Shown here: positions 1 through 64,000 of the stretch, in pieces
How positions within the stretch are numbered: position 1 is the first letter of the stretch
How the letters are laid out: the number at the start of each line of letters is the position of its first letter
DNA from: Schlesneria sp.
GTDB taxonomy: Bacteria > Planctomycetota > Planctomycetia > Planctomycetales > Planctomycetaceae
NCBI GenBank assembly: GCA_028291515.1
Contig: JAQGHU010000025.1
Location: 1-64,000, forward strand
Length of the DNA stretch: 64,000 bases
Direction of reading: 5' to 3'
The notes under the pieces: model-generated
The model's database searches: none
What the model was told of the DNA's origin: nothing
What the model saw: only the letters and a program-made list of their open reading frames with translations
Position numbers and translations under genes: made by a program

Positions 1-114
1 GATCTTGGTCAGGAGGCCTACGAACAGATGTACCAGACACGAATACGCCGATCACTCGAAAAACGAGCTCTTCAACTCGGATTCCAACTCACACCGCTGC
101 CCTGTTCCACATGA
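1..114 (+). pseudogene. C-terminal tail of a transposase-like protein (runs in from window edge)
   Basis: An open frame enters from the left edge in frame 1 and stops at TGA 112-114, giving 37 residues that end in ..LEKRALQLGFQLTPLPCST. The charged Tyr/Arg/Leu-rich helix followed by LGF and a short hydrophobic strand resembles the end of several insertion-sequence transposases, but too little is visible to name the family. It may be the end of an intact gene that starts outside the window or a fragment. It is followed by a decayed hydrolase, which suits a region of gene debris. Confidence 0.3.
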
Positions 115-239
115 GTTCCTTGGAAGCCGCTAAGTCTCGCAGCGTTCATCAACAAAGGGACGACTCTGGTATTGCTGTAGATTTATTTAATCGCTTGCGC
201 GATTGTCTTGGATGTGTGAGTGCCTTTTGCTGATAACGG

Positions 240-430
240 TTACTTTTTCGCCTTGAGGTGCTTATCCAGGATAACCCCACATTGCATCTGCGGCCTTTTT
301 CTGCGACTCGCCGCCGAAGCCGTGCCCCTGACCTTCCAGAATCAAGAGTTCATGCTTGGCCTTGGTGAGCTTGATGGCATCATCGAGCAGTTGCGCCTGC
401 GAAGGTGGGACGAGCCCCCGCGGCGGAATG
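240..430 (-). pseudogene. Fragment of an alpha/beta hydrolase (acetyl esterase/prolyl oligopeptidase type), frameshifted
   Basis: On the minus strand this stretch encodes GLVPPSQAQLLDDAIK, then LLILEGQGHGFGGES, then KAADAMW. This is the C-terminal segment of BD-FAE/acetyl-xylan-esterase-like alpha/beta hydrolases, including the catalytic-His motif (GHGF). After AMW the frame runs into a stop, but a neighbouring frame continues as LDKHLKAKK and ends at TAA (240-242), as expected of the family, so a small indel broke the reading frame. Upstream of about 430 the homologous sequence disappears and no catalytic serine domain is present. It is a decayed 3' remnant, not a working gene. Confidence 0.6.
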
Positions 431-602
431 TTGACTCCAATCCGAATCGCTCGCCCTTTTCCTATCCCCTCATGACCACCGATTTGCGACTGCACCCGAC
501 ATTGCAATTGCGAGGCAACTGGCCCACCGGTAGTATGTCAAAATGTCTTTATCACACCAGTCACGGCCTCTAAATATGAGCTATCTTCAGGAGAAGCCGC
601 TG

Positions 603-1571
603 ATGTCCTTTCGCCTCTTGGCTATTCTTATCATTTCGATGGTGGGGATCGTTCGTGCAGAAGACAGCACAGAAGAGTCCAAAGCAGTCGCTAAGATTGA
701 ATTGCTTGGCGGCCAGGTGACGAGAAATGACGCGCTGCCGGGATATCCCGTCGTTGGAATCAAGTTCGGCAACGGAAGTCGGTTCGGCGATAAGTCCGCT
801 CACTTCCTCAGCCATGTTCCACACCTTACCCGACTGCATTTGTCCGGCTTGCAAATCACGGATTTATGCCTGAGAGAAATCACCAAATCTGAGGCTTTGA
901 CAGAGGTCGATCTCTACAAGTGTCCACTTGTCACAGATGCTGGCGTTCAGGAACTCATGAAACTCCGGAATCTGACGTACCTAGGTTGCATGAACTGTGA
1001 ACAGATTTCGGACGAGGCGGTACAGGGGATCGAGAACCTGACTCAGTTGAAGACGCTGTACATCGGTGGAGTGCAATTCAGGGATATCGGCGCTCTTCGA
1101 ATCGACGGACTGAAGGAATTGAATGAATTAGCGCTCTCAGGACAGGTCACCGATGTGGGATTGAAAGCGATCGCAAGGCTTCCAAAGCTGACGATACTCT
1201 ACCTCGGTGGAACCCAAGTTACCGATGCCTGTATCGCGGATCTTCTGTCGTTGAAGCATCTGAAAACGCTTGCCCTCGACAATCGAAACATCACTGACGC
1301 AGGCGTCAAGGAAGTCGTCAAGTTGAATGAATTGACAACCCTACATCTGGGGGCAACGAAAATCACGGATGCCAGCATGAAGGAACTCAAGACTTTAAGA
1401 GACCTGCAATTGCTCGACCTTTGTCAGACTGCCATTTCGGATGATGGGCTCAAGGAGCTTCAGGGCTTTCCGAAATTGACTAAGCTGCGCCTGGACGGCT
1501 GCCAGCACGTCACGGATGTCGGCGTGAGAAAACTACAGGAAGCTCGTCCACACTTGCGGATCAGTCGCTGA
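603..1571 (+). CDS. Secreted leucine-rich-repeat protein
   Basis: The product is 322 aa. It starts with a clear Sec signal peptide (MSFRLLAILIISMVGIVRA, cleavage probably before EDS). After a linker come about nine repeats of the type LxxLxLxxxxITDxGLxxLxxL, the cysteine-containing LRR pattern frequent in planctomycete exported proteins. ATG at 603 is chosen over the upstream in-frame starts at 543 and 576 because AGGAGAAG lies at 589-596 and the signal peptide then begins at residue 1. LRR solenoids usually bind other proteins; no ligand can be inferred. It is flanked by decayed DNA upstream and a convergent gene downstream, so it is probably transcribed alone. Confidence 0.8.
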   Translation: MSFRLLAILIISMVGIVRAEDSTEESKAVAKIELLGGQVTRNDALPGYPVVGIKFGNGSRFGDKSAHFLSHVPHLTRLHLSGLQITDLCLREITKSEALTEVDLYKCPLVTDAGVQELMKLRNLTYLGCMNCEQISDEAVQGIENLTQLKTLYIGGVQFRDIGALRIDGLKELNELALSGQVTDVGLKAIARLPKLTILYLGGTQVTDACIADLLSLKHLKTLALDNRNITDAGVKEVVKLNELTTLHLGATKITDASMKELKTLRDLQLLDLCQTAISDDGLKELQGFPKLTKLRLDGCQHVTDVGVRKLQEARPHLRISR

Positions 1572-1691
1572 GGCCGCTGCTTCCAACCACGTCATGCATT
1601 CTGCCCGCGTCAGTTGATTTGCCACGTGCAGTTGTGCCACGTCGAGATGCTTCAGCACCTGGCCGCAACACGACGGTATCTGCTGCGTCAC

Positions 1692-2651
1692 TTACGCCAA
1701 CGCGCGAGCGACAGCCGCCTTCGTCTTTTCCAAACCGGTCTTGGCGACTTCCAATGCGTCTTGCTTCCAGTACTCGCGGTTGAACAACTCCAGCGACAGA
1801 ACGCCGTGATAGCCGACATCGCGTAGCGTGCGGAAGATCTTGTCCAGCGGAGCAACACCATCGCCGGGATAGACTCGCTGTGCATCGTTGATCGTGGCTC
1901 GTGGAGGTTCACCCGGATAGTCATTCACATGGAAGTTGTGCATCCGGCCGCCAGCGAACATGGCCAGACCTTCAAAGTCTGACCCACCTTTGTAGATGTG
2001 ATAGATATCCAGCAGGAAGCAGGCCTGAGGATGAGCGGCCTCGATCCCGACGAAGGCGACTTCACCCAGCCGCGACAATGTCTTGGAGAAGCCCCACAAT
2101 TCCAACTGAGGCAGCACTCCTTCCACTTGTGCTACTTCGCACAATGCGTGGTATCGATCAGCCAACTTGAAGAGATCCAGCCCCGTCTTATCGGTCACCC
2201 CTACCGGCGGAGCGGCCAGACGCGTGCCGCCAATGTCGTGGACCAGCCCCATGCATCGCTTGGCTTCTTCGAGACCCTTCTTTCGCTCTGCTTCATCTTC
2301 ATGAAGGAACGCCGCGAATCCAATCGCGCTCTCGACCGTCAGCCCCGCGTCGGAGATACGCTTGCGCAGATCCGTCAACGAGCTGCCGGTCTTGGTGTAC
2401 TGGTCCAGCTCATTGATCCAAGGCTCGATCCCCGTATAGCCTGCTTTCGAAGCGACATCGATGTCCGCCAGGATGTCGACCTTTTTTCCTTGATAAGAAC
2501 ATTCGCGAATCGTGCTCGTGTTCAAGCAATGGCGAAACGGATCCGACTTCGAGGCAACCGGCTTCGACTCTTGAGCAACCGACACAGAAGCCCCCGCCAG
2601 GACGGCAGCAGAAGCACCAAGAAAATCGCGACGCGAGAAATCGAACGACAT
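1692..2651 (-). CDS. Tat-exported sugar phosphate isomerase/epimerase-like TIM-barrel protein
   Basis: The product is 319 aa. The N-terminus carries a twin-arginine signal (SRRDFLGASAAVLAG), so it is probably exported folded. The body matches the xylose-isomerase-like TIM barrel (AP endonuclease 2 superfamily, hydroxypyruvate-isomerase-like members). Family-typical segments are visible: QLELWGFSK, LLDIYHIYKGG, NFHVNDYPGEPPR and VLSLELFNREYW, which supply the metal-ligand Glu, Asp and His residues. The start at 2651 puts the Tat motif near residue 6; the upstream in-frame start at 2711 would add 20 residues before it. Planctomycetes encode many such proteins, mostly with unknown sugar substrates, so no specific reaction is claimed. 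Confidence 0.85.
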   Translation of the reverse strand: MSFDFSRRDFLGASAAVLAGASVSVAQESKPVASKSDPFRHCLNTSTIRECSYQGKKVDILADIDVASKAGYTGIEPWINELDQYTKTGSSLTDLRKRISDAGLTVESAIGFAAFLHEDEAERKKGLEEAKRCMGLVHDIGGTRLAAPPVGVTDKTGLDLFKLADRYHALCEVAQVEGVLPQLELWGFSKTLSRLGEVAFVGIEAAHPQACFLLDIYHIYKGGSDFEGLAMFAGGRMHNFHVNDYPGEPPRATINDAQRVYPGDGVAPLDKIFRTLRDVGYHGVLSLELFNREYWKQDALEVAKTGLEKTKAAVARALA

Positions 2652-3223
2652 GTGGTCAAACCTTAGGAGTTCCGGAGGAATGTCGGCATCTAGGATACGT
2701 CGACTCGCCACCGCCAGAAAGGCCCGACACTCACCTTTCGCAGTCTGAACCCATACGCCTCATCTGTCCCATCAGTCCTATTTCGTATCCTACCATCGGT
2801 GACCTGAATCATGGCCGGGGCCGGTGTCTTCAGGCCCAAGGGGCCGGAACTTTACCCAGCCAGGGCCCTTCGGCCCTGGAATTTAGACCACCCATAAGTC
2901 GGTCCGGAGGCCTGTAGGGCCGGTCATTTCAGGTGCGTCGCCGAGACCACAATCTTGGTATTCGGCGCCACGAATGGAGCGCGTACTTCCTAGAGAGATG
3001 ATGCTCGGGATTAATGGGCCTCAGGCCTTCGAAAACGACTATTTGTGATTCTGTCCCAGGGCCGAAGGGCCCTGGCTGGGAAAAGGTCCGGCCCCTTGGG
3101 CCTGAAGACAGAGGCCAAAGCACCATGTCTGGAATGCAGACTGTGAAAATATCGAACCAAACGGGCCCATCAAATAATGCTTCACCGCGTTGCCCGTTTC
3201 TCGTCGTTTTTAGCAACCGCTCG
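2652..3223. other. Intergenic stretch holding an inverted repeat pair; no gene seen
   Basis: No convincing coding frame is found here. Open frames on both strands are low-complexity shadows of the repeat arms. The content is the inverted pair listed separately at 2824-2880 and 3057-3113, plus related GGCCT-rich palindromic pieces between and around them. It lies between the start side of the isomerase-like gene and the 3' end of a TPR gene. Confidence 0.6.
2824..3113. repeat. Inverted repeat pair, arms about 56 bp, GGCC-rich
   Basis: The left arm (about 2824-2880) reads GTCTTCAGGCCCAAGGGGCC and continues into a CCAGGGCCC-TTC-GGCCCTGG palindrome. The right arm (about 3057-3113) is its near-perfect reverse complement, with the same internal palindrome followed by GGCCCCTTGGGCCTGAAGAC. 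About 175 bp separate the arms. This is one of several repeat families in the window with paired, inverted placement. Confidence 0.75.
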
Positions 3224-4045
3224 TCACAGCTTCCGCAGCAACTGCCGAGCCCTGCTCTTCCAACGACCATAGCGCCGAGCGATCGCGGCCGGGCTACCGT
3301 TGATGTCGTGCAGTAACGCTTGCAGATGTTCGCGTGCGACCTGGGTGTTTCCTTGCTGAGCATGCAGATCGGCCAGCAAATAGACGGCCTCGGGATGACG
3401 CCAGCGCCGGACATGCTGCTCGAAGTGACTGGTGGCCTCGGCAGTCTCCCCCAGTTCCAACTTCGCTTTGCCATAGGCCAGTGACACGTCACCAAATTTG
3501 TACTGAGGATCTTTGTCGAGGATCTGCCGCGTCAACTGGCAGACATCGGCATAGCGTTTTTGAACCGCGGCGACTTGAGCTGCTCCCCACAACGCCTGCA
3601 GATTTTGCGGCTCCTTGGCGAGTGCTTTGGAGTAGGCATTTTTCGCTTCCTCCAACATTCCGGCATCCCGGAGTGCGTCGCCCCATTGAGTGAACTGGTA
3701 CGGATTGCCGATCTGAACCGCCGCCGTCTCCAAGCGAGACAGCTCGCGCCCGCGGGTCCAGCGTTTGAAATAGGCGGGAGCTCGATAGTCTGCGGAGGGA
3801 AGATATCGCGTGACAAAATAAACGACCGCGCCGATACCCGGCACAAAGATCATCAGCCACATCCAGTATTGCCGATCGGGTTCTGTCCGCATGCAGTGCC
3901 ACAGCATCCAGAACCAGAAGGCGGAATAGGCGAGCGCCAACAGGGTCGAGCCCCCTTCCAGCGCATGCAATAGCCAGGGATTGCCGCGATAGGGACTATA
4001 CTCCGCCAGCAGGCAAAACGACCCAAACTGCATTATCTCTGCCAT
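3224..4045 (-). CDS. Membrane TPR protein with PLDc_N-like segment
   Basis: The product is 273 aa. Residues about 30-85 hold two hydrophobic helices separated by a short loop (HCMRTEPDRQYWMWLMIF, then PGIGAVVYFVTRYL), the pattern of the small PLDc_N membrane domain. The rest, about residues 105-250, is TPR-like: successive helix pairs with GDALRDAG..EEAKNAYSKAL, QALWGAAQVAAVQKRYAD and YLLADLHAQQG. The C-terminus is basic. It is the last gene of a minus-strand run with another TPR gene (91 bp upstream) and a vWA gene, suggesting a membrane-anchored assembly role alongside them. The function is otherwise unknown. Confidence 0.75.
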   Translation of the reverse strand: MAEIMQFGSFCLLAEYSPYRGNPWLLHALEGGSTLLALAYSAFWFWMLWHCMRTEPDRQYWMWLMIFVPGIGAVVYFVTRYLPSADYRAPAYFKRWTRGRELSRLETAAVQIGNPYQFTQWGDALRDAGMLEEAKNAYSKALAKEPQNLQALWGAAQVAAVQKRYADVCQLTRQILDKDPQYKFGDVSLAYGKAKLELGETAEATSHFEQHVRRWRHPEAVYLLADLHAQQGNTQVAREHLQALLHDINGSPAAIARRYGRWKSRARQLLRKL

Positions 4046-4135
4046 GCGGACCTCTCCCGCGGATGACGCGACGGCATACCGGATCGACGCAATTGTGATC
4101 GGGAAATTTGATCGCTCCCGGAATCGCGGATCAGC

Positions 4136-4657
4136 TTACTCTTCCGACAGCAATTCCAACAGGTGCTGGAAGTCGGGATCCTGTTTGAGCGAATCAAAGT
4201 CGGTCTCGGCAGGAACCAGCTTGCACAGGGTTTTGTCCATTCGCAAAGCCCGACCCAGCCACGACAGTGCCTGTTCGCGATTTCCATCGAGAGCCAGGTA
4301 ACACGCCATGTTGTACAACACAATCGACTCTGTCGCGTGATCCTGATAGGCCGTCCGCATGCATTCGACCGACAGGGCAACGCGGTCGGTTCGCTTGTAG
4401 CACCAGGCCATGCCCATCAGAGCATCCAAGCTCTGCGGCTTCAGTTCATGTGCTTGCAGAAAACAATCTAGCGCCTGTTCGTACTCGAGCTTCGCTCGCC
4501 AGGCATCGCCACGCAGCAAGTGGCAATAGAACTCGGCCGATCCGAAATCGGAAACTTGCTTCAGGGCGTCCAGAGCGTGGTCGGGCATACCCAAGGACAG
4601 AAAACCCTCGGCCGCCTCCAACTGTTTTTTCTGTCGTTTCTCGATATTAGAGATCAT
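4136..4657 (-). CDS. Small TPR protein
   Basis: The product is 173 aa, starting MISNIEKRQKKQLEAAEGFL. It contains about three TPR units (FLSLGMPDHALDALKQV, LLRGDAWRAKLEYEQALDCF, GMAWCYKRTDRVALSVECM) and ends in an acidic tail (LLELLSEE). The start at 4657 is preferred over the longer in-frame start at 4762, because the latter would overlap the 3' end of the vWA gene that stops at 4701. No signal peptide is seen, so it is probably cytoplasmic. With a 44-bp gap after the vWA gene it is likely co-transcribed, perhaps as an adaptor. No specific function is known to me. Confidence 0.75.
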   Translation of the reverse strand: MISNIEKRQKKQLEAAEGFLSLGMPDHALDALKQVSDFGSAEFYCHLLRGDAWRAKLEYEQALDCFLQAHELKPQSLDALMGMAWCYKRTDRVALSVECMRTAYQDHATESIVLYNMACYLALDGNREQALSWLGRALRMDKTLCKLVPAETDFDSLKQDPDFQHLLELLSEE

Positions 4658-4700
4658 GAGCGGTCGTCCGCGGATGTTCGGCGAAGTCGAATGGAAAGCA

Positions 4701-6596
4701 TCACTGCTTCGGCATCTTGATGTCGAGTTTATCGTATCGTGGATCCCAGTTGGCTTCGCCAAACTTCATCCCAAATCCACTGGTCAACTCCCATTCGGCG
4801 CGACGAGCCCAAGGGGTGCCTGGATGACGCTGGATCACGTCCTTAAACTCGGCCATCGCGACTTCGTTCTGTTTCTTCAGCTCTGCCATATCGACCTTCG
4901 TCTGCCTGACTTGTTCCTTGTCGGGCTCAAGCATTTCCTTCACGCGGCGGATGTCCCAATAGTTGTTCTTGGGATCTTTCGGAACAGGTTTGTTCTTCTG
5001 ATGAGCGTCCAGCGACAGCAACAACTGGAACAGGCGAACGCGATAGGCCAGACACTGGGCATGCATCAGATCGTAGTTGGCGCGCCACCGTTCTGCGGGC
5101 TCTTTGTCTCGCAATTTCTTGACCGAATCCAGCAATTGAACCGCTTCATTCAGCATTCCCATCGCTCGCAATGCTCGATCAAAAGTCTCTTTGCCCTCCG
5201 TCGCAAATTGATTTGGATCAAGGCTGTAACGATGCTCCCGCATGTTCAGCTTCTCGTCTTTATGCGGATTCAACGTGACAATCACACGCCACTGGGCATC
5301 GCGGAATTTGCTGGCGTCACGCTCCTTGGCATACTCCATGCGAGAACTGATGTCCGGCAGGTACTCTTTCATATCCAGCATTTCAAACTTGCGCGCTTCC
5401 AGCGATCCGGCACCCGCCAGATTGTCTTCTTTACCCGGCAGCATGAAAAAGATGCCACCCGTCTGTTTCGCGATGCGCACCTGCTCATAAGGGCCAACCC
5501 CACTCGAGAACACATCCCAGCGACCATGCAGTCCGTCGAACTGCAGACATTCAGGAAACGCTGTTTCCGGGCCGCGATTGATCTGCAGCCAGTGCGTCAA
5601 ACCATACTTGGGATCGACCCATTTCAGGCGAGCATAGGGATAACCGAATACGGAATAGCGGCCCATGATATACACCGGGGCATCCGCGGATTTGCAGCGT
5701 TGAATCGCCTCCTCAACATGCTCGCCATCGTCGCCGGATTCGTCAGAGACGACGATCACGATCAGCTTTCGCTTCTGCCGAATTGCAGAGGTCCCGTATT
5801 TGCCGACAGCAGACGTGATGGCCGCACAGGTGTTCTCCAAGCCCGACTCGTCCACCTTGATCTTATCGATCGCCGCTTTGATGTCGTCTGCATTCGCGGT
5901 CGGTTTCTGCGTTTGCTCGGTGATCCCTTTGCCAAAACTCATGACTGAAGTCAGCAGAACTTCGTCCGAGGTCTTCAGTTTCGAATCATGCTTTTGGACC
6001 AACCCTAACTCTTCGTAAACCTTATAGAATCGCTCGCGGATCTCTTTCTGATCATCGGTCATGCTGTCCGATTCATCGAACAGCCAGACCACATGGACCC
6101 GGGACTCCCGCATCAGGCGGACAAGTTCCTGAGTGATCTGTCCTAACGCGGCTCCGTACCCCTCCACGACGCGACCGGTTTCTCCGGTTACCTGTCCTGT
6201 CCCCAAATCCTTACCGATGACATTGAACCCGGGAACATTCATCGCCCCCATGTTCACTCGGACTTCCGCCACACGCAGACTTTCCGCCTGTTCAATTCTT
6301 TGTTGAGCAACAGCGATTCCGCCGTTGCCGCCCCCGCCACTCGTCCCGGCACTCATCCCCACGGCCGTGGCACCCGTGACAAAGTTGACCGTCTCGGTCG
6401 CGACTGTCGATTCTTCGACATCCTTCGCGAACTCTTCCGGAGGGCGCTCTTCGGCATCGAACACCGTATCCAGCACCATCTGCAGATGTGCGAGCGGGCC
6501 TTCAAAGACAAGGAACGAGAGAGCGAAGAGAATGACGACGTGCAGGAGCACAGAGATGGTCATTGTGGTCAAACTGTCACGATTGATCTTGAACAT
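4701..6596 (-). CDS. vWA-domain protein with single N-terminal membrane anchor
   Basis: The product is 631 aa. An N-terminal TonB-like transmembrane helix (residues 10-31, ISVLLHVVILFALSFLVF) is followed by a Gly-rich linker. A von Willebrand factor A domain comes next, with a MIDAS-type metal site (VVWLFDESDSMTDDQ) and the later strand IVIVVSDESGDDGEH. The C-terminal third is helical and charged, including VIQRHPGTPWARRAEWEL, a phrase shared with its neighbour. ATG at 6596 is preceded by GGAG about 10 nt upstream. It is paralogous to the next gene upstream and followed by two TPR genes. This pairing suggests an envelope complex of unknown role; vWA domains usually mediate metal-dependent protein contacts. 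Confidence 0.8.
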   Translation of the reverse strand: MFKINRDSLTTMTISVLLHVVILFALSFLVFEGPLAHLQMVLDTVFDAEERPPEEFAKDVEESTVATETVNFVTGATAVGMSAGTSGGGGNGGIAVAQQRIEQAESLRVAEVRVNMGAMNVPGFNVIGKDLGTGQVTGETGRVVEGYGAALGQITQELVRLMRESRVHVVWLFDESDSMTDDQKEIRERFYKVYEELGLVQKHDSKLKTSDEVLLTSVMSFGKGITEQTQKPTANADDIKAAIDKIKVDESGLENTCAAITSAVGKYGTSAIRQKRKLIVIVVSDESGDDGEHVEEAIQRCKSADAPVYIMGRYSVFGYPYARLKWVDPKYGLTHWLQINRGPETAFPECLQFDGLHGRWDVFSSGVGPYEQVRIAKQTGGIFFMLPGKEDNLAGAGSLEARKFEMLDMKEYLPDISSRMEYAKERDASKFRDAQWRVIVTLNPHKDEKLNMREHRYSLDPNQFATEGKETFDRALRAMGMLNEAVQLLDSVKKLRDKEPAERWRANYDLMHAQCLAYRVRLFQLLLSLDAHQKNKPVPKDPKNNYWDIRRVKEMLEPDKEQVRQTKVDMAELKKQNEVAMAEFKDVIQRHPGTPWARRAEWELTSGFGMKFGEANWDPRYDKLDIKMPKQ

Positions 6597-6706
6597 GTTC
6601 ACCGATCTCCGCAGGACAGCACCCGAACGCTGGAGGCCGAAGGCTGAAGGCCGAAGGCTGAAAAATTCTGACTTCAAACCAGCTCGAGTTCATCAGATCC
6701 ATGCTA

Positions 6707-6741
6707 CGAAAAACCCCTTGCAAGATCATCTGGCAAGGGGT
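6707..6741 (-). terminator. Intrinsic terminator of the upstream vWA gene
   Basis: On the minus strand there is a 9-bp perfect stem (ACCCCTTGC/GCAAGGGGT; arms 6733-6741 and 6713-6721) with an 11-nt loop, followed directly by a run of T. It lies 59 bp after the stop of the 636-residue vWA gene and 110 bp before the start of the second one, so the two vWA genes are probably separate transcription units. Confidence 0.8.
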
Positions 6742-6799
6742 GCAGCACATCTATCAGGTCATCATATTCGGCAGACCGAAGGTCCATCCTCGGCGTTCT

Positions 6800-8710
6800 T
6801 CAGATGTCACGTCGTTGCGGTTCGTTGTTGACCATCACTTTCTTCTTCTTTTTGGTGACGGGATCTTCCACTTCGATGAACTTTGGACCCTGCTTCTGAT
6901 TGCCCCCGGCCATGCCGGTACTGGGGGTGTAGTTCGATTCTTTCCAGTCCCAGCCCATGGGGGTTCCCAATTCACGTTCGGCCAGCATCTGCCACGGCGT
7001 ATTCGGATGCTCGTCAACGACGCGCTTCAGATATTCTGAAGCCCGATTTGCCAGTTTCTTAGTCGTAGCTCCCGAATTGATATCTCGAGAAGGAACCAGC
7101 TTCCATTGGTTGTTGCCAGCCTTGTCGAACTTACGCGGGCTGCTTTTCATTTCGGCCAGCATCATGTTGTAGCCAAAGCTACGAGCTTGAAGCGCCAGCA
7201 CGCGCCCCATCGCCAGATCGAAACCGGCTCGCAAGCGAGCTTCCTTGATCTTGGCTCGATCCTTTTCACCGGGTTCCAGTAGAGTCTTGAGACCGTTGAT
7301 CTTGTATTCGAATTCGGCGGCGGGACGTTGGGCATCCGTGATGGCCTGTCGCAGAATCGTGTCGTTTTCCGCAGGAAAGTCCAGGCGAGGCAGCGGAACG
7401 TTTTCAACCTTCAGCAACCGAGCGACATCGCGCAAGGTGCTCTTGGCCTTGTTCTTGGCGAAGTCCGAATCGATCATCGGAATCGGGCGATAGTCCGGCG
7501 CGTAGTTGCGCATCACTTGCGGATCGAATGTCTTCCCGCGGGAATCGTTCGCGACCAGATACAAACCGTTTGTTTCGGCACACAGACGCGTCAATGCATA
7601 CGGCCCGAACCCGGACGACATGTTTTGCAGGTCGTAATCGTTCGTTCCCCAGAACGCGAGTCGCAAGGCTTCGGGATAGAGTGTTTCCGGCCCGCGTTGC
7701 ATGACGCCGATGACCGTTTCGCCACTTTCCATCGTGAATGGGGCTTCGACCATCTCACGTCCGAATGGAGCAGCATCGCCCACGCAGTAACAACGCATCC
7801 CGTACTTCTTGGTCGAAGCGATCGCCGTTTCCAGGAATTGCGGCGCGTCCGAACCCGCTTCATCAGTGACGATGATGATCATGATTTCGCGGTGCATTTC
7901 CGTACGATACTTCTGGAAATGCTTGGCGACTTGTGTCACGGCAGAGAAGGTGTTTTCGTTGCCGGAGGCTTCGGACTTGATGCCGCGAACTTGACGCACC
8001 AGATCCGTGGGATCATCGATCGGATCTTTGCTGAGGATATTCGTTCGCTCGCCATAGACGGCGACGGCACTCTTCAGCGCCTTGTCGGCGGTCACATTCA
8101 ACGCATTCAATTGGTTGTAGACGTTCTCCACGCGGTCGGCGATTGCCATGCGGCGAGCAGAGAGCGACGGTGAAACGTCGAACAACCAGACCACCAGGGC
8201 CTTCTTCTCGCGCAGGGTATTCGCAATTTCCCAAGCCAACCGATCAACAGCTCCTTCCACTCCACCCGGGTGTTCAGTCGCACCGGCTGTGGCGACGGAA
8301 GCCAGAACATCCGTCTTGGATGGCCGAACCATGCTTTCGGTCGCCGGGCTCTGGATATCCAGATTCTGCGCGATGGATTCTTCCATCCGCTGCTGTGGAT
8401 CTTTCGAAAGCTGATTGGCCGCGGCTTGCGATGAAGAGAACGAATCGACGCTGCTATCACTGCCGATTTGATCCGTGATCGTCGAATCAAATTTGTACTT
8501 CGCCGGATCCTCATCAACATCCAAAGCGCTGGTAACCGTTGTGAACGCCTGGATCCGATCAGCAAACTTGATCAACGCGAGAGAACTGAGCAACACCACA
8601 TGGAACGCGATGCTCGCACCGAACGCCAGACTCAGCGTCCGATTCGGTTTGCTGCTTTCGATCTCCATCTCGAAGACTTCGGGTTCATCGGCTCGAAGGT
8701 TGGCGCTCAA
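6800..8710 (-). CDS. vWA-domain protein with single N-terminal membrane anchor (paralogue of 4701-6596)
   Basis: The product is 636 aa if translation begins at the TTG codon at 8710, which has GAGGAG 6-8 nt upstream. An in-frame ATG at 8668 is the alternative. There is one transmembrane helix at about residues 24-48 (LSLAFGASIAFHVVLLSSLALIKF). The vWA domain follows, with VVWLFDVSPSLSARR (a DxSxS MIDAS-like motif) and IMIIIVTDEAGSDAPQ. The tail contains DEHPNTPWQMLAEREL, matching a segment of the neighbour, and a run of lysines. The family appears conserved in planctomycetes but has no assigned role that I know. A hairpin terminator follows the gene at 6707-6741. Confidence 0.8.
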   Translation of the reverse strand: MSANLRADEPEVFEMEIESSKPNRTLSLAFGASIAFHVVLLSSLALIKFADRIQAFTTVTSALDVDEDPAKYKFDSTITDQIGSDSSVDSFSSSQAAANQLSKDPQQRMEESIAQNLDIQSPATESMVRPSKTDVLASVATAGATEHPGGVEGAVDRLAWEIANTLREKKALVVWLFDVSPSLSARRMAIADRVENVYNQLNALNVTADKALKSAVAVYGERTNILSKDPIDDPTDLVRQVRGIKSEASGNENTFSAVTQVAKHFQKYRTEMHREIMIIIVTDEAGSDAPQFLETAIASTKKYGMRCYCVGDAAPFGREMVEAPFTMESGETVIGVMQRGPETLYPEALRLAFWGTNDYDLQNMSSGFGPYALTRLCAETNGLYLVANDSRGKTFDPQVMRNYAPDYRPIPMIDSDFAKNKAKSTLRDVARLLKVENVPLPRLDFPAENDTILRQAITDAQRPAAEFEYKINGLKTLLEPGEKDRAKIKEARLRAGFDLAMGRVLALQARSFGYNMMLAEMKSSPRKFDKAGNNQWKLVPSRDINSGATTKKLANRASEYLKRVVDEHPNTPWQMLAERELGTPMGWDWKESNYTPSTGMAGGNQKQGPKFIEVEDPVTKKKKKVMVNNEPQRRDI

Positions 8711-9291
8711 GATGCACTCCTCGCAGTTCGTGACCGCGATTGTTTTCTCAGCCTATTGATCACAGACCATCATTTGCCGCAGAAACTGATCTCGACAGTC
8801 TATCCATTCAAAAAGATCGTTGCAAATGGCAGTCTTGCCGCCTGATACGCTTCCCAAGAACAGTTAGCCCTATCCAGTTCAGACAGACACCACCGACCTA
8901 TGGTTCCCCGATTTCGAAACCAAAGAAATGACCAGCGCCATCTGTCCGCCATAAAGGAACCCCGCGGGCACCAAAAACCTTCGTTCACGAATTGGAAAGA
9001 ATAGCCCTTAAACCATGGAAACCACTGCGAAACTGGTGAGAATGCTTTCACTTTCATCAGGCGAGGCTTGAGTTTATTACGGACTCATGCCACAACAATC
9101 GTCGCAGAAGCAAGTTAAGACCAGGTGTCGCCAAACGAACCTTTGACGATGTTCCCAAAGCGATCAATCCGACGAGGATTCAGCGAATCAATAAACGTAA
9201 TATATTGATATAACAAATCTTACGACTCAGGCACGTACCGAAAGTTGCCCCTCGCTGCATGAAGGCGATGAATTGAAGGGATCTCCGCACG
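8711..9291. other. Divergent intergenic region without a recognisable gene
   Basis: This 581-bp stretch lies between the minus-strand vWA gene and the plus-strand hydrolase. Short frames on both strands have no recognisable motif and poor starts. An AT-rich patch at about 9187-9225 (AATATATTGATATAACAAAT) could hold the promoter for the hydrolase, but no clear -35/-10 pair was identified. Confidence 0.4.
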
Positions 9292-10137
9292 ATGCAACTC
9301 GATTCTACGGAGATTGAGGGGGTTGGTGGCCTGCGGCTGTTCGTCCGAGATCACCGTCCTGCAACGATAACCTCCGCTCCAACATTCCTTTGCGTCCACG
9401 GGCTTGGTGAACACGGAGGCCGGTACGAGCATTTTTCGGAGTGGCTTGTCAGCCGCGGATGCCGGGTTATCGCCTGTGATTTACGGGGGCATGGGCGATC
9501 TGCGGGAACTCGAACCCACGTCGGAAACTTCGATGAGTATGCCGCCGATCTCGGACTTGTCTGGCAACATTTTCACCTGCAAAAGGCGGCGACCGTCCTG
9601 TTTGGACACAGCATGGGTGGGCTGGTCGCCGTCCGAGCCGTCCAATCGAGTGCTGTCGATCCGGGGGCTCTGGTGCTGACGTCGCCTCTGTTGGGATTGA
9701 AACTGCGGGTCAATCCGCTGAAGCGATTGTTGGGACAAATGCTGGTGGGGATCCTTCCCAGAACACGCTTCAGCAATGGCCTGGATCCGAGCAACATGAC
9801 TCGCGACCCACGATTTGCCGAAGAGCGGCGAAACGATCCTTTTATTGTTCGCACTGTCACCGCGAGTTGGTTTTTCGCGATGCAACGGGCCATTCAGCAC
9901 GCGCATCGGGACGCAGAGAAGGTCGCGATACCGATCCTGGCGTTTCGAGGAATGGCGGACGAAACGACCGACGGTGATGTCTTGTCGACCTGGCTGACGA
10001 AGACCCGCTCGCCAGCAACCGAACTGGTCTCGTTGCCATTACACGTCCATGAAGTCTTTCATGAATCGGATTGGATAGAATCAATGGATCGCATGCGATG
10101 GTGGCTGGAACAGGTTGGTCTTTGGCGTGCGAATTGA
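9292..10137 (+). CDS. Alpha/beta hydrolase, monoacylglycerol-lipase type
   Basis: The product is 281 aa. The fold shows the oxyanion HG (VHGLGEHGGRYEHF), DLRGHGRSAG, the nucleophile elbow GHSMGG (Ser107), the acidic residue in RGMADETTD (Asp223) and the catalytic His in VHEVFHE (His253). This arrangement is typical of the serine aminopeptidase S33/Hydrolase_4 family, which includes lysophospholipases and monoacylglycerol lipases. The substrate is probably a lipid ester but cannot be fixed from sequence. No signal peptide is seen, so it is probably cytoplasmic. It is separated from the following DUF58 gene by 69 bp in the same direction and may share a transcript. Confidence 0.85.
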   Translation: MQLDSTEIEGVGGLRLFVRDHRPATITSAPTFLCVHGLGEHGGRYEHFSEWLVSRGCRVIACDLRGHGRSAGTRTHVGNFDEYAADLGLVWQHFHLQKAATVLFGHSMGGLVAVRAVQSSAVDPGALVLTSPLLGLKLRVNPLKRLLGQMLVGILPRTRFSNGLDPSNMTRDPRFAEERRNDPFIVRTVTASWFFAMQRAIQHAHRDAEKVAIPILAFRGMADETTDGDVLSTWLTKTRSPATELVSLPLHVHEVFHESDWIESMDRMRWWLEQVGLWRAN

Positions 10138-10206
10138 AATCCGCAGCTCAAGCACTGACAATTGCAGTGCTTCATAGCGAATCTTCCAGACGATGAAGGA
10201 TCGTGG

Positions 10207-11640
10207 ATGTCAAACGCGGTCGAGGCTAGACCTTCTTACCCAAAACGCTGGTACGCCGGAGTTCCGGCATTGGCAGTGGCCTTCGCCATCTCGGCGGCCT
10301 ACCTGGGCGTTCCCAAATGGTCCTCGGATCTGACCGCATTTGGGCATTTCGTCGTTCGCTCGGTCATTACGGCCATTGGCATTACTGGCCTGGTCCAAAC
10401 TGCCGCCGCTTGGTCTCACATCCGCGGGACATTCGCCACGCCCGGGTTTGGCAAGCACCGCATGGTGGTTCCTGTGGAAGGGATCGTCTACCTGACGATC
10501 ATGTTTGCTCTTTTCACCGGGGCCATGCTGACGAAGTCGAACATGTTGCTGCTGGTCTTTGCTTTGATGGCGGGGCCGTTCATCATCAATGGCTGGATGA
10601 CGTTTGGAATGCTGCAAGCGACTCGAGTGATGCGAACGGCCCCCCCTCGGGCGATGGTCGGTGAATTGTTCGCCGTCGAATTGACGCTGTCGAACACTCG
10701 ACCACTCATGTCCATCTGGATCATGTCGGTTCGCGATACGATCGTCCACGTTCGCGAAGAGTTGACCGCAACAGTGCTGTTCGCGCGTGTCGCACCACGT
10801 TCATCGCAGGCCGGACATTATCAGTTGCGACTCATGCGTCGCGGCCGTTTTCAACTGGGGCCGCTGCTGACATTTTCGCGGTTTCCACTGGGATTGGTCG
10901 AGCGAAGTCGACTGTTTTCTGACTCTGCGGAAATTCTCGTCTACCCACGGATCGGTCGGCTGAGTTCCGCGTTCCGGCGTCGCTGGCTGGGAGCCACAGA
11001 ACTGGTCGCTCGCCCCCAACCCCACTCGGGCGTTTTTCACGACGAGTTCCATCGGTTGCGTGAGTTTCGCACGGGCGATAACCCGCGCGACATTCACTGG
11101 CGATCGTCGGCTCGACGGGGCGAATTGATCCTGCGCGAGTATCAGCAGAATCGCGACTTCAACCTGGCGGTAATCCTGGATCTGTGGCAACCCGATCTGC
11201 CCAAGGACCGTAATCCAGAACTGATCGAGCAAGCGCTAAGTTTTGCAGCGACCGCGATCGTCGAACACGGACGTGCCTGTCGCGATGCCATCCTCACATT
11301 GTCGGCGTCGGGCGCGACCTCGTTCCGCTGGCAAGGCCAGGGAACTTCGTCCAGTCTGGAATCTCTCCTGGACGGTCTGGCCATCCTGCAACCCGGCTCG
11401 GGGAGAGAAACGATTTCCCTTGTCAACGAACTGGTCCAGCGCCTTTCCGGGTCGACAAAAGTGATTGTCATGACGACTCGCCCCATGAGCGTTCCGCTGG
11501 ACCTTCACAGTCCACGAGTGGACTGCTTGCGCCTGGCCGAAATGGAATTTGACCAAGTTCTGGTTTATGACGATCAACCGACAGCACCTCACGGTACTCA
11601 TGCTCAGACTAATGGCATGGTGACTGCTTCCGAAGGTTGA
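10207..11640 (+). CDS. DUF58 domain membrane protein
   Basis: The product is 477 aa. Two hydrophobic stretches near residues 20-45 and 90-135 are followed by a beta-rich region. The DUF58 signature is present: FHRLREFRTGDNPRDIHWRS, then ELILREYQQNRDFNLAVILDLW. DUF58 proteins carry a degenerate vWA fold and are usually encoded beside MoxR ATPases and transglutaminase-like proteins; here the transglutaminase follows 4 bp later, but no MoxR gene is adjacent. The ATG at 10207 is preferred over an upstream TTG (10162) because AAGGA lies 6 nt before it. The likely role is assembly or maturation at the membrane, with partner unknown. Confidence 0.85.
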   Translation: MSNAVEARPSYPKRWYAGVPALAVAFAISAAYLGVPKWSSDLTAFGHFVVRSVITAIGITGLVQTAAAWSHIRGTFATPGFGKHRMVVPVEGIVYLTIMFALFTGAMLTKSNMLLLVFALMAGPFIINGWMTFGMLQATRVMRTAPPRAMVGELFAVELTLSNTRPLMSIWIMSVRDTIVHVREELTATVLFARVAPRSSQAGHYQLRLMRRGRFQLGPLLTFSRFPLGLVERSRLFSDSAEILVYPRIGRLSSAFRRRWLGATELVARPQPHSGVFHDEFHRLREFRTGDNPRDIHWRSSARRGELILREYQQNRDFNLAVILDLWQPDLPKDRNPELIEQALSFAATAIVEHGRACRDAILTLSASGATSFRWQGQGTSSSLESLLDGLAILQPGSGRETISLVNELVQRLSGSTKVIVMTTRPMSVPLDLHSPRVDCLRLAEMEFDQVLVYDDQPTAPHGTHAQTNGMVTASEG

Positions 11641-11644
11641 TCGA

Positions 11645-13993
11645 ATGAACCTGGAGATCGTCTTTAAACGCAGCATGTATGCAGTCACTGCGTTGACGGG
11701 ATGTCTGCTGGGTGCCGCTGAAGGGGGCTGGATCCCCTATGGGACACTGCCCGCCGTTGTGATCGGCTATCTGTGGACCGAGTCGCAGACTCGCCAGGAT
11801 CGGGTCAAACAGCGAGGGATGAGCGATACCTTCGCCGCCGTCTGCGGACTAGCGGCCCTGATCTGTTCCACCAGCGAATTCTTCAGCGAAAGCATTGAAG
11901 GACGGCTGCTGTCGGGGACTCACCTGCTGGTTTATCTGACTTGGATCGTGCTGGTCCAACCAAAAACAAATCGGCGTTATTGGCTGTTGCTCGCGCTGGG
12001 AATTCTGCAACTGGCGGTGGCATCGGTTCTGGCCAGTGGTCAGGAAACAGTGTGGTTTGGCATTGGTGCGATCGTCTATGTGTTCGCCACCTTATGGACG
12101 CTGTCGGTTTTTTCGATCCACCGTTCCGCGTCACAGTTCGCCCCCAAATTGGCTCCTCTGACAACAGGAAGCTCGACGGGGCCATCGGTGTCTGGCAACA
12201 GCATCTCGATGGATTCGGTCCAGATTGAAGATGGAGTGACCTGGATCACCACCCCCTTCATGACGGGAGTCGCCTTCAATTGTGCGATGAGCTTGCTTGT
12301 CAGCGCGCTCTTTTTCATCTTGATTCCGCGAGTCTGGATTCCCGGATCAAGTGCCTTTGGAAGCAGTGATTCTGCGGTGCCCGGAGTTTCGAAGTCGGCG
12401 TTTGCCGCGGAAATCCGACTGGGTGATATGGGAGCGATTCTAGAGAGCCTGGATCCGGTGATGCAGGTGAAGCTGAAGACACCGCTACGTGCAGCAATCT
12501 CGGCTACGGACTACGCCGAGCGATTGGGACTGGCAGAGCCACTTTTTCGCGGTGCCGTGCTGTCGACTTACGAGGCTCCCCGCTGGAAAGTCGAACCACT
12601 CTCGATCCAGCGCGGGTCTCGATTGATCCCGGCCGAAAGAAAATCTCTGGTGCGCCAGGAAATCCGCCTGGAAGACATGTCCACGGATGTCCTGCTGGCA
12701 ATGGGAAGCCCACTGGGATTGGTTGATCCGGAAGAGCATCCGCGAGGAAGTTACCAGGCATTAACCGGCCTGATCTATCGTCACCCCGATTTCAACAAAC
12801 ATGGGGCCGTTCGCTATGTCGTCTATTCTGAACTTCCCCCGCCCGGGGTTGAGATGAACGCCACACAGCCGATTAACGAAGTCCTTCGCCAACGATACGC
12901 ACAACTGGGATATATCGATCGCCACCGAGAACTGCCGCCTCGACTGGAGCGGATGGCCAAGCTCGCGCAAGATATCGTACTACGGGAAGAGAAGCGACGA
13001 GGAATGCGTCTGAGCGAACTCGACAAAGCGCGCTCTATCGAAAGATTCCTGCGAGACTCGGGCGAATACTCGTACACCCTGAACATGTCGGTCGACGACA
13101 AGAAGATCGATCCGATCGAAGATTTCCTGTTCAATCGGAAGCAAGGTCATTGCGAGTATTTCGCGTCGGCCCTGGCCCTGATGCTGCGAGCAGTCGACAT
13201 TCCGACTCGGCTGATCAGCGGATACAAGGGGGGCAACTACGACCAGTCGACACAAACTCTGCACCTTCAAAAGCGGCACGCCCACGCCTGGTGCGAAGCC
13301 TGGATTGAAAGGCAAGGCTGGGTCACGCTGGACGCCACGCCGGCCGACGAACGACAAGCCATCGTGGAAGCAGCGGCCGGGAATCGCTCGGTCTGGACAG
13401 ACATGCGATCCCAGTTGGTCGGCATCTGGTCCGAAAATGTCGTCAACATCTCGCTCGATAAGCAAGAGGAAATCATTTACCGCCCCATTCGAGAGTTGGT
13501 GCGAGGGCTGCTGAAGTCACTCAAAGAATTGTGGGAGTCACCCAAAACAAGCCTGGCTTCCTTCTTTGGTTCGTTGACTCATCCCCTGGGCTGGTTCAGC
13601 TTGAGAGGAATCGGGACGCTGCTGGTGCTAGCCGGCATGGGATGGCTCGTCCATCGGACCTGGCAACGAATTGCTCGCTGGAAGGGTTGGAGCAGAGTCG
13701 AAGCCGACCGGCAAAGCATTCGATTGGTCGAGTTCTACGAGCGTTTCGCCAGACTGATGGACTCATTAAGCCTGCATCGCGGGGAAACGCAGACCCAGCA
13801 GGAATTCGCCAACCAGACAGCCGCGACATTGCAGTCGCGATTGCAGAGCGCCGGCTTCAGCGGCAGTCCTTTGGAGATCTCTGCGCTGTTCTATAAAGTC
13901 CGATTCGGCAACGAAGCGTTGCCAGAACGAGAGGTAGATCACGTCGAAGAATTGCTGTCTGGCCTGGAACGAGTTCTGCGACCTCAGACGTGA
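11645..13993 (+). CDS. TgpA-type membrane transglutaminase
   Basis: The product is 782 aa. An N-terminal block of several transmembrane helices (about residues 5-230, DUF3488-like) precedes a transglutaminase core in which the triad is visible: Cys503 in QGHCEYFASALALMLR, His547 in HAHAWCEAW and Asp563 in VTLDATP. A further transmembrane helix (about residues 660-680) and a C-terminal DUF4129-like segment follow. This is the architecture of bacterial TgpA proteins, whose transglutaminase domain faces the periplasm. It starts 4 bp after the DUF58 gene and is surely co-transcribed and functionally linked with it. The natural substrate is unknown. Confidence 0.9.
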   Translation: MNLEIVFKRSMYAVTALTGCLLGAAEGGWIPYGTLPAVVIGYLWTESQTRQDRVKQRGMSDTFAAVCGLAALICSTSEFFSESIEGRLLSGTHLLVYLTWIVLVQPKTNRRYWLLLALGILQLAVASVLASGQETVWFGIGAIVYVFATLWTLSVFSIHRSASQFAPKLAPLTTGSSTGPSVSGNSISMDSVQIEDGVTWITTPFMTGVAFNCAMSLLVSALFFILIPRVWIPGSSAFGSSDSAVPGVSKSAFAAEIRLGDMGAILESLDPVMQVKLKTPLRAAISATDYAERLGLAEPLFRGAVLSTYEAPRWKVEPLSIQRGSRLIPAERKSLVRQEIRLEDMSTDVLLAMGSPLGLVDPEEHPRGSYQALTGLIYRHPDFNKHGAVRYVVYSELPPPGVEMNATQPINEVLRQRYAQLGYIDRHRELPPRLERMAKLAQDIVLREEKRRGMRLSELDKARSIERFLRDSGEYSYTLNMSVDDKKIDPIEDFLFNRKQGHCEYFASALALMLRAVDIPTRLISGYKGGNYDQSTQTLHLQKRHAHAWCEAWIERQGWVTLDATPADERQAIVEAAAGNRSVWTDMRSQLVGIWSENVVNISLDKQEEIIYRPIRELVRGLLKSLKELWESPKTSLASFFGSLTHPLGWFSLRGIGTLLVLAGMGWLVHRTWQRIARWKGWSRVEADRQSIRLVEFYERFARLMDSLSLHRGETQTQQEFANQTAATLQSRLQSAGFSGSPLEISALFYKVRFGNEALPEREVDHVEELLSGLERVLRPQT

Positions 13994-14012
13994 CACAGCG
14001 GCAGAGAGAACC

Positions 14013-14047
14013 TACGAAAAAAGGCCAGCAGATGTCTGCTGGCCTTT
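14013..14047 (-). terminator. Intrinsic terminator of rpsT
   Basis: A 13-bp perfect stem (arms 14020-14032 and 14035-14047, AAAGGCCAGCAGA paired with its complement) is followed on the minus strand by TTTTTTCG. It lies 18 bp beyond the rpsT stop. Reading the other way the hairpin could also slow transcription from the transglutaminase gene, but the T-run is on the rpsT side. Confidence 0.9.
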
Positions 14048-14064
14048 GTGAATTCAATATCAAA

Positions 14065-14379
14065 CTACTTAGCTGGTGCTTCGGCGGCTGGTGCCGGAGG
14101 GGCTGACAGCTTGTTGATCAGCTTGGTCAGGCGAGACTTGTCGCGAGCAGCCTTGTTCGGGTGAATCAAGTGCTTTGCAGCCGACTGATCCAGCTTCTTG
14201 ATCGCCAGCATCAAGGCCGACTTGGCATCTTCCAACGTCTTAGCACCAGCAGGAACCCCTGCCGCAGCCGCGCGAACCTTCTTCACCGTCGTACGCAGCA
14301 CCGAGCGCTGATGACGATTGCGAACTCGACGACGTTCCATTTTTCGCAAGGCACGACGGGCACTGTCAGTGTTCGGCAT
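14065..14379 (-). CDS. rpsT: 30S ribosomal protein S20
   Basis: The product is 104 aa. The sequence has the S20 signature: a basic start ([21 protein letters not shown]), [31 protein letters not shown] and [17 protein letters not shown]20 is a primary 16S rRNA-binding protein of the small subunit. An Ala/Pro-rich tail extends it beyond the usual 85-90 residues. The gene stands alone, with a strong hairpin terminator immediately downstream. Confidence 0.95.
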
Positions 14380-14568
14380 GGATAATTAACCAAAACAATT
14401 TCGAGATTTCAGCGGTCCAATAAGATCCCAGCGCAAACCGCTCTCCGGCGCCGGGTCGAGAAGTATAACGGCTGTTCGGCGGTGACGCCAGTGTTGGCGA
14501 GTCGACATCGCCCCGCCAATTATTTCCACCGTAACCTATTACAGATAAAACACATACAGCAACAACGA

Positions 14569-16032
14569 CTACATTTCCCCCATGTCGATATTCTCGCCCC
14601 CGCCCATTTGCTTCTGGATTTCTTCCAGCCGGGCGGCGACATCTTTGTAGCTGTAATCGACAGCCAATACTTCACTGTAATGCTTTTCCGCGTCTTGCAG
14701 GTCCTTGCTGGCCTCGGACAACCGCCCGAGCAGGTAGTGACAATCCTTGAAGGCATCCGGTTGGTCGTTGGAATTCAGCTTCTCGACCGCTTTCTGGAAT
14801 TGTCGCGTCGCCAACTGATTTTGTTTCTGGGCCAGGAAGCACTTGCCGAGGCTAACCAGCACTTGCGCTTCCAACCGGCTATCCTTGGAAGCCTGCTGCA
14901 GCAATGGAATGGCCTGGGCGTGCTTGGCAGACGCCATGAACCGCATCGCCAGTTCGTGTTTCAGCTTCAAGTCGGCAGGATAACGCTCGACGCGCCGACT
15001 GAAGACTTCAATTTCCTGGTCGCGCAGTTCCTTCTGCAGATCAAACGCATTCTTCTTGGCATCGGCATCGTCCGGGTTTCGTGAGGCAGCCTCTTTGGCA
15101 AACGTCACGTTCTTGCGAACCATTTCGAGTTCGACGTCTTCCATCTGCTCACGAATGTTGGCGTCACCGCTAACATCAAACGCTTGCTTGAATGTTCTGG
15201 CGGATTGCTCCAGCATCCCTTCGCGTTTGTAGTGGTCAGCCAGCTTGATGTAGTTGCCGACGTTGCCGGGATCTTTCTTGATGGCTCGCAGCAAATCGTT
15301 TGCGCGGTCTTCACCGGGAGCAAGCATCTCGCCGCTGCCGATTTTGGCATCGCCTTTGACCGATTCTTCGTAGCCCTGCTTGGGCTGATCCGTGCGAACA
15401 TCCTGCGTGTTCTCGGCACCGCCGTAGTTCGCGTTAAAGATCACTTCATCGGCACCCAAGGCGTTCATTTTTGAGCGAACGGCACCATTAAGCGGGTCCA
15501 GCTTCATGACTTTTGAGAGTGTCGAGACCGCTTTTCTGAAGTCGCGACGCAGTTCGTAAGCCGTCGCGAGGCCGATCAGAAAGTCCTTATTCTCTGGAGC
15601 ACTATCCGCAGCTGTCGCGGTCTCGTAAGCGAACTGAGACACCTCCAGAAAGCCTCGCTCCCTGGCCGCTTCACCCAAGTCGGCATTGAAATGGCCGTCC
15701 CAGGGGTTAATCATCAAACCTTCTTCGGCAGCAGTATCCATCTCGGCCCAGTTCTTGGCCGTGCGCGCTTTCTTCACCTTGGACCGTGCGCTATTGATCT
15801 TCAAAAACGCCATGCTCGCGCCAGACTTATTGTCCTTGTAGAGCTTTCGTTGACACCCACGCAACGTCTGTCTGAACAGCAGATTATCGGGAACCATCTT
15901 GACGGCCGTGCTCGCCATCTGGCTGGCATAATCAAAGCTGCCCTTCTGCATGGCTTCCGTCGCCTTCTTCATGCAGTCGGAAGCCAGCTTGCGCTTGCGT
16001 TGTTCTTCCGGTGAATAACCATCCATCGACAT
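14569..16032 (-). CDS. TPR repeat protein
   Basis: The product is 487 aa, starting [20 protein letters not shown]. Helical repeats run through the whole length, with TPR-like units such as [66 protein letters not shown] and [21 protein letters not shown]. There is no signal peptide, so it is probably cytoplasmic. The long upstream in-frame extension to 16230 is rejected: it would overlap the neighbouring pseudouridine synthase coding region and has no coding character. The protein ends [12 protein letters not shown]. The function is unknown; it is probably a scaffold. It lies 149 bp after the synthase gene in the same direction. Confidence 0.75.
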   Translation of the reverse strand: [487 protein letters not shown]

Positions 16033-16181
16033 GTTGAAGATCTCGTGATTGGCCCGATGTTGGAATCGATGCCGTGCGGGAACGAGCGCCGGAATCGATA
16101 TTGGAAAGTGCTGCCACAGTTTACCACAGCGCGGTCGAAAGTGGGTAGTGGTCTGAATTCTCAACGATTCATCAACGGGAA

Positions 16182-16901
16182 TTATCGAGCGACAGCCAGC
16201 CCGTCGACGAGATTCCCAAAGCGATCCCAATTCTTCGGGAGAGGTGCGTGTAATTCAAGCGGGTCGTAACGAACCGGATGGGCCAGAGCCAGTTGATAGG
16301 CATGCAAGGCGATTGGCGATGACAGTCGATCGTAAGTCGCGGCCTGTTCGGTTTCCAACGTGGCACCGTATTGCAGGTCGCCCACGATGTGCCAGCCGCG
16401 CGAGGCCAACTGGACGCGAATCTGATGCATGCGACCGGTGTGAAGGTGGACCTCGACCAACGCTCGGCCTGCCGTCGTCGTTAAGACGCGATAGTCCAAG
16501 ATTGCCTCCCGAGCCCCCTCGGTCCCCGGTTCCACCACGGTCACGTGTGCCGCCTCGGCATCTTTCAACAGCCAGTCCGTCAGTCGGCCTGTCGGTTGAT
16601 CAGGGACTCTTTCCGTCACTGCCAGATAAATCTTGCGAACAGACCGCTCACGAAACTGTTCGGCCAGCCTCGCCGCAGCCTTGGAATTGCGAGCAAACAC
16701 CACAATCCCCGAGACCGGTCGATCCAGGCGATGCGGCACTCCCAGATAGACGTTCCCCGGCTTGGAGTACTTCTGTTTCAGATACTGCTTGACCTGGGCT
16801 TCCAGTGCGGGATGCCCGTGCGGGACGCCCTGCGTCAATAATCCGGCAGGCTTGTTCACGGCAATGAGAGGCCCATCTTCCAGAAGAATGTCGAGATCCA
16901 T
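16182..16901 (-). CDS. RluA-family pseudouridine synthase
   Basis: The product is 239 aa. The family hallmarks are clear: AVNKPAGLLTQG near the start, the catalytic HRLDRPVSG with Asp60, and HTGRMHQIRVQLAS followed by IVGDLQYG. No S4 RNA-binding domain precedes the catalytic domain, so it belongs with the short RluA/TruC-like members that modify tRNA or rRNA uridines. The exact target is not predictable. ATG at 16901 begins MDLDILLEDG; the ORF could extend seven residues upstream, but those do not resemble the family. Confidence 0.9.
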   Translation of the reverse strand: MDLDILLEDGPLIAVNKPAGLLTQGVPHGHPALEAQVKQYLKQKYSKPGNVYLGVPHRLDRPVSGIVVFARNSKAAARLAEQFRERSVRKIYLAVTERVPDQPTGRLTDWLLKDAEAAHVTVVEPGTEGAREAILDYRVLTTTAGRALVEVHLHTGRMHQIRVQLASRGWHIVGDLQYGATLETEQAATYDRLSSPIALHAYQLALAHPVRYDPLELHAPLPKNWDRFGNLVDGLAVAR

Positions 16902-16949
16902 AGTTGCTAAACAGCCGCACACCCGGTCACCAGTTGGCGACGCCAGGCT

Positions 16950-19166
16950 CTACTTGGCGGCGTCTGCCACCACTGCCGCCGTGTTCACTCCCTTTTTCCA
17001 TTGGCCGTAATTGAAATCTTCGCGGTAACGACTGAAGCCTTCGCCGGTTCCCACGGTTGTCGGGTGAATCCCTGGCCGCTTCACAAACAGTGCCAATTCA
17101 GACTTCTCGGAAAGATCCCAGTCCTGCGGGTTCACTCCGTGCGAGAACGAACTGTTCTTGCGAGCCGCAGCAAACGCCGCCGACAACTTCGTGCCCTCTT
17201 TATCCGTATCACCCCAGAACTTTGCAAACGACTTCGGATCGGTCACGGTCGCGATCTTCTTTCCGCCTGATCCAATCCAGTTGGCCAAGTTGTAGCAGTT
17301 GCCACTCCCCTTCCAGGATCTCCCTTTCTTATCAGTCGCCGATGACAACAGCGATAGAGCCAGTGAATCGCATCGATAGGTGGTCAGGATACTCTCAATC
17401 CGCAGGTCACCCACCAGACCGGGACTGGCAATCGCTTCGGTTCCCTGCAGCACCGCCTGGTACAGATTGAGATCCAGATCAAGCGGTTGCTTGGTTTGAG
17501 GACTGATCGCCAACGTGATGCAGGGATTCGAATACAGCACCGTGTTCTCGATGATGACTTCTTGCTTGCCCGCGCCGATCACTTCCAGGCCGGTCCGCCC
17601 CCCGACGACGAGACAATTGCGAAGGACAAGTTGACCTTCGCCAGCAAGGGTTATCGGAGCCATTCCCTTCTTATTTGATTCCGAAACGGCACAGTTCAGC
17701 ATTCTTAGTGAACCGCCAGTGATCAGCACAGCCTTCCAGGAAACATTGGCAGCTCCCGCTGGCGGATCCATCTGCAGACGCAGTCCCTCCAGAGTGACGA
17801 TCCCCGCTGTCACTTTGAACATGTGATGCGATTCCGGATGCTTATCGGGGCGGTACCGCTGGCCGTCCGCAGACATTCCAACCTGATACTCAAAAATCGG
17901 CTCGTAGCCGAAGCCGGCCTGAATCGTGATGTCCTGGTCAAATATCTCGTGATTCGTTTTGAAGGGACCGTTCCCATCAACGCGGACGATATCCCCAGCT
18001 TGGGCACTCTTCAGAATGTCCTGCAAATTGTCTTCGCGCGGCACCTCGGCACGGTTAGCGATCGAGAATGCCTTCTCAGGCTTTCCCTGCAGTAACCGTG
18101 AAATGTCACTGCCGAGGTTTGCCTTTCGCAAGAAGAGCGAAGCGAAACAGGTATCCGCCAGCGCGCTTTCAGGCTTGTCACTGGGCCATGATCCGTCGGG
18201 CTTTTGAGATTTGATCAGTGCGTCGGCCCCCAGCTTGAACCAGTCGACGCCACCTTCGAATTGCTCCTGCCCCAACAGGACACCGATCCGTTCGATCGCC
18301 CAGATAAAGTATCGAGCCGAACCGGGGCCCATCTCTTTGGCATAGGATCCGACTCGCAGCAGTCCCTTGGCGTACTTCGGGTCGGACAGCAGCGTTTCCT
18401 TTTCACCGCTGCTGGTCACGGCAGATCGCCCTTTTAATTGTGCTCGAATTTTCGTTGCCCGGGCGACGGTCAGGCAGAACAGGCCCGCCGGAGTCATCGC
18501 CTGACCGGATGGGGTCGGCTCTTTGTCTTTCATCGTGTATCCCCAGCCGCCATCTTCGTTCTGGGTCTTCACGAAACGGGCGCCGACATCTTTCATGGCA
18601 TCGTCGATGGGAACGCCATAACGCGAAGCAATCCAGAGACCGAGCACGGCGAATTGAGTGTTGCTGTTGTCTCCGGGTCCGTCTTTGCGATCGAGCCGCT
18701 TCAGATCCTGCAAGACCGACGCGTCGACATTCGGACAGCTATAGCTCCAGCCACCCGAGGTCGTCTGCCCCGCCAGCAGCTTGGCTCCGAGCGCGCGGAT
18801 CGCAGGTCGATCCTGACGGTCACCCACTCGGGACAACAGCAGGATTCCCAGCGCGATATCGTAGGTGCTCTTCTGCTCCGGCGCGTTCTTGCGAACGTAG
18901 CGATACCCTTTGTCGACAGCCGTATCGTAAGTCGGAACCCCATTTTCAATCAGGGCCATCGTACAGAGCGCCGTGATTCCCAGTTCGTGACTGGGATACT
19001 CCCAACTGCCGTCGTACTTCTGTTGCGACCGAATGAAATCGAGCGACTTCAGACGCGCCGCATCGACTTCTTCGTCGGTTTGGGCCCAGACCGAGGTCGT
19101 CGAACCGATTACCAGAGCAACCACGAGGCACAGCCAAACGGTGAGCGATCGCGAACTCTTCCGCAT
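16950..19166 (-). CDS. Secreted protein with prenyltransferase/squalene-oxidase-like repeats and C-terminal beta-helix
   Basis: The product is 738 aa. A Sec signal peptide (residues 1-28, ending SVWAQ) is followed by an alpha/alpha-toroid region of about 320 residues with repeated QQ-DGSW, GGWSYSCP, DGGWGYT and PDGSWPS motifs, as in terpene-cyclase-like repeats. The typical acid motif of an active cyclase is not evident, so this is probably a structural or binding toroid. From about residue 370 the sequence changes to beta-rich turns (VRVDGNGPF, GGSLRMLNCAVSES, LVLRNCLVVGGRTGLEV), suggesting a parallel beta-helix. The combination is common in planctomycete exported proteins of unknown role. 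Confidence 0.75.
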   Translation of the reverse strand: MRKSSRSLTVWLCLVVALVIGSTTSVWAQTDEEVDAARLKSLDFIRSQQKYDGSWEYPSHELGITALCTMALIENGVPTYDTAVDKGYRYVRKNAPEQKSTYDIALGILLLSRVGDRQDRPAIRALGAKLLAGQTTSGGWSYSCPNVDASVLQDLKRLDRKDGPGDNSNTQFAVLGLWIASRYGVPIDDAMKDVGARFVKTQNEDGGWGYTMKDKEPTPSGQAMTPAGLFCLTVARATKIRAQLKGRSAVTSSGEKETLLSDPKYAKGLLRVGSYAKEMGPGSARYFIWAIERIGVLLGQEQFEGGVDWFKLGADALIKSQKPDGSWPSDKPESALADTCFASLFLRKANLGSDISRLLQGKPEKAFSIANRAEVPREDNLQDILKSAQAGDIVRVDGNGPFKTNHEIFDQDITIQAGFGYEPIFEYQVGMSADGQRYRPDKHPESHHMFKVTAGIVTLEGLRLQMDPPAGAANVSWKAVLITGGSLRMLNCAVSESNKKGMAPITLAGEGQLVLRNCLVVGGRTGLEVIGAGKQEVIIENTVLYSNPCITLAISPQTKQPLDLDLNLYQAVLQGTEAIASPGLVGDLRIESILTTYRCDSLALSLLSSATDKKGRSWKGSGNCYNLANWIGSGGKKIATVTDPKSFAKFWGDTDKEGTKLSAAFAAARKNSSFSHGVNPQDWDLSEKSELALFVKRPGIHPTTVGTGEGFSRYREDFNYGQWKKGVNTAAVVADAAK

Positions 19167-19285
19167 GATGAAACCTCGAGATGTGATTGAGAGATGTGTG
19201 GTGCGTGCAATGGAGTTTACTGATGCGAGGATGGCATCACAAGGAGCGACTTCTGACGGTGAGTGATTGGCCGAATGAAGAAGTC

Positions 19286-19314
19286 TTTAGCCACGGATTG
19301 AACACGGATGAAAC
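19286..19314 (+). repeat. Copy of the CCACGGAT..ACACGGATGAAAC dispersed repeat
   Basis: TTTAGCCACGGATTGAACAC and the following GGATGAAACC match the four copies near 47.55, 47.71, 50.17 and 50.33 kb. It is single here, without an inverted partner nearby. It lies upstream of the truncated gene at 19414. Confidence 0.65.
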
Positions 19315-19413
19315 CTAGCGCGGGCGAAGCCCGCAACCCAATGAAGAAGCGTGAGGCCTGTTGGTAGAGTGGTGTTTGCAACGGACAACACTTTCCCAAA
19401 GAGGACTCACGCC

Positions 19414-19848
19414 ATGTCGACGTTTCTCTCGCGTTTTGGCTCAGAAATCAAGGGCGTTCTTTCCGGATGGGATCGTCTTCGGTTCCGAGGGACGATCCGG
19501 TGGCTGGCGAGTTTGAGAGGGTTGGGATCTTACTTGTCCTGCCAGCACATCCTGCTGAAGGACTTCAAGACGTATGTGACCAGCTTGACGGACCGGATTC
19601 AGTCGGCCACAGCGGAGTTGGCGGAGCGTCATCAGCGGCCCTTGATCTTTCTTCCCAGTAGCAGGGAACGCCAGGAGGCTCGGGCCCTGGAGATTGCCCA
19701 GGCCCAGGGGATCACACAAGGACTGGTGGCGATCTTCAAGTGTGTTGAGCCTTGCTACACCTTCACCGTCGGGCCGAACGCCACCACCAAGCGGTTGGAG
19801 TTGCGGTGCGGGCCCGCCAAGTGTTCTCAGTCATGGCGCGAATCCTAG
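19414..19848 (+). pseudogene. Truncated member of a repetitive hypothetical protein family (SRFGSxIKGVLSGxDRL)
   Basis: The frame encodes 144 aa, starting MSTFLSRFGSEIKGVLSGWD with AGAGGA upstream. The N-terminus (RLRFRGTIRWL, HILLKDFKTYV, KCVEPCYTF) resembles a family of about 400-500-residue uncharacterised proteins that, as I recall, occur in multiple copies in some environmental bacteria. After KRLELR the expected conserved continuation is missing and the frame ends in GPAKCSQSWRES. The break falls just before a repeat-rich stretch (19903-20020), as if the 3' end had been replaced. It is probably non-functional. The family call rests on memory of the N-terminal motif and is tentative. Confidence 0.5.
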
Positions 19849-19902
19849 CGCCAGGCCAAAAAGAGCGAAAGTGACTTTCCACGCGATTCTGCAAAAAAAA
19901 CT

Positions 19903-20020
19903 GACAGCCTCTCCGCGAGAAGAAAGCCGACCGCGAATCCGCGCTCCCTGAAACATCGGAGCAAGATGGCGATCAGGGCGTGGCGTTGATCGGCTTTCTT
20001 CTCGGCGGAGCGAGAAGGCT
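19903..20020. repeat. Inverted repeat pair (CTCTCCGCGAGAAGAAAGCC type)
   Basis: The left arm at 19903-19930 (ending CGAGAAGAAAGCCGA) is matched by the right arm at 19990-20020 (TCGGCTTTCTTCTCG, then GCGGAGCGAGAAGGCT) in inverted orientation, with a few bases missing from the left arm. Single related pieces occur at 39935-39966 and 43508-43535, where the motif again reads AGTAGCC/GGCTACTT with CGGAGCGAGAA. Confidence 0.6.
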
Positions 20021-20061
20021 ACTTAAAAGCAGCGGTTCACTCATGCCCCTTCCGTTCGCAA

Positions 20062-20676
20062 TCAACTCAAGCGAACCCCGCTCGTTTCGAGCGCCGCCCG
20101 ATAGTCCTCAGGATGATTCAGATTCAGCAAGGTCGACAGCGTTGGGTCGACGGTACGCAATTCTTCGGTGGCGACTTTTCGTGTGCAAACGGCGTCGAAC
20201 AGCAGCCGGACTCGCAACTGATCCTGATGCAACAGTCGCTCAATCTGCGGCAACACCGTGCAGCGATAAACTGCCGCCAGTGGATGAAGGCGTTCTTGAT
20301 CGCAGGGGACGGCAATTTCGTAGTCGCCCAGCTCGGCAAACATTTGGGTCACGAATGCCGGTACGAGCAACGGGACATCGCAACTGGTGACGTAGACGGC
20401 GTCGACTTCACCGCCCAAGCAACGCAGGCCCGCTGCCAATCCTTCGAGTGGCCCGCGATCCTGGTGCTCATCGTGAGTGACACGGATACCCGGCGGCAAT
20501 GGAGGCAGTGTCTGTTCAGCAGCGGCGACAACAACAATATTTGCGGCGGGAATGACCTCGCTGATCAGCCGGACGACTCGTTGCAGCATGCATTCGGGGC
20601 CGAACGGCAGCGTGGCTTTGTCCTGCCCCATGCGGCTGGATTTGCCTCCACACAGGATGATCGCCCCGCATCGCAT
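20062..20676 (-). CDS. mobA: Molybdenum cofactor guanylyltransferase
   Basis: The product is 204 aa, the usual MobA length. The nucleotidyltransferase signature (AIILCGGKSSRMGQDKATL) is at the N-terminus, followed by D-RGPLEGLAAGL and the metal-binding TSCDVPLL. Near the end LNLNHPEDYRAA is typical of MobA. The enzyme attaches GMP to molybdopterin to make the guanine dinucleotide cofactor used by DMSO-reductase-family enzymes. It is divergent from the fhcC gene (112 bp between starts), which may share its control region. No other moa/mob gene is in the window. Confidence 0.9.
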   Translation of the reverse strand: MRCGAIILCGGKSSRMGQDKATLPFGPECMLQRVVRLISEVIPAANIVVVAAAEQTLPPLPPGIRVTHDEHQDRGPLEGLAAGLRCLGGEVDAVYVTSCDVPLLVPAFVTQMFAELGDYEIAVPCDQERLHPLAAVYRCTVLPQIERLLHQDQLRVRLLFDAVCTRKVATEELRTVDPTLSTLLNLNHPEDYRAALETSGVRLS

Positions 20677-20788
20677 TTCTTTTCCATCGCGGACGCTGCC
20701 TGCGTCGGTGGTGTTGGATACACTAATTACACAAATGCTGGCAGCATCGGCTGCGAAATACCACTGAATTGGACAAGCCGACTCACTT

Positions 20789-21610
20789 ATGCCCCTGCGA
20801 CTTTCCTACTTTGGCGATACCACGATCCCGGTCGAAATCGAGGGGCTGACTCCTGATTGGGCCTGCGATAAGTCACTGGGCGAGATCGAGCGGTTCGAGA
20901 TCTTTCACGGTAATCGCAAGCTGCCACTGGCCGAGATGTTCAAAGTTCATGGGGACGCCGCCGACAAGAACATTGATTTCGAGGGCAATCTGTTCGGTGT
21001 CCATTGGATCGGTGCCCACATGGCCAGCGGTTCGATCCATCTGCATGGTGCGGGCGGCAGGCATGTCGGGAGCCAGATGCGGGGCGGCGAGATTCATGTG
21101 ACCGGGGACGTCCGAGATTGGCTGGGTGCCGAAATGCACGGCGGCCTGATTCATGTGCAGGGGAACGCGGCGAATCTGGTCGGGACCGGCTATCGAGGTT
21201 CCACCAGAGGCATGACGGGCGGCATGATCCTGGTGAACGGCAACGCAGGCGACGAAGTGGGCCACACCATGCGGCGCGGCCTGGTGGCCATTGGCGGTTC
21301 GGCCGGTGACATGGTTGGCTTCAACATGATCGCGGGGACCGTGCTGATCTTCGGAGACTGCGGCGTTCGCCCGGGTGCTGGCATGCGCCGCGGAACGCTC
21401 GGTCTCTTCGGTCCGAATCCGCCGCAGTTGCTGCCCACGTTTCGATACGCGGCGACGTTACAGCCTCAGTTTATTGGAGTGATCCTGCGTGACCTGCGAT
21501 CGCGCGGTTTCAAAGTCGATGAATCACTTCTGACGGCCAGCTTCGATCTTCATCATGGCGATCTAATCTCGCTCGGTAAGGGCGAGGTTCTGTTTCGACA
21601 GGCGCCCTGA
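20789..21610 (+). CDS. fhcC: Formylmethanofuran dehydrogenase/formyltransferase-hydrolase complex subunit C
   Basis: The product is 273 aa. Its central region is a right-handed beta-helix of Gly-rich turns (GVHWIGAHMASGSIHLHG, GSQMRGGEIHVTGD, GAEMHGGLIHVQGNAANLVG, GMTGGMILVNGNAGDEVG, MRRGLVAIGGSAGD). This is the FwdC/FhcC fold, related to the GltB C-terminal domain. In planctomycetes and methylotrophs the Fhc complex moves formyl groups between tetrahydromethanopterin and formate. The partner genes fhcA, fhcB and fhcD are absent from the window, so the complex is encoded at scattered loci. The divergent neighbour is mobA. Confidence 0.88.
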   Translation: MPLRLSYFGDTTIPVEIEGLTPDWACDKSLGEIERFEIFHGNRKLPLAEMFKVHGDAADKNIDFEGNLFGVHWIGAHMASGSIHLHGAGGRHVGSQMRGGEIHVTGDVRDWLGAEMHGGLIHVQGNAANLVGTGYRGSTRGMTGGMILVNGNAGDEVGHTMRRGLVAIGGSAGDMVGFNMIAGTVLIFGDCGVRPGAGMRRGTLGLFGPNPPQLLPTFRYAATLQPQFIGVILRDLRSRGFKVDESLLTASFDLHHGDLISLGKGEVLFRQAP

Positions 21611-21629
21611 ACTGCACTGACACGTCTGG

Positions 21630-22577
21630 ATGTTCCCTATGTCGACTGATCTCCACTCGACTCCGTCGCCCGCACCGAAACGACGCACGTGGAAATACTG
21701 GTACTTCCGATCGCTGTTGATCTACATCGGCATCCCATACGTGGCGATTTTTGTTTTCATGGGTGTCTATCAGCGTGATTTCATTTACCAGCCGAAGAAA
21801 ACCGGCCGATTGCTCGCCGACGCGGTTAGCAGCACGCCGCCCGTCGAAGATGTCGAGTTGCCGGCGGCAGACGGACTGATGCTGCACGGCTGGCGATATC
21901 GCGCCGTCGCAGATACAGATGCGAAGTTTCTGGTGATTTACTTTCCTGGGAATGCGGGCTGCCGAGCCGATCGCGTCTCTGATTGCCGCGACTTCACTCA
22001 ACTCGGCTTCGATGTGATTCTGTTCGATTATCGCGGCTATGGTGACAACAAGGGCTCGCCGAGTGAAACGCTACTGGCGGGAGATGCCAGCCAAGTCTGG
22101 AAGTTTGCTACGAATGAGCTGCACTACTCGCCCGATCGGGTTGTCCTCTTTGGCGAATCGATGGGTGGGGCGATGGCAACGAGGCTGGCGTCTGATCTCT
22201 CAGTGGCGGGAACACCTCCAGCGGCGTTGATTCTCAATTCGACGTTCGCCTCGTTGGCCGAAACAGTGACGTGGCACTATCCCGTCTTTCCCTTTCAATT
22301 CATTCTGCTCGATCGATATCCGTCCGTGGAGAGAATTGCGCGGGTGACATGTCCCGTCTTGCAGTTTCATGGCACCGCAGACGAAGTGGTGGCGTTCGAG
22401 CATGGTCAACGATTATTCAATGCCGCGCCCGCTCGTTCCGCGACGGGGATCGAAAAGCAATTCGTGCAGATCCCCCATGGTCAGCACAATTTCATTACCA
22501 TGAGCGAGATGCGGGACGCAGTGCAAGCTTTGATGAATGCCATCACTGCGGCAGATGTCCCTGTGGGAGAGTCGTGA
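21630..22577 (+). CDS. Membrane-anchored alpha/beta hydrolase (ABHD13/YqkD-like)
   Basis: The product is 315 aa (312 if the second ATG at 21639 is used; neither has a clear ribosome-binding site). One transmembrane helix (about residues 28-48) precedes the hydrolase domain. Motifs are LVIYFPGNAGCRADR, LFDYRGYGDNKGSPSE, the nucleophile elbow FGESMGGAMATRLA, the acid in FHGTADEVV and the His in IPHGQHNF. This matches the BEM46/ABHD13-type serine hydrolases found in many bacteria and eukaryotes, with undetermined substrates. Its stop overlaps the start of the next gene (TGATG), so the pair is translationally coupled. Confidence 0.85.
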   Translation: MFPMSTDLHSTPSPAPKRRTWKYWYFRSLLIYIGIPYVAIFVFMGVYQRDFIYQPKKTGRLLADAVSSTPPVEDVELPAADGLMLHGWRYRAVADTDAKFLVIYFPGNAGCRADRVSDCRDFTQLGFDVILFDYRGYGDNKGSPSETLLAGDASQVWKFATNELHYSPDRVVLFGESMGGAMATRLASDLSVAGTPPAALILNSTFASLAETVTWHYPVFPFQFILLDRYPSVERIARVTCPVLQFHGTADEVVAFEHGQRLFNAAPARSATGIEKQFVQIPHGQHNFITMSEMRDAVQALMNAITAADVPVGES

Positions 22578-23032
22578 TGGCGATGAGCTTTTTTGGAATC
22601 ATTTTTATCGCTATGGCCGTCGGGAGCCTGATCATTTTAGGGCCCGGTTTGGTGTCCGCTGTGGTGGCCCAGCGCAAAGGTTATCGGCCCTGGTTCTGGA
22701 TTCTGTCGTTCGGTCTCGTCGGTCTATTGGTGACAGCGCTGATGCCGGGACTCGGCAAGGCAGCAACTCCCGAGCAGCGCGAACACTGGGAGACGCGCGC
22801 CGACTGGACGGGCGGTGTCCTATCGGTATGCACCTTCATGCTGATGTTCGTGTTCCCTTTGATGGGAGCTTTGTTTTTCGTGGGAGTCTCGGCTCCGATG
22901 GCAGGGCCCGCTATTCCGCGCCCGCCCGTCATGGCTCCGCCGATCGTTGTCGAAGAATCGATGATGGAGGTCGAAAAAATGGAAGTGGTGCCGAGCACGG
23001 ACCAGCCGGAGTCGGACGGCAAGAGTGAATAA
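22577..23032 (+). CDS. Small membrane protein of unknown function
   Basis: The product is 151 aa, starting MAMSFFGIIFIAMAVGSL. Three hydrophobic helices lie at about residues 5-28, 38-58 and 80-105. The C-terminal tail of about 40 residues is rich in Pro, Glu and Met (PRPPVMAPPIVVEESMMEVE) and is probably cytoplasmic or periplasmic and disordered. I do not recognise the family. Its ATG overlaps the stop of the hydrolase gene by one base, so the two are co-translated and may act together at the membrane. Confidence 0.7.
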   Translation: MAMSFFGIIFIAMAVGSLIILGPGLVSAVVAQRKGYRPWFWILSFGLVGLLVTALMPGLGKAATPEQREHWETRADWTGGVLSVCTFMLMFVFPLMGALFFVGVSAPMAGPAIPRPPVMAPPIVVEESMMEVEKMEVVPSTDQPESDGKSE

Positions 23033-23108
23033 AGGTTGCTTGCCGAGGCACAGATCCTTTCGCTGAGTCGCGACTTTTCTGTTCGCACAAAATCAAGGTT
23101 CCGTTGAC

Positions 23109-23137
23109 TTGACAGCCTCTCTTCCGAAAACAATACT
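23109..23137 (+). promoter_or_regulatory. Candidate sigma-70-type promoter of the cysK-encapsulin operon
   Basis: A perfect TTGACA (23109-23114) is followed after 17 bp by AATACT (23132-23137, 4 of 6 matches to TATAAT). A start of transcription near 23144 would leave a leader of about 100 nt before cysK. An AT-rich stretch TTGTAATAGTTAATTA follows at 23143-23158 and could be an operator. The -35 region overlaps a TGACAGCCTCT motif that also occurs in dispersed repeats near 19.90 and 43.51 kb, so part of the match may be repeat sequence. Confidence 0.5.
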
Positions 23138-23246
23138 TACATTGTAATAGTTAATTAGACGGCTGCCGTGGTTGAACAGACGCACTTGGACGCGCATCCG
23201 CAGCATGTGGCTTTGAACAGCTCGACTGCTTGTGGAAAGGGAAAAG

Positions 23247-24248
23247 ATGCCCGTTTTTGGCGACAATCTAGAGTCGATCGGCCGCACGCCACTCGTTCGC
23301 ATCAACAGGCTGACAATTGGTTTAGGTGCGATAGTCCTCGCGAAGATTGAAGGTCGCAACCCTGCCTATAGCGTGAAGTGTCGAATCGGCGCGGCGATGG
23401 TCTGGGATGCCGAACAGCAGGGGCATTTGCGGCCGGGAATCAGCGTTGTTGAGGCCACCAGCGGAAATACCGGCATTGCCTTGGCCTATGCCTGTGCAGC
23501 TCGCGGATATCGCTTGCGCCTGGTCATGCCCGACACCATGTCGATCGAGCGCCGATCGATGCTCAAGGGTTTCGGCGCGGAACTAGTGCTGACGCCCGGT
23601 GCCGAAGGGATGAAGGGGGCGGTCGCGCGAGCAGAAGCGATTGCGAGTGACGCAGGCTGGTTCATGCCGCGCCAATTCGACAACCCCGCCAATCCGAAGA
23701 TCCACTTCCAGACGACGGCACCCGAGATTGACCGCGACACGGACGGTCAGGTTGATGTCTTCGTCAGCGGCGTGGGGACGGGGGGGACAATTACAGGTGT
23801 CGGCCAGTACTTCAAAAATGAGAAACGCCGCAAGTTGCACGTGGTTGCCGTGGAACCTGCCAGTAGTGCGGTGCTATCCGGTGGTGCGCCGGGTAAGCAC
23901 AAGATTCAGGGGATCGGTGCTGGTTTTATCCCCAGCGTCCTCGACCGGTCCATCATCGACGAAGTGTTGACAGTGACCGACGATGAGTCTGTGGCGATGG
24001 CCCGTCGACTGATGCTCGAAGAGGGCATTTCCTGCGGGATCAGTTGTGGTGCCGCAATGGCGGCGTCGTTGCGACTGGCGGCTCGGCCGGAGTTCGCTGG
24101 TAAGACGATTGTGACCGTGCTTCCCGATGCGGGGGAGCGGTATCTGTCGACATCTCTCTTTGATGGTCTGGCGACTCCAGATCCACAGCCGCCGCGTGAA
24201 CTTCCCTTTGTTCCAGATCCGTATCACTATGATCTCGGTGACGAATAG
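23247..24248 (+). CDS. cysK: Cysteine synthase (O-acetylserine sulfhydrylase)
   Basis: The product is 333 aa. Fold-type II PLP enzyme motifs are complete: NPAYSVKCR with the PLP lysine Lys44, [12 protein letters not shown] for substrate and phosphate binding, [12 protein letters not shown], and [11 protein letters not shown] near the C-terminus where PLP N1 is contacted. It converts O-acetylserine plus sulfide to cysteine. ATG 23247 has GGAAAGGGAAAAG just upstream; an in-frame GTG at 23232 is less likely. It is the first gene of a co-directional run of four (gaps 56, 56 and 134 bp) ending in a cysteine desulfurase, so its product is the substrate of the encapsulated enzyme. Confidence 0.92.
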
Positions 24249-24304
24249 GTCTGCGGCTCGATAACGTTCGCATTTGATCAGCTCAGCATTCAAGGACTTT
24301 GTAG

Positions 24305-25762
24305 ATGCCGGACAATTTGTTGCAGCGCAGCGTGACGACATCGGTCGCACGAAACCTGGCGAATACGACGAAGACATCGCCCAAGATGATGTCGATCACG
24401 CCTCGCTGGCTGCTCAGCCTACTGCCGTGGGTCCAGGTCGAAGGGGGGACGTATCGCGTCAACCGGACAAAGGTCGAGCTGAGTAAGGCTGAACGAATTG
24501 GGATCGAGTTCGCGAATGGCGTGGCTTCGTTCCCACCTGAATCTTTGCGTAGCGTCCCGCTGTTTTCCGGCCTTCCGGGCCCGGTGATTGATCGGATGGC
24601 GAAGAAATTCGCAACCCAGGAAGTCTCTCTGGGGAACAAGCTGGTTGTCGAAGGGAAGGGGGGCAATGAGTTCTTCATTATCGCCCACGGCCAGGTTGAA
24701 GTCCTCAGCAAGGGGGCTCACGGAACGGATCTGCGAATCGCTTTGCTCACCGAAGGGGAATTCTTCGGCGAAGTGGATGTGGTTTCCGACAAGCCGTCTG
24801 ATGTCACCATTCGGACGATCACTCCCTGCGTGTTAATGACCCTCTCTCGTAAAGATTTGGATGCCGTTCTGAAGGAACTGCCAAATCTGAAGACCGACTT
24901 CAAGAACGCGATCGACCAGCACGTGGAATTGCGTTCGACGGTCAACCGCTATGGCGAACGCAACATCGATCTGGTTTCGGGCTTTGCCGAGAACGTTGAG
25001 ATCCCCGAGACGTTCGTCGATTACTCGGCCCATCCGCGCGAATATTCCCTGTCGTCTGTACAGACCGTGGTGCGCGTTCACACGCGCGTCTCAGATCTCT
25101 ACAACGGCCCTTTCAATCAGCTTGAAGAGCAGATGCGGCTGACGATTGAAGGGATCAAAGAGCGTCAAGAATGGGAGCTGATTAACAGCCAGAAGTTCGG
25201 GTTGATCCATTCGGTCGATCCGGCAATGCGCATCAGCACCCGGTATGGCGCTCCGACCCCTGACGACCTGGATGAACTGCTCGCCCTCGTTTGGAAGAAG
25301 CCCGCCTTCTTTCTGGCGCATCCGAAAGCCATCGCGGCCTTCGAACGCGAATGTACTTGGCGTGGTGTGCCGCCGGTCACGATGAATCTATTCGGAACCC
25401 CAGTCATCATGTGGCGCGGTGTTCCGCTCGTTCCGTGTGACAAGCTGGAGATCAATAGCCGCTATCAGGCGAACCTGTCATTCGGCACGACCAGCATCCT
25501 GCTGCTGCGAGTCGGTGAAGCCGATCAGGGTGTCGTGGGCCTGCATCAAATGGGGATCTCGGGCGAGATCATGCCGAGTCTGTCAGCTCGCCTAATGGGG
25601 TTAGACAGCTTGGGTGTCGCGTCGTACCTGCTGACGTTGTACTTCTCGTGCGCGGTGCTGACGGACGACGCGCTGGGGGTGCTTGAAAATGTCGAAGTCG
25701 GCTATTACCACGACTATCGCGATCGTGGTCACAAGGGATTTGAAGACGGTTTGGGAATCTGA
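24305..25762 (+). CDS. Family 2B encapsulin shell protein with cyclic-nucleotide-binding-like domain, copy 1
   Basis: The product is 485 aa. Residues 1-75 form the N-terminal arm and start of the HK97 shell fold (SVARNLANTTKTSPKMMSIT, RWLLSLLPWV). Residues about 80-205 are a Crp-like cyclic-nucleotide-binding fold (SVPLFSGL, FFIIAHGQVEVLSKG, LLTEGEFFGEVDVV). Residues about 205-485 return to the shell P- and A-domains (YNGPFNQLEEQMRLT, YGAPTPDDLDELLALVW, RVGEADQGVVGLHQ). There is no helix-turn-helix, so it is not a Crp regulator. Sixty-copy shells of this family are known to house cysteine desulfurases or terpene enzymes. AAGGA lies 8 nt before the start. It is followed by a near-identical second copy and then a desulfurase with a cargo-type leader. 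Confidence 0.92.
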   Translation: MPDNLLQRSVTTSVARNLANTTKTSPKMMSITPRWLLSLLPWVQVEGGTYRVNRTKVELSKAERIGIEFANGVASFPPESLRSVPLFSGLPGPVIDRMAKKFATQEVSLGNKLVVEGKGGNEFFIIAHGQVEVLSKGAHGTDLRIALLTEGEFFGEVDVVSDKPSDVTIRTITPCVLMTLSRKDLDAVLKELPNLKTDFKNAIDQHVELRSTVNRYGERNIDLVSGFAENVEIPETFVDYSAHPREYSLSSVQTVVRVHTRVSDLYNGPFNQLEEQMRLTIEGIKERQEWELINSQKFGLIHSVDPAMRISTRYGAPTPDDLDELLALVWKKPAFFLAHPKAIAAFERECTWRGVPPVTMNLFGTPVIMWRGVPLVPCDKLEINSRYQANLSFGTTSILLLRVGEADQGVVGLHQMGISGEIMPSLSARLMGLDSLGVASYLLTLYFSCAVLTDDALGVLENVEVGYYHDYRDRGHKGFEDGLGI

Positions 25763-25818
25763 TTATTTACCGGTGTCATTGGTGATTCATTTGTTTTTGG
25801 TATGAAGGATCGGGCTTT

Positions 25819-27258
25819 ATGTCGGACAATTTGTTGCAGCGCAGTGTGACGACATCGGTCGCACGGAATCTGGCAAACACGACCAAGACATCACCGAAGA
25901 TGATGTCGATCACGCCACGCTGGCTGCTCAGCCTGCTGCCGTGGGTTCAGGTCGACGGCGGCACCTACCGTGTCAACCGGACCAAGGTGGAACTCACGAA
26001 GGCCGAGCGGATCGGCATCGATAGCACCAAAGGGGTGTTGTCGTTCGCTTCTGAGTCTCTCCGCAGTGTGCCGCTGTTCTCGGGGCTGCCTGCCTCGGTG
26101 ACGGCTCGCATGGCAGCGAAATTCAAAACCGAAGAAGTCTCGCTCGGTAATAAGCTGATTGTCGAAGGCGAAGACGGCAACAAGTTCTTCGTGATCGCTC
26201 AGGGCCAGGTTGAAGTCCTCAGCAAGGGGGCTCACGGGACCGATCTGCGAATCGCCCTGCTGACCGAAGGAGAATTCTTCGGCGAAGCCGACGTGGTCTC
26301 CGATAAGCCGTCAGACGTCACCATTCGGACGATCACTCCGTGCGTGTTGCTCACGCTGTCGCGGAAGGATCTGGACGCGGTTCTGAAGGAACTGCCGAAC
26401 TTGAAGACCGATTTCAAGAAGGCCATCGACGAGCATATCGAACTCCGTTCGACCGTGAATCGTTATGGCGAACGCAATATCGACCTGGTGTCAGGCTTTG
26501 CCGAGAACGTCGAAATCCCCGAGACATTCGTCGACTATTCCGCCCATCCACGCGAGTATTCGATGTCGGCCGTACAGACAGTCGTCCGCGTGCATACTCG
26601 CGTCTCTGACCTCTACAACGGTCCCTACAATCAGCTTGAAGAGCAGATGCGGCTGACGATTGAAGGGATCAAAGAGCGTCAGGAATGGGAGTTGATTAAC
26701 AGCAAGAAGTTCGGGTTGATCCATTCGGCTGATCCGGCAATGCGGATCAGCACGCGCTATGGAGCCCCGACACCTGACGATCTGGATGAGTTGCTCGCCC
26801 TCGTCTGGAAAAAGCCCGCATTCTTTCTGGCCCACCCGAAAGCCATCGCGGCGTTCGAACGCGAATGCACGTGGCGCGGGGTGCCACCGGTCACGATGAA
26901 TCTGTTCGGAACCCCTGTCATCATGTGGCGCGGCGTGCCACTGGTTCCTTGCGACAAGCTGGAAATGAAGAGCCGCTATCAGTCGAACCAATGGTTCGGC
27001 ACGACCAGCATTCTGTTGCTTCGAGTCGGCGAAGCAGATCAGGGAGTCGTGGGTCTGCATCAGGCCGGTATCCCTGGCGAGATCATGCCGAGCTTGTCTG
27101 CTCGATTGATGGGCCTCGACAGCTTGGGCGTCGCGTCATATTTGTTGACGTTGTACTTCTCGTGCGCCGTGCTGACGGACGATGCCCTGGGCGTGCTGGA
27201 AAATGTCGAGGTCGGTTACTACCACGACTACGAACACCGCAAAGCGACTCCCAAGTAA
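25819..27258 (+). CDS. Family 2B encapsulin shell protein with cyclic-nucleotide-binding-like domain, copy 2
   Basis: The product is 479 aa, collinear with copy 1. By hand alignment about 40 of the first 472 residues differ (roughly 91% identity). Substitutions cluster at residues 60-130, which cover the inserted-domain entrance, and at 383-420. The arm (residues 3-45) and residues 206-380 are nearly invariant. The C-terminal tails are unrelated: this copy ends EHRKATPK, copy 1 ends RDRGHKGFEDGLGI. AAGGA lies 9 nt upstream of ATG. Abundant silent differences show an old duplication under purifying selection. The two products probably co-assemble into a mixed shell, as in described two-component family 2B systems. 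Confidence 0.92.
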   Translation: MSDNLLQRSVTTSVARNLANTTKTSPKMMSITPRWLLSLLPWVQVDGGTYRVNRTKVELTKAERIGIDSTKGVLSFASESLRSVPLFSGLPASVTARMAAKFKTEEVSLGNKLIVEGEDGNKFFVIAQGQVEVLSKGAHGTDLRIALLTEGEFFGEADVVSDKPSDVTIRTITPCVLLTLSRKDLDAVLKELPNLKTDFKKAIDEHIELRSTVNRYGERNIDLVSGFAENVEIPETFVDYSAHPREYSMSAVQTVVRVHTRVSDLYNGPYNQLEEQMRLTIEGIKERQEWELINSKKFGLIHSADPAMRISTRYGAPTPDDLDELLALVWKKPAFFLAHPKAIAAFERECTWRGVPPVTMNLFGTPVIMWRGVPLVPCDKLEMKSRYQSNQWFGTTSILLLRVGEADQGVVGLHQAGIPGEIMPSLSARLMGLDSLGVASYLLTLYFSCAVLTDDALGVLENVEVGYYHDYEHRKATPK

Positions 27259-27315
27259 GCGGTCCCGTCCGACGCGTCAGTGACTCTCTTTGATGGTACA
27301 GAGCTTCCCACTTCA

Positions 27316-27380
27316 TTGTGGCGTCCCGCGAGCTGAAAACCGTTGAGTCTAACCCATGCTTGAACGCGACACACTAAAAA
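27316..27380 (+). repeat. Dispersed repeat TGTGGCGTCCCGCG...GTCTAACCCATG, copy A
   Basis: This copy lies in the 134-bp gap between encapsulin copy 2 and the desulfurase gene. It shares TGTGGCGTCCCGCG, then a variable 18 nt, then GTCTAACCCATG, then AACGCGACAC and ACTAAAA with copy B at 30781-30857. In both places the repeat ends just before a gene start, so it may contribute a leader or RNA structure, or it may be a mobile scar. Confidence 0.7.
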
Positions 27381-27392
27381 CTGGATCGGCCG

Positions 27393-29126
27393 ATGAACGA
27401 AGTGACACCCGACCTGATCGCGCAGATTGCCTCGCGGATGCTGAACGAACTCCCTGGCACGCCGTCCGCTCCCACGGGCATTCCGGAATTACCTTTTGGA
27501 GCAGGTCAGTCGATGCCGCACGTTCCGAGCAGCCCGTCAATGGCATCGGTCACGACGATCGCCCCGACGTCGCAGATGCCATCGCTGCCAGAGATGCCGT
27601 CGCCTAATTCGGGAACGTTTCAAACTCCGATTCCAGGCACTTCACTGCCAGGAATGGCACTACCTTCAATGTCGCTGCCGACTCTGCCATCGCAGATTAC
27701 GTTTCCCTGGTCCGTTGCCGATGTTCCTCAGGGATCAAGCTCAGCGGCAACAGGACAGGCTGGTCAATATGACGGGCTGAAGGCGTTTGTCGAGAAGCTG
27801 CGAAGCACGAACAGTCGCTCACAAGGGGGACTGTGTGCCGAGTCGCCCGAGCAATCGATTCTGCATCGATTGCTCTCAGGGAACAACGCGTTGACCCCAG
27901 CCACCGGAGCCCGTCCCTTTGATGTGGCGTCGATCCGCAAGGACTTTCCGGTCTTGCATCAGCAGGTGCATGGTAAACCGCTGGTCTGGCTCGACAACGC
28001 CGCGACGACTCAAAAGCCGCAGAGCGTGATCGATTCGATCTCGAACTATTACTCGAAGGATAACTCCAACATCCATCGCGGCGCGCACACGCTGGCTGCC
28101 CGATCGACCGATGCTTTCGAACAGGCCCGTGAAAAGGTGCAGCGCTTCATCGGAGCGTCCTCGGCGAAAGAAATCATCTACGTTCGCGGCACGACCGAAG
28201 GGATCAATCTCATCGCCCAGACCTATGGTCGCAAGTTCCTGCAACCGGGCGACGAAATCATTCTGTCGACTCTGGAGCATCATGCGAACATCGTCCCGTG
28301 GCAGATGGTCGCCAAAGAGAAGGGGGCTGTGATTCGCGTGATCCCCGTGAACGATCGCGGCGAGGTCATGCTCCAACAGTATCAGGCTTTGCTGGGCCCT
28401 CGCACTCGATTGGTCTCGCTGGCTCACGCGTCTAACGCCTTGGGCACGATTCTGCCGGTCGTCGAAATGATCCAGATGGCGAAGCGCTTCAACGCCCGAG
28501 TGCTCGTCGATGGTGCTCAGTCGGTGGCTCACCTGCCGGTGAACGTGCAGCAATGGGATGTCGACTTCTTCGTCTTCTCGGGCCACAAGATTTTCGGCCC
28601 GACGGGGATCGGTGCGGTCTTCGCGAAAGAAGAACTGCAAGAAATCATGCCGCCGTGGCAGGGTGGCGGAAACATGATCAAGAACGTCACCTTCGAAGAG
28701 ACCACATACAGCCCACCGCCAGCGAAGTTCGAAGCGGGAACTCCCAACATCGCCGATGCAGTCGGGTTGGGTGCGGCACTCGATTATGTTAATCGGCTCG
28801 GGTTGTCGAACATCGCCAAGTACGAGCATGAGCTGCTGGAATACGGCACTGAAAAGCTACGCGAGATCAACGGACTGCGCTTAATCGGGACCGCTCGCGA
28901 GAAAGTCGGCGTACTGTCATTCGTGCTGCCCAATCGCCGCACAGAAGAAATCGGTCGAGCCTTGGATGCCGAAGGAATCGCCGTTCGTTCAGGCCACCAC
29001 TGTGCTCAGCCATCGCTGCGACGTTTCGGCGTAGAAACAACCGTCAGGCCATCGCTTTCGCTCTATAACACCAAGGACGATCTCGATCGTCTGGCGGATG
29101 CCGTCCGCCGAATTCAGCGAACGTAG
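27393..29126 (+). CDS. SufS-type cysteine desulfurase with long disordered N-terminal leader (encapsulin cargo)
   Basis: The product is 577 aa, about 170 longer than ordinary SufS. Residues 1-20 (MNEVTPDLIAQIASRMLNEL) could form a short helix. Residues 21-125 are low-complexity and rich in Pro, Ser, Met and Thr (LPGMALPSMSLPTLPSQ). Residues 126-175 link to the catalytic domain. That domain begins at about 176 and is complete: DNAATTQKP, the PLP lysine Lys399 in SGHKIFGPTG, and the catalytic Cys537 in RSGHHCAQPSLRRFG. It releases sulfur from cysteine as a persulfide and leaves alanine. Comparable unstructured leaders target desulfurases into family 2 encapsulins. The gene directly follows two shell genes and shares their direction. 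Confidence 0.93.
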   Translation: MNEVTPDLIAQIASRMLNELPGTPSAPTGIPELPFGAGQSMPHVPSSPSMASVTTIAPTSQMPSLPEMPSPNSGTFQTPIPGTSLPGMALPSMSLPTLPSQITFPWSVADVPQGSSSAATGQAGQYDGLKAFVEKLRSTNSRSQGGLCAESPEQSILHRLLSGNNALTPATGARPFDVASIRKDFPVLHQQVHGKPLVWLDNAATTQKPQSVIDSISNYYSKDNSNIHRGAHTLAARSTDAFEQAREKVQRFIGASSAKEIIYVRGTTEGINLIAQTYGRKFLQPGDEIILSTLEHHANIVPWQMVAKEKGAVIRVIPVNDRGEVMLQQYQALLGPRTRLVSLAHASNALGTILPVVEMIQMAKRFNARVLVDGAQSVAHLPVNVQQWDVDFFVFSGHKIFGPTGIGAVFAKEELQEIMPPWQGGGNMIKNVTFEETTYSPPPAKFEAGTPNIADAVGLGAALDYVNRLGLSNIAKYEHELLEYGTEKLREINGLRLIGTAREKVGVLSFVLPNRRTEEIGRALDAEGIAVRSGHHCAQPSLRRFGVETTVRPSLSLYNTKDDLDRLADAVRRIQRT

Positions 29127-29213
29127 CTCCGCAACCCCGCGCAGGCGGGAATCCAGGGAGTCCCTCTTGTTGCGCACGCCATTCAGGTTAGAATCGCCCG
29201 CAAGGATGGGACT

Positions 29214-29621
29214 GTGTATCGATTTGTCACTTGGATACTGATTCTCCATACGCTCCATGCTCCGGTATTCATGCCGGATACGGATGGTGAATGTCGTGGC
29301 GCGCCCATTGAAAGTCTGATCGAAAGTCAGGCATGGCACCCTGTTTTGCTGGGTGTGCGACCTAACGACGATATCGATCGTGGTCCGATCCGAACCGGCG
29401 ATGAACAGGAATCGTCATTTGACGGCTCACAGTTTGGCGACTTGGCAATCCTGGGAAGAGTCGCGACGAACAGCATCAGCAGTGTCCTCTTGTTCCTCGT
29501 CGCTTCATTGCACGAGGAGTTTCGAGTCGAAGGACTTCGCGTCTTTTCTGCCGTCCCTTCGATGCCGCCTCCTGTTGCAGGCCGTTCTGTCTGCGTCTGT
29601 TATTGCATCTGGCGAATATAA
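29214..29621 (+). CDS. Hypothetical protein, GTG start
   Basis: The frame encodes 135 aa from a GTG codon with AAGGATGGGACT just upstream. The first 20 residues are hydrophobic (MYRFVTWILILHTLHAPVFM) and could be a signal peptide or anchor. The middle (DTDGECRGAPIESLIESQAW, then VRPNDDIDRGPIRTG) has normal codon and residue use. The last 30 residues are Cys- and Val-rich and less convincing. No family is recognised. It lies in the 673-bp gap between the desulfurase and the DUF1559 gene and could be a real small exported protein or a chance frame. Confidence 0.4.
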   Translation: MYRFVTWILILHTLHAPVFMPDTDGECRGAPIESLIESQAWHPVLLGVRPNDDIDRGPIRTGDEQESSFDGSQFGDLAILGRVATNSISSVLLFLVASLHEEFRVEGLRVFSAVPSMPPPVAGRSVCVCYCIWRI

Positions 29622-29799
29622 GCCCTGACGACGCGTCTCTGCTTTGCATCGTCACCGCCAGCGGTCGAGTCCGGTCCTACGTACCTCGTTCTCGCTGCGT
29701 GCAGTGTCTTTTCACCCTCGACATGCGCGGATCGAATCTTTGTCGTCCGACGCATCTGCGTGAGGGTCCACGCCAGATCCAGGCTTTCAGGAGCTTTCG

Positions 29800-30732
<933 letters not shown>

Positions 30733-30780
30733 TGATCCTCTATTCATTTGGTCGCCAACTTAGAGCGCATCCTACCTAAC

Positions 30781-30857
30781 TGTGGCGTCCCGCGAACGGA
30801 AACCTACTGTGTCTAACCCATGTTTCAACGCGACACCGAAGTGCGACCCGCACTAAA
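30781..30857 (+). repeat. Dispersed repeat TGTGGCGTCCCGCG...GTCTAACCCATG, copy B
   Basis: Second copy of the element at 27316-27380, with the same order of conserved blocks (TGTGGCGTCCCGCG, GTCTAACCCATG, AACGCGACAC, ACTAAAA). It carries about 12 extra bases (GAAGTGCGACCC) before the last block. It lies immediately upstream of the small lipoprotein gene, whose ribosome-binding site GGAG partly follows the last block. Confidence 0.7.
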
Positions 30858-30871
30858 ATGGAGATTTGACG

Positions 30872-31144
30872 ATGAGATTTCTTCGAGTATTGCTTTACAT
30901 TTTGAGCATCGCTTTCGTTGCCGGATGCGGGGAGTCCATTGGAGAACGAAAGCAACCAATTGCCATGGATAAAGTCCCCGCTGAGATCTTGAAAGTCGCA
31001 CAAGAGAAGTATCCCGAGTTTGTGTTCGACACGGCATTCACAGAAATTGAAGACGGTCAATCAGTCTATGAACTCAAGGGGAAGGCGAAGTCAGGCAAGA
31101 TTATCGAAGTGGAAGTGACTAAGGATGGCAAGATTTTGAAGTAA
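30872..31144 (+). CDS. Small lipoprotein with PepSY-like fold
   Basis: The product is 90 aa, starting MRFLRVLLYILSIAFVAGCG. The signal peptide ends in a lipobox (FVAGC), so the mature protein is anchored through a lipidated Cys20. The mature part is short: VPAEILKVAQEKYPEFVF, then an EIEDGQSVYELKGKAK strand, then GKIIEVEVTKDGKILK. That is the PepSY-like beta-sheet pattern of small periplasmic inhibitors or sensors. ATG 30872 has GGAG 9 nt upstream; the TTG at 30866 is less likely. It stands alone behind repeat copy B. Confidence 0.75.
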   Translation: MRFLRVLLYILSIAFVAGCGESIGERKQPIAMDKVPAEILKVAQEKYPEFVFDTAFTEIEDGQSVYELKGKAKSGKIIEVEVTKDGKILK

Positions 31145-32229
31145 AATTGACACCACAGATAAATGACATCCGATCGTCGCCAGCAGCCGCATGCCTACTT
31201 TCGGATTCAGAACCACAACACAGGATCGTGACCGGCGGGAACCCATTGAACTACGAGACGAGGATTGTTTGGATCCTGAGATGCCCGGACTAACCATTCC
31301 ACGCAACAATTGCGTGGTCCGAGCGTAGCACAGTTTCCGTTGGGCTCGCCCGGGTAAACCGGACGGAGAGCATGTTCTCCGCGGCGGTGTGCTGGTAGCT
31401 TGTGAGTTGTTGGCTCCGTTGGGACAAGCCGGACAAGCCCAACGGAAGCCAGGAAGGGTGTTGCTCATTCACCTAACGCGCTTGCTGTCGGTGGTCGACA
31501 TGACAAACAGTACCACGGTGCCGGGGCTATTACCGGTTTGGGGCTTCGCTTGTGACAGGTGGCACAGCGATATCGTTTGCCTTTGATCGCAGTTTTCGGC
31601 CGCGATTGTTTTCCCGTTCTGACAACGCCTTTTGCCATTTGAAGCTCACTTCTCCTGCATCCAATATCGCCAAGAGATTGATGGATGGTATCGTTGATTC
31701 TACCGCCCCGAAGGGGCACCCTATCGCAGCCCAGGGCAACGCCCTGGGTTCGTATGCCATGCGTTGATGAAGCCCTGAAAGGGCGACCTAATCCTTTCAA
31801 CTAAAATATGGCAAATAGTCCGTCTGGCAGTGATGCACAAGCCGCCAATACTTCTGGCGGCATCCATCACACGAATTGGGTCGCCCTTTCAGGGCTTTAC
31901 AGATTTTCCTGCGGCCAGAACCCAGGGCGTTGCCCTGGGCTACGATAGGCCACGCCTTTGGCGTTCAAGAGACCTCCTTCACTCTGCCTTGGTTAGCGCT
32001 ATTGCGGCCTTCCCTGTGGTCCATGCCTTCTTCATTCGTGCCGATTCGTCAGATTCGTGGGCACGTCGATTAAGAATTCGCAGGCTACCCCAGAATTCTC
32101 TCGGCTTCGCCCATCGTCTATCGCTAAAGTGACGATCCATTTCAAATTGCGGCCACAGGAACGTGGCTGATTGGTGGTTGACTGTTTCCGGCTGGGAGCC
32201 TGAGGCAGCTCAGTCTGGATATCCAACTT
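31145..32229. other. Long intergenic region with inverted palindromic repeat units; no gene seen
   Basis: Over 1 kb has no convincing coding frame. The right part holds two inverted copies of a compound palindromic unit (separate entry, 31704-31968). The left part has scattered short matches such as CCGTTGGG/CCCAACGG around 31335-31445 (an inverted pair, TTCCGTTGGGC and GCCCAACGGAA), suggesting more decayed repeats. Confidence 0.5.
31704..31968. repeat. Inverted pair of compound palindromic units
   Basis: Unit 1 (about 31704-31792) contains in order GCCCCGAAGGGGC, CCCAGGGCAACGCCCTGGG (31730-31748) and GCCCTGAAAGGGC (31772-31784). Unit 2 (about 31874-31968) is its inverted counterpart: GCCCTTTCAGGGC (31883-31895), CCCAGGGCGTTGCCCTGGG (31921-31939), then a third palindrome-like CACGCCTTTGGCGTT. 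The spacing of the palindromes is conserved while the sequence between them has drifted, so the hairpins appear to be what is maintained. Confidence 0.8.
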
Positions 32230-33573
32230 ATGATTCGCCGCCTCGCATTCGTGATCGCCATCGGTCTGTCCACAGTCGTCTCGGCACAAGATGAGTCCCA
32301 GCAGATCAAGCAACAGATTCAGCATCTGCAGCAACAACTGGAAGCGATGGAGAACAATCCTCCCATCAAGCGAAACGTCACGCAGATCGGCGCCGCGCGA
32401 GCTCGCAAGGCGGAGACCGGACTGATGGTCCGTATCTACGATCTTGGCGATCTGTTTGCCGTTGCCCCTCCGTATCCCGCCATGCTGCATAGCGATCTCA
32501 CTCAAGGCCGCAACGTCCTGTTCGAAACGAACTCGATTCCTGTCGCAGGAGCCGGCGGTGGCGGCGGTATGGGCGGAGGAGGCATGGGTGGCGGGATGTT
32601 CAGCGTCACTCCTGGAGCAAGAGCGTTAACAACGGCCGCCACGGTCGCGGGCGCGGCAGCAGGGCAAGTCAGCGGTGGAGCAGGGACGATCAAGTCGTCG
32701 CAGGATGAATTGATCCAGGTGATTCGCGAAACGATTCGGCCCGACCTTTGGAAAGAAGGGGGCAAGATCACCAAGCTGGGCAACGCCTTTGTGATCTCGG
32801 CCGACGAAGACGCCCACGAACAGATTGAAGCTTTGTTGAATCTGTTTCGAGCCCGCTGGGGGACGTTGCGTACGGTCTCTGTACGAGCCTGGTGGATCTC
32901 GCTGGCTGCGGCCGATCTGCGAGCGATGTTGAATACGCCGACGGAAAAGGTGAATCCCGAGGGGCCGCCTGTGTTCGGGGTGATCAGCAACGAAGCTTGG
33001 GAAGAATTGATGCAGATCTGGGAACAACCGCCTGGAAATGACGCTCATCGCCTGCGCTATCAGGCGACAGTCACCGCCTACAACGGTCAGACGGTGAACA
33101 CGATTTCCGGCACGCAAGAACTGACCGTGTCGAACATCGAACCGGTCGTCACCCAAGGTGAAAGTGGCGCGGAGCAGGGTCAAATCGGTTATCGCCCCAT
33201 CGTCTCGATGGTCCAGCAAGGCTTGGCCTTCCAGGTCACTCCAGTCACAAACGTCAGCGGGAAGACCGTGTTGCTCGATGTCCACAGTCGCCTCTCGCTC
33301 CCCGCGGAAAGTGCGGAAACCGAGCCTCCTCGGAAGAAGGGCGACGCGGTGTTGCCAGAAGATGTCGTCCGCCCGATCGATCGCCGCAAGCTGAACATCC
33401 AGCGTCTCTCAACCACAGCGCGAGTCCCCGTCGACCGCCCGTATTTGATCGGCGGCATGTCGCTTGCTGCACCAGAAACCGATGGGATGCAGCTCTACTT
33501 GTTTGTGAAAGTCAGTGTGCAAGAACTGCGAAACGACCAGGAACCCGCCGAGGACAAAGGCGAAGCCAAGTAG
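32230..33573 (+). CDS. Secreted secretin-like protein with Gly-rich linker
   Basis: The product is 447 aa. A signal peptide (MIRRLAFVIAIGLSTVVSAQ) is followed by a Gln-rich coiled-coil segment (residues about 22-45, QQIKQQIQHLQQQLEAME). A Gly/Met-rich linker (residues 104-120) comes next. The region DELIQVIRETIRPDLWK..GNAFVISADEDAHEQIEALL resembles the short N-domains of secretin and TonB-dependent proteins. The C-terminal half is beta-rich (FQVTPVTNVSGKTVLLDVHSRLS; YLIGGMSLAAPETDGMQLYLFVKV), recalling a secretin core. No other secretion gene is next to it, so the assignment to a pore remains inference. Confidence 0.65.
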   Translation: MIRRLAFVIAIGLSTVVSAQDESQQIKQQIQHLQQQLEAMENNPPIKRNVTQIGAARARKAETGLMVRIYDLGDLFAVAPPYPAMLHSDLTQGRNVLFETNSIPVAGAGGGGGMGGGGMGGGMFSVTPGARALTTAATVAGAAAGQVSGGAGTIKSSQDELIQVIRETIRPDLWKEGGKITKLGNAFVISADEDAHEQIEALLNLFRARWGTLRTVSVRAWWISLAAADLRAMLNTPTEKVNPEGPPVFGVISNEAWEELMQIWEQPPGNDAHRLRYQATVTAYNGQTVNTISGTQELTVSNIEPVVTQGESGAEQGQIGYRPIVSMVQQGLAFQVTPVTNVSGKTVLLDVHSRLSLPAESAETEPPRKKGDAVLPEDVVRPIDRRKLNIQRLSTTARVPVDRPYLIGGMSLAAPETDGMQLYLFVKVSVQELRNDQEPAEDKGEAK

Positions 33574-33667
33574 TGATGCCCTTGGGAAAACGCGGCCGCT
33601 CATTGGGCCGCGTTCTCCCCGTGGCTATTTCTTACGTCACCGTACCTCATCTCGTTCATGCAGCGAT

Positions 33668-34411
33668 TTATGGACACTCGCTACGTTCCCAGTCGCCAGT
33701 GATGGAATCACGACTCGCCTGCCAGCCTCGCGGCAGATCGGCGATCGATGCGACGGAAGCATCCATCGCAAGGATCGTTTCCAGGCTAACCAGCTTTCCG
33801 TCCTCGGTCTTGCTGGTCGTCCCGCACAGGAACTGCCAGTCGTCGTCCTCGGAATGGACAACGAGCGAAATCGGCTGCGTTCCATCAATGACGGGCCTGG
33901 TCGTGAAGGCCATTCGATTCTTGCCCTCGCAGAATGGCCAAGCGTCCTCTTCCGACAAGATCGGCTGTCGCTGTTGGACCGTGGGATTACAGTGGCGATC
34001 CCACGGAAACCGATGCTCCTTGTCAGGCCAGAAACACTGCAGGACGGCGAAGGGGCTTGGACGATAGAACCAATTCGCGCAACCGAGATAGTCGGGATAC
34101 GCCTTGGCCGGAATCGTGCGGAAGACGCACGAGTAGCCGTTCAGAATCTGGTCGCTCTCATGCCAGTCCTGAAAAGCCGAGCCCTTTTGAACGACCTCGC
34201 CGATCGTATTGATGATGTACATCATCGTCTCGGCATCATTCAGCCCGAAAACAATAATTTCCGGGTGATCGAATGTCTGCTGCAGTCCCACCGAATACGC
34301 AAACGCAGGCCCGCTCTCGTCGGCTTCGACACCGACGACATGCCAGCCATGCTCACGGATATCATCGATCACACGCTGTTCGTCGGGGTCGTCGCTTTTT
34401 TCACGGACCAT
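33668..34411 (-). CDS. DUF4262 protein with Imm33-like C-terminal region
   Basis: The product is 247 aa. The first 150 residues match DUF4262: DIREHGWHVVGVEAD, PAFAYSVGLQQTFDHPEIIVFGL and WFYRPSPFAVLQCFWPDK. From about residue 170 a second segment follows (TRPVIDGTQPISLVVHSEDD, then WQFLCGTTS, DASVASIADLPRGWQASR). This resembles DUF2185/Imm33-type domains seen in immunity proteins. Such fusions occur in scattered bacteria, sometimes near toxin loci; no toxin is visible here. It is probably cytoplasmic. The gene is 33 bp from the downstream end of the permease gene region and read in the same direction. Confidence 0.75.
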   Translation of the reverse strand: MVREKSDDPDEQRVIDDIREHGWHVVGVEADESGPAFAYSVGLQQTFDHPEIIVFGLNDAETMMYIINTIGEVVQKGSAFQDWHESDQILNGYSCVFRTIPAKAYPDYLGCANWFYRPSPFAVLQCFWPDKEHRFPWDRHCNPTVQQRQPILSEEDAWPFCEGKNRMAFTTRPVIDGTQPISLVVHSEDDDWQFLCGTTSKTEDGKLVSLETILAMDASVASIADLPRGWQASRDSITGDWERSECP

Positions 34412-34444
34412 GCGTAATTCCGTTTGTCGGATGCGTGTTCGAAC

Positions 34445-35704
34445 TCAACTGGCCGTCTTGCGTTGTCGCAACTGATCGACGGTGACGGCCGCAATAATAA
34501 TAATCCCGAGGATCATGTCCTGGATCGGATTTGTCAGTCCCAGGGCCGTGCAGCCGCTCGTGATGACCGACATGATCAAGGCACCCGTTAACGTCCCGAT
34601 CACGGTACCCCGGCCGCCGTTCAAGCTGCCGCCGCCAATGACGACCGAAGCGATGACTTTCAGTTCCAGGCCCGATCCCGATGTCGGATTCCCCACAGTC
34701 AGTCGAGAAAACTGGTACAGCCCCGCGATACCGACAAACAGACCGCTAATGGTGTAGATCGCGATCTTGTTCCAATAAACATTGATCCCGCACAGTCTGG
34801 CCGTCGCTTCATTGGAACCCAGCGCGAACACGTAGCGACCGAAGACCGTGTAATGCAGTACCGCTGCCAGCAGTCCGGCCAGCAGCAGCGTCAACCAGAT
34901 CCCCGAAGGAAGCCCCAACCACAACGCTTGCGGGCGAACGCTGAGTAATTCGCCGAACCAGTATGGAACCTGAGTCCCATTGTCCGGCCGGACAGTTGTT
35001 TCCGAAGCCGCGATCTTCGCGAGGCCCAGATAGAGCTGCATCGTTCCCAGCGTCACGATAAATGGAACCAGCCGCAGATAGCTGACGAGAGCACCGTTAA
35101 TCAGTCCGCATATGGAACCACAAGCGATGGTAATCGCGACCACCACGAGTGATGTCCATAGGGCCGCTGTTCGATACGGTTTCGACAACTCGCGAATCTC
35201 TCCCACCAGCTTGTCCCGTTCCTGCTCCAGCGGTTTGCGTTCCTCGGCCGACTTGGATTGAGCTGAATCAAGTTGTTTGGTGACGCGCTCCAGTTCCGTC
35301 TTGGTAGCGGTAAGCGGCTTCATGACGACACTCAGCGGCCGCATCCCGACGACACGCGTGGCGACATCCTCTTTCAGCGACCAGGCCAGCACCGTCGCGC
35401 AGAGGGCAATCGAGGTTCCCACCGACAGGTCGATGCCCCCCGCAATCACGATGATTGTCATCCCCAGGGCCGCCACGGCGACAGTCGCCGTCTGCGCGGC
35501 CACCGTACGAAAACTTCTGGACGTCGCGAACGACGCTTTCTCACCATTCATCGCTCGATCGGCGACGCAGAACAGAACCGTCACAAAGATCAGCGCCAGA
35601 AACGGCCGTAAAAAATCGAGGAAGGCCCGGAGTTGCTGCCGAGCCATGATCTGGGCGGAAGACGTTTCCGGAGAGCCGGACTGAGAATCGCGAGGTGTCG
35701 TCAT
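34445..35704 (-). CDS. ABC transporter permease, ribose/sugar (RbsC) type, with extra coiled-coil insertion
   Basis: The product is 419 aa. Segments typical of RbsC-like permeases are present: [69 protein letters not shown] and [25 protein letters not shown]. Between the early and later membrane helices, residues about 150-205 form a charged insertion ([20 protein letters not shown], then [16 protein letters not shown]) that would form a coiled coil and is absent from ordinary permeases. No ATPase or binding-protein gene is in the window, so its partners are encoded elsewhere. The start at 35704 gives [12 protein letters not shown]. Confidence 0.85.
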
Positions 35705-35927
35705 GGCGGCGTAAGGTCGTCCTGTGGAGAGCCGAGCGAGCTGAAAGACAGGCGAACGAAAGCGTTCGAGAATAGAAGAGCAGAAAGTAACGCTTTTTCC
35801 TGACGGTGACCACTCGCCGCGACTTGCCGAAGTGGTCGATGTTGCGAAACCGGCGAACATTCGGCAAAGTCGCCGTCATCGGTGGCCAAAACCGGCCAGG
35901 GATCTCGACTACGGACTCGGACGCATC

Positions 35928-37127
35928 ATGACCAATCACAATTCAACGGAACCTCAACCCTCGGAAGCAACCCTGGCAGCGCGCGGCGGCTGGACCGAAC
36001 CCTTCACGACACGGACCAGTTCACCGCCGGTCTACATGACAACCGCGTTCGACATCGAATCGCTCGAACAACTCGATGCGGTCACCGGCGGGCGCGAGAA
36101 GGGCTACATCTACACGCGGGATGGCAATCCCAATCACGAAGCCTTCGCCAACGATGTCGCTCGCCTGGAAGGGGCCGACGCCGGTGTCGTCACCGCCTCA
36201 GGAATGGGGGCGCTGACCGCCGTCCTGATGGCAATGGTCCAATCGGGTGATCACGTCCTGGCGGCGCGAGTCCTCTACGGTCGAACCGGACAGCTACTGA
36301 ACCACATGGTCGCCTCGTTCGGCTTGAAGGTCACCTATTTCGACGTGGCCAACGTGGATTCGCTGAAGCAGGCCATCACACCTCAAACAAAGCTCTGCAT
36401 CGTCGAATCGATCTCCAACCCTCTGCTGGAAGTCGCGAACCTCCCCGAGATTGTCGCGGCACTCAAAGGCGTTCCGCTGCTGGTCGACAGCACGTTTGGA
36501 ACCCCCTGTCTGATTCGACCGATCGAACACGGAGCCACATTAGTCTGGCACAGTGTCTCCAAGTATCTGAACGGTCACGGTGACGTCATGGCCGGCGTCG
36601 TCGTGGGCCCCTACACCCTGATCCGCAAAATCCGAGCGATGTCCAGCCTGTACGGAGTGAACACCAACCCCTTCGAAAGCTGGCTCGCCTCACGAGGTCT
36701 GCGAACCCTCCCGCTCCGCATGGAACGCGTCTCGCAAACCGCAACACAGATCGCGAGGTTCCTCCAATCTCAGCCGCAAGTCACGCGAGTCTTCTATCCC
36801 GGTCTGGAAGATCATCCCGACTATGCACTCGCCCAGCGACTGTTGCCAAAAGGCTGCGGCGGCATGCTGGCCTTCGATCTGGCCGGCGGCCGAGCAGCCG
36901 TCGACTCCCTGTTCCGAGCACTGGCCCACGTCATTCCATTCTCGCCGACATTGGCCGACGCCAGATCAACCGTTTCGTACCCCGCAGGCACCTCCCACAA
37001 ATTCATGACCGCCGCCGAACGATCCGAATACGGCATCGGCGACGGTCTGGTCCGACTGTCGATCGGCTTAGAAGACCCCGCCGACCTCCAGTCAGATCTA
37101 ACCAAGGGCCTGGCTGCTTGCACGTAG
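35928..37127 (+). CDS. Cys/Met-metabolism PLP enzyme (cystathionine gamma-synthase/lyase or O-acetylhomoserine sulfhydrylase type)
   Basis: The product is 399 aa. Fold-type I gamma-family motifs are complete: YIYTRDGNPNHEAF, ASGMGALTAVLMAM, SISNPLLEVANLPEI, VDSTFGTPCLIRPIEHGA and the PLP lysine in HSVSKYLNGHGDVMAG. The end (DGLVRLSIGLEDPADL) is canonical. The exact reaction within the family cannot be decided by eye. ATG 35928 starts at MTNHNSTEPQ; the frame is open upstream to 35832, but those residues overlap the divergent promoter region and look non-coding. Together with cysK, the desulfurase and the serine acetyltransferase it adds to the sulfur amino acid theme of the window. Confidence 0.85.
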   Translation: MTNHNSTEPQPSEATLAARGGWTEPFTTRTSSPPVYMTTAFDIESLEQLDAVTGGREKGYIYTRDGNPNHEAFANDVARLEGADAGVVTASGMGALTAVLMAMVQSGDHVLAARVLYGRTGQLLNHMVASFGLKVTYFDVANVDSLKQAITPQTKLCIVESISNPLLEVANLPEIVAALKGVPLLVDSTFGTPCLIRPIEHGATLVWHSVSKYLNGHGDVMAGVVVGPYTLIRKIRAMSSLYGVNTNPFESWLASRGLRTLPLRMERVSQTATQIARFLQSQPQVTRVFYPGLEDHPDYALAQRLLPKGCGGMLAFDLAGGRAAVDSLFRALAHVIPFSPTLADARSTVSYPAGTSHKFMTAAERSEYGIGDGLVRLSIGLEDPADLQSDLTKGLAACT

Positions 37128-37188
37128 GGCGTGTGCAGTCTTCGGAACACGCCATCACACACCACGGCCGGATTCTTCAAAAACATCT

Positions 37189-37218
37189 CTTGATCCCGGC
37201 CGATAGTTGCATATACAA
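37189..37218 (+). promoter_or_regulatory. Promoter with operator palindrome TTGCATATACAA upstream of marR
   Basis: TTGATC at 37190-37195 and TACAAT near 37213-37218 are about 18 bp apart and form a plausible promoter. The near-palindrome TTGCATATACAA (37207-37218) covers the -10 box. The same motif, as the perfect palindrome TTGCATATGCAA, recurs at 37728-37739 after the MarR gene. A regulator bound here would block its own transcription, the usual MarR arrangement. Confidence 0.6.
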
Positions 37219-37249
37219 TGTGATTGACGGGCAACGGCAGCGTATTTCC

Positions 37250-37702
37250 ATGGATCAGCCGATGAGCAGCGACATCGAGACGATTTCGAAGACCTGTATC
37301 GCCGTGCGTCTGCGCTTGCTGAACCGCGTGGTCACGAACTTGTACGACGACGCTCTGCGTCCGCTGGGGCTGAAGGTCAGTCAGTTGAACATCCTCGTTG
37401 TGACCGCTCGACTTGGACTAGCCCGGCCCGCCCAGGTTTGCGATCTGCTCCAGTTGGACACGTCCACTCTCAGTCGCAACGTCAAACCGTTGCAGGCGAA
37501 CGGTTGGCTCGAAGTGGTTCCCGAGGAAGACGCTCGAGCACAGCCATTTCGGCTAACCGCTCAAGGAAAGCAGCTGATCGAGAAGGCGGTCCCCGCGTGG
37601 GAAGAGGCTCAGCGACAGGCCACGGAACTCTTGGGCCGAGACGGCGTCGCACAGCTAGCCAAAGCCGCGAAGAAGTTACGAAAGCCGGGTGTCGAAATAT
37701 GA
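37250..37702 (+). CDS. MarR-family transcriptional regulator
   Basis: The product is 150 aa from ATG 37250 (MDQPMSSDIETISK; ATG 37262 is the alternative). The winged-helix pattern is clear: LKVSQLNILVVTARLGLARPAQVCDLLQLDTSTLSRNVKPL is the recognition helix-turn-helix, and GWLEVVPEEDARAQPFRLTAQGKQLIEKA is the wing. MarR proteins bind short palindromes as dimers and release them on ligand binding or oxidation. Copies of TTGCATATRCAA before and after the gene suggest it controls itself and the following Fe-S/SCP2 fusion gene. The ligand is unknown. Confidence 0.88.
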   Translation: MDQPMSSDIETISKTCIAVRLRLLNRVVTNLYDDALRPLGLKVSQLNILVVTARLGLARPAQVCDLLQLDTSTLSRNVKPLQANGWLEVVPEEDARAQPFRLTAQGKQLIEKAVPAWEEAQRQATELLGRDGVAQLAKAAKKLRKPGVEI

Positions 37703-37727
37703 GCGACTCGTTTTTTTGCCCAAGTAC

Positions 37728-37739
37728 TTGCATATGCAA
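37728..37739 (+). promoter_or_regulatory. Operator palindrome TTGCATATGCAA before the Fe-S/SCP2 gene
   Basis: A perfect 12-bp palindrome lies 26 bp after the marR stop and 108 bp before the next start, in an AT-richer patch (TTTTTTTGCC... to ...AATAAAAAG) that could hold a promoter. It differs by one base from the copy at 37207-37218. Confidence 0.65.
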
Positions 37740-37846
37740 TAAAAAGAGGATCGAGATGCGGGTATCCATTCCCAAAGAGTGGCTGGGTCGACCAACGGGA
37801 GCCCCCAGAAATTGGCCGCTGCCCCCGCAAACCATAAGGCGTCACC

Positions 37847-39184
37847 ATGAACCTCGCTGAACACCCCACCGTGCGGCGGTTTCGAGAGAACCACGCTGCC
37901 ACCAGCGTCGCAGCCCGAGCACCGATCGATGCCGCGTCATTGCGGCAGCTATGCCTGGACTGCGGAGCCGACGACGCCGGGCTGGTCGAAGTCAGCCGCC
38001 CGGCCCTCGACGACCAGCGAGACGAAATCCTGCGTTACTTCCCGCCCGCGCGCACGCTGCTCAGCTTTGTCTGTCGCATGAACCGCGAGCCGATTCGCAG
38101 TCCAGCTCGTTCCACTTCGAACCTGGAATTCCACGCCAGCTACGACCATTCGAACGAAGTCGCTCGTCAGGTCGTGACCGCTTTAGGGGACCGCGGCATC
38201 CGAGCCGTCAACCCGTCGGCGGGCTTCCCCATGGAGATGGATCGCTTCCCCGGCCGGATCTGGGTCGTCTCGCACAAGCCGGTCGCCGTTGCCGCCGGCC
38301 TCGGTCGGATGGGCATCCATCGAAACGTCATCCATCCGCAGTTCGGCAACTTCATCGTGCTGGCGACCGTCTTGCTCGACGCCGAAGCGACCAGCTACAG
38401 CCAGCCGATCGACTACAACCCTTGCCTGGAATGCAAGCTGTGCGTTGCGGTTTGCCCTGTCGGCGCGATCGCTCCCGACGGCGAGTTCCAGTTCTCCAAC
38501 TGCGCCACGCACAACTACCGCGAATTCATGAGCGGCTTTGGTGATTGGGTCGAGAAGGTCGCCGACAGCAATACCGCTCTCAGTTATCGAGAAAAGGTCA
38601 CTCTGTCCGAGACCGCTTCGATGTGGCAATCGCTCTCCTTCGGTCCCAACTATAAGGCGGCCTACTGCCTCGCCGTCTGCCCGGCCGGCGACGACGTGAT
38701 CGGCCCCTTCCTGGAGGATCGCTCCGGCTTCCTCAAGGACCACGTCCGTCCACTGACGGAAAAGGAAGAAACGCTCTACGTCATCGCCGGGTCCGACGCC
38801 GAAGAGCACGCCCGACGCCGCTTCCCCAAGAAAAAGATCAAGCGAGTCTCCAGCGGCATTCGAGCGAGTTCTATCGCTGGCTTCTTGTTCGGACTCAAGC
38901 TGCTGTTCCAACCCGGTCAAGGAGCCAAGCTCAACGCCGCGTACCATTTCACCTTCACCGGCCGCGAAACGAAACAAGCCACCGTCGTGATCCGCGACGG
39001 AAGCCTGCAAGTCAAAGACGGTCACGAAGGCATGGCTGATTTGAAAGTGACCGCCGACAGCGACACGTGGCTCGGCTTCCTGGCGAAAGAGCGCAGCCTG
39101 CTCTGGGCGCTGCTCCGTCGCCAGATCCGCATCAAAGGGCCGCCACGGTTGCTGGTCGCCTTCGGCAAATGTTTTCCGTCATAG
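37847..39184 (+). CDS. QueG-like double 4Fe-4S protein fused to an SCP2 sterol-carrier-like domain
   Basis: The product is 445 aa. The N-terminal 180 residues resemble the epoxyqueuosine-reductase-type domain (GADDAGLVEVSRPAL; GRMGIHRNVIHPQFGNFIVLATVLLD). A ferredoxin motif follows at residues 193-204 (CLECKLCVAVCP) with Cys219, and the second cluster set is at 274-279 (CLAVCP). From about residue 350 the C-terminus is an SCP2-like fold (AYHFTFTGRETKQATVVIRD, then GHEGMADLKVTADSDTWLGFL). It is a predicted redox protein that may bind a lipid or cobalamin-like ligand; the QueG B12-site residues cannot be judged by eye. A MarR gene and its operator palindrome precede it. Confidence 0.8.
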   Translation: MNLAEHPTVRRFRENHAATSVAARAPIDAASLRQLCLDCGADDAGLVEVSRPALDDQRDEILRYFPPARTLLSFVCRMNREPIRSPARSTSNLEFHASYDHSNEVARQVVTALGDRGIRAVNPSAGFPMEMDRFPGRIWVVSHKPVAVAAGLGRMGIHRNVIHPQFGNFIVLATVLLDAEATSYSQPIDYNPCLECKLCVAVCPVGAIAPDGEFQFSNCATHNYREFMSGFGDWVEKVADSNTALSYREKVTLSETASMWQSLSFGPNYKAAYCLAVCPAGDDVIGPFLEDRSGFLKDHVRPLTEKEETLYVIAGSDAEEHARRRFPKKKIKRVSSGIRASSIAGFLFGLKLLFQPGQGAKLNAAYHFTFTGRETKQATVVIRDGSLQVKDGHEGMADLKVTADSDTWLGFLAKERSLLWALLRRQIRIKGPPRLLVAFGKCFPS

Positions 39185-39206
39185 CGACGGATCTGAACGA
39201 CAAGTT

Positions 39207-39300
39207 TCGATACCTGACACGATATGCACGATGCTGAAAGAGAGAACGACTCAAGGGGCTGACTTCAAAGCGTTGGGTGCCACTGGCAGCCGCTCTGGGC
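39207..39300 (+). pseudogene. 5' remnant duplicate of the cupin gene start
   Basis: About 65 bp from 39207 repeat the region just before and into the cupin gene at 39452-39515: both read CGATACCT-ACA-GA-ATGCACGATGCTGAAAGA in similar form, followed by ACGACTCAAGG. The copy would encode MLKERTTQGADFKALG before degenerating into an imperfect hairpin (CACTGGCAGCC...GGCAGCCAGTG). It looks like the leftover of a tandem duplication of the cupin gene. Confidence 0.6.
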
Positions 39301-39478
39301 AGCCAGTGTCTTCACGACGATGTTCGTGTTCTCAGTTGGTCAGTAACACCTTGAGTCGAACCAAAGCCACATCTCAAGATCATTTGTTGACCCACGACCT
39401 CGATTGAGAAGTATTGCTCAGAGGGTGGTGAATTCCGGAAGGACAAGACAAATCTCGATACCTAACAGGAGATGCACG

Positions 39479-39934
39479 ATGCTGAAAGACAGGACGACTC
39501 AAGGAACTAACTTCACTTGCTTCCAGGCAGGCTCGATGGAGACCTGGAACGAGTTCCGCCTGGAACCACCTCACGCTCCGGTCGCGATGCAGGGCAAGCT
39601 GTTTCTGCGCAACCTGCTGCAATCGCCGGGAATCGAGATGTCGCTGAACGTCGTCCAACCCGGCGAAGAGATGCCGTTCCAACACAAGCACCAGCGGAAC
39701 GAAGAGGTCTACATCGTCGTCGGTGGACGAGGCCAGTTCCTGGTTGATGGCGAATGCATCGACGTCGCAGAAGGATCATTCCTGCGAATCAGCCCGCCCG
39801 CCCCCCGCACTTGGCGAAACAACGCCGATCAACCACTCTACTTCCTCTGCCTGCAGTATCGAGCCGACAGCTTGATCGAAGGCGGCGGCGCCGACGGCAG
39901 AAAAGTCGAAGCCAAAGCCGCCTGGCCGAATTAA
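39479..39934 (+). CDS. Cupin-domain protein
   Basis: The product is 151 aa. Both cupin motifs are visible: PFQHKHQRNEEVYIVVGGRG provides His and Glu ligands (HKHxxxEE), and SFLRISPPAPRTWRNNAD ends the barrel, although the usual second-motif His appears to be replaced by Arg. AGGAG lies 8 nt before ATG 39479. Small cupins range from dioxygenases to sugar-binding proteins; no substrate can be given. A decayed duplicate of its 5' end precedes it. Confidence 0.85.
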   Translation: MLKDRTTQGTNFTCFQAGSMETWNEFRLEPPHAPVAMQGKLFLRNLLQSPGIEMSLNVVQPGEEMPFQHKHQRNEEVYIVVGGRGQFLVDGECIDVAEGSFLRISPPAPRTWRNNADQPLYFLCLQYRADSLIEGGGADGRKVEAKAAWPN

Positions 39935-40012
39935 GTAGCCCTCTCTCCGCGAGAGGAAAGCCGATTCACGAAGACCCCGCATTCGCTGACCACCCAACGC
40001 TTTTGGCAAGGC

Positions 40013-40070
40013 AAAGTAGACGGCACACTCCGTGTGCCGCATTCAGCACACGGAGTGTGCTGTCTACTTT
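40013..40070. repeat. Long hairpin, 25-bp arms with one mismatch
   Basis: Arms 40013-40037 (starting AAAGTAGACGGCACACTCCG) and 40046-40070 are reverse complements with one mismatch, separated by an 8-nt loop. Each arm itself contains the palindrome GCACACTCCGTGTGC. It lies 50 bp before the thioesterase gene. No T-run follows on either strand, so it is a repeat-type hairpin, not an obvious terminator. Confidence 0.75.
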
Positions 40071-40119
40071 CAAGAGTCATCCCTTTTGAAAGCGACCCGT
40101 TCCCCTAAAGAGACAACAT

Positions 40120-40557
40120 ATGACAACAATCCTGGAACTCGCACAAAAGATTCAGCGTGGCGAAGCACCCCCGCCACCGATCGGCAGGCTACTGGGCTTC
40201 GTGATGAAGGAGGTCGAACCAGGCCGCGCGGTCTTGGAGATGGAAGCCGACGAACGTCATCACAATCCACTGGGAACCCTGCACGGCGGCGTCTACTGCG
40301 ACCTGGCCGACGCCGCCATGGGCTTCGCCTATGGCTCCAGCCTAGGCGAAGGCGAGACCTTCACAACCGTCGAGTTAAAGATCAATTTCTTCCGTTCGGT
40401 GCGTCAAGGAAGGCTGACCGCCGAGGCCAAGCTGATCAAGTCAGGCCCCACGCTCGGCTACGTCGAATGCGACATCACCGACCAACGAGGCAAGCACGTC
40501 GCCAAAGCCGCCAGCACCTGCATGACACTCCGCCCCAGGCATTCACCGACAACATAG
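40120..40557 (+). CDS. PaaI-family hotdog thioesterase
   Basis: The product is 145 aa. Hotdog-fold motifs are complete: HHNPLGTLHGGVYCDLADAAMGFA holds the catalytic Asn/His/Gly region with the Asp/Glu equivalent in the following helix, and TTVELKINFFRSV is the second conserved strand. These enzymes hydrolyse acyl-CoA thioesters, often aromatic or short-chain ones, in the cytoplasm. It probably forms a tetramer. There is no neighbour that points to a specific pathway. Confidence 0.88.
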   Translation: MTTILELAQKIQRGEAPPPPIGRLLGFVMKEVEPGRAVLEMEADERHHNPLGTLHGGVYCDLADAAMGFAYGSSLGEGETFTTVELKINFFRSVRQGRLTAEAKLIKSGPTLGYVECDITDQRGKHVAKAASTCMTLRPRHSPTT

Positions 40558-40958
40558 CCCATGCCACCCCGCCGTTGATTTCACGTTGATGCATTCACCA
40601 GGGTGCCACGGACTCGGAGTCCTCGACGTGGCCGTGCGACTGCGATCCACGCCTACCTACCTAACCCGGCTGAGCCGCGCTGCGTCAGCACGCGGATAAC
40701 TTGATCTTCTCAGGCTCTACTCTCCATTCTCTCAAGTCAACTCTCTTCGCCGCAGGCGAGGCCATGTCCTCGATGAAAGACACGCCAACTGCGTTTCGAT
40801 CGAGGAGCCCTCGTCCGTTTCCTGAGGCCCAAGACGTCATGGGGCGACTGGTGGTCGGCGGTTGGAGCAATTCGCGTAAGTCCGGTGCACGAGAGACTGT
40901 CGAGACAGGCCATCATCATCACAATTCGCAGATTGGGGAGCCACTCCGCTGACTGGCG
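40558..40958. other. Intergenic region without a recognisable gene
   Basis: About 400 bp between the thioesterase stop and the end of the nuclease pseudogene. It contains a short palindrome (GACTCGGAGTC near 40610) and short frames on both strands with no family resemblance. It marks the boundary between normal-GC core sequence and the AT-richer restriction-modification remnant. Confidence 0.4.
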
Positions 40959-41668
40959 TTATTTACTCAACCAAAGGTGCCGCAACGTTATGTCTGGCGC
41001 ATCTTCACCGGTTTCGGCATAGCAGAACATTCGTTGGTGTACAGTGATCTGAGTCTGAGCACAGAAAAGAACCGTCTCAGAAGAGGGGCACAGAATTGCC
41101 ATCGAGGTGGTTGAGATTGTCGTCGACTTTTTTAGCGCATCAGTTAGTTTGGGATCAATCGCGTATCCGTCCTTGGCGTACGCGACCATCATCGCGGTGG
41201 TCATCGCCCACGCATAGTCACCGCGCACGAACCGAAGAATACCTCTGTCGCAGTAGTGAACGCCGACCGTGTGTTTGGCGTCAACAGGCTTACATTCGAT
41301 GAATATACCGTCCTGACTCTGGCAGACGAGCTCTCGTCCAATAATGCTGAGTGAAGATCAGGCATTTTGTCCGGGTGTTGCCCATCGAAATTGCGAATCT
41401 TTGACTCGCGGCTGCCGATGTGCATCATTGTGTCATCGAAACCCTCGACTTGTCCTGATCCATAGACTTCGTCGACAAGAATCTCATGCAGCTTCAGAGT
41501 AATTGCATCTTCATCTGCAGTGGTTAGGTCGAATCTCTCCGGCGAACGCTGCCGCAACCGAACCCATGCCATACGAATAGCATCTTCCGCGACGAGCCAT
41601 ACAGCCAGTGGTAAGGGGGCATGCGGTACTGGAAATCGCGGTGGCGAAGTTGCAAAAATCTTGCTCAT
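40959..41668 (-). pseudogene. PD-(D/E)XK nuclease-like protein, frameshifted
   Basis: Reading begins at ATG 41668, overlapping the methylase stop as ATGA. It gives MSKIFATSPPRFPVPHAPLP, then GSGQVEGFDDTMMHIGSRES, then KIRNFDGQHPDKMPDL. Around position 41355 the frame must shift by one base to continue as LSIIGRELVCQSQDGIFIECKPV, then DAKHTVGVHYCDRG and VRGDYAWAMTTAMMVAYA, ending at 40959. The QDGIFIECK segment fits the D...ExK active-site pattern of restriction-type nucleases. The intact protein would be about 235 aa. Lying directly behind an adenine methylase, it was probably the restriction partner. A single-base indel has now broken it. Confidence 0.7.
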
Positions 41669-43482
41669 GAACTTTGCCACCTCTCAAATGTTGAGAAGTG
41701 GTCACGAAGGATATCTGCCGCCAGCAAGCGAGCACGGCTTTTCGTCCAATATCGATATTGATTCAAGACCCCAACGAAAAGAACACCATCATTCGCCTGA
41801 ATAATCAGACTCGCCCCGATTCGGTCGGCGAGTTGTAATATCAAGTGCCGAACATCGTCCACCGACTGATCGATGAAATCGATGACTGAGATTCGCAAAA
41901 ACCGAAAAGCATCCTCCTTCGTTTGGTCACCACACTGTTCAACGTTAACCTCAAAGCCAACCTTCTTCGCAAAAGGGCGAATCGCCGCTCTCACTTCAGA
42001 ACAGAAATGCTGAATTTCTTGCTCCGTCGTCGGTCTACTCCCACAAATACCTAATTCATCGTGAGGATTTCGAACATCACCAGTATCCGACATAACTTCC
42101 ACATCACGTTTTGAAAGTCCGAACAGACTAGCAATATAGCGATCGATATCGTCAAAAGATGATATGTCAGCAGATTCTAGTCGCTTAGACAGCTGGAAGA
42201 GTTGAGATTTGGCTATCTCCGACAATTCGTTCAGAGGAATCAAAGCGCAGGAATCAAAATCACTCTTCAAGAATACAGGGCGTTCCGTCCCAATTGTGGG
42301 ACTTGTTGCCAGCAACAAATAAGTCCACAGGCTGCCGTGTGCGAAGACGTGAAGATATCTAACGAGTAGTTCGGCATCTTCGTCTCCGCATGCGGAATAA
42401 CCATAGTAACTCTGGTTAAATGCGATATCGACATAGCTCGTCAGTGAGTTTGCCAGTTTGCGATCCGGTGGCAGCGATTTTTTCAGCAGGAATAAAGGTG
42501 CACGGTAGGCCCTTAGTTGATCTTGACTCTTCTCATCAAGCCGTGTCCGGTCGAGGGTTTCGTGGCTAAACAGCTCATATGCCGTTGGGTCTACCGTGAA
42601 CGGTGACGATGGTCGCTTTGGAGCACCCAAGTCCAAGAGTACATGTAGTGAAGATGCGTCGTTCGGCTCGCCTTTTACTTTATAGCCCTGCGTGCTCGCG
42701 AGTCCTAAATCACCTTCCCAATACTCAATCAAAGGGCGTGATTTGCAAGAGCGAATTTTCCGAACGACCTCCACGTCTAACCATGACCCGATTGCTAGGC
42801 ACTTAAGCAACCACGACTCTTGAATCAATTCGCCGACCGAAAGGACGTGTGCGGCATGAGCATCAATGCGAAGCTCTCCAAGCCTGTTCAACGAGAAATC
42901 AGCCTGAGGTGATACAAACCAAAACTGACTATCGTCGTCAGGCCTTTCGTTCCTTGCGAATGCCAGCATGAATGGTTGATCCATGTCTGGCCACACTTTT
43001 GTCTTTCGCACATTAGAGCAGTTCACAATACCGGTGAAGCGGATAAGACGAAAAAGAGAAGTCCGTGCTTGAGCTGCGATATCGACTTGTCGGAATAAGA
43101 TTCTTGCTGGTAGCACCATTGCGATTTGACCACCGGGGCGGCACCACTGCGTTGCCTTCCAAACGAATGGAAGGTCGGGTTCACCGCGAGGGTTGTGGTA
43201 AGTTGCTCCCAATTCACCGTCTTTTGCACTTACGATTTCTCTACTAGCACAATCAAACGCATCCACTACACCATCATCGTCGATCTTCGACCACGGTGGA
43301 TTACATAGGATCAGGTCGAACTGCCCATCGAAGTCGCTGCCAATCTCTGTGCGAATGCTGCCGACAACCGGACCATTCGATGGGTCAGAAGTCGTACGCT
43401 GATTAAAAAGAACCAGGTTGTCGAGGTCCTTACAGAGTCGATGCCGTTGCCGGGAACGGCACGGCCCCGCAACGTCACACTC
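41665..43482 (-). pseudogene. N6-adenine DNA methylase, N-terminally truncated
   Basis: The frame is open from after a TAG at 43483-43485 to the stop at 41665. Upstream of the first usable start (GTG at 43266) it reads FDLILCNPPWSKIDDDG, which contains NPPW, motif IV of adenine methylases. The catalytic motif is therefore left outside any product begun at 43266. The SAM-binding motif I region that should precede it by roughly 100-200 residues is missing, because coding resemblance stops near 43440. The remaining 500 residues (LPARILFRQVDIAAQA, VWPDMDQPFMLAFARNE, LFLLKKSLPP) match target-recognition regions of type II/IIG-like methylases. Base composition is AT-richer than the neighbours, suggesting transfer followed by decay. 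Confidence 0.7.
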
Positions 43483-43635
43483 CTAACTCAAACTTCCCTG
43501 CCGACGTCAAAAACTGACAGCCTCGGAGCGAGAAGGCTACTTAAGAGAGCAATTCGCTTGCGGTGGAGTTTTTGGATATCGAGTAGCGGCCATTGAAGTG
43601 ACTGCCTTTCCAAGACGCAGCTAGCTCGGTCGTTG

Positions 43636-44094
43636 TCAATACCACCACCATGTGAGGTAATAGTTCATGTGGCTGTCGGACGACAGATCATGAGTTTGCA
43701 GATCCCAATGCTCACCCGCGATGTCGTATGAAGCACAAATTAAGGTGAAGATCAGCAAGCCCCAAATTAGTTGAGCAGCCACCTTAGGTCGTTCTGCAAC
43801 GAAGTAGGAAGCGAGCAATGCGACAGCGAACGGTGTTGCTGACTTCCAGCAACGCGAATAGAAGGGAAGCCATCCCCACAGGGCCCACCAAAACAAGCTT
43901 GGACTTGAAGTACGAAGCAATAAAGTGGTTTGCGAATAGATGACCAGCGACCAGAGCCCAACACCCAGCAGGTAATGCAGTGCGAAGCAAAGTGCGACAA
44001 TGGACAAAACCTGCTGACGGCGCGTTTGATTTTGAAGTCGATACTTTTGCATCACCATTTTCATGTGAGCAACAAATGATCCATTCGTTTCCAT
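43636..44094 (-). CDS. Hypothetical membrane protein
   Basis: The product is 152 aa from ATG 44094 (METNGSFVAHMKMVMQKYRL). After a basic N-terminus come three to four hydrophobic helices (VLSIVALCFALHYLLGVGLW; SPSLFWWALWGWLPFY; ATPFAVALLASYFVA; AAQLIWGLLIFTLICASY), and the end is rich in His, Tyr and Trp. No family is recognised. The frame is open farther upstream, but that part is antisense to trpD and not coding. It lies next to the restriction-modification remnant and has similar AT-richer composition. Confidence 0.55.
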   Translation of the reverse strand: METNGSFVAHMKMVMQKYRLQNQTRRQQVLSIVALCFALHYLLGVGLWSLVIYSQTTLLLRTSSPSLFWWALWGWLPFYSRCWKSATPFAVALLASYFVAERPKVAAQLIWGLLIFTLICASYDIAGEHWDLQTHDLSSDSHMNYYLTWWWY

Positions 44095-44217
44095 GACAAT
44101 CAAACCGAACGCTCTGGTTGAGTTCTCGACACCGTTACCGGTATGTTCCGTGAATCGATTCTGTCCGGAACTTGTCCGGGATGAAATAGGAATCGTGCTT
44201 GACCACCGGAACCTGAC

Positions 44218-45243
44218 ATGATTGATGAACTGCGCACTGCGATCTTGGAACTCCTCGACGGACGCCACCTCTCGATCGAAAGCATCCGTGCGGCGGTCGG
44301 GGCGATCATGGATGGCCGATCGACCGAGGTCGAGATCGCGGCGTTGCTGACCGCGTTGCGCTGTAACGGCGAATCGATCGGCGAACTGGTCGGAGCCGCT
44401 CAAGCGATGCGCGAGCGGGCCAGTCTGATTCCCTGCCGAACCGAGAATCTGCTCGATACCTGCGGCACCGGTGGCGACGCCCTGCACACATTCAACATCA
44501 GCACCGCCGCTGCGCTGGTCGCGGCTGCGGCCGGCCAACCCGTGGCAAAACATGGAAACCGCAGCGTCTCCAGTAGCAGCGGATCGGCTGATGTCCTGGA
44601 GGCGTTAGGAGTCAACCTGCAACTCAGTCCTGCGCAGGTCGCCGACTGTGTCGATCAGATCGGCATCGGCTTCTGCTTCGCACCGCTGCTGCATCAGGCG
44701 ATGAAATACGCCGCACCGGTCAGAAAACAACTTGGCTTCCGGACGATCTTCAATATGCTCGGCCCGCTGACCAATCCCGCTCAGGCCGCCTACCAACTTG
44801 TGGGAGCGAGCCGGATCACATCCGCCGAGAAGCTGGCGAACGCGTTGCATCAACTCGGTGCCGGGCGGGCTCTGGTCGTGTGCGGCAACGATGAACTGGA
44901 CGAAGTCAGTCTGTGGGGCGAAACCACCGTGTTCGAAGTGTCGACCGGCGGCGTGCAGCGTCACACATGGACCACGCCGACGCTGGGTCTGCCGACATGT
45001 CGCGTGGAGGATCTCAGGGTTTCTACCGCCGCGGAGAGTGCCGCCTTGATCCGGCGAGTCCTGGCTGGCGAGCAAGGTGGCCCTCGAGACATCGTGATGG
45101 CCAACGCCGGCGCAGCGTTATTCGCCGCAAACCGAGCACCCACGATTCACGAAGCGGTCACGCTGGCATCCGTCGCCATTACCGATGGCCGAGCCGCTCG
45201 ACTTTGCGAGCGACTGATTGAATTTACGCAGCCCAAGGCGTGA
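44218..45243 (+). CDS. trpD: Anthranilate phosphoribosyltransferase
   Basis: The product is 341 aa, the normal TrpD length. The phosphoribosyl-pyrophosphate loop DTCGTGGDALHTFNIST and the following KHGNRSVSSSSGSADVLEALG are canonical, as are FAPLLHQAMKYAAPVRKQLGFRTIFNMLGPLTNP and the metal-binding CGNDELDEVS. It transfers the phosphoribosyl group to anthranilate in tryptophan synthesis. The gene is alone; no other trp gene is adjacent. It is slightly unusual that it sits between a degraded restriction system and a serine acetyltransferase. Confidence 0.95.
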   Translation: MIDELRTAILELLDGRHLSIESIRAAVGAIMDGRSTEVEIAALLTALRCNGESIGELVGAAQAMRERASLIPCRTENLLDTCGTGGDALHTFNISTAAALVAAAAGQPVAKHGNRSVSSSSGSADVLEALGVNLQLSPAQVADCVDQIGIGFCFAPLLHQAMKYAAPVRKQLGFRTIFNMLGPLTNPAQAAYQLVGASRITSAEKLANALHQLGAGRALVVCGNDELDEVSLWGETTVFEVSTGGVQRHTWTTPTLGLPTCRVEDLRVSTAAESAALIRRVLAGEQGGPRDIVMANAGAALFAANRAPTIHEAVTLASVAITDGRAARLCERLIEFTQPKA

Positions 45244-45294
45244 CTAGTGTCGAAAAGGGATGACCACAGCGTCTGTTTGCCTGGCAGCCGCATT

Positions 45295-45382
45295 TAACGC
45301 AAAGGCGCAGAGACGCAAAGGGGGAGAACTTCGGATCGTATTAGTCTTCCTTGGCGTCTCTGTGCCTTTGCGACTTTGCGTT
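45295..45382. repeat. Inverted pair of CGCAAAGGCGCAGAGACGC repeats
   Basis: The left arm (about 45295-45320, AACGCAAAGGCGCAGAGACG) and the right arm (about 45349-45382, GGCGTCTCTGTGCCTTTGCG then ACTTTGCGTTG) are inverted copies about 30 bp apart. They lie between the convergent ends of trpD and the serine acetyltransferase gene, where they could act as a bidirectional stem. Confidence 0.75.
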
Positions 45383-45433
45383 GATAACTCCATGAAGATA
45401 CGCCATCCGCCACCCAAGTGGGTCCGGCGAGAC

Positions 45434-46366
45434 TTACGACGCTTGCCGCATGCGCAGCGTCGGTTTCTCCAGCGTCACCACGGTGTTCGGTGGCACGCTT
45501 TCATAGACCGAGGCACTGGCCCCGATGACCGAGTTTCGCCCGATCGTCGTCGTTCCGCCCAGCACGGTCGCATTGGCGTAGATCACGACGTTTTCTTCAA
45601 TCGTCGGATGCCGCTTTGAGGTGCGGACCAGATTGCCTTCGTCGTCTTTCGTGAAGCTCAACGCCCCTAGCGTCACCCCTTGATACAGCTTCACACCGGA
45701 TGCGATTTCGGTCGTCGCACCGATGACGACACCTGTCCCGTGATCGATAAAGAACGACGGGCCGATCGTCGCGCCGGGATGGATGTCGATCCCTGTGCGA
45801 CCGTGCGCCCACTCGGACAACATGCGAGGGATCAGCGGCACCTTCAGCTTGTGCAGTTCATGCGCCAGACGATAGATCGTGATCGCTTCCAGGCCGGGAT
45901 AGCAGAAGATGATTTCATCCAGGCTGCCGGCCGCAGGGTCACCGTCGTAGGCCGCCTGCACATCGGTCGCCAGCAATCGGCGGACATCGGGCAGGCTCTG
46001 CAAAAACTGAATCGCCTTTTCTTGACCTGATGCTTCGAAGTCCGGCTGAACCTCACCGCAGGCAATCTGATTCTTGCGACGGAAGTCGTGACGCAGTGCG
46101 CGGGTGATCTGTTGCGTCAGTCGATCATGCAGACCGTCAATCAAATCACCGACGTGATAAGTGACGTTGCCAAAGTGCAGATTCTGCCGCTTGCGATAGC
46201 CGGGGTAGAGAATCTCTTTCAGCGTCTCGGCAACCTCGACCACCGCATCCATGCTGGGCAACGGGCAGTGACCCAAATGATTGATGGTGGCGATTTCGTG
46301 ATAGGTGTCGACGATGCGATCCGTCAAATCGGGAAGCAGATCCTTCAGTCGAATGTCTGTCGCCAT
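45434..46366 (-). CDS. Serine O-acetyltransferase (EpsC/CysE-like)
   Basis: The product is 310 aa. After a helical N-terminal half (about 170 residues), the left-handed beta-helix with hexapeptide repeats is evident: [44 protein letters not shown], then [20 protein letters not shown]. The catalytic His of FIDHGTG is present. It acetylates serine to O-acetylserine, the substrate of CysK. The C-terminus lacks the long CysK-binding tail ending in Ile; it ends LRMRQAS. Such genes often accompany desulfurase-type encapsulin operons, but this one is 16 kb away from the shell genes. Confidence 0.9.
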
Positions 46367-46706
46367 GATCCATACCTTCCACGAAACCGTCTACTCACAC
46401 GATGCACCATTGCAATCGGCTCACGACCGCACCGGCTGTATGGAATCCGACAACCCAGATCGCACGCCGGTTCGGTGCAGCCAGCAAAGTCGACCGCACC
46501 GTCAAATCTTAACGTGCCGAGCGGCGAAGTGACCCGTCACTCTCGTTTTGGCGACTGAATTTCCGCGGGATCTTCCTCAGATCCATATCGGCCAGATCGA
46601 GTCTGCGGGCGGCGGCGACGACTTTGGATTCGTTTCGCCCCGTGGTCGATTCCCATCAGGTTGCGGGCCACTCTTTGCGTGACGTAGCACTACAAGGTTC
46701 GTCGGG
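46367..46706. other. Divergent intergenic region, no gene seen
   Basis: This 340-bp stretch lies between the starts of the serine acetyltransferase (minus) and the CPBP protease (plus). No convincing coding frame, hairpin or repeat was found; it presumably holds both promoters. Confidence 0.4.
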
Positions 46707-47543
46707 ATGACGTTTCGCCATCTGCTCGTCGATGCGTTTATGCCACCGGAAAGTTCCGAACCTCATTACTGGTTCGAGACTCGCAAGCCGTTCTGCAACC
46801 TGGTTTTCCTGCTTCCGTTGCTGCTGGTTTACGAACTGGGCGTGCTGCTGATCGGTGGAGCAGAATCCGATTCGTTCCGGAACGGGGCCGATGCGTGGAT
46901 GCGGCAATTCCTGCTGCACCTGGGAATCGACTTGATCTGGATCCTGCCGTTCTCGTTGATCACGGCCCTGCTGGTCTGGCAATGGGCCAGCCGCCAACCC
47001 TGGCGAACATCGTGGGATACACTCGGCGGCATGATCGCCGAAAGCCTGCTGTTCGCCTTCGCATTGATCCTGATGGGTCAAGCCGTCGACTCCTGCTTCC
47101 GCCAATCACCGGCCAATCTGCTGGTCGTCGACGGGGTGGGTTGGGCATCCAGTGTCCTGGTCCGATCGGTCACATTCCTCGGTGCCGGAATCTACGAAGA
47201 GTTCCTGTTTCGACTGTGTCTGATTCCCATCACGTACGCCGCTTTTCGTGCTCTGTTGATTCCCCATCGCTGGTCGATGAGTGCTACGATCGTGATGACC
47301 AGCCTCGTCTTTTCACTGGCGCACTACCTCGGTTCGCCAGACCAGGGTTATTCGTTCACGATGCTGACGGACGCGATCTACCGCATCCAAACCACGCGAT
47401 CGCTCTGGTTCAGCTTCGTGTTCCGCACACTGGCGGGCATCGTCTTCGCGACGCTGTTCTTCCTGCGCGGCTTCGGAATCGCGGTGGGTGCCCATGCCGC
47501 CTACGATGTCATCGTTGGTGCCGTGTTGATCCCCGAGTTGTAA
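46707..47543 (+). CDS. CPBP-family intramembrane glutamic endopeptidase
   Basis: The product is 278 aa with about seven transmembrane helices. The catalytic motif EExxxR is present in GIYEEFLFRLCLIP, followed by the second motif His in VFSLAHYLGSP and a third helix with GIAVGAHAAYDVIVG. This is the Abi/CAAX-protease (ABI, CPBP) family, membrane peptidases that process prenylated or small membrane substrates or peptides. The substrate is unknown. The gene is preceded by a 340-bp divergent spacer and followed by a repeat pair. Confidence 0.9.
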   Translation: MTFRHLLVDAFMPPESSEPHYWFETRKPFCNLVFLLPLLLVYELGVLLIGGAESDSFRNGADAWMRQFLLHLGIDLIWILPFSLITALLVWQWASRQPWRTSWDTLGGMIAESLLFAFALILMGQAVDSCFRQSPANLLVVDGVGWASSVLVRSVTFLGAGIYEEFLFRLCLIPITYAAFRALLIPHRWSMSATIVMTSLVFSLAHYLGSPDQGYSFTMLTDAIYRIQTTRSLWFSFVFRTLAGIVFATLFFLRGFGIAVGAHAAYDVIVGAVLIPEL

Positions 47544-47553
47544 GACCGGGGAA

Positions 47554-47745
47554 TTTAGCCACGGATGGACACGGATCAAACACGGATTAGCAGCCAAGAA
47601 TAGGATCTGGTTGCGGCCTGTTTTACCATCCGGTTGTTCGCGTCCTAATCTAGTTGGTTGGGAACAGGACGTCGATAAGTCACGATCTTGATGCACTCCC
47701 ATTCCTTGATTCTTATCCGTGTTTCATCCGTGTCGATCCGTGGCC
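47554..47745. repeat. Inverted pair of CCACGGATGGACACGGAT repeats upstream of the GH2 gene
   Basis: Copy 1 (47554-47590) reads TTAGCCACGGATGGACACGG then ATCAAACACGGATTAG. Copy 2 (47712-47745) is the reverse complement type (TTATCCGTGTTTCATCCGTG then TCGATCCGTGGCC). They are about 120 bp apart. The same pair recurs on the other side of the GH2 gene at 50170-50358, and a lone copy lies at 19286-19314. Confidence 0.8.
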
Positions 47746-47834
47746 ACTCTTCTCGATGGACTTCAGCCGACAGACTTAGTTGAATCTGCACAGGTCGATT
47801 GAGAATCAGGGTGGTGATTCGAAAGGTGACAGCT

Positions 47835-50156
47835 ATGAGACGCGCGTTTGAGTTGGGTTGTGTGGTCTGGTGTTTGACATCGGGACTGCTGTTCGCGGCG
47901 GACTGGAAGGCACAGCCCGCCCCGTTAACAACCAAGTGGGCGGCGGATGTGAAGCCCGAAGCGCCGCACCCCGAGTACCCTCGGCCGCAACTGGTGCGCG
48001 AGCACTGGATGAATCTGAATGGGCTGTGGGAATATGCCATTCGCCCCAAGGCCGACACCACGCCTCCCGCACAGTGGGATGGTCACCTACTGGTCCCCTT
48101 CCCTGTCGAATCGTCGCTGTCTGGCGTGATGAAACTGGTCGGTCCTGATCAGGCGTTGTGGTATCGCCGCAGTGTGACTCTTCCCAAGGACAAAGCCTGG
48201 ACCGACAAGAATATCCTGCTGAACTTCGGGGCCGTCGATTGGGAAACCACGGTCTGGGTCAACGGTGACAAAGTCGGCGAGCATCGCGGGGGATACGATC
48301 CATTCACGTTCAATATCACGAGTGCCCAGGCGAAGAAGCCGGATGCCAGCGAAATCATCGTTCGCGTGTGGGATGGTTCCGATGCCGGATACCAGGCACG
48401 CGGCAAACAAGTCCGCAAGCCAGGCGGAATTTTTTACACCCCGACAACGGGGATCTGGCAAACTGTCTGGATCGAACCGGTCGGCAGCGCTTATGTCACT
48501 TCCGCTGGTGGTCAAGCCGTCGATTTGAAAACCGGCAAAGCGTTGATCGAATTTGATCTGCAGCACAAACCGGGGAAGTCTGAGATCGAACTTACAATCA
48601 TCGACGATGAAGGAAAACGTCGTGTCCTGGGCCCCACTGAATTACGAACAAACCCGAATGGCGAAGTTCCCGCGTCAGGGTACTTGCCAGTTCACTTCGC
48701 GATTATCGCAGAGGGCTTTCACAAGACATGGACTCCTGAGACACCTCATTGCTACCCGATCGAATACACCGAAAAGGTGAATGGTGAAGTGGTGGATCGT
48801 GGCACCAGTTATTTCGCGATGCGAACGATCTCGCTGGGCAAGGATGAGAAAGGAATCAATCGCCTGATGTTGAATGGCAAATTCGTCTTTCAGTACGGCC
48901 CACTCGATCAAGGCTTCTGGCCTGATGGTCTGTACACGGCGCCAACAGACGAGGCCTTGAAGTTTGATATCGAGATCACCAAGCAGTACGGCTTCAACAT
49001 GATTCGCAAGCATGTGAAGGTCGAACCGGCGCGATGGTACTACTGGTGTGACAAGCTGGGGATGCTCGTCTGGCAGGATATGCCTAGCGGTGATCGTTTC
49101 ATCGGCCCGAATGACCCCGACATCCAACGCTCGCCCGAATCGACAGCTCAGTTCGAGACCGAGTGGAAGTCGATCATGGACGCGCTGCGTCCGTTTCCCT
49201 GCATCGTGATGTGGGTCCCGTTCAATGAAGGTTGGGGTCAATTCGACACCGCTCGGATTGTGGAACTCACTCGCAAGCACGACCCAACGCGACTCGTTGA
49301 TAATGCCAGCGGCTGGTCAGACCGAGATGTTGGCGATGTCCACGACCTGCATGTCTATCCGGGCCCCGCGTCACCACCACCCACCGACAAGCGAGCAGCC
49401 GTGCTGGGCGAATTCGGCGGGCTCGGCTTGCCGCTGGAAGGACATACTTGGCAGGGCAAAGAAAACTGGGGGTATCGCAGCTTTCCCGATCAACCGTCGC
49501 TGACCGCCGCCTACCTCGATCTGGTCGAACACCTGCGCCCGCTGATTGGGTCACCGGGGCTCTCGGCCGCCGTCTACACGCAGACCACCGATGTCGAAAC
49601 CGAAGTGAATGGGTTGATGACCTACGATCGCAAAGTAATGAAGATCCCCGTAGATGTTGCCGCGAAGGCGCACAAGGCTCTCTATCTGCCACCTCCGACG
49701 GTGACGCCGCTCGCGGCCACGTCTCAGAAAGAAGCACAGACCTGGAAGTTCACAACCGAGAAGCCGACTGACGGGTGGGAGAAACCCACCTACGATGACG
49801 CCGCGTGGAAGGCTGCTCCGGGCGGATTCGGCGAACGATCCACACCGGGCTCTGTTGTCCGCACCGATTGGAAGACGAACGATATCTGGCTGCGACGTTC
49901 GTTCGACCTGAAGGAGAAACCGACTGGAGAATTGCGGTTTTACGTCCATCACGACGAAGACTGTGAGATTTATCTGAACGGAGTCCTGGCCGCCAAGATG
50001 ACGGGTTGGACAACCGACTACCGGTCATTCCGCATGACACCCGAATCGATCGCCACCTTGAAAGCGGGGCCAAATCTGCTGGCGGTCCACTGTCTGCAAA
50101 AGTCGGGCGGGCAGTACATTGATGTCGGCCTGTTGGAGGTCACGGAAGCGAAGTAG
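47835..50156 (+). CDS. Glycoside hydrolase family 2 (beta-galactosidase/beta-glucuronidase-like)
   Basis: The product is 773 aa with a signal peptide (MRRAFELGCVVWCLTSGLLFAA), so it is exported. The three GH2 domains follow in order: the sugar-binding jelly roll (LNGLWEYAI; VWVNGDKVGEHRGGYDPFTFN), an immunoglobulin-like domain, and a TIM barrel. The barrel holds the acid/base Glu465 in VPFNEGWGQFD and the nucleophile Glu526 in VLGEFGGLG. An extra C-terminal galactose-binding-like module (residues about 640-770, KPTYDDAAWKAAPGGFGERS; RFYVHHDEDCEIYLNGV) is typical of planctomycete enzymes. ATG 47835 is preceded by AAGGTGAC. Substrate specificity is unknown. It is flanked on both sides by the same repeat pair. 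Confidence 0.9.
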   Translation: MRRAFELGCVVWCLTSGLLFAADWKAQPAPLTTKWAADVKPEAPHPEYPRPQLVREHWMNLNGLWEYAIRPKADTTPPAQWDGHLLVPFPVESSLSGVMKLVGPDQALWYRRSVTLPKDKAWTDKNILLNFGAVDWETTVWVNGDKVGEHRGGYDPFTFNITSAQAKKPDASEIIVRVWDGSDAGYQARGKQVRKPGGIFYTPTTGIWQTVWIEPVGSAYVTSAGGQAVDLKTGKALIEFDLQHKPGKSEIELTIIDDEGKRRVLGPTELRTNPNGEVPASGYLPVHFAIIAEGFHKTWTPETPHCYPIEYTEKVNGEVVDRGTSYFAMRTISLGKDEKGINRLMLNGKFVFQYGPLDQGFWPDGLYTAPTDEALKFDIEITKQYGFNMIRKHVKVEPARWYYWCDKLGMLVWQDMPSGDRFIGPNDPDIQRSPESTAQFETEWKSIMDALRPFPCIVMWVPFNEGWGQFDTARIVELTRKHDPTRLVDNASGWSDRDVGDVHDLHVYPGPASPPPTDKRAAVLGEFGGLGLPLEGHTWQGKENWGYRSFPDQPSLTAAYLDLVEHLRPLIGSPGLSAAVYTQTTDVETEVNGLMTYDRKVMKIPVDVAAKAHKALYLPPPTVTPLAATSQKEAQTWKFTTEKPTDGWEKPTYDDAAWKAAPGGFGERSTPGSVVRTDWKTNDIWLRRSFDLKEKPTGELRFYVHHDEDCEIYLNGVLAAKMTGWTTDYRSFRMTPESIATLKAGPNLLAVHCLQKSGGQYIDVGLLEVTEAK

Positions 50157-50169
50157 GAAGAGAAAGAGT

Positions 50170-50358
50170 TTTAGCTACGGATGGATACGGATGAAACACG
50201 GATAAAGGCAAGAAGAACGGGAGAGAAATGGAAGAGGATAAGACGGGTGAGTGAAGAGTGGCGGAGTTGATGCACTCTGAAATCACGTCGGCGATTAATC
50301 CGCCTGCATCTTCAAGTTCATCCCCTTAATCCGTGTTCATCAGTGTCAATCCGTGGCT
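50170..50358. repeat. Inverted pair of CTACGGATGGATACGGAT repeats downstream of the GH2 gene
   Basis: Copy 1 (50170-50207, TTTAGCTACGGATGGATACG then GATGAAACACGGATAAA) and copy 2 (50326-50358, TTAATCCGTGTTCATCAGTG then TCAATCCGTGGCT) are inverted and about 120 bp apart, the same spacing as the pair on the other side of the GH2 gene at 47554-47745. Confidence 0.8.
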
Positions 50359-50365
50359 CACTTCT

Positions 50366-53300
50366 TCACGGTTTCTTTTCCAGTTCGGCGGCCAACAGAT
50401 CGCATTTCGCTTGATCGCCCGCATCGGCCGCGATCAGCATCCATTCCTTTAGGATTGCTGTCTTGAATTCCCGATCCAAGCTTTTGCTGGCTTCAAGTGC
50501 CCGCTGGCCGAGCTTTTCACCCTGAATTGATAGATGCTTGCGCGTCAGGCATTCACGAGCCACTAACCACAGGCCCGTTGCATCTAACGCAGGACCGCTT
50601 TTCATCTTTTCTGTTCCCAGGGCGGGATGGACTCGATCTGCTTCGATCAGTTTGTTAACCGCCAATGTTGCCTTTTCCGCATCATCAGCTGTGAAACACA
50701 GGTAGGCAGATGCTGTCAATGCGGCCATCTTTCCGGTCGATTCGTCACTGATGCGGTCGAGTGCCGTAAGAAAACGAGTTCGCAGCTCAACATCTCGTGC
50801 GACCTTGCTGAGGATGTCCCATCGAGTCCTGAGTCGATCTTGTTTGACAAACAGATGCAGGCTAAACGGTCGAGATTTCGTGTCCAGTTCTTCGACAAAT
50901 TTCACGAACGTCTCTGAATCCAAATCACGGAGCGCAGCAAACAGGCCACCAACGAGATCTCCGTGAGTCGCGTCACCATGCCTGACTGCCGCGACATAAA
51001 GGTCGATCGCGTCGATGGGGCAACCGATCATTCGCAATCGACTGCCAATATTGACGGTTTGCGAGAAGTCGGCGGTCGAGACGATGTCTTTCGTATCGGT
51101 CAGAATCCCCGCTGGCACCTGAGACAACAGCAGATCACGAGCGTCAGCGGATCGACCATGCTTTACATACGCGCCAATCAACGTGGCACCTGGCGATGCC
51201 GCGGACCTCCAGTCATGCCGCTCGTTCAAGCCGATGGCCAGTGTCAGATAGTCGGCCCCGACGTCCAAACCTTCCCGATGCCGGACCAATTCCCCGCCGA
51301 TCTCCCAAGCCATGAACTCGCGATATCTCAACACCTTCTCCAGTTTCGGTCGCAGTTGCTTCAAGACTTCGACCCCTTCGGCCACTCGGCCCCGACGGAG
51401 ATTGATTAAGGCCAAAATCGCCTCGCCGCCGGTCCACGCGGGCGTCTGCGTCAACTTCTGTTCGATCTCAGTCGCCGTTCCGTCGAGGTTGCCGTTTGCT
51501 TCCGCGAGAGACAGCCAGCGGTTCAGGACGGTTGTCAGGCCAGTCACCTTGAAGTCGTCCTTTCGACTTACCGCTCGTCCAAAACTGGCCCAGGATGTCG
51601 GCGATCGATTGGCATCGTCCGACACGATGACCGATGACAACCGTTGCTGAACCTCACTTAGCTTCCACCAGCGATCATCCGAAAACCGTTGCAGCAAATC
51701 GATCCTCCGCTCGGGGTGCTTATCCCACATACTCAGGAAGAGTTTGGTGGCCGCCGATTCCAGTCCGACGATTTCGGCAAATTGATCAATCACGCCACGC
51801 AAGACGGCCAACTGCTGGTTCGAAACTCCCCAATCCAACTGCAGCAGTAACTCTGCAAAAGCGATGCGTTCTTCGGGGCTTTGATAGTGTTCCAGTGTCG
51901 GTTGAATTCGGTACGCCAGGAATCCAGGATCACTTTCGACAAGGATCGCCAATTGATCGATGGCCTGATACTCCAACCCTGTCTCCATGTACTTCAATGC
52001 GAGACTCAAACGATCCGCAGATTTGCTCAGGTTCAGCTTCTGCTTCTCAATCGCGAGTAACTCCGCGCGTTTTGTGTGTCCTGCCGCCTGGTGCAAAGCG
52101 ATGAGTTGATTCAGGGCGTCTTCATTGAACTTGAACTCCGCAATCCGCGTCTCTTCTTTGGTGATCAAATCCGTCAATTGCCCGGAAGCCTGCAAGACCT
52201 GATAACAACGCAGCCGTTGCGCCGCGGGATCAAACTGGAATTCGATGACTTTGCCGTCCACGCCGCGAAGATTTCGCATCTCCGCAGGAGATTGATCGAG
52301 TTCTTTGAGGAACGATAAGGCCGTTGCCGAAGCGCGCTCCATCGCCCCCACTGCAAATTGAGCGTCCATCAAAACCCTCAATTCCGTCGGCATTGGCCGA
52401 CGGTTCTTCATCGCCCGCAACAACATCGCCTCGGCCTTGTCCGGTTGGCCGTACTTCACCATCTCAGTGGCCACACTCACTAACTGTTGATCCGGCACAT
52501 CCTCTTCGGCCAATCGCTCGAGGAGTCGCCGGATCCGATTTGGTTCCGCAGCAGCAAAGGCCAACCGATAACGGATTGAATTGAGCGCACGCCGTTCCTC
52601 GGTGGAATTGACCGTGACGGTTTCGAGCACATCAAACGCTTTTTCCATCTGACGATCCGCCTCGTACTGCAGGGCCAGACCGAATTTGAGATCCTGCCTT
52701 TGCGGGAATCGCTCGCTGGCTTCCGCGAGAATCGCCAGGGCTTCGTCGCGCTTGTTCTGCGACCACAACACATCCGCCAGCGTATGCTGCCAGTATAAAC
52801 ACTCGACACTGGCAGCAGTCGTATTCTGGACTTGTTGCGTGATCTTCGACACCAGTTCGTCCGTGCGCTGGGACAGACGGAACTGATCGGTCACCACATT
52901 GAGCATTGCGTCAGCACTCTTATCGAAGACGATCGCAGGCATTTCCTGATTCATGCGAACCGCGTTCGCCGTCACGACATTGCGGGCCTGAAGCTGTGCC
53001 GGTTGAGTCCCGGGCGGCCGCCTATTCAGGCCGGTATTCGTGACTGGCACCACAATCGGAAGTTGCCAGACACCGACCGCAGCAGGCCGTAACACCGCGT
53101 GACGCGCAGACAAACGGACATACCGACTCCAGATCGCCAGCAGGAGATCAGGATCTTTAGACTGCTGCAAACGACTTTGCAAAATCACCGGCAGGCGTTC
53201 CGGTGTAAGGAATTGCAAGATCGTCGAATACGGGCTGGCCAGCGCTAAGCTCGACTTGACCGGTTGCTCTTCGATCGCGATCAAGCGGTCTAACAAGGCA

Positions 53301-56300
53301 GGTATGCTGGCCAATTCACCTGACGCGCGCTGATGAAACAGCAGGTAAGCGACTTCAATGCGTGTCGACGCGGTCCGGGCGACGTTCGCATACAGTTCAT
53401 CGACCACCGATTGCCGATCTGCCAGGGTCAGTTCGGTCGTCAGCCCGCCCAATAGAATGACATTATAAGGAACCAGTTCCGGGCGAGCCGCAATCTCGCG
53501 ATAGAGGGCCACCGCTTCGTCGAGTTCCTTCGCATCCAGACTCGACAGCCTCTTCACTGCTTGCCCTTGGCCGGGGATCAATTGCACCGTGCCAGAAACG
53601 ACGACCTGGCTTGGAACCTGTCGCAGCGTAAAAGGTGGCTGCTGCTGACCTGACAGTTGCTGGCCTGTCAGATGTTGCAGATAGAGAATCTTTGCTTCGA
53701 CATCGTCCTGCGAATGCATCATCAACTGCCGTGCCAAATCGCGAGGTTTTTTACCCCTGGTGAGTATCGAATGAACAACGAATTGATCGACAACTTGTTC
53801 GCGACTGACCGAGTCCATTAGCTCCGGAAACTTCTCATCAATGAATCCACTGCCCACCGTCTCCGCGAGCCATGCCAGCGCATACATCCGCGCCTCGCCA
53901 TAGTCGATCGGATCCCAATTCTGCTGCGCCTGCTGGAGTTGTTGTGCCTGGGAACGGTTCACCCCTGAAACATACACCGCTGCTTGCGTCTTGCGCGTTT
54001 GCAACGCAAATCTCACTCGCGGCAAATTCGCCAGCCGCTCAATGATCGGCAACGAGGTCGCTGTCAGTTGCGATAGCCTGGACCGTCCAGAGAGTGAGGG
54101 CGTATCCGCCGAAAGTTTCAGTTTGAGCAATTCGACGAATAGATCTTTCGCCTCGTCCGAGGACTTCGCCAGCAAAGCTTCTCGATATAACAACTCCCAA
54201 TTGTCAGGGAATCGGCGGCGCAGGGCCTGCACTCGGGCAATCGCCTGCGCCGTCAGGCCGCGATGATGCAACGTGTCGATCAGCTTCATCGCGCCCGCCG
54301 TCAACTGCTGCTCGCCCGCGTTGGTGATCAGCAATTCCACGGCCTCGTCGTTGTTTCCAGCTTGCAATAACAGCTGAACGAGTTGCATTCGCTCCGAATC
54401 GCTACCAGTCACCTTCATCAATTGGCGTTGAATTCGAACCGCCCCCGCGAAATCTTGTTGTCGTTGAAGCAACGTCCTCGTGTAGGTGAGCAGCTCTGTA
54501 TCGCGGGTCTCATCTGTGACCAACTGTTCGAGTTTCTTCAGGGCCGTTGCTGTGTTGCCAGCGGCTTCGTAGGCATGGGCCAGGCAGATCGTCATCTCGC
54601 GATGCCTCGCTGGATCTCGACTTTCGCGTGCCAGCCGACTGTAAAGCGAATCGAGTTGATTCGTGTTTTCCAGCGCGATCGCCAGTTGCTCGACAACCGT
54701 CACGCGATCGGCAAGCTCGCGTGATCGATCGAACGCTCTCCATAACAATTCAACCGCGTCTCGGTGCTGATGCTGATTCGACAAGACATTCGCCAATCGA
54801 AGCAATGTCGGCAGATCACCAGGATTACTGCGCAGAGCCAGTCGCAGCGTTTGAATTCCTTCATCTTTGCGCCCCAATCGAAAACAAAGCTGTGAGAAAA
54901 ACTCGTTGATTTCCGCGTTCGCAGGGGCTGCAGCAATCAGATCGCGACCTGCCTGCAAGGCCTGCTCGCGACGACCAAGCCGCTCTTCGAGGCTGGCGAT
55001 CTGCCGCAAGTATTGCGTCCGCAGCCGACGATTCAGCGTCGCCAGCTTGGCATAGATTTCAATAGCGACCTCTAATTGATGTGCCGACTCATTCAATCGT
55101 GCCGCGGTCACCAGCATGGGGATCGATTGCGAATCGAACTCAACACTCTTAGCGATCGCGCTCAAAGCTTCCCGAGGTTGGCCATTCACTTCGTATGCAC
55201 GAGCCAACCAATACCATCTTTCCGCTGACAGCGGCTGCTCGGCGATCACTTCCAGAATCCGCGTGCTTAATTGATCGACCGACTTCAATTCCGCCACTTC
55301 GCGCTGTAGCCAGCGTTCACGCTCTTCTTCGGTGACCGCCAACTTCTGAAATGAGGCCAGGTGCTGCAGAGCTTCTTCATGTCGCTTGGCCCGCGACAGT
55401 AAAGCGGAATGCTTCAGCAACAGATCCAGGTTTTTCGGGTCCAGTCGACACGCTTTTATGCTGACATCGATCGCCTCCGGGAGTTGATCGTACTGTGCCA
55501 AGACTTCGGCCAGGCGCGCGACGTTCGGTGCCGACTCACGAGATCCCGTCGCGATTTCACGCCAGACGCTCAGTGCTTCGTCTTTCCGTTTCAACGTAAA
55601 CAGGTACTCGCCAAGATACTCTCGATATTGAATGTCTTCCGGAGCCAACTCGATTGCGCGGCGAAACAGTTTAATGGCGTCGTCTGTCATTTCGGCGTGG
55701 CGAAAGAGATCGGCCACCTGCAGCGCGGCATGAGCATCATCCGGCCGCACAGCCAGCAGCTTGCCCCACACCAGCGCCGCGTCCTGCTGACGTGATGCAA
55801 CCGGCCGAGAAGCGACCTTCAAGATCGTGCGGCCCCATTCGCGAATCGTGTCGACGTTGTTCGGTTCCTGCCGATCCAGTTCCACATATTGAGCGATCGC
55901 CTCGTTATAGCACCGGTCATTTACGAGTTGCGTGATCAACGCCCGGCGTAATGGCAGATTCGAAGGAGCCAGTTTGAGGCCGCGTTGCAGCCATCTCTCG
56001 GCTTGGTTGCCGTTCCCCTGTCCAATCAATAACTTGGCCACACGAGAGATCGCATCGAGGTCCTCGGGATGTTTGTCGATCCAGGCTTCATAGTAGGCCT
56101 GCAGTCCCGCCGTATCATTTCCTTTCAGGTAGGCCGCTTCGATTCGTCGTCGGACATCGCGATACAGCCAGTTGTCGGGATTCAGTTGACTCAGCAGCGA
56201 TTCGAACTCCTTGATCCCCTCGCTGGTCTTGCCCTGCCGAATCTTGATCTCGGCAATCTCGACCTGAAACTGCGACTGGCGATACTTGTCGCGAGTCGCT

Positions 56301-56962
56301 CGCACCAGAGCTTCAAAACGTGGCAGTGCATTCTCAAAGTCTTCTTCCTCCAGCAGCGTCGTCGCGATCTGCTCTTGAACTCGCAAATCATTGGGAAACT
56401 GCTGCTCCCAGCGAGTCCACACGCCGAGTGCTTCCGTCCGTTTCTGTGCGCGTTGATACAGTCGCCCCAGCGACTGGTAGAACTCCATCAGATCGGCACC
56501 CGCTGGCTTCCGCCGGATCGCTCGCTCCATGGCGTCTGCGGCTTCCGCTGTCTGGCCACTTAAGGCGAGAAGCTGCCCCAGATAGTAAGGGGCCATCGCG
56601 TTCGCAGGCTGAAGTTGCTCTGCTTGGGTCAGCGCGACAATCGCCTGGGGATCATGGCCGCGCTGGGCTTCGATCATGCCGACGATCATCCACCGCGCGG
56701 CCGCCTCGATTCCTTCGCGTTGCTCCGCCTGTTGCTGGTACGACGTCACCAGAGTGTCCAGTGAACCTCGTTCCAAGTGGTATCCATAGACCTTGTCGAA
56801 GGCCGGTCCGCGTCGAGGATTTCGCTCCAGAATCGTCGCGAAGCGTTCTATGTTCTGCCGCTCGACGGCATCATCAGCGGACTCTTGCGCGAGACAAGTC
56901 GCGACAGACCCAGCAATTACAACGGCCCATCCCAGCAGCACGGCGAGTACAATTCGCAACAT
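50366..56962 (-). CDS. Giant secreted TPR protein
   Basis: The product is 2198 aa. A signal peptide (MLRIVLAVLLGWAVVIAGSV, ending CLAQE) precedes a uniform helical-repeat solenoid with at least 25 recognisable TPR-type units (LGQLLALSGQTAEAADAMERA, LADLFRHAEMTDDAIKLFRRA, and LVRTLLLQAGNNDEAVELL near the middle). The start at 56962 places the signal peptide at residue 1; the open frame upstream is antisense or promoter sequence. TPR scaffolds of this size occur in planctomycete envelopes, with unknown partners. It is divergent from the Lhr helicase (169 bp apart). Confidence 0.8.
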   Translation of the reverse strand: MLRIVLAVLLGWAVVIAGSVATCLAQESADDAVERQNIERFATILERNPRRGPAFDKVYGYHLERGSLDTLVTSYQQQAEQREGIEAAARWMIVGMIEAQRGHDPQAIVALTQAEQLQPANAMAPYYLGQLLALSGQTAEAADAMERAIRRKPAGADLMEFYQSLGRLYQRAQKRTEALGVWTRWEQQFPNDLRVQEQIATTLLEEEDFENALPRFEALVRATRDKYRQSQFQVEIAEIKIRQGKTSEGIKEFESLLSQLNPDNWLYRDVRRRIEAAYLKGNDTAGLQAYYEAWIDKHPEDLDAISRVAKLLIGQGNGNQAERWLQRGLKLAPSNLPLRRALITQLVNDRCYNEAIAQYVELDRQEPNNVDTIREWGRTILKVASRPVASRQQDAALVWGKLLAVRPDDAHAALQVADLFRHAEMTDDAIKLFRRAIELAPEDIQYREYLGEYLFTLKRKDEALSVWREIATGSRESAPNVARLAEVLAQYDQLPEAIDVSIKACRLDPKNLDLLLKHSALLSRAKRHEEALQHLASFQKLAVTEEERERWLQREVAELKSVDQLSTRILEVIAEQPLSAERWYWLARAYEVNGQPREALSAIAKSVEFDSQSIPMLVTAARLNESAHQLEVAIEIYAKLATLNRRLRTQYLRQIASLEERLGRREQALQAGRDLIAAAPANAEINEFFSQLCFRLGRKDEGIQTLRLALRSNPGDLPTLLRLANVLSNQHQHRDAVELLWRAFDRSRELADRVTVVEQLAIALENTNQLDSLYSRLARESRDPARHREMTICLAHAYEAAGNTATALKKLEQLVTDETRDTELLTYTRTLLQRQQDFAGAVRIQRQLMKVTGSDSERMQLVQLLLQAGNNDEAVELLITNAGEQQLTAGAMKLIDTLHHRGLTAQAIARVQALRRRFPDNWELLYREALLAKSSDEAKDLFVELLKLKLSADTPSLSGRSRLSQLTATSLPIIERLANLPRVRFALQTRKTQAAVYVSGVNRSQAQQLQQAQQNWDPIDYGEARMYALAWLAETVGSGFIDEKFPELMDSVSREQVVDQFVVHSILTRGKKPRDLARQLMMHSQDDVEAKILYLQHLTGQQLSGQQQPPFTLRQVPSQVVVSGTVQLIPGQGQAVKRLSSLDAKELDEAVALYREIAARPELVPYNVILLGGLTTELTLADRQSVVDELYANVARTASTRIEVAYLLFHQRASGELASIPALLDRLIAIEEQPVKSSLALASPYSTILQFLTPERLPVILQSRLQQSKDPDLLLAIWSRYVRLSARHAVLRPAAVGVWQLPIVVPVTNTGLNRRPPGTQPAQLQARNVVTANAVRMNQEMPAIVFDKSADAMLNVVTDQFRLSQRTDELVSKITQQVQNTTAASVECLYWQHTLADVLWSQNKRDEALAILAEASERFPQRQDLKFGLALQYEADRQMEKAFDVLETVTVNSTEERRALNSIRYRLAFAAAEPNRIRRLLERLAEEDVPDQQLVSVATEMVKYGQPDKAEAMLLRAMKNRRPMPTELRVLMDAQFAVGAMERASATALSFLKELDQSPAEMRNLRGVDGKVIEFQFDPAAQRLRCYQVLQASGQLTDLITKEETRIAEFKFNEDALNQLIALHQAAGHTKRAELLAIEKQKLNLSKSADRLSLALKYMETGLEYQAIDQLAILVESDPGFLAYRIQPTLEHYQSPEERIAFAELLLQLDWGVSNQQLAVLRGVIDQFAEIVGLESAATKLFLSMWDKHPERRIDLLQRFSDDRWWKLSEVQQRLSSVIVSDDANRSPTSWASFGRAVSRKDDFKVTGLTTVLNRWLSLAEANGNLDGTATEIEQKLTQTPAWTGGEAILALINLRRGRVAEGVEVLKQLRPKLEKVLRYREFMAWEIGGELVRHREGLDVGADYLTLAIGLNERHDWRSAASPGATLIGAYVKHGRSADARDLLLSQVPAGILTDTKDIVSTADFSQTVNIGSRLRMIGCPIDAIDLYVAAVRHGDATHGDLVGGLFAALRDLDSETFVKFVEELDTKSRPFSLHLFVKQDRLRTRWDILSKVARDVELRTRFLTALDRISDESTGKMAALTASAYLCFTADDAEKATLAVNKLIEADRVHPALGTEKMKSGPALDATGLWLVARECLTRKHLSIQGEKLGQRALEASKSLDREFKTAILKEWMLIAADAGDQAKCDLLAAELEKKP

Positions 56963-57131
56963 CAATCTGCTCCGGCAGAAGATCAGGCGGCATCCGTACA
57001 CGATTGCAGTATAACCGCATTTTGGAAATAGAACTCTGCGTTCTATAATCGGGCAGTCTGCGATCTGCGGTCTCTCCCCGAACAAAGTTATCTCATCGGA
57101 AAGGAAACGCGAAGAAGATTCTTCGCACCTC

Positions 57132-60100
57132 ATGGATATGCCGCTGCAGTTGTTCCATCCCGTGATCCAGCAATGGTTCGAATCGCGATTCGAGTCACCG
57201 ACCGAACCGCAACGGTTGGGCTGGCCGCATCTGGTCGCCGGTCACGATGCGTTGATCGCCGCACCGACGGGGAGCGGTAAGACACTGACTGCGTTTTTGG
57301 CGGCAATCGATCGGCTGTTGAGATTGGCGGAAGCAGGCGAACTGACCGACGAAATTCGCGTGGTCTACATCTCGCCACTGCGAGCATTATCCAACGACAT
57401 GCATCGCAATCTGGATGTGCCGCTCGCGCAGATCCTGGCAGTCGCCGAAGACCGAGGGATGGCCATCTCGCCGATCCGTGCGGGTTTGCGAACGGGCGAC
57501 ACGAGTGCCTCGCAACGCGCCGCCATCCTCAAACGTCCCCCGCACATTCTGGTGACGACCCCTGAGTCACTGTACCTGATGCTGACCAGCCCCAAGGCGC
57601 GAGAAAAGCTACAGTCGGTCGAGACGGTGATTGTCGATGAAATTCATGCCTTGGTCCGCGACAAACGCGGCTCGCATCTGGCCCTCACGCTGGAACGTCT
57701 CGCCGCCCTCTGCCCGCGCCGACTGCAACGCATTGGTCTGTCGGCGACACAACGCCCGATTGAACTGATTGCCAGATTCCTCGTGGGGGAAGGACCAGCT
57801 GCACCTGACAATCCACAAGCCACACCCGAGTTGCCGGTGATCATCGATGTCGGACACCGTCGCGAACTGAACCTCGCCATCGAAGTCCCGCCCAGCGAAC
57901 TCGGCACGGTCTGCATGCATGAGCAGTGGGCTGAGATCAACGAGCGAATTGTCGAATTGATCAATACTCATCGTGCGACACTGATCTTCGTCAACACACG
58001 CCGGCTGGCTGAACGGTTGACCCATCAACTGAGCGAACTGCTGGGGCCGGAAGCCATCAGCAGTCACCACGGATCATTGGCGGCCGACCACCGGCATGAC
58101 ACCGAGCGTCGCCTGAAGACGGGGGTGCTGAAAGCCGTCGTCGCTACCGCGTCGCTCGAGATGGGCCTCGACATTGGTTACATCGACCTCGTCATTCAAA
58201 TCGCGTCCCCGCGAAACATCGCCACATTCCTGCAACGAGTCGGTCGGTCGGGTCACGCCTTGGGGCTGATCCCAAAAGGACGGCTGTTCGCCCTGACACG
58301 TGACGAGTTGATCGAATGCATGGGGCTGATGCGCGGGATTCATCACGGGCGACTCGACATCATCCCGATTCCAGATGCACCACTCGATGTGTTGGCTCAG
58401 CAGATCGTCGCTGAAGTGTCGACGCGCGAGTGCGGCAGCGACGAATTGTTTGCCCTCTGTCGCCGCGCATTCCCTTTCCGAAATCTCACCCGCACCGACT
58501 TCGACCGCATCGTCTTGATGCTGAGCGAAGGGATGACTCACGCGGCGGGTCGCAGCCGTGTCTATCTGCATCACGATCAAGTTGGTCGCCGACTGCGGAC
58601 ACGGCCCGGAGCGAGGATTGCCGCCACCAGCAATGCCGGCGCGATCCCCGAAGTCTTCTCGATTCGCGTCGTGACAGAAGAAGATCACACCGTCGTCGGT
58701 TCGGTCGACGAAGATTTTGGAACGGAGAGTCAGTCGGGCGACATCTTCCTGCTAGGGAACACGTCCTGGCGAATTCGCTATCTACGCGGTGGCGATCTGT
58801 TCGTGACCGATGCCGGTGGCGCGCCACCCACGATTCCATTCTGGCGCGGCGAAGCTCCGGGCCGGACCTTTGAATTGTCTGACGAAGTCTCGTGGCTGCG
58901 CGAAGAGCTTGAGCAGCGGATCGAAGACCCTCTTGCCGCCGAACAATGGCTGATGCTGGAAACGAACGCGACGGCGCATGCAGCGCATCAAATCGTCGAG
59001 TACATCCGCGCCCAGAAGGCTGCGCTTGGCATAGTTCCGAGTAAACGTCGCGTGGTTTTCGAACGCTTCTTCGACGAAAGCGGCGGCATGCAGATGGTGA
59101 TCCATGCCCCTTTCGGCACGCGCATCACGCGAGCGTGGGGCTTGGCCATGCGCAAACGCTTCTGTCGCTCGTTCGATTTCGAACTGCAAGCCAGTGCCGA
59201 TGACGATGGAATCGTGCTGTCGCTGGGTCCGCAACACAGCTTCCCACTGGAGAGCATGTTCGGCATGCTGAACCCGCGCAATGTGCAGGACATGTTCGAA
59301 CAAGCGGTCCTGGCCGTGCCGATCTTTCAAAATCGCTGGCGCTGGAATGCAACTCGTGCGTTGCAGGTGCTGCGAGCCAAACACGGCAAACGAGTCCCCC
59401 CTGCGCTGCAGCGATTTCGCAGTGAAGACCTGCTGACGGCCGTCTTTCCTAAACTCACCGGCTGCCAGGAGAATGTCGTCGGTGATATCGAACTCCCTGA
59501 TCATCCTCTCGTTCGTCAGACGATGGACGACTGCCTGCACGAAGCGCACGACATTGAAGCCCTGAAGGATGTGCTCGCCCGTGTCGAACGCGGGGAAATC
59601 GAGTTCATCGCCCGCGACACGCGCGAACCATCACCGTTCAGCTATGAGTTACTCAACTCCAATCCGTACGCGTTCCTGGACGGGGGCGAAGTGGCCGAAC
59701 GTCGCGCCCGGGCGGTGGCGACACGACGATCGCTGAGTGTCGAAAGCGTTGAAGATCTGGGTCGGCTTGATCCCGAAGCGATTCGCCAGGTGATCCTCGA
59801 CGCGCAGCCGCTAATCCGCAATGCGGATGAACTGCACGACGCGCTGCTCAGCCGACTCTTGCTACCGATTGACGAAGGCAGATCGTGGCAATCTGACTTC
59901 GATGAATTGGTCGCTGATGGCCGCGCCACACTCGTCGAAGTCCCTAAATCAGAATCGGCAGATCCGCCCCCTTTGAGTGCGTGGGCCGCGACAGAGCGCG
60001 TTCCTGCCGTACTAGCCGCATTCCCTCTGGCAACGCTGACACCGCCGGTCACCGTGCCTCCCGAAGTGCGACAAGATTGGGATTCGATCGAAGCCCGCGT

Positions 60101-61592
60101 GACGATGGTCCGCGGTCTCATCGAGTTTTGCGGACCGATCACGGGCGCGGGAGTCGCCGAGCGGCTCGGGATCACGGTCAGCCAGGCCGACGCCTGCCTG
60201 GAGGCTCTGGAAGGCGAAGGTGTCGTTCTGCGAGGTCGCTTCACCCCTGAAGCGTATGCGACAGATCCCGACGCTCTCAAAGTCGAACATCGTATCGAAT
60301 GGTGTCACCGACGCTTGTTGGCTCGAATTCATCGACTGACGCTCGACGGCTTGCGAAAGCAGATCGAACCAGTCAGCGTCGAAGTTTTCATCCGCTTTCT
60401 GGCTCGACATCATGGCATGCTCGCTGCCAATCGTCGGTCGGGATCGAACGGACTGTTCGAAGCGATCGCGCAATTGCAGGGTCTCGATATTCCAGCAGTC
60501 GCCTGGGAACGTGAAATCCTGCCGGCACGGGTCGACCAGTACAAAGCGAACCTGCTCGACGAATTGTGTTTGACCGGAGAAGTCGGCTGGGGACGACTGT
60601 TTCCGCCGCCTCGCGACCCGGACAAATCGCGACCGATGGCCAGTCTGACGCGCATCGCCCCGATCTCGTTGTTCCTGCGAACCGATGCCGAATGGCTGAC
60701 GGCAAAAGCCCCTGAACCGAATCCGATCGGCCTCAGCAGCCCCGCCGTTCAGGTGTGCGAAATCTTGCACAGCCGAGGTGCCACGTTCACAGCGGACCTG
60801 TTGACCGCCACGCAAATGCTGCCGTCTCAACTGGACGATGTGCTAGGCGAACTGGTGACTCGCGGTTGGATCACGGCCGACGGATTTGCTGGCCTGAGAA
60901 CCTTGACCGCGGAGAAGTCCCATCAGCACCGCCGGGCGGCGCATCATCGTGGTGAACGACGCCGCACGACGCGGACCGCGATGGGCCGTTGGTCCTTGCG
61001 CGTCCCCTTCACCAGCCCGCCGGAAAACTCCGACGCACAGATCGCAACACCCCCAGCTGTTCAGTCGGACGTACCCGCAGTTCGACGAACGAGCATTACC
61101 GAAGATTGGGCGTGGCAGTTGCTGCGTCGCTGGGGAATCGTCTTTCGCGATCTCCTCGTACGCGAAGACGGCGCTCCATCGTGGTTCGAAGTGCTGCAAG
61201 TCCTCCGGCGTCTGGAAGCGCGTGGCGAGATCCGTGGGGGACGCTTCATTGTCGGAGTCGGGGGTGAGCAATTCGCCCTGCCCGACGCGATCCAGCAACT
61301 GCGCCGACTGCGTGACGAGGGAGCCGCTCAAGAAATCCTCGTCGTCTCGGGAGCCGACCCGCTCAATCTGGTCGGCATCATCACCAAACAGGATCGCATC
61401 CCCAGCACCGCCTCGAACCGAGTCGCCTACGTCGACGGCCAGCCCGTCGCCACCTTCCAGGGAGGCGAAGTCTGCTGGCTAGTCGACCCGCCAACGGAAC
61501 TGGAATCAACGATCACGCTGCGATTGAAGGGACTGTTCGATCTCGAAAGCGTCACCCTGACCCCAGAACCTGTTACGGCCGACGCCACTTGA
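57132..61592 (+). CDS. Lhr-type large superfamily 2 ATP-dependent helicase
   Basis: The product is 1486 aa, close to the full-length E. coli Lhr size. Helicase motifs are complete: Q-motif region PTEPQRLGWP, Walker A AAPTGSGKT (Lys50), the Walker B DEIH motif at about residue 169, SAT in LSATQRPIEL, and QRVGRSGHALG (motif VI). The Lhr core (residues about 1-850) is followed by the winged-helix-rich C-terminal extension (LPSQLDDVLGELVTRGWITA; EVLQVLRRLEARGEIRGGRF; LPDAIQQLRRLRDE). Lhr acts in DNA repair or RNA:DNA unwinding. The neighbour on the other side of the divergent promoter is the giant TPR gene. Confidence 0.92.
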   Translation: MDMPLQLFHPVIQQWFESRFESPTEPQRLGWPHLVAGHDALIAAPTGSGKTLTAFLAAIDRLLRLAEAGELTDEIRVVYISPLRALSNDMHRNLDVPLAQILAVAEDRGMAISPIRAGLRTGDTSASQRAAILKRPPHILVTTPESLYLMLTSPKAREKLQSVETVIVDEIHALVRDKRGSHLALTLERLAALCPRRLQRIGLSATQRPIELIARFLVGEGPAAPDNPQATPELPVIIDVGHRRELNLAIEVPPSELGTVCMHEQWAEINERIVELINTHRATLIFVNTRRLAERLTHQLSELLGPEAISSHHGSLAADHRHDTERRLKTGVLKAVVATASLEMGLDIGYIDLVIQIASPRNIATFLQRVGRSGHALGLIPKGRLFALTRDELIECMGLMRGIHHGRLDIIPIPDAPLDVLAQQIVAEVSTRECGSDELFALCRRAFPFRNLTRTDFDRIVLMLSEGMTHAAGRSRVYLHHDQVGRRLRTRPGARIAATSNAGAIPEVFSIRVVTEEDHTVVGSVDEDFGTESQSGDIFLLGNTSWRIRYLRGGDLFVTDAGGAPPTIPFWRGEAPGRTFELSDEVSWLREELEQRIEDPLAAEQWLMLETNATAHAAHQIVEYIRAQKAALGIVPSKRRVVFERFFDESGGMQMVIHAPFGTRITRAWGLAMRKRFCRSFDFELQASADDDGIVLSLGPQHSFPLESMFGMLNPRNVQDMFEQAVLAVPIFQNRWRWNATRALQVLRAKHGKRVPPALQRFRSEDLLTAVFPKLTGCQENVVGDIELPDHPLVRQTMDDCLHEAHDIEALKDVLARVERGEIEFIARDTREPSPFSYELLNSNPYAFLDGGEVAERRARAVATRRSLSVESVEDLGRLDPEAIRQVILDAQPLIRNADELHDALLSRLLLPIDEGRSWQSDFDELVADGRATLVEVPKSESADPPPLSAWAATERVPAVLAAFPLATLTPPVTVPPEVRQDWDSIEARVTMVRGLIEFCGPITGAGVAERLGITVSQADACLEALEGEGVVLRGRFTPEAYATDPDALKVEHRIEWCHRRLLARIHRLTLDGLRKQIEPVSVEVFIRFLARHHGMLAANRRSGSNGLFEAIAQLQGLDIPAVAWEREILPARVDQYKANLLDELCLTGEVGWGRLFPPPRDPDKSRPMASLTRIAPISLFLRTDAEWLTAKAPEPNPIGLSSPAVQVCEILHSRGATFTADLLTATQMLPSQLDDVLGELVTRGWITADGFAGLRTLTAEKSHQHRRAAHHRGERRRTTRTAMGRWSLRVPFTSPPENSDAQIATPPAVQSDVPAVRRTSITEDWAWQLLRRWGIVFRDLLVREDGAPSWFEVLQVLRRLEARGEIRGGRFIVGVGGEQFALPDAIQQLRRLRDEGAAQEILVVSGADPLNLVGIITKQDRIPSTASNRVAYVDGQPVATFQGGEVCWLVDPPTELESTITLRLKGLFDLESVTLTPEPVTADAT

Positions 61593-61617
61593 TGAGCGTA
61601 AACAATTCAGAAGGAAG

Positions 61618-61731
61618 TTTTCACGCGAAGCCGCGGAGTCGCGAAGGGATAAGACGCAGAGGTGATCCCATTTTCAGAGACCCAACAAACTTCTTGCTCT
61701 CTCTCCGCGACTTCGCGGCTTCGCGTGAAAA
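61618..61731. repeat. Inverted pair of TTTTCACGCGAAGCCGCGGA repeats
   Basis: Arms 61618-61643 and 61706-61731 are reverse complements over 26 bp with one mismatch and 62 bp between them. They sit between the ends of two convergent genes (lhr-like and the DUF4198/kelch gene) and just before the latter's hairpin terminator. Confidence 0.8.
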
Positions 61732-61750
61732 CATGCTTTTCTTCAATAAA

Positions 61751-61788
61751 TGAAAAAGGGGATGCGAAAACTGATTTCGCAGCCCCTT
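61751..61788 (-). terminator. Intrinsic terminator of the DUF4198/kelch gene
   Basis: On the minus strand a 14-bp stem with one A/G-type mismatch (arms 61756-61769 and 61775-61788; AAGGGGCTGCGAAA pairing with TTTCGCATCCCCTT) has a 5-nt loop and is followed by TTTTTCATTT. It lies 26 bp after the stop codon. Confidence 0.85.
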
Positions 61789-61813
61789 CTCATTCAATCG
61801 TAATCAACCCGAA

Positions 61814-63454
61814 CTACTTCGCGGCCGTTTGCAGGTTGCCAACGGACAGCACTTCCAGGTCTTCGGTTTTGCCTTCTTCCATACTGGCTCCGCCAACGAT
61901 CACCAGCTTCGAATCACTCCAAGGCAGCAGGCGATGGAAGAAGCGAGGATGAGCGATCTGGCCGACGAATTCCCATTCCTTGCCATCGGTTGCCAGGCGT
62001 TGGATCGATCCTGAGACCGTCGTGACATAGAGCGCACCGTTGCTGGCGAAGGCCGAACTGCCGAAGCCGTCCATGGCGGTCCCTTGCAGAGCGGGCCCTT
62101 CGGACCATTCGTTCTTCGCGGGATCGTAGATCGAGGTCTTGGTCGTCGGGCCGCCTCCGTCGCTCATGCCACCGATACAGATCAGTTTTCCGTTCCAGGC
62201 GGCCAAGGCCAACGCACGGCGATGGAAGTTTGGCGCAGCGACAGTCTTCCATTCTGGCTTGTCGCTGGCGAGGTTCATGGCGAGTGCCGTGTCGTGCCAC
62301 TTCGCTCCGGAACCGCCACCTTGCATGTTCCAGCCGCCAACCACATAGATCGTGTCGCCAACAACCGCGGCATCGTGGGATGATCGTGGCTCTGGCAGGC
62401 TGGGCAGTGTGATCCATTGTCCCGTGGCAGCGTCCAACTTGGCAAAGTCATCCTGCGAAACCAAGTTCTGTTTTTCGCCAGACTTGTTCGTGGCGACGAA
62501 TCCGCCAATGCGATAGATCGAACCCTTGTGTTCGACGACGGCCAAGCCTTGGCGACGTGGGCCAGCGGAAACCAGTTCCCACTGCGTCGGGTTGCTCAGA
62601 TTCAACTTCCACAAATCGCCAGACTGTTCTTCGTTCGTATATTCGTGAGCACTGCCATAGTTGCCGCCGTAGACATACAGCGTGTTGCCAGTGACAGCTC
62701 CGCCGAAGCTGGTCAAGCCTTTGGGTAGGGTCGGCAAGTTGTGGGCGGTCGGTGCCAGACGGCCTGGTTGATGATGCAGCGTCAACGTCGAGTAGTGGCG
62801 GACCGACTTGTATTCTTTCTCTTCGAGCGTTCCGGCCTTCTCTTCGATGTGCTTGGCACGAATCGAATAGGCTCCCGACTTGGGCAGTTCGCAGGCGAAA
62901 TTGCCCGCATCGTCTGTCGTTCCTTCAATCTTCGTATCGATTCCTGGCCCAACCACCGTCACCAACGAGCCCGCTTGTGGCTTGCCGTTCCACAGCACTT
63001 GCAGGACAGTCTGAGCCCCCTTAGCTGTTGGCACGACTTCCAGTGGCAGGCGATCGGCATCGCGAACCGCTTTCCAAGTTCCAGGCAACGCAAACGGGTA
63101 CGTCTTGGCGTAGTACTTCAACAAGAACGGCTCGGCACCTTTGGCCATGACACCGTAGGTGTGACGCAGAATCAACGTCGACTGTTGAGCCTGACCGTTC
63201 AGTTCGGCTTCCAGGGCATCGCTCCCCTTGGTCAACGGCAGCAGCTTTGGTTCGCCACGTCCAGCAACGGTCCAAAGTTCCGCCTTGGCGATTTTATCGA
63301 GCAGCGCGGGGTCGTCGGCTTCAGCGGCATCCCCAAAAAAGACTTTGACCTTTCCCGTCTGTGACGTGGAATCGTTCAACAGAAAGATGAAGTGGGCCTG
63401 GCTCAGGCTGGGGACAGCCAGCAAGAGCGCGATCATGAGTCCAAAACGTTTCAT
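61814..63454 (-). CDS. Secreted DUF4198/kelch-repeat fusion protein
   Basis: The product is 546 aa. A signal peptide (MKRFGLMIALLLAVPSLSQA) is followed at once by HFIFLLNDS, the start of DUF4198, a periplasmic domain related to the NikM/CbiN-like cobalt and nickel binding proteins in which the N-terminal His is a ligand. This domain ends near residue 225. Residues about 240-545 form five to six kelch beta-propeller blades (GGAVTGNTLYVYGGNYG; GSIYRIGGFVA; VVGDTIYVVGGWNMQ; WNGKLICIGGMSDGG; KLVIVGGASMEEG). The fusion suggests a metal- or ligand-binding exported sensor-like protein. A strong terminator follows the gene. Confidence 0.8.
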   Translation of the reverse strand: MKRFGLMIALLLAVPSLSQAHFIFLLNDSTSQTGKVKVFFGDAAEADDPALLDKIAKAELWTVAGRGEPKLLPLTKGSDALEAELNGQAQQSTLILRHTYGVMAKGAEPFLLKYYAKTYPFALPGTWKAVRDADRLPLEVVPTAKGAQTVLQVLWNGKPQAGSLVTVVGPGIDTKIEGTTDDAGNFACELPKSGAYSIRAKHIEEKAGTLEEKEYKSVRHYSTLTLHHQPGRLAPTAHNLPTLPKGLTSFGGAVTGNTLYVYGGNYGSAHEYTNEEQSGDLWKLNLSNPTQWELVSAGPRRQGLAVVEHKGSIYRIGGFVATNKSGEKQNLVSQDDFAKLDAATGQWITLPSLPEPRSSHDAAVVGDTIYVVGGWNMQGGGSGAKWHDTALAMNLASDKPEWKTVAAPNFHRRALALAAWNGKLICIGGMSDGGGPTTKTSIYDPAKNEWSEGPALQGTAMDGFGSSAFASNGALYVTTVSGSIQRLATDGKEWEFVGQIAHPRFFHRLLPWSDSKLVIVGGASMEEGKTEDLEVLSVGNLQTAAK

Positions 63455-63534
63455 GAGTGATCCTAGTTAACAACGGTTTGGCGACCGCCACGGTCGCGGG
63501 ACATTTTTGTAACGCCTAACGGAGCACGTTCCGA

Positions 63535-64000
63535 TCAGCGTTTCGAAGCAATGCAATACAACACGTCGCCTCGACGCAGCAGCAGGCGATCCTTCACATA
63601 GACGGCTGCATACAACACCGGCGCGCCACCCGGATTACGAGATGCCGCGGGATCGGCGACCTGAGCTTCCCAAGTGACATTTTCAGCAAGCTTGTCGAAG
63701 GTCTCGCCGCTCGACACGATCGACACGGTGCCTCCCTTTCCGAAGATCCCAATGCGATCACCGAAGGCGATCGGTGTGGCCCAGATGCTATCGGCCAGAC
63801 GATTCGAGTAGCGTTCTTCGCCCGTCTCCAGATCCAGGCAGAACAGGACTCCAGTGGCATTCACGTAGTAGGCGTGACCTCGATGTGCCAGCGGTGAGCC
63901 AAACGAAGAAGTCGCACGCTTGGCCTTCCAGACAAACTCGGCTTTGAAAGTGCCGTCATCGGCAGTCTTGATCTCGATCAGACCATTTGATTCCGCAGCC
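63535..64000 (-). CDS. PQQ-type beta-propeller repeat protein (C-terminal part; runs off the window)
   Basis: The frame enters from the right edge (starting ..LIEIKTADDGTFKAEFVWKA) and ends at 63535, giving about 155 visible residues. Blades of the PQQ/WD-like propeller are visible: FGSPLAHRGHAYYVNATGVLFCLDLETGEERY, then SIWATPIAFGDRIGIFGKGGTVSIV and APVLYAAVYVKDRLLLRRGDVLYCIA. These are the exported propellers common in planctomycetes, where PQQ binding itself is usually absent. The gene is upstream of and in the same direction as the DUF4198/kelch gene, 80 bp apart, so the two may be one operon. Confidence 0.8.
   Translation of the reverse strand, partial: AAESNGLIEIKTADDGTFKAEFVWKAKRATSSFGSPLAHRGHAYYVNATGVLFCLDLETGEERYSNRLADSIWATPIAFGDRIGIFGKGGTVSIVSSGETFDKLAENVTWEAQVADPAASRNPGGAPVLYAAVYVKDRLLLRRGDVLYCIASKR

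Follow-up and report, generated by a model that had tools for sequence, protein, structure and literature searches.

Introduction

Family 2B encapsulin operons that include a cysteine desulfurase gene have been described before. A survey counted 199 of them in nine phyla (PMC8346489), and operons with two shell genes and a desulfurase gene constitute one of five operon types (PMC12407261). The shell proteins of published pairs are about 60% identical to one another (PMC8346489). For the two-component encapsulin of Streptomyces lydicus, mixed shells of variable composition were demonstrated, and the functional logic of having two shell proteins was left to future work (PMC12407261, 2025). Family 2A encapsulins are linked to sulfur storage, as cited in PMC12407261. 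In the SrpI shell, the C-terminus is extended; it runs close to the A-domain and lifts the five-fold vertices, where a 3.7 Å pore is the proposed entry point for cysteine (PMC8049743).

Docking to the cysteine synthase CysK has been described for other proteins. E. coli CysE has the flexible end INHTFEYGDGI, which inserts into the active site of CysK (PMC6829319). The terminal Ile provides about 80% of the CysE-CysK binding energy, and the toxin CdiA engages CysK with a GYGI end (PMC12895370). Here we compare an encapsulin operon of Schlesneria sp. with these systems.

Results

Organization of the operon

The initial annotation of the window, the whole stretch of 64,000 nucleotides that was analyzed, described four co-directional genes encoding CysK, two shell proteins and a desulfurase of the SufS type that has a long leader. 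An open reading frame check of positions 23232 to 29126 found these genes at the places given, with gaps of 56, 56 and 134 bp, except that the cysK start proposed at 23247 is an in-frame ATG and the gene begins with a GTG at 23232. NCBIfam and Pfam profiles bore out the gene identities. The proposed tie to cysteine metabolism also held, and so did the planctomycete origin; the closest named match (locus L023) is from an uncultured Schlesneria sp. whose shells match those of the present locus at 100% (Enc2) and 96% (Enc1). The features are as follows.

23109..23137, + strand: promoter-like site upstream of cysK, TTGACA-17-AATACT (count at chance level)
23232..24248, + strand: CysK, cysteine synthase A (O-acetylserine sulfhydrylase), GTG start, profile match
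24305..25762, + strand: Enc1, family 2B encapsulin shell, upstream tailed copy, 485 aa
24539..24925, + strand: cNMP-binding-like domain of Enc1, about residues 79-207
24932..25702, + strand: HK97-fold core of Enc1 (SrpI-like, PF19307)
25736..25759, + strand: CysE-like C-terminal tail of Enc1, residues 478-485, GFEDGLGI
25819..27258, + strand: Enc2, family 2B encapsulin shell, downstream basic-tailed copy, 479 aa, ending EHRKATPK
26446..27216, + strand: HK97-fold core of Enc2
27393..29126, + strand: SufS-type cysteine desulfurase, 577 aa with a leader of about 175 aa, putative cargo
27402..27458, + strand: recurrent N-terminal motif of the cargo leader, VTPDLIAQIASRMLNELPG, candidate loading element

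Given the short co-directional gaps and the single upstream promoter-like site, which lies about 95 bp before the cysK GTG, it is plausible that the four genes share a single transcript. Promoter-like sites were not above chance (two found versus a mean of 2.7 in shuffled sequences), and the two terminator matches between 22950 and 29500 were under the shuffled mean of 5.6. No RNA element was detected between 22500 and 30000 at Rfam gathering thresholds. The operon layout cannot be put down to chance because it recurs in many related genomes.

The same genome contains two further matches above the cysKM model cut-off, as well as a more distant CysKM relative (C60) that falls under this cut-off at 326 bits. 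Another strong aminotransferase-V match is in a 445-codon frame (C80), which is perhaps the housekeeping SufS, and there are three CysE-like genes, all of them below the model cut-off. Given these further genes, the operon has the look of an additional, dedicated set.

Assignment of the shell proteins

Both shells match the family 2B model NF041163 at 593 bits (cut-off 400), in agreement with the family proposed initially. The NCBIfam family 2A model is also matched by both, at 432 and 428 bits (cut-off 380). Each copy carries a SrpI-like PF19307 domain (381 and 384 bits) together with a cNMP_binding domain (PF00027), which precedes the HK97 core (residues 109-190 and 210-466, respectively). 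Enc1 aligns over nearly its full length with the solved 2B shells 9bje (404 bits), 9bhu (372 bits) and 9bix (372 bits), and over the N-arm and HK97 core with SrpI (6x8m, 358 bits). From the diagnostic motifs of PMC12407261, we assigned 9bje and 9bix as the S. lydicus chains. The two 2B shell genes lie within 10 kb and each encodes at least 400 aa, which is how PMC12407261 defines a two-component system. However, diagnostic motifs 1 and 2 of that paper, which separate Enc1 from Enc2, are undifferentiated here; both copies have VWKK and NLFGTPVIMWRG. We therefore rejected the published motifs as the basis of a division of labor in this operon.

The phosphate cassette of cNMP domains carries an Arg. 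The cNMP-like domain of this locus reads GEFFGE..VVSDKPSDVTIR and lacks that residue. Since the Arg is missing and a 2B domain of this kind is stated to bind no cyclic nucleotide (PMC12407261), control by cAMP was rejected.

Distribution of the operon

Named genomes were scanned with Enc2, and the best 80 of 143 matches yielded 78 loci, a sample that is biased toward Enc2 relatives and whose record titles are those of metagenome bins. Among these best 80 of 143 matches, the shell-shell-desulfurase layout was found in Planctomycetota, Geobacteraceae and one Leptospiraceae bin, often with cysK before or after the set. Chlorobiaceae loci in the same sample encode a single shell, and in most of them cysK lies upstream. 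A related shell is also encoded by Fimbriiglobus ruber. We further drew 294 genomes evenly across the phylum: 17 gave a match at E ≤ 1e-90 and 10 gave one above the 2B cut-off. Of the 17 matches, 13 are confined to the HK97 core and sit in short frames that are 2A-like.

A C-terminal tail distinguishes the upstream shell

Enc1 and Enc2 are 90.2% identical (432/479), with 95% identity in the HK97 core and 86% in the cNMP-like domain. The ends of the two proteins differ. In 18 dereplicated two-shell loci, upstream copies end in F-x-x-G-x-G-I and downstream copies end in lysine. Residues 478-485 are the sole alignment positions that separate upstream from downstream copies perfectly in these loci. 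Position 479 is Phe in 18/18 upstream copies versus Lys in 18/18 downstream copies, and Gly482, Gly484 and Ile485, present in 18/18 upstream copies, are opposite gaps in the downstream copies; the best-separating column in the body of the protein scores 0.86. On these alignments, the tail is the clearest consistent difference between the near-identical Enc1 and Enc2.

Counted over all loci, a GxGI end was present in 31/31 full-length upstream copies and 0/29 downstream copies, as well as in 10/29 single shells and 4/12 shells of unclear position. The 19 single shells lacking it comprise 16 from Chlorobiaceae and those of L054, L055 and L079, the last of which runs off its contig. Among the best 120 homologues, 85 end in GxGI and the other 35 in lysine. 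The consensus of the shell tail is F-x-x-G-L/S-G-I behind a variable linker, with F or Y at position -7 in 34 of 35 distinct tails. These 35 tails were chosen by their GxGI ending, so that the invariance of G, G and I among them is by construction; the counts of 31/31 and 18/18 are independent of selection by ending. At the DNA level, each of the four Gly codons and each of the three Ile codons occurs among 42 distinct tails, and this variability points to selection on the tail peptide. A terminal GI or I was absent from all 120 family 2A shells sampled, so desulfurase encapsulins as a class can do without the tail. Similarly, no short planctomycete shell was tailed (0/14).

The shell tail resembles the docking tail of CysE

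The upstream shells have the features that define a CysE-type tail, a terminal Ile on a G-x-G-I end preceded by a variable linker, and by sequence this tail resembles the one with which CysE docks into CysK. One CysE of the host, encoded directly after another cysK gene, ends in EHDGGSGI, and CysE of related Schlesneria ends in HHFEDGSGI. Chlorobiaceae CysE proteins have ends such as SSFTDGLGI; in seven loci in which CysE is encoded between cysK and the shell gene, the end is FTDGLGI or FIDGLGI. The CysE-like gene within the window (45434-46366, minus strand) encodes a protein ending in RMRQAS.

We tallied the ends of 651 open reading frames of at least 150 codons from the loci and the window, setting aside 99 shell frames and one shell fragment. 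GxGI ends were found in 11/14 CysE frames versus 3/537 other non-shell frames (Fisher p 4e-18, a value to be read with the dependence of rows through near-copies and with the fact that the CysE queries were themselves tailed). The three exceptions are an Rrf2-type regulator in L025, an unnamed protein in L041 whose gene immediately precedes cysK, and in L093 an ABC transporter ATPase. A second Rrf2 gene (L049) likewise encodes a GDGI end. Of 32 CysE-like loci from the host and its relatives, 9 encode a GxGI end, 9 another terminal Ile and 14 neither.

The proposed CysK partner

The operon CysK matches TIGR01139 at 445 bits (cut-off 351) and does not pass the CysM model. Among solved structures, 5xoq and 5xa2 are closest to it (about 523 bits each, with the next at 384 or less), and we take 5xoq to hold a transcription-factor peptide. 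It is the enzyme of Planctomyces limnophilus (PMC12785664). Of the 15 tail-contact residues listed in PMC12895370, the operon CysK keeps 14; the position of Pro225 is a Lys. The 43 CysK proteins encoded in the loci keep 13 to 15, and C60, the most distant CysKM relative of the genome among those listed and checked, keeps 9.

A co-directional cysK was present within 4 kb in 13 of the 21 tailed loci having at least 4 kb on both sides (24/48 of all tailed loci). The corresponding values for loci without a counted tail were 12/12 when fully flanked and 21/30 overall. These 12 loci are 11 from Chlorobiaceae, six of which have a tailed CysE, and L066, in which a tailed copy is frame-broken. Eight of the 21 fully flanked tailed loci thus have no cysK nearby, and docking there would have to use a CysK encoded elsewhere.

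The desulfurase and its leader

The desulfurase matches the TIGR01979 sufS model at 559 bits (cut-off 475). It narrowly missed the encapsulin-cargo desulfurase model NF041166 (783.6 versus a cut-off of 800), in a match that spans profile positions 212-623 only and leaves the leader outside. Its catalytic-Cys motif is RSGHHC, and RxGHHC is present in 59 of 63 desulfurase frames of the loci. The 175 aa leader opens with a TPDLIAxIAxRxLNELPG-type stretch, a candidate loading element, and the enzyme is the putative cargo of the shell. Thirteen leaders of the set contain PYYFLR. We rejected PYYF as a leader motif common to this operon and S. elongatus CyD because it is absent from the leader in the window.

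Divergence of the two shells

The Enc1/Enc2 pair has a dS of 0.87 and a dN of 0.063. In a tree of 101 full-length shells, copies from the same locus pair up at several of the loci listed, including the present one; the upstream copy is nearest to its own partner rather than to another upstream copy in 11 of the 18 dereplicated loci, and otherwise in 7. When the tails were removed, a single clade of upstream copies was rejected (p-AU 5.9e-89), and gene position required 13 changes on the tail-less tree, compared to a mean of 13.3 in shuffles. The shell bodies thus look homogenized within loci, whereas the tails do not. In the simplest reading of these trees, the duplication would be old, the bodies would have been homogenized repeatedly by gene conversion, and selection would have preserved a tailed subunit beside one whose tail is of another kind. 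An alternative history, in which the duplication happened repeatedly and the tails converged, would need the same selection.

Discussion

We propose that this operon encodes a two-shell, desulfurase-type family 2B encapsulin whose upstream shell doubles as a docking subunit for cysteine synthase, and we put the probability of this reading at roughly 0.65. A tail carried by Enc1 only, which the initial annotation did not note, offers a role both for the second shell and for the cysK gene at the head of the operon. In this model, Enc1 and Enc2 presumably co-assemble, and Enc1 would mimic CysE so as to tether CysK reversibly to the desulfurase compartment. As the Enc1 tail continues from the position that matches the SrpI C-terminus, we infer that it projects near the five-fold pores, and docked CysK would probably sit at the outer vertices close to these pores. 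The 14 residues from the conserved YYHDY to the end of Enc1 mean that the tail could reach the CysK active site. O-acetylserine would displace docked CysK, which would be released as O-acetylserine accumulates in sulfur hunger. The shell could thereby couple cysteine synthesis outside with desulfuration inside, and sense sulfur status. Enc2 would dilute the tails and bring its own basic tail; if shells are mixed with variable composition, as in S. lydicus, Enc2 could set the tail density. A more specific version, in which a CysE-mimic peptide that is kept distinct turns the shell surface into a cysteine synthase complex, multivalent and under metabolite control, around the desulfurase-feeding pores, has in our estimate slightly better than even odds. 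Docking need not mean channeling, because CysK bound by such tails is inhibited. Storage of elemental sulfur in the lumen, proposed initially, would be carried over by analogy with family 2A.

Should docking occur, the tail might instead sequester and inhibit CysK, such that the shell is a sulfur-status switch in competition with CysE and an Rrf2 regulator and not a supplier of cysteine. Within the cysteine synthase complex CysK is inhibited, and O-acetylserine breaks this complex up (PMC6829319, PMC5562914); Rrf2 regulators with GDGI ends adjoin the locus in L025 and L049. However, perhaps one active site is occupied per CysK dimer and the other is free (PMC6829319), and we hold this version to be possible, at somewhat under even odds.

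It is unlikely that the tail has a structural or cargo-binding role in the shell, through vertex packing or desulfurase binding, and resembles CysE by coincidence in an otherwise ordinary desulfurase-type two-shell 2B encapsulin. The tail does extend the C-terminal region that shapes the five-fold vertex of SrpI (PMC8049743), cysK is absent from the vicinity of 8 of the 21 fully flanked tailed loci, and GxGI is missing from 23 of the 32 CysE-like proteins of the host and its relatives. Nevertheless, GxGI in the loci is otherwise nearly confined to CysE (11/14 versus 3/537), the ending is common to two CysE types and Rrf2 regulators, the preceding linker varies as in a docking motif, and the downstream copy as well as the single shells of Chlorobiaceae manage without it. 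A recent tandem duplicate without division of labor is very improbable and was rejected: the high identity of the pair (432/479, core 95%, against about 60% in published pairs; PMC8346489) and the shared diagnostic motifs would suit it, but a dS of 0.87 with a dN of 0.063 is neither recent nor relaxed, and tail type tracks gene position in 18/18 dereplicated loci.

If the docking model is correct, a two-component encapsulin gains a defined division of labor, and molecular mimicry becomes a means by which an encapsulin draws an enzyme to its exterior. A protein compartment would hold this outside enzyme beside its pores by a metabolite-sensitive clamp, and encapsulin shells would join the short list of CysE-tail users. 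The CysE-like tail could also serve as a ready-made peptide tag for enzyme coats on nanocages.

The initial annotation considered the gene combination, in a planctomycete, to be little described. The combination has in fact been published; we found no discussion of its planctomycete clade in the open-licence full text that was searched, and the single "planctomyc" passage in the accessible text of PMC8346489 concerns anammox family 1 shells. An encapsulin with CysK was likewise not found in open-licence full text (most subscription papers and all preprints being beyond reach), nor was a shell tail or CysK docking in the accessible passages of that literature where encapsulin and cysteine synthase co-occur. 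The operon combination is thus known, and the CysE-like tail as a reason for two shells seems new within the literature searched.

Compared with the published family 2B desulfurase operons (PMC8346489, PMC12407261), the present operon likewise has a SrpI-like HK97 shell with a cNMP-like insertion, two adjacent shell genes and a desulfurase with a disordered leader. It differs in that the two shells, at 90% identity, are far closer than the published pairs at about 60% (PMC8346489), the diagnostic motifs are undifferentiated, a CysE-type tail is the conserved difference and cysK heads the operon. The family 2A SrpI-desulfurase system (PMC8049743) has the same kind of cargo, the same shell core and the same link to cysteine metabolism; unlike the present operon, it is single-shelled and without a cNMP-like domain. 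The S. lydicus two-component encapsulin (PMC12407261) is homologous to Enc1 over nearly the full length (404 and 372 bits), but its chains stop at the VEVG/VEIGH alignment position, are tail-less and belong to a xylulose-kinase operon. The CysE-CysK complex and the CysK partners CdiA-CT, EGL-9 and CymR (PMC12895370) share a C-terminal Ile tail with Enc1, and CysE and CdiA share its G-x-G-I end, with a matching CysK pocket. Unlike in these systems, the bearer of the tail here is a capsid-fold shell subunit that could present the tail in multiple copies.

Desulfurase leader, CysK and shell genes

The desulfurase leader opens with a TP(D/E)LIAxIATRLLNE-type stretch (window 27402-27458), a candidate loading signal, which recurs in loci of Planctomycetota, Geobacteraceae and Leptospiraceae. 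The operon CysK carries a proline-rich C-terminal extension of ~25 residues (window 24162-24245) and is 338 aa long, as is that of encapsulin locus L023; CysK of the other loci has at most 330 aa.

Some genomes of the same genus have an extra single 2B shell beside a desulfurase (L003, L004 and L005). These shells are 54-55% identical to Enc2, and those of L004 and L005 end in NHYHD and lack a tail. The frame of the first shell gene of L066 (5473-6936) is broken in the assembly into a 222 aa piece and then a tailed 226 aa piece, and a stop codon interrupts the upstream shell copy of G006 (L010) internally; both may be assembly errors. This encapsulin is also present in two bins titled Candidatus Kuenenia stuttgartiensis (L037 and L055). 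Their shells cluster with other planctomycetes, and the titles look doubtful.

Other proteins with or without CysK-docking-like ends

Four further genes were considered for their C-termini.

Window 45434-46366 (-), CysE-like, docking tail absent, ends RMRQAS
L041:5480-5980, 166 aa protein, immediately 5' of cysK, ends GGFVGMGI
L025:3678-4184, Rrf2-family regulator beside a desulfurase encapsulin locus, ends GGDGI
L049:4995-5456, Rrf2-family regulator beside a desulfurase encapsulin locus, ends NGDGI

Whereas the window CysE-like protein lacks the tail, the CysE adjoining another cysK on host contig C32 has it (GGSGI). The L041 protein, which had no match in a Pfam search, is possibly another CysK-docking protein. 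Because of their GGDGI and NGDGI ends, the two Rrf2-family regulators may also dock on CysK. CysK docking is reported for CymR in Bacillus (PMC12895370), a parallel for these putative dockers.
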